DNA from: Desulfobacteraceae bacterium
GTDB taxonomy: Bacteria > Desulfobacterota > Desulfobacteria > Desulfobacterales > Desulfobacteraceae
Assembly (NCBI GenBank): GCA_003354055.1
Contig: PIVQ01000402.1
Coordinates: forward strand, 1-6,727
Length of the DNA: 6,727 nucleotides
Direction: 5' to 3'
The position numbers and the translations under genes were made by a program. The notes under the pieces were generated by a model. It made no database searches and was not told where the DNA came from. It saw only the letters and a list, made by a program, of their open reading frames with translations. This document shows, piece by piece, positions 1 through 6,727 of the stretch; positions within the stretch are counted from its first letter, which is position 1, and each line of letters starts with the position of its first letter.

Positions 1-411
1 GATATCATCAACGTGGCCGGACACAGACTGTCCACCGGTGCCATGGAAGAAGCCATTGCCGGTCACCCGGATGTGGCTGAATGCGCGGTCATGGGTGTTG
101 CAGACCAACTCAAGGGACAGATTCCTCTGGGTATGATGGTACTAAATGCCGGCGTGGACAGAGATCCTGATGAAGTGGTCAAGGAAGTGATCCAAAGAGT
201 AAGACAGCAAATAGGTCCTGTGGCAGCCTTTAAAACCGCCACCATTGTCAAACGTTTACCGAAAACAAGATCGGGGAAGATATTGAGAGGGACTATGCGG
301 TCCATTGCAGACAAAAAGGAGTACAAAGTACCAGCAACAATTGATGACTATAGCATTCTGGATGAGATCGAAGAGTCTTTAGGTAAGATCGGGTATGGAA
401 AAAACGCATGA
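1..411 (+). CDS. prpE: Propionyl/acetyl-CoA synthetase (PrpE/ACSS3 type), C-terminal part, 5' end outside window
   Basis: The frame is open from base 1, giving the last 136 residues of an AMP-forming acyl-CoA synthetase. Such enzymes are about 630 aa, so roughly the last fifth is present. The window opens inside the conserved DxINVAGHRLS motif at the start of the mobile C-terminal lid domain, followed by HPDVAECAVMGVAD and LKGQ. LPKTRSGKILR carries the lysine (residue 93 of the fragment, codon 277-279) that catalyses adenylation in this superfamily and is the usual site of regulatory acetylation. RLSTGAMEE in place of the HRLGT..E of typical acetyl-CoA synthetases favours the propionyl-CoA synthetase/ACSS3 branch, but substrate cannot be fixed from the tail. 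The reaction would be carboxylate + ATP + CoA to acyl-CoA + AMP + PPi in the cytoplasm. The downstream symporter, 129 nt away on the same strand, suggests coupled uptake and activation. The GTG at 13 is an internal valine codon, not the start. Confidence 0.9.
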   Translation, partial: DIINVAGHRLSTGAMEEAIAGHPDVAECAVMGVADQLKGQIPLGMMVLNAGVDRDPDEVVKEVIQRVRQQIGPVAAFKTATIVKRLPKTRSGKILRGTMRSIADKKEYKVPATIDDYSILDEIEESLGKIGYGKNA

Positions 412-460
412 AGCGAGCATATTAAAAATAATTAAAAGGAAGGGGGGTGGTGTTATATGT

Positions 461-492
461 CCTGATCATCTCTTGGTGATGATAATTTCAGG
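461..492 (+). other. Imperfect hairpin in the leader between synthetase and symporter genes
   Basis: CCTGA (461-465) and TCATC (466-470) can pair with TCAGG (488-492) and GATGA (478-482), leaving a 7-nt loop and a 5-nt bulge (TAATT, 483-487) on the 3' side. No T-run follows, so it does not look like an intrinsic terminator. It could be an RNA processing or stability element, or chance. Nothing else in 412-540 is clearly identifiable apart from the symporter ribosome binding site and a purine-rich stretch at 436-450. No convincing -35/-10 pair was found, so the symporter may be co-transcribed with the synthetase gene. Confidence 0.35.
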
Positions 493-525
493 AAAATCCG
501 ATCAACTCAATAAAAAAGGTTAAAC

Positions 526-531
526 AGGAGG
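526..531 (+). promoter_or_regulatory. Ribosome binding site of the symporter gene
   Basis: AGGAGG lies 9 nt before the ATG at 541. It fixes that ATG as the start of the symporter. Confidence 0.85.
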
Positions 532-540
532 AAGGTTTTT

Positions 541-2331
541 ATGGAATCGAATGTAATGTGGGTGTGGGGATTATTAAGTTGCTATATCGTCTATTGCTTC
601 TGGTGGGGTTTAAGAGGGTTTTTTACTGAAAAAACTGCCTCTGGGTACGGGATCGCTGGCCGCTCCATTCCCTTTATCGCATTTTTGATGGCAGCAACGG
701 CTGCTTCCTTTTCCGGGTGGACATTTGTAGGACATCCAGGTTTGATCTGGAAGGTCGGACTTGTATACGCATTTGCCTCGTTCTATGTCTTGACCATTCC
801 CATCACAGGCGCTTTCTTTGCAAAGAGAAACTGGCTCATGGGTAAACGGTACGGCTTTATCACTCCCGGTGATATGTTTGCATACTACTATAATAATGAA
901 CTGGTTCGCTGGCTGACTGTTCTGGCAGCGCTCCTTTATTCAATTTTTTATTCGGGTATTCAGCTGATTGCAGCCTCAAAACTCTTTTATTGGGTTGCCG
1001 GCGTACCCACGACCTATGGTCTTATTTTCATGGCCTTTATCGTATGGTTTTATGTGGTCACAGGTGGCCTCAAGGCAAGTACCTGGGTTGGTGTTCTCCA
1101 GTTCTGTCTTCTTGTCGGCGGTATTGCCCTGCTGGGCTTTTATGTTATTACATCCCCGATAATCGGCGGATGGTCCGGCATGTCAGCCTCTTTGGCGCAA
1201 CTTGATCCGAAATACATGAAAGTACCAGGGTTGATTAACTTTGGAATTGGAGGTGGCTGGACCGCGGTGATGATTTTGACCTATATGTTTGCTCTCATGG
1301 GCATTCAGTCATCGCCAGCATTTATTCTCTGGAACTTTGGTATTGCATCTCCAAAACCCCTTGCATGGCAGCAGGTTTTTATGTCAACATTTGTTGTCGG
1401 CATCTGTCTGTTCTTCTTTTCAGCCTTCCAGGGAATGGGTGCAAAGATACTCGAACTTTCCGGAGACATGATCATAGCCAACAACGGCGATGTTGTTCCT
1501 AAACTTATGACAAAATTCTTGCCGGGACCTGTCTTGGGTCTTGTATTTCTTGGCGCCATTGCAGCCATCCACTCCACAGCCGCTCCCTATATAGGAACCG
1601 GTGGTACTATCATCCAGAGAGATGTATGGTGGAGATATGTAAGAAAACAGCAGGGATCTCATGCAGAACAGATCTGGACCAACCGTATCATGGCGACTCT
1701 TTTGACTGTGGCAGCGGTTATCGTCAGTCTGACATCATCTGATGCCATTGTTATGATCGGTGGTTTCGCAACCACCTTTGGTACCATTATGTACCTTATG
1801 CTCGTTGGTGTTCACTGGGGTTTCAAATTCCCAAGCATTGGTGCAGCCTTAGGCCTTCTGGCCGGTATTGTTGTGAATATGCTGACCTATTTTGTCTGGA
1901 AATACCCACTTTCTATGCATACGGCTTTCTGGGGTATTTTTGCAGGGTTTGCTGTTGCCTACGGCTGCCGCGGACTTGGATTTAAAGATTCCGAGGAAAC
2001 CATTGAGCGCCAAAAAGAAGTCAGAACATGGCTTAACAGTATTGACGGGCCTTCAGAACAAGGTCAGATATGGCGGAATCGGATGAAGATTGTTATTCCT
2101 ATATGGTATGCCCTCGCCCTTGGACCTGGGGTCCTCCTTGGAAACACCGCCTTTAGTTTCTGCGGATTTCCCGCAATCTGGTCATGGCAGATTGTCTGGT
2201 GGATCATTGGTATCGTCGTGATGTGGGCCCTTTGCTTTAAAGGTGAAATGTCCACCACGTCCGAAGAACAGATCAGACGTGCGGATGTTGAGCTAATGGA
2301 TGTAACCAAAGAAGCAGATGACGCGGTTTAA
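541..2331 (+). CDS. Sodium:solute symporter (SSS/SLC5 family), probable short-chain carboxylate importer
   Basis: The 596-residue protein is strongly hydrophobic, with about 14 membrane helices by eye. Family hallmarks are the periplasmic-end helix with AASFSGWTFVGHPG (54-67), the signature YVVTGGLKASTWVGVLQ (171-187) and AAIHSTAAPY (341-350). In that last segment S345/T346 match the Ser/Thr pair that forms the Na2 sodium site in PutP and vSGLT, followed by the usual GT-IIQRDVW. Length is within the family range (about 480-600), with a cytoplasmic loop near 480-512 before the last two helices and a polar tail from about 568. It would use the sodium gradient to import a solute across the inner membrane. 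The upstream acyl-CoA synthetase and the regulator set downstream point to acetate, propionate or a similar acid, but no residue seen here proves the substrate. The start has a strong AGGAGG 9 nt upstream. A tiny membrane peptide follows after 50 nt. Confidence 0.93.
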   Translation: MESNVMWVWGLLSCYIVYCFWWGLRGFFTEKTASGYGIAGRSIPFIAFLMAATAASFSGWTFVGHPGLIWKVGLVYAFASFYVLTIPITGAFFAKRNWLMGKRYGFITPGDMFAYYYNNELVRWLTVLAALLYSIFYSGIQLIAASKLFYWVAGVPTTYGLIFMAFIVWFYVVTGGLKASTWVGVLQFCLLVGGIALLGFYVITSPIIGGWSGMSASLAQLDPKYMKVPGLINFGIGGGWTAVMILTYMFALMGIQSSPAFILWNFGIASPKPLAWQQVFMSTFVVGICLFFFSAFQGMGAKILELSGDMIIANNGDVVPKLMTKFLPGPVLGLVFLGAIAAIHSTAAPYIGTGGTIIQRDVWWRYVRKQQGSHAEQIWTNRIMATLLTVAAVIVSLTSSDAIVMIGGFATTFGTIMYLMLVGVHWGFKFPSIGAALGLLAGIVVNMLTYFVWKYPLSMHTAFWGIFAGFAVAYGCRGLGFKDSEETIERQKEVRTWLNSIDGPSEQGQIWRNRMKIVIPIWYALALGPGVLLGNTAFSFCGFPAIWSWQIVWWIIGIVVMWALCFKGEMSTTSEEQIRRADVELMDVTKEADDAV

Positions 2332-2367
2332 ACACCCATTGCTAAGCTTTACTTTCTTAAACTTTTT

Positions 2368-2374
2368 AAGGAGG
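2368..2374 (+). promoter_or_regulatory. Strong ribosome binding site of the 28-aa peptide gene
   Basis: AAGGAGG sits 7 nt before the ATG at 2382. A near-perfect Shine-Dalgarno at ideal spacing is the main evidence that the very short frame behind it is translated, and probably heavily. Confidence 0.85.
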
Positions 2375-2381
2375 ATATAAT

Positions 2382-2468
2382 ATGAAATTGGAAGATAAAT
2401 ACCTTATAGTAACGGTTGCTTTCGCCATTCTTTTTACCGCCAGTTTTGGCTGGGGATGGTGGGGCTAA
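2382..2468 (+). CDS. 28-aa single-helix membrane peptide, candidate symporter accessory subunit
   Basis: The 28-codon frame begins MKLEDKYLIV and ends SFGWGWWG before TAA. After a charged start (K2, E4, D5, K6), residues 7-22 form one hydrophobic stretch long enough for a transmembrane helix, and the C terminus is a Gly/Trp cluster suited to a membrane interface. The perfect AAGGAGG at 7 nt, the position 50 nt behind the symporter and the terminator-like hairpin 23 nt after its stop make it look like the last gene of the transport unit. Many acetate-type symporters are paired with a small membrane protein (DUF485 or DUF4212, about 80-110 aa, two helices), and I recall that very small symporter accessory proteins of about 30 aa are also recognised. 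This fits the second type by size and place. Function is inferred from position. The alternative is a free-standing small membrane protein or a leader peptide. Confidence 0.8.
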   Translation: MKLEDKYLIVTVAFAILFTASFGWGWWG

Positions 2469-2491
2469 TAAATACCAACCTTTAAGTTAAA

Positions 2492-2542
2492 AAAGAGGAA
2501 TTCTGGACCTGATCCTTGGGTTCAGAATTCTTCTTTGATTTT
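2492..2542 (+). terminator. Intrinsic terminator or attenuator after the symporter/peptide unit
   Basis: Bases 2492-2509 pair with 2519-2536 in an 18-bp stem including two G-U pairs (2497/2531 and 2506/2522), with a 9-nt loop. The core is GAATTCTGGACC against GGTTCAGAATTC. The 3' side runs into T-rich sequence (TTCTTTGATTTT) and the 5' side is preceded by an A-run, so it could also act on the opposite strand. The tail is not a pure U-run, so termination may be partial. The next gene starts 11 nt after the stem, so read-through would be the simplest way to express it. Confidence 0.75.
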
Positions 2543-2547
2543 AGGCC

Positions 2548-4596
2548 ATGACTCAAACCAATAGATTCTGGAAATTCGTTCTCATCAGCCTGGCCGGCAT
2601 TATCTTTATGGGGTTGTTATTTTTGGTCCATATCTGGTTCAACCTTTCTCCGGGCCAAAAAAATACCCTGATTCAGATCCACCAGGAAAATATATTTGCG
2701 CTTCTTGGCTTTGCCTTTGTCATTATCGGGGCGCTGTGGGTGGTTTTTGATATCACCTATAACCGGTATATCCGTCCCTTGAAACGGATGTCTGCTGAAG
2801 CCGGAATGATCTATGATTCAAACCCGTCTCACAGAATCCGTGTGAAAGGCAGCCGGGATATCAGACAAATGGCAGACATCATCAATGATTTTGCCGATAT
2901 GTTTGAAAATCTCAATAAAACCATTACCGAACAGATCCTGGCCGCTAGAAAAGATACCGAGAAAGAGAGAAACCTTCTGGCCGCCATTATGGGTGAACTG
3001 CCCCAGGGCATTATAGTCTGTAATAAAAACGGCAGGATTATTCTGTTCAACTCTTTGGCTAGGACCGTTTTTAGTACGGGTCCCAACTCAGAGTCTACGG
3101 AACTGTTTTTAGGTCTTGGCCGGTCTATTTTTCATCTCATCGACAAGGTATTAATCGCCCATGCCATGGATGAAATCATTGAGCAGATGAATACACCTAA
3201 AATTCCTGTGGGCTCTTTTTTTATCACCCCTATTGCCTCAGGCGCCCTTATCAGTGCAGAGGCCATCCCGGTCCTTGATAAGGGGAAAAATATTACAGGT
3301 TTTATTCTGGCGGTTCAGGATGTTTCTGAAAAAATAGAAAAATATCAGACCGTTGACAAAAAGTTAAAACAATTTAAAACCCTTATCTACAGCCCTGAAT
3401 CAAACCGGCCGGAAATCATACTGGATTCTTTTGATCAAATGGCAGGGGTTATAAAGGAAACCGTCTTTTCAAGTCTGCCGTTAACCACACTGCCTTTAGA
3501 TTCATTTTTACCCATGATTCAAAAAAAGACCGGGTCAATAAACAATGTCCGGGTCAATATATTTAACCCCTGCCCAGGCAGCCGAATTCTTGCCGACACC
3601 TATTCAATGACACAGGTATTTCTATTCATTTTTACAAAACTATCCAAATTCACTCAGGTGAATGAATTTGATCTTTGCATATCAAAAAATGAGAAAACAA
3701 TAGGATTTGAAATTACCTGGAACGGTCCATTCTGTACAGCAGATCAGGTCAATTCAATGATCCGATTAAAGCTTGCCGGGCTACCCAGTCTCGGATATGT
3801 TCTCAAGTTCAATAATGCCAGGCTTATTCCCCTATCAATAGACAAAAACAGATGCACAGGAATCCATATCGCGACCCAGGCAGGTTCCCTGCCCAAAGGT
3901 ATTGTAAAAACAAGTGCTCCTGTCATTTCCGACTCCCGACCGGAGTTCTATGATTTCAATTTGTTCAATCTCAAAGACCCATCTGAAAATATTTTGGATA
4001 CGCCGCTCAATAAAATAACCTATACGGTACTTGATACGGAAACCACCGGCCTTAATCCTGATGGGGGGGATGAAATCATATCCATCGGTGCCGTAAGAAT
4101 TGTAAATAACCGGGTGGTGTACCAGGACTATTTTGAAGAACTCATCAACCCCGGACGGGATATACCCTTGGAATCCTATAAAATCCACGGCATCAACTAT
4201 GAAATGGTGGAAGAAAAGGATCCTATTGAAATTATCCTGCCGAAATTCAAAACGTTTACGGCCAATACTGTGCTTTTAGGCCACAACCTTGCCTTTGATA
4301 TGAAAATGCTGAAAGTCAAAGAGGCATCGACCCAAATTCGGTTTGAAAATCCTGTATTGGATACCCTGCTTTTATCAGCAGTACTCCACCCGGTCCATCA
4401 GCAGCATGATATGGAAAATATTGCCCGCAGACTTGGGGTGAATATTCTTGGAAGACACACCGCCTTAGGCGATGCCATAGCCACTGCTGAAATTTTTTTA
4501 AAACTTGTGCCCATATTGAACAGTAACGGAATACTCACCTTAAAAGATGCTGTTAAAGCATCAAAGAAAACCTATTATGCCAGATTAAAATATTGA
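2548..4596 (+). CDS. Membrane-anchored HAMP-PAS-pseudokinase fused to a DnaQ-like DEDDh 3'-5' exonuclease
   Basis: 682 residues. Two membrane helices (about 10-31 and 49-69) flank a loop of only some 18 residues, too small for a classical periplasmic sensor domain. A HAMP-like linker (about 72-128, with RPLKRM and DIRQMADIINDFADMF) and a PAS-like domain (about 143-260, from LPQGIIVCNKNGRIILFN to GFILAVQDVSEK) follow. Residues 265-450 resemble a histidine-kinase core in order: ADTYSMTQVFLFIFTKLSKF where the N box should be, EITWNGP for a G1-like strand, and GLPSLGYVLKFNNARLIPL for the G2 helix. The phosphoacceptor His, N-box Asn pattern and glycine boxes appear lost. From about 490 is a complete DEDDh nuclease: D496/E498 in DTETTG, D584 in HNLAFD, H637 and D642 in RHTALGDA. 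It is likely an active cytoplasmic nuclease under membrane control; its substrate is unknown. An in-frame TAG at 2542-2544 limits the start to ATG 2548, which lacks a clear Shine-Dalgarno. Confidence 0.88.
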   Translation: MTQTNRFWKFVLISLAGIIFMGLLFLVHIWFNLSPGQKNTLIQIHQENIFALLGFAFVIIGALWVVFDITYNRYIRPLKRMSAEAGMIYDSNPSHRIRVKGSRDIRQMADIINDFADMFENLNKTITEQILAARKDTEKERNLLAAIMGELPQGIIVCNKNGRIILFNSLARTVFSTGPNSESTELFLGLGRSIFHLIDKVLIAHAMDEIIEQMNTPKIPVGSFFITPIASGALISAEAIPVLDKGKNITGFILAVQDVSEKIEKYQTVDKKLKQFKTLIYSPESNRPEIILDSFDQMAGVIKETVFSSLPLTTLPLDSFLPMIQKKTGSINNVRVNIFNPCPGSRILADTYSMTQVFLFIFTKLSKFTQVNEFDLCISKNEKTIGFEITWNGPFCTADQVNSMIRLKLAGLPSLGYVLKFNNARLIPLSIDKNRCTGIHIATQAGSLPKGIVKTSAPVISDSRPEFYDFNLFNLKDPSENILDTPLNKITYTVLDTETTGLNPDGGDEIISIGAVRIVNNRVVYQDYFEELINPGRDIPLESYKIHGINYEMVEEKDPIEIILPKFKTFTANTVLLGHNLAFDMKMLKVKEASTQIRFENPVLDTLLLSAVLHPVHQQHDMENIARRLGVNILGRHTALGDAIATAEIFLKLVPILNSNGILTLKDAVKASKKTYYARLKY

Positions 4597-4616
4597 ACCT
4601 GAAAGACAATTAAATA

Positions 4617-4658
4617 TTGATTTACATCACCTGTAAATGTTAGGCCTAACACTATAAT
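4617..4658 (+). promoter_or_regulatory. Candidate promoter of the LemA/DUF294 operon with FNR/CRP-type activator site
   Basis: TATAAT at 4653-4658 is a perfect -10 hexamer, predicting a start near 4664-4665. No -35 is recognisable at 16-18 bp spacing. TTGAT-TTAC-ATCAC (4617-4630) matches 9 of 10 defined positions of the FNR consensus TTGAT-N4-ATCAA, and its centre falls about 41 bp before the predicted start, the class II activator position that replaces a poor -35. The predicted leader is only about 17 nt and contains the GGGAGG ribosome binding site (4668-4673), 8 nt from the ATG at 4682. Which FNR/CRP-family protein would bind is unknown. Confidence 0.55.
4638..4651 (+). promoter_or_regulatory. 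14-bp perfect palindrome, possible operator in the LemA promoter
   Basis: TGTTAGGCCTAACA is a perfect inverted repeat without a spacer, ending 1 bp before the TATAAT and so lying in the -35/-10 spacer. A second, overlapping inverted repeat precedes it: ATTTACA (4620-4626) and TGTAAAT (4632-4638) around 5 nt. A dimeric repressor bound here would block the promoter. The two repeats could also form a tandem cruciform or RNA hairpins on read-through transcripts from the gene upstream, but there is no U-run directly after them. Confidence 0.5.
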
Positions 4659-4681
4659 CTTTTAATCGGGAGGATCTGCTC

Positions 4682-5302
4682 ATGAAAAGACCGTTGCGTT
4701 CACTCACTGTATTCTGCGCTATATTTTTTGGCATTATTCTTTTTTGTGTTGTTCTTGGCGGATATACCAACCTTTTGCGGGCACAAAACCGGATTGGTGA
4801 GAACAAAGAATTGGTGATCACCCAATGCCAGAAACGGATAGATCTTCTCCCTGAACTTATTACAATAGCCGGTAAAATCCAATCCTCAGAGAACGGCAAT
4901 ACGTCTAAAATTTCTCAACTCAAGGAAACAGCAAAACACGCAACAACAATTCTGTCCCAATTCAATTCAACAACACCCAGTGAAAAACAGGTTTTGGCCT
5001 TTGAACAATCCCAGGTCAGTTTGGGTCAGACAATTTCGTTATTAATCACTGATCTTAAAAATATTGATGCAGCCAATACTAACGTGCTTGCCTTGGAAAA
5101 AGACTTCCAGCAACTGGGACTCTCGGTGTGGGTCACAAGTAACCGATATAACAAGGAAGCCAAGTATTTCAATGACAAAAAAGACATGTTCCCAGGATCT
5201 CTTTCTGCAAAAATATTCGGACTCGGCAAAACTCGTTTTTTTGAGATTACGGCCAGCCTGTTGAAGCCGGAAACCCTAGGAGCTGGTAAAGGTGCCTCTT
5301 GA
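4682..5302 (+). CDS. LemA family protein, divergent
   Basis: 206 residues with one N-terminal membrane helix (about 8-27) and no lipobox at C22, so a signal anchor is likely and the helical body would face the periplasm. LemA hallmarks are present in order: YTNLLRAQNRIGEN (28-41) for the usual YN.LV..RN.V.EA, QCQKRIDLLPELI (48-60) for the QL.RR.DLIPNLV core, then long helices, RYN (155-157) and MFPGSLSAKIFGL (169-181) near the end. Length is typical for the family (about 185-210). The molecular role of LemA proteins is not established; they are helical-bundle membrane proteins. There is no TPM-domain or HtpX gene beside it, the common partners. Instead it overlaps by 11 nt the gene for a cNMP/CBS/DUF294 protein, so the two are probably made together and may work together. 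GGGAGG lies 8 nt before the ATG. Confidence 0.87.
   Translation: MKRPLRSLTVFCAIFFGIILFCVVLGGYTNLLRAQNRIGENKELVITQCQKRIDLLPELITIAGKIQSSENGNTSKISQLKETAKHATTILSQFNSTTPSEKQVLAFEQSQVSLGQTISLLITDLKNIDAANTNVLALEKDFQQLGLSVWVTSNRYNKEAKYFNDKKDMFPGSLSAKIFGLGKTRFFEITASLLKPETLGAGKGAS
5278..5282 (+). promoter_or_regulatory. Ribosome binding site deciding the GTG start of the DUF294 gene
   Basis: AGGAG, inside the end of the LemA gene, lies 9 nt before GTG 5292. The first ATG of the downstream frame (5400) has only AT-rich sequence before it, and starting there would remove conserved residues of the cNMP fold. Confidence 0.7.
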
Positions 5303-6727
5303 GCCAATAAGAAACAGGCCTGCTACGGCTCCTTTTTCAAGCTTGTCCAAGCCTGATGAGCAGGCCCTTTACAACGAATTTTCATATAAAAAATATAACA
5401 TGGATACCGTCCTTTTTGATCAGGAAATCTCCAGGGCGGAAAAATTTCTTGTTCTTTCAAAGGGATCCTGCACCTATTATTTTGAGCAGGATAATGCAAA
5501 ACTTTTAAAAGGAAAACTTTTGCCGGGGGATACCTTTGGCAGCCTTTCCATCTTGTTTAATGATCAAATGGCGATACACACGTTAAAAACCCTTGAAGAA
5601 ACGGTTTTTTTAAGCATTGACGCCTCTTTCTTTTTAAATCTTTGCAAAAAAAATCGCAGGTTCCAGGAAGTTTTTACCAATGAATTCGGCAGATGCATGC
5701 TGAATAAAATATTTGCGTCTATTATTGCCAGACAGGTTTTAAACAAAACCTTGAATCTGCCCTTTTTCAATCAACCTATATCCGCCATTTTCAGACCCAA
5801 TATTGCGACATGTAATAATGCAACGCCTATCCGGGATGCGGCCTCAAAGATGAGCCAAAACAATGCCAGTGCGATCCTAGTAAAATCCGACCGCAACGAT
5901 ATCAAAGGTATTATGACAGACGCAGACCTGAAAGAAAAAGTTCTGGTCAGGGATATATCCCCCGCCATGCCTGTGTCCGACATCATGTCCCGGCCCATCA
6001 TTTCAATTGGCTCCGATTCCATGGTATTTGAGGCCTTTTTAACCATGATTGAAAAGGATACGCGGCATCTAGCCGTTACTGGAAAATCCGGTGATATTTC
6101 CGGAATTTTAACTCAAAAAGACCTGATCTGCGCCCAGACCCAGTCCACCTTTCTTTTGATCAAATCCATAAAATCAGCTAAGGATATGCCTGATCTTGAA
6201 AATATCCATTCAAGACTTGAAAATATGCTGCTGGACCCCATCAGGAACGGTGCCAGTCCGGAATATATTACCCGGCTGATCACCACGTTTTCAGATGCTA
6301 TCATTGAAAAAATCATAGACTTTTCCCTTGATAAAGCAGGCCCTGCCCCCTGTAAATTTGTCTTTTTAACCATGGGATCCGAAGGCCGTGAAGAACAGAC
6401 GCTTATTTCCGACCAGGACAATGCCATTGTCTTTGAAGACATTGAAGACCCACAAAAGGCCAAAGCTGCAAAATCATATTTTGACAATCTGTCCAAACTC
6501 ATCTGCACCCGTCTTAACATGGCAGGCTATCGATTTTGCGACGGAGATAATATGGCCCAGAATACAAAATGGTGCCAGCCTTTGTCCGTGTGGAAGGGCT
6601 ATTTTAACAAGTGGATCAGAACGGCAAAACCCGAGGATCTGTTATACTCAAGCATATTTTTTGATTTCAGGGGAACCTTTGGAGAAATGGCACTGGCCCG
6701 GGATCTCAAAACCTATCTTCTTAAATC
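5292..6727 (+). CDS. cNMP-binding-fold / two CBS / DUF294 nucleotidyltransferase protein, 3' end outside window
   Basis: The frame is open from 5280 (TAG at 5277-5279) to the window end, giving 478 codons from GTG 5292; relatives are about 610-640 aa, so roughly a quarter is missing. Residues about 13-130 form a cyclic-nucleotide-binding fold (PFSSL near the start, LSKGSCTYYF, LLPGDTFGS). CBS repeats lie at about 163-216 (ending GIMTDADL) and 226-281 (IMSRPIISI to GILTQKDL). A helical linker leads to the DUF294 nucleotidyltransferase: GSEGREEQT (362-370) with D374 and D376 as the metal-binding pair, as in the GlnD-like superfamily. The DUF294 C-terminal part begins with MAQNTKWCQPLSVW and IFFDFRGTFG. 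This suggests a cytoplasmic protein that senses adenine nucleotides through CBS and transfers a nucleotide to an unknown target. Odd: the phosphate-binding cassette reads FGSLSILFNDQMAIHT, without the Glu and Arg that hold cAMP. The GTG start overlaps the LemA gene by 11 nt. Confidence 0.9.
   Translation, partial: MPLEPIRNRPATAPFSSLSKPDEQALYNEFSYKKYNMDTVLFDQEISRAEKFLVLSKGSCTYYFEQDNAKLLKGKLLPGDTFGSLSILFNDQMAIHTLKTLEETVFLSIDASFFLNLCKKNRRFQEVFTNEFGRCMLNKIFASIIARQVLNKTLNLPFFNQPISAIFRPNIATCNNATPIRDAASKMSQNNASAILVKSDRNDIKGIMTDADLKEKVLVRDISPAMPVSDIMSRPIISIGSDSMVFEAFLTMIEKDTRHLAVTGKSGDISGILTQKDLICAQTQSTFLLIKSIKSAKDMPDLENIHSRLENMLLDPIRNGASPEYITRLITTFSDAIIEKIIDFSLDKAGPAPCKFVFLTMGSEGREEQTLISDQDNAIVFEDIEDPQKAKAAKSYFDNLSKLICTRLNMAGYRFCDGDNMAQNTKWCQPLSVWKGYFNKWIRTAKPEDLLYSSIFFDFRGTFGEMALARDLKTYLLK

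Follow-up and report, generated by a model that had tools for sequence, protein, structure and literature searches.

What does a membrane receptor of histidine-kinase type do when its kinase half has degenerated and an exonuclease domain with intact catalytic residues is appended to it? The question is raised by an open reading frame (2548..4596, forward strand) encoding a 682-aa protein with a family of homologs, which lies in a window of 6,727 nucleotides, the whole stretch of Desulfobacteraceae DNA analyzed here (contig PIVQ01000402.1). We propose, with a probability of roughly 0.55, that the protein is a membrane receptor on a histidine-kinase chassis, the output of which has been swapped to a signal-gated DEDDh 3'-5' exonuclease or phosphodiesterase.

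Gene layout of the window

The gene for the fused protein is preceded by the C-terminal part of an acetate/propionate--CoA ligase gene (acs; 1..411), matching TIGR02188 (E = 1.9e-33, a partial match below the model's whole-protein cut-off) and AMP-binding_C, and by the gene for a 596-aa SSS-family sodium/solute symporter (541..2331; Pfam SSF, E = 1.3e-32). Downstream lie the gene for a 206-aa LemA-family protein (4682..5302; Pfam LemA, E = 3.2e-14) and a gene that runs off the window (5292..6725), the product of which combines cNMP-binding, two CBS and DUF294 nucleotidyltransferase domains (Pfam cNMP_binding, CBS and DUF294) and contains the nucleotidyltransferase motif GSEGREEQTLISDQD. All of these genes are encoded on the forward strand. 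The initial annotation had noted a symporter neighbor and a misfit with replication or repair; the symporter is there, and a replication or repair role is made highly improbable by the architecture of the protein and by the neighbors identified. The acs gene, the DUF294 nucleotidyltransferase and the regulator found beside many relatives (see below) go beyond that annotation.

Among the matches listed, the closest homolog of the window protein is P0001, a Desulfobacterales metagenome protein with 83% identity, and the same gene order as in the window is found in an uncultured Desulfobacteraceae bacterium (L001). In the window's lineage a LemA-family gene lies at most 230 bases from the fused gene, a neighbor present in 19 loci (including L001, L107-L109, L111-L113, L119-L122, L163-L168, L174 and L175); the window and all 19 of these loci have no neighboring regulator of the kind described below. 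Several other Desulfobacterota present a separate small cNMP-binding gene downstream in place of LemA.

Domain architecture of the fused protein

Hydropathy analysis and the structure model locate two transmembrane helices at residues 6-36 and 46-72 (2563..2763, forward strand, as for all features below), separated by a short outer loop. They are followed by a HAMP-like segment (residues 75-118; 2770..2901), a weak call with a Pfam HAMP match under the cut-off (E = 0.0096), and by a PAS domain (residues 143-262; 2974..3333). Conservation was assessed on 116 aligned rows, comprising 34 sequences of the window's group, 42 from a Cupriavidus-query set and 40 from a Desulfobacterota-query set. The PAS residues G189-L190-G191-R192 (3112-3123) and H205 (3160-3162) are invariant in all 116 rows, and C158 is identical in 115. 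In the model H205 is located in the helix spanning residues 200-214, and it might serve as a cofactor or metal ligand.

Immediately N-terminal to the nuclease, the linker motif SRPEFYDFNLF (residues 463-473; 3934..3966) ranks with the best-conserved stretches in the family and might hold the nuclease in place or keep it locked; some alphaproteobacterial relatives have just a YDF- or FDF-type remnant of it. Columns conserved at 95% or above amount to 56/166 in the DEDDh domain, 19/120 in PAS, 6/13 in the linker (residues 463-475), 0/46 in the DHp region and 3/139 in the CA domain. The structure model of the window protein has a pTM of 0.44, so that the arrangement of its domains is not predicted. 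The sensor-kinase architecture initially read from the sequence, with two helices, HAMP-like and PAS-like segments and a degenerate DHp/ATPase region, thus holds by hydropathy, Pfam, structure model and profile, the HAMP part being weak.

A kinase-derived region that has lost its kinase residues

The PAS domain leads into a remnant of the DHp helices (residues 263-308; 3334..3471), delimited by the spacing between PAS and CA and carrying Thr at the phospho-acceptor position (column 278), and then into a degenerate CA fold of HATPase_c type (residues 309-447; 3472..3888), in which W391 occupies the position of the G1-box Asp. The PAS-to-CA spacing is 53 residues in the window, versus about 81 in relatives with a recognizable DHp. 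We compared a profile of residues 256-452, built from 116 sequences, with 17 rows of CrbS-like sensor kinases taken from the loci (one kinase occurring twice). With the relative P0251 placed first, the profile aligned over its full length with the CrbS-like kinases (99.0%, E = 6.4e-18); the same comparison with the window protein first gave a probability of 96.6% (E = 6.1e-10). Profile and fold comparison together establish that residues 256-452 are kinase-derived, and an unrelated fold for residues 260-460, which the initial annotation had named as the outcome that would speak against its reading, did not turn up and is ruled out.

Kinase residues were read along the alignment of the 116 rows with the CrbS-like kinases, in the columns corresponding to the H, N, G1 and G2 boxes. 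A His in the H box was retained in 0/34 sequences of the window's group, 6/42 of the Cupriavidus-query set and 0/40 of the Desulfobacterota-query set. The G1-box Asp is replaced by Trp in 115/116 rows, and the G2 glycine pattern (GxGxG) is gone, isolated glycines being left in the window's group. The N-box Asn is found in 20/34, 0/42 and 4/40 sequences of the same three sets, respectively (24/116 in total; the window has Lys at this position). The first G1 Gly is kept in 16/34, 38/42 and 40/40 (94/116 in total). An active histidine kinase is ruled out by the lost H-box His, G1 Asp and G2 pattern. The loss of kinase signature residues claimed from the sequence was therefore confirmed, and neither a phospho-acceptor His nor an N box is conserved across the family, but the N-box Asn does survive in the minority of rows given above.

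Pfam searches returned no HATPase_c match in the window protein. HisKA matches below threshold were obtained in two relatives, P0142 (25.1 bits) and P0204 (21.6 bits), against a cut-off of 26.9. In the Pfam column of the 360 homologs listed (120 per query), inspected by eye, RNase_T appears in every entry, HisKA in one (P0142) and HATPase_c in none.

The DEDDh exonuclease domain

The DEDDh 3'-5' exonuclease domain (residues 490-655; 4015..4512) is the most conserved large domain of the family. Its five catalytic residues, D496, E498, D584, H637 and D642, are identical in 116/116 rows, upholding the claim that the nuclease retains all of them. The domain has an RNase-H-like exonuclease fold, and a fold search, the second of two, identified the PolC exonuclease, DinG, epsilon and ExoX as its nearest solved folds; the list from this search was full of exonucleases, and was hence uninformative on the other domains. 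PolC, DinG and epsilon share the DEDDh fold and catalytic residues with the window nuclease; they have replication or repair roles and no known sensor part. In a comparison with the anti-phage system models of PADLOC, the DEDDh domain of the nuclease matched a general DEDDh model (5.5e-38) as well as two PDC-S48 models, the DUF294 proteins of the window and of a Paracoccus yielded no match, and the regulator of the Paracoccus gave a weak PD-T4-6 match.

Association with a CheY-like regulator

A survey of neighboring genes over 150 loci, 145 of them judgeable, revealed, in 81/145 loci, a CheY-like response-regulator gene that adjoins the fused gene and shares its orientation. Left out were L058, with a fragmented gene, the stand-alone exonucleases of L093-L095, and L096, L097, L169, L170 and L173, where no regulator was found and less than 600 bases were available upstream. 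The set had been enlarged from the 156 positive genomes reported below, of which 44 were already included and 80 of the other 112 were added, picked for a full-length match and contig room. Of the 81 neighboring regulators, 75 keep the acceptor Asp, 6 having Glu instead, and 80 keep the Lys. In the regulators of L038 and L056, Glu takes the place of the phospho-acceptor and the acidic pair includes a His, and because of this they appear non-phosphorylatable. No regulator gene lies within the 6.7 kb of the window.

In the counts, presence of the regulator tracks the state of the DHp helices. Calling the DHp recognizable at a profile score of at least 10 bits, and counting regulators within 500 bases, we found a regulator in 77/92 loci with a recognizable DHp versus 4/53 loci without one; the profile was trained on 82 homologs from two groups other than the window's, and some of the loci scored may encode these training proteins. 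The exceptions are 15 loci with a recognizable DHp and no regulator within 500 bases, and four with a regulator and a low DHp score; two of these four come from alphaproteobacterial records and the other two are loci of a divergent group within the Desulfobacterota, all outside the profile-training groups. By length of the DHp region, the regulator is present in 80/108 loci with at least 78 residues versus 1/37 with fewer, a criterion that performs poorly in the window's group, in which the region of some members, at about 80 residues, fails to match the DHp profile. The window itself, with its 53 residues and no regulator neighbor, belongs to the eroded type.

On a tree built from PAS and DEDDh columns, DHp erosion changes 7 times by profile and 10 times by length, and the regulator 13 times. 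Pairs taken on supported branches of the 150-locus set yielded 3 (profile) or 6 (length) independent pairs, with means of 1.2 and 2.3 concordant and 0.3 and 0.0 opposite pairs, respectively; an earlier 70-locus set had yielded 4 pairs, 3.2 concordant and none opposite (P from 0.125 to 1). The sign test of regulator and DHp co-loss controlled for kinship was not significant in either set, as the independent events are too few for it to reach significance. The association between the regulator and a recognizable DHp is hence strong by counts, and not demonstrably independent of descent.

Distribution of the family and its shorter members

Three homolog searches at E ≤ 1e-3, scoring just the candidates that shared most words, returned 951, 1198 and 326 proteins, counts that may take in other exonucleases. 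Judged by names and loci, the fused form occurs in the Desulfobacterota, the Burkholderiales (among them Cupriavidus, Noviherbaspirillum and Janthinobacterium) and Paracoccus. Among genomes drawn from the order of L001, 156/389 had a match at E ≤ 1e-90; among those drawn from its phylum, 46/395 had a match at E ≤ 1e-40, in some cases to the nuclease part alone. Shorter forms from Ruegeria (L064, 479 aa) and two Desulfobacterota (L089 and L090) join membrane helices to a DEDDh domain without the DHp/CA region; a PAS-like stretch was read by eye between the two in all three, and the Ruegeria protein had no Pfam PAS match. Stand-alone exonuclease genes adjoin DUF294 genes in Hymenobacter and Vibrio records and in the Desulfobacterota loci L093-L095, which are examples and not a sample, since they were picked for the closeness of exonuclease and DUF294.

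Some members depart from this layout. At L058 (genome G055) the fused gene persists solely as fragments adjoining acs and a regulator gene, and is probably a decayed copy. Eight Desulfobacterota loci (L068-L075) encode a full-length protein with a recognizable DHp, and no DUF294, symporter, acs or adjacent regulator was found within about 5 kb (less on one side of L070); a kinase match lies at a distance of 1.3-1.4 kb in three of them, and a longer regulator at 2.4 kb in two. A divergent group (L076-L088), some proteins of which have a bigger N-terminal region, presents an adjacent regulator gene in 11/13 loci and a kinase within 330 bases in 12/13, with no SSS symporter match within the stretch searched.

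The DUF294 partner and the acetate-type neighborhood

Neighboring genes were surveyed in 33 long loci, 32 with the fused gene and one with fragments. A DUF294 nucleotidyltransferase match was obtained in 23 of them and not found in the other 10, and an SSS symporter match (E < 1e-8) was present in 25. Over all 150 loci, with flanks of varied length, DUF294 lies within 2 kb of the fused gene in 73, and the motif GSxGR.EQ...DQD is present in 77/77 loci with a DUF294 domain detected (149 searched). Across 116 genomes of the order, a strong DUF294 match was identified in 41/41 carriers of the full-length fused protein versus 23/75 others (Fisher P = 5e-15, uncorrected for kinship); ORFs of GlnD size with a weak match did not enter the count, and the fragment-only genomes G004, G039, G055, G076 and G080 were placed among the 75 non-carriers.

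The operon of Cupriavidus encodes, in this order, a CrbS-like kinase, a single-domain regulator, the fused protein, DUF294 and acs. Its kinase has HisKA and HATPase_c domains and an N-terminus that is SSS-like by 57% identity to the N-terminus of the Paracoccus kinase, which itself has an SSF match below threshold. In Paracoccus the fused gene comes after a DUF294-type gene, a CrbS-like kinase gene and a regulator gene, and a second cluster contains acs, DUF4212, symporter, DUF294, a hypothetical gene, a regulator and a 3'-5' exonuclease. A CrbS-like kinase was found near the fused gene in 15/41 loci searched, one of them the query's own.

Proposed mechanism and alternatives

Taken at face value, the sequence fits an output by hydrolysis rather than phosphotransfer, through which a nutrient signal may lead to the cleavage of nucleic acids or nucleotides and not to phosphorylation. 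The working enzyme would be the C-terminal DEDDh 3'-5' exonuclease (phosphodiesterase) of a putative dimer, gated by signals from the TM/HAMP and PAS parts, with the ATPase fold retained as a structural or docking element. In many relatives, a CheY-like regulator would dock on the DHp-like helices, as DivK~P does on DivL, and gate the nuclease; in the window's lineage, with no adjoining regulator gene and eroded DHp helices, the TM/HAMP/PAS input would remain. Because this pattern resembles DivL, regulator-bearing members are expected to have two inputs, PAS/membrane and regulator, and the window's lineage the first only. The target would be part of an acetate-type uptake cluster comprising acs, the SSS symporter and the DUF294 nucleotidyltransferase. 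Since a nucleotidyltransferase bearing cNMP and CBS domains steadily accompanies the nuclease, our preferred candidate substrate is a product of the DUF294 enzyme, either a nucleotidyl mark or an oligonucleotide, with DUF294 as writer and the nuclease possibly as its eraser; selective RNA decay would be the second choice. The complete chain, in which a CrbS-like kinase phosphorylates the CheY-like regulator, which docks on the kinase-dead receptor and switches its membrane-bound DEDDh domain, thereby erasing the mark or oligonucleotide that a cNMP/CBS-gated DUF294 enzyme has written and setting acetate-type uptake, with the regulator arm dropped in the window's lineage, is put forward tentatively.

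Other readings of the same data differ in what they assign to each half of the protein. The nuclease could selectively degrade mRNAs of carbon metabolism and transporters near the membrane, with DUF294 as a separate regulator or as a tagger of RNA 3' ends. PolC exonuclease, DinG, epsilon and ExoX, the nearest folds, act on nucleic-acid 3' ends, and Henriquez et al. speculate on mRNA decay for PP_0353 (PMC9927547); such decay, alone, leaves unexplained both the regular company of DUF294 and a membrane anchor at a transport cluster, and we regard this account as conceivable and rather doubtful. An ordinary proofreading or repair exonuclease fused to a sensor by chance would explain why many relatives are named "DNA polymerase III subunit epsilon" in their sources, but a membrane sensor architecture among acs, symporter, DUF294 and two-component genes makes this explanation highly improbable.

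Two further possibilities concern domains that might have changed function. The CA domain could still bind ATP or another nucleotide and act as an energy sensor gating the nuclease: its fold is kept, and residual binding is possible because the N-box Asn (24/116) and the first G1 Gly (94/116, and 78/82 outside the window's group) survive. The Trp at the adenine-binding Asp, the lost G2 pattern and the complete absence of the region from some relatives argue against such a sensor, which we deem unlikely. With the kinase half already a pseudo-enzyme, the DEDDh domain might likewise have become a non-catalytic module, the protein acting through partners that it binds, for example the symporter or the regulator; five catalytic residues kept in every row of the most conserved large domain render that decidedly unlikely. 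The signal-gated nuclease thus remains our favored interpretation of the family.

Relation to known systems

The CrbS/MxtR SLC5-STAC kinases, relatives of which are encoded near many family genes, share the acetate context of the fused protein; unlike it, they possess HisKA and HATPase_c domains and a symporter-like input, and have no nuclease. GlnD couples a nucleotidyltransferase with an HD hydrolase (phosphodiesterase) in one polypeptide that targets PII. By analogy, the DUF294/DEDDh pair may also couple a nucleotidyltransferase with a phosphodiesterase, although the hydrolase of GlnD is of HD and not DEDDh type.

Published work on Pseudomonas already describes a stand-alone exonuclease gene that has a CBS-domain partner and a tie to ActP. 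P. putida PP_0353 and PP_0354, described there as an RNase_T exonuclease and a CBS-domain protein, are MxtR/ErdR targets (PMC9927547, PMC8402216, PMC5715377). Taking the PP_0354-type protein as a DUF294-type partner, these genes resemble the family in that the exonuclease gene is operonic with a CBS-domain protein and tied to ActP and acetate/pyruvate metabolism. They differ in that the excerpts, the sole ground of comparison, describe PP_0353 by its RNase_T match with no mention of a sensor or kinase-derived part, and in that the control described is transcriptional, via MxtR/ErdR, unlike the proposed signal gating. In the same sources, deletion of PP_0353 or PP_0354 left growth on acetate unaffected (PMC9927547), and mutation of the cAMP/CBS/nucleotidyltransferase protein of P. 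fluorescens produced no phenotype (PMC5715377), two results that count against the proposed reading; a prediction is also cited that such a protein regulates by nucleotidylation (PMC5715377).

The closest parallel for the kinase half is Caulobacter DivL, where a kinase-dead DHp-CA reads the phosphorylated CheY-like DivK~P, PAS domains tune the reading, and the DHp-CA is frequently missing from lineages without the regulator (PMC4211667). DivL and the family have in common the PAS domains, the use of a kinase fold as the input site of a CheY-like regulator (by prediction in the family) and a frequent loss of the DHp-CA (in the family, by counts, of a recognizable DHp) in lineages without the regulator; in contrast to the family, DivL as described there keeps the H, N, G1 and G2 boxes except for the phospho-acceptor, has no nuclease and works on the CckA pathway. 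Both components, pseudo-kinase receptors and DEDDh nucleases, are known in themselves. Among the open-access matches listed (titles and beginnings of abstracts, subscription journals lying mostly outside), we found no description of a fused PAS/kinase-derived and DEDDh protein, of the regulator neighbor or of the regulator-DHp link; as far as seen, the union of the two as a signaling output is not described in those matches.

The excerpted literature on the exonuclease/CBS-nucleotidyltransferase pair offers growth and expression data, biochemistry being absent from it (PMC9927547, PMC8402216, PMC5715377), and the present reading assigns a concrete, testable role to the pairing of a DUF294 nucleotidyltransferase with a DEDDh nuclease near acetate- and pyruvate-type uptake genes. 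The family may be a further case, besides DivL, of a kinase fold retained as a receiver for a response regulator. Histidine-kinase-type receptors normally signal by phosphotransfer, and a dead kinase with an exonuclease as its output would constitute a different route for membrane signals, in a widespread family.
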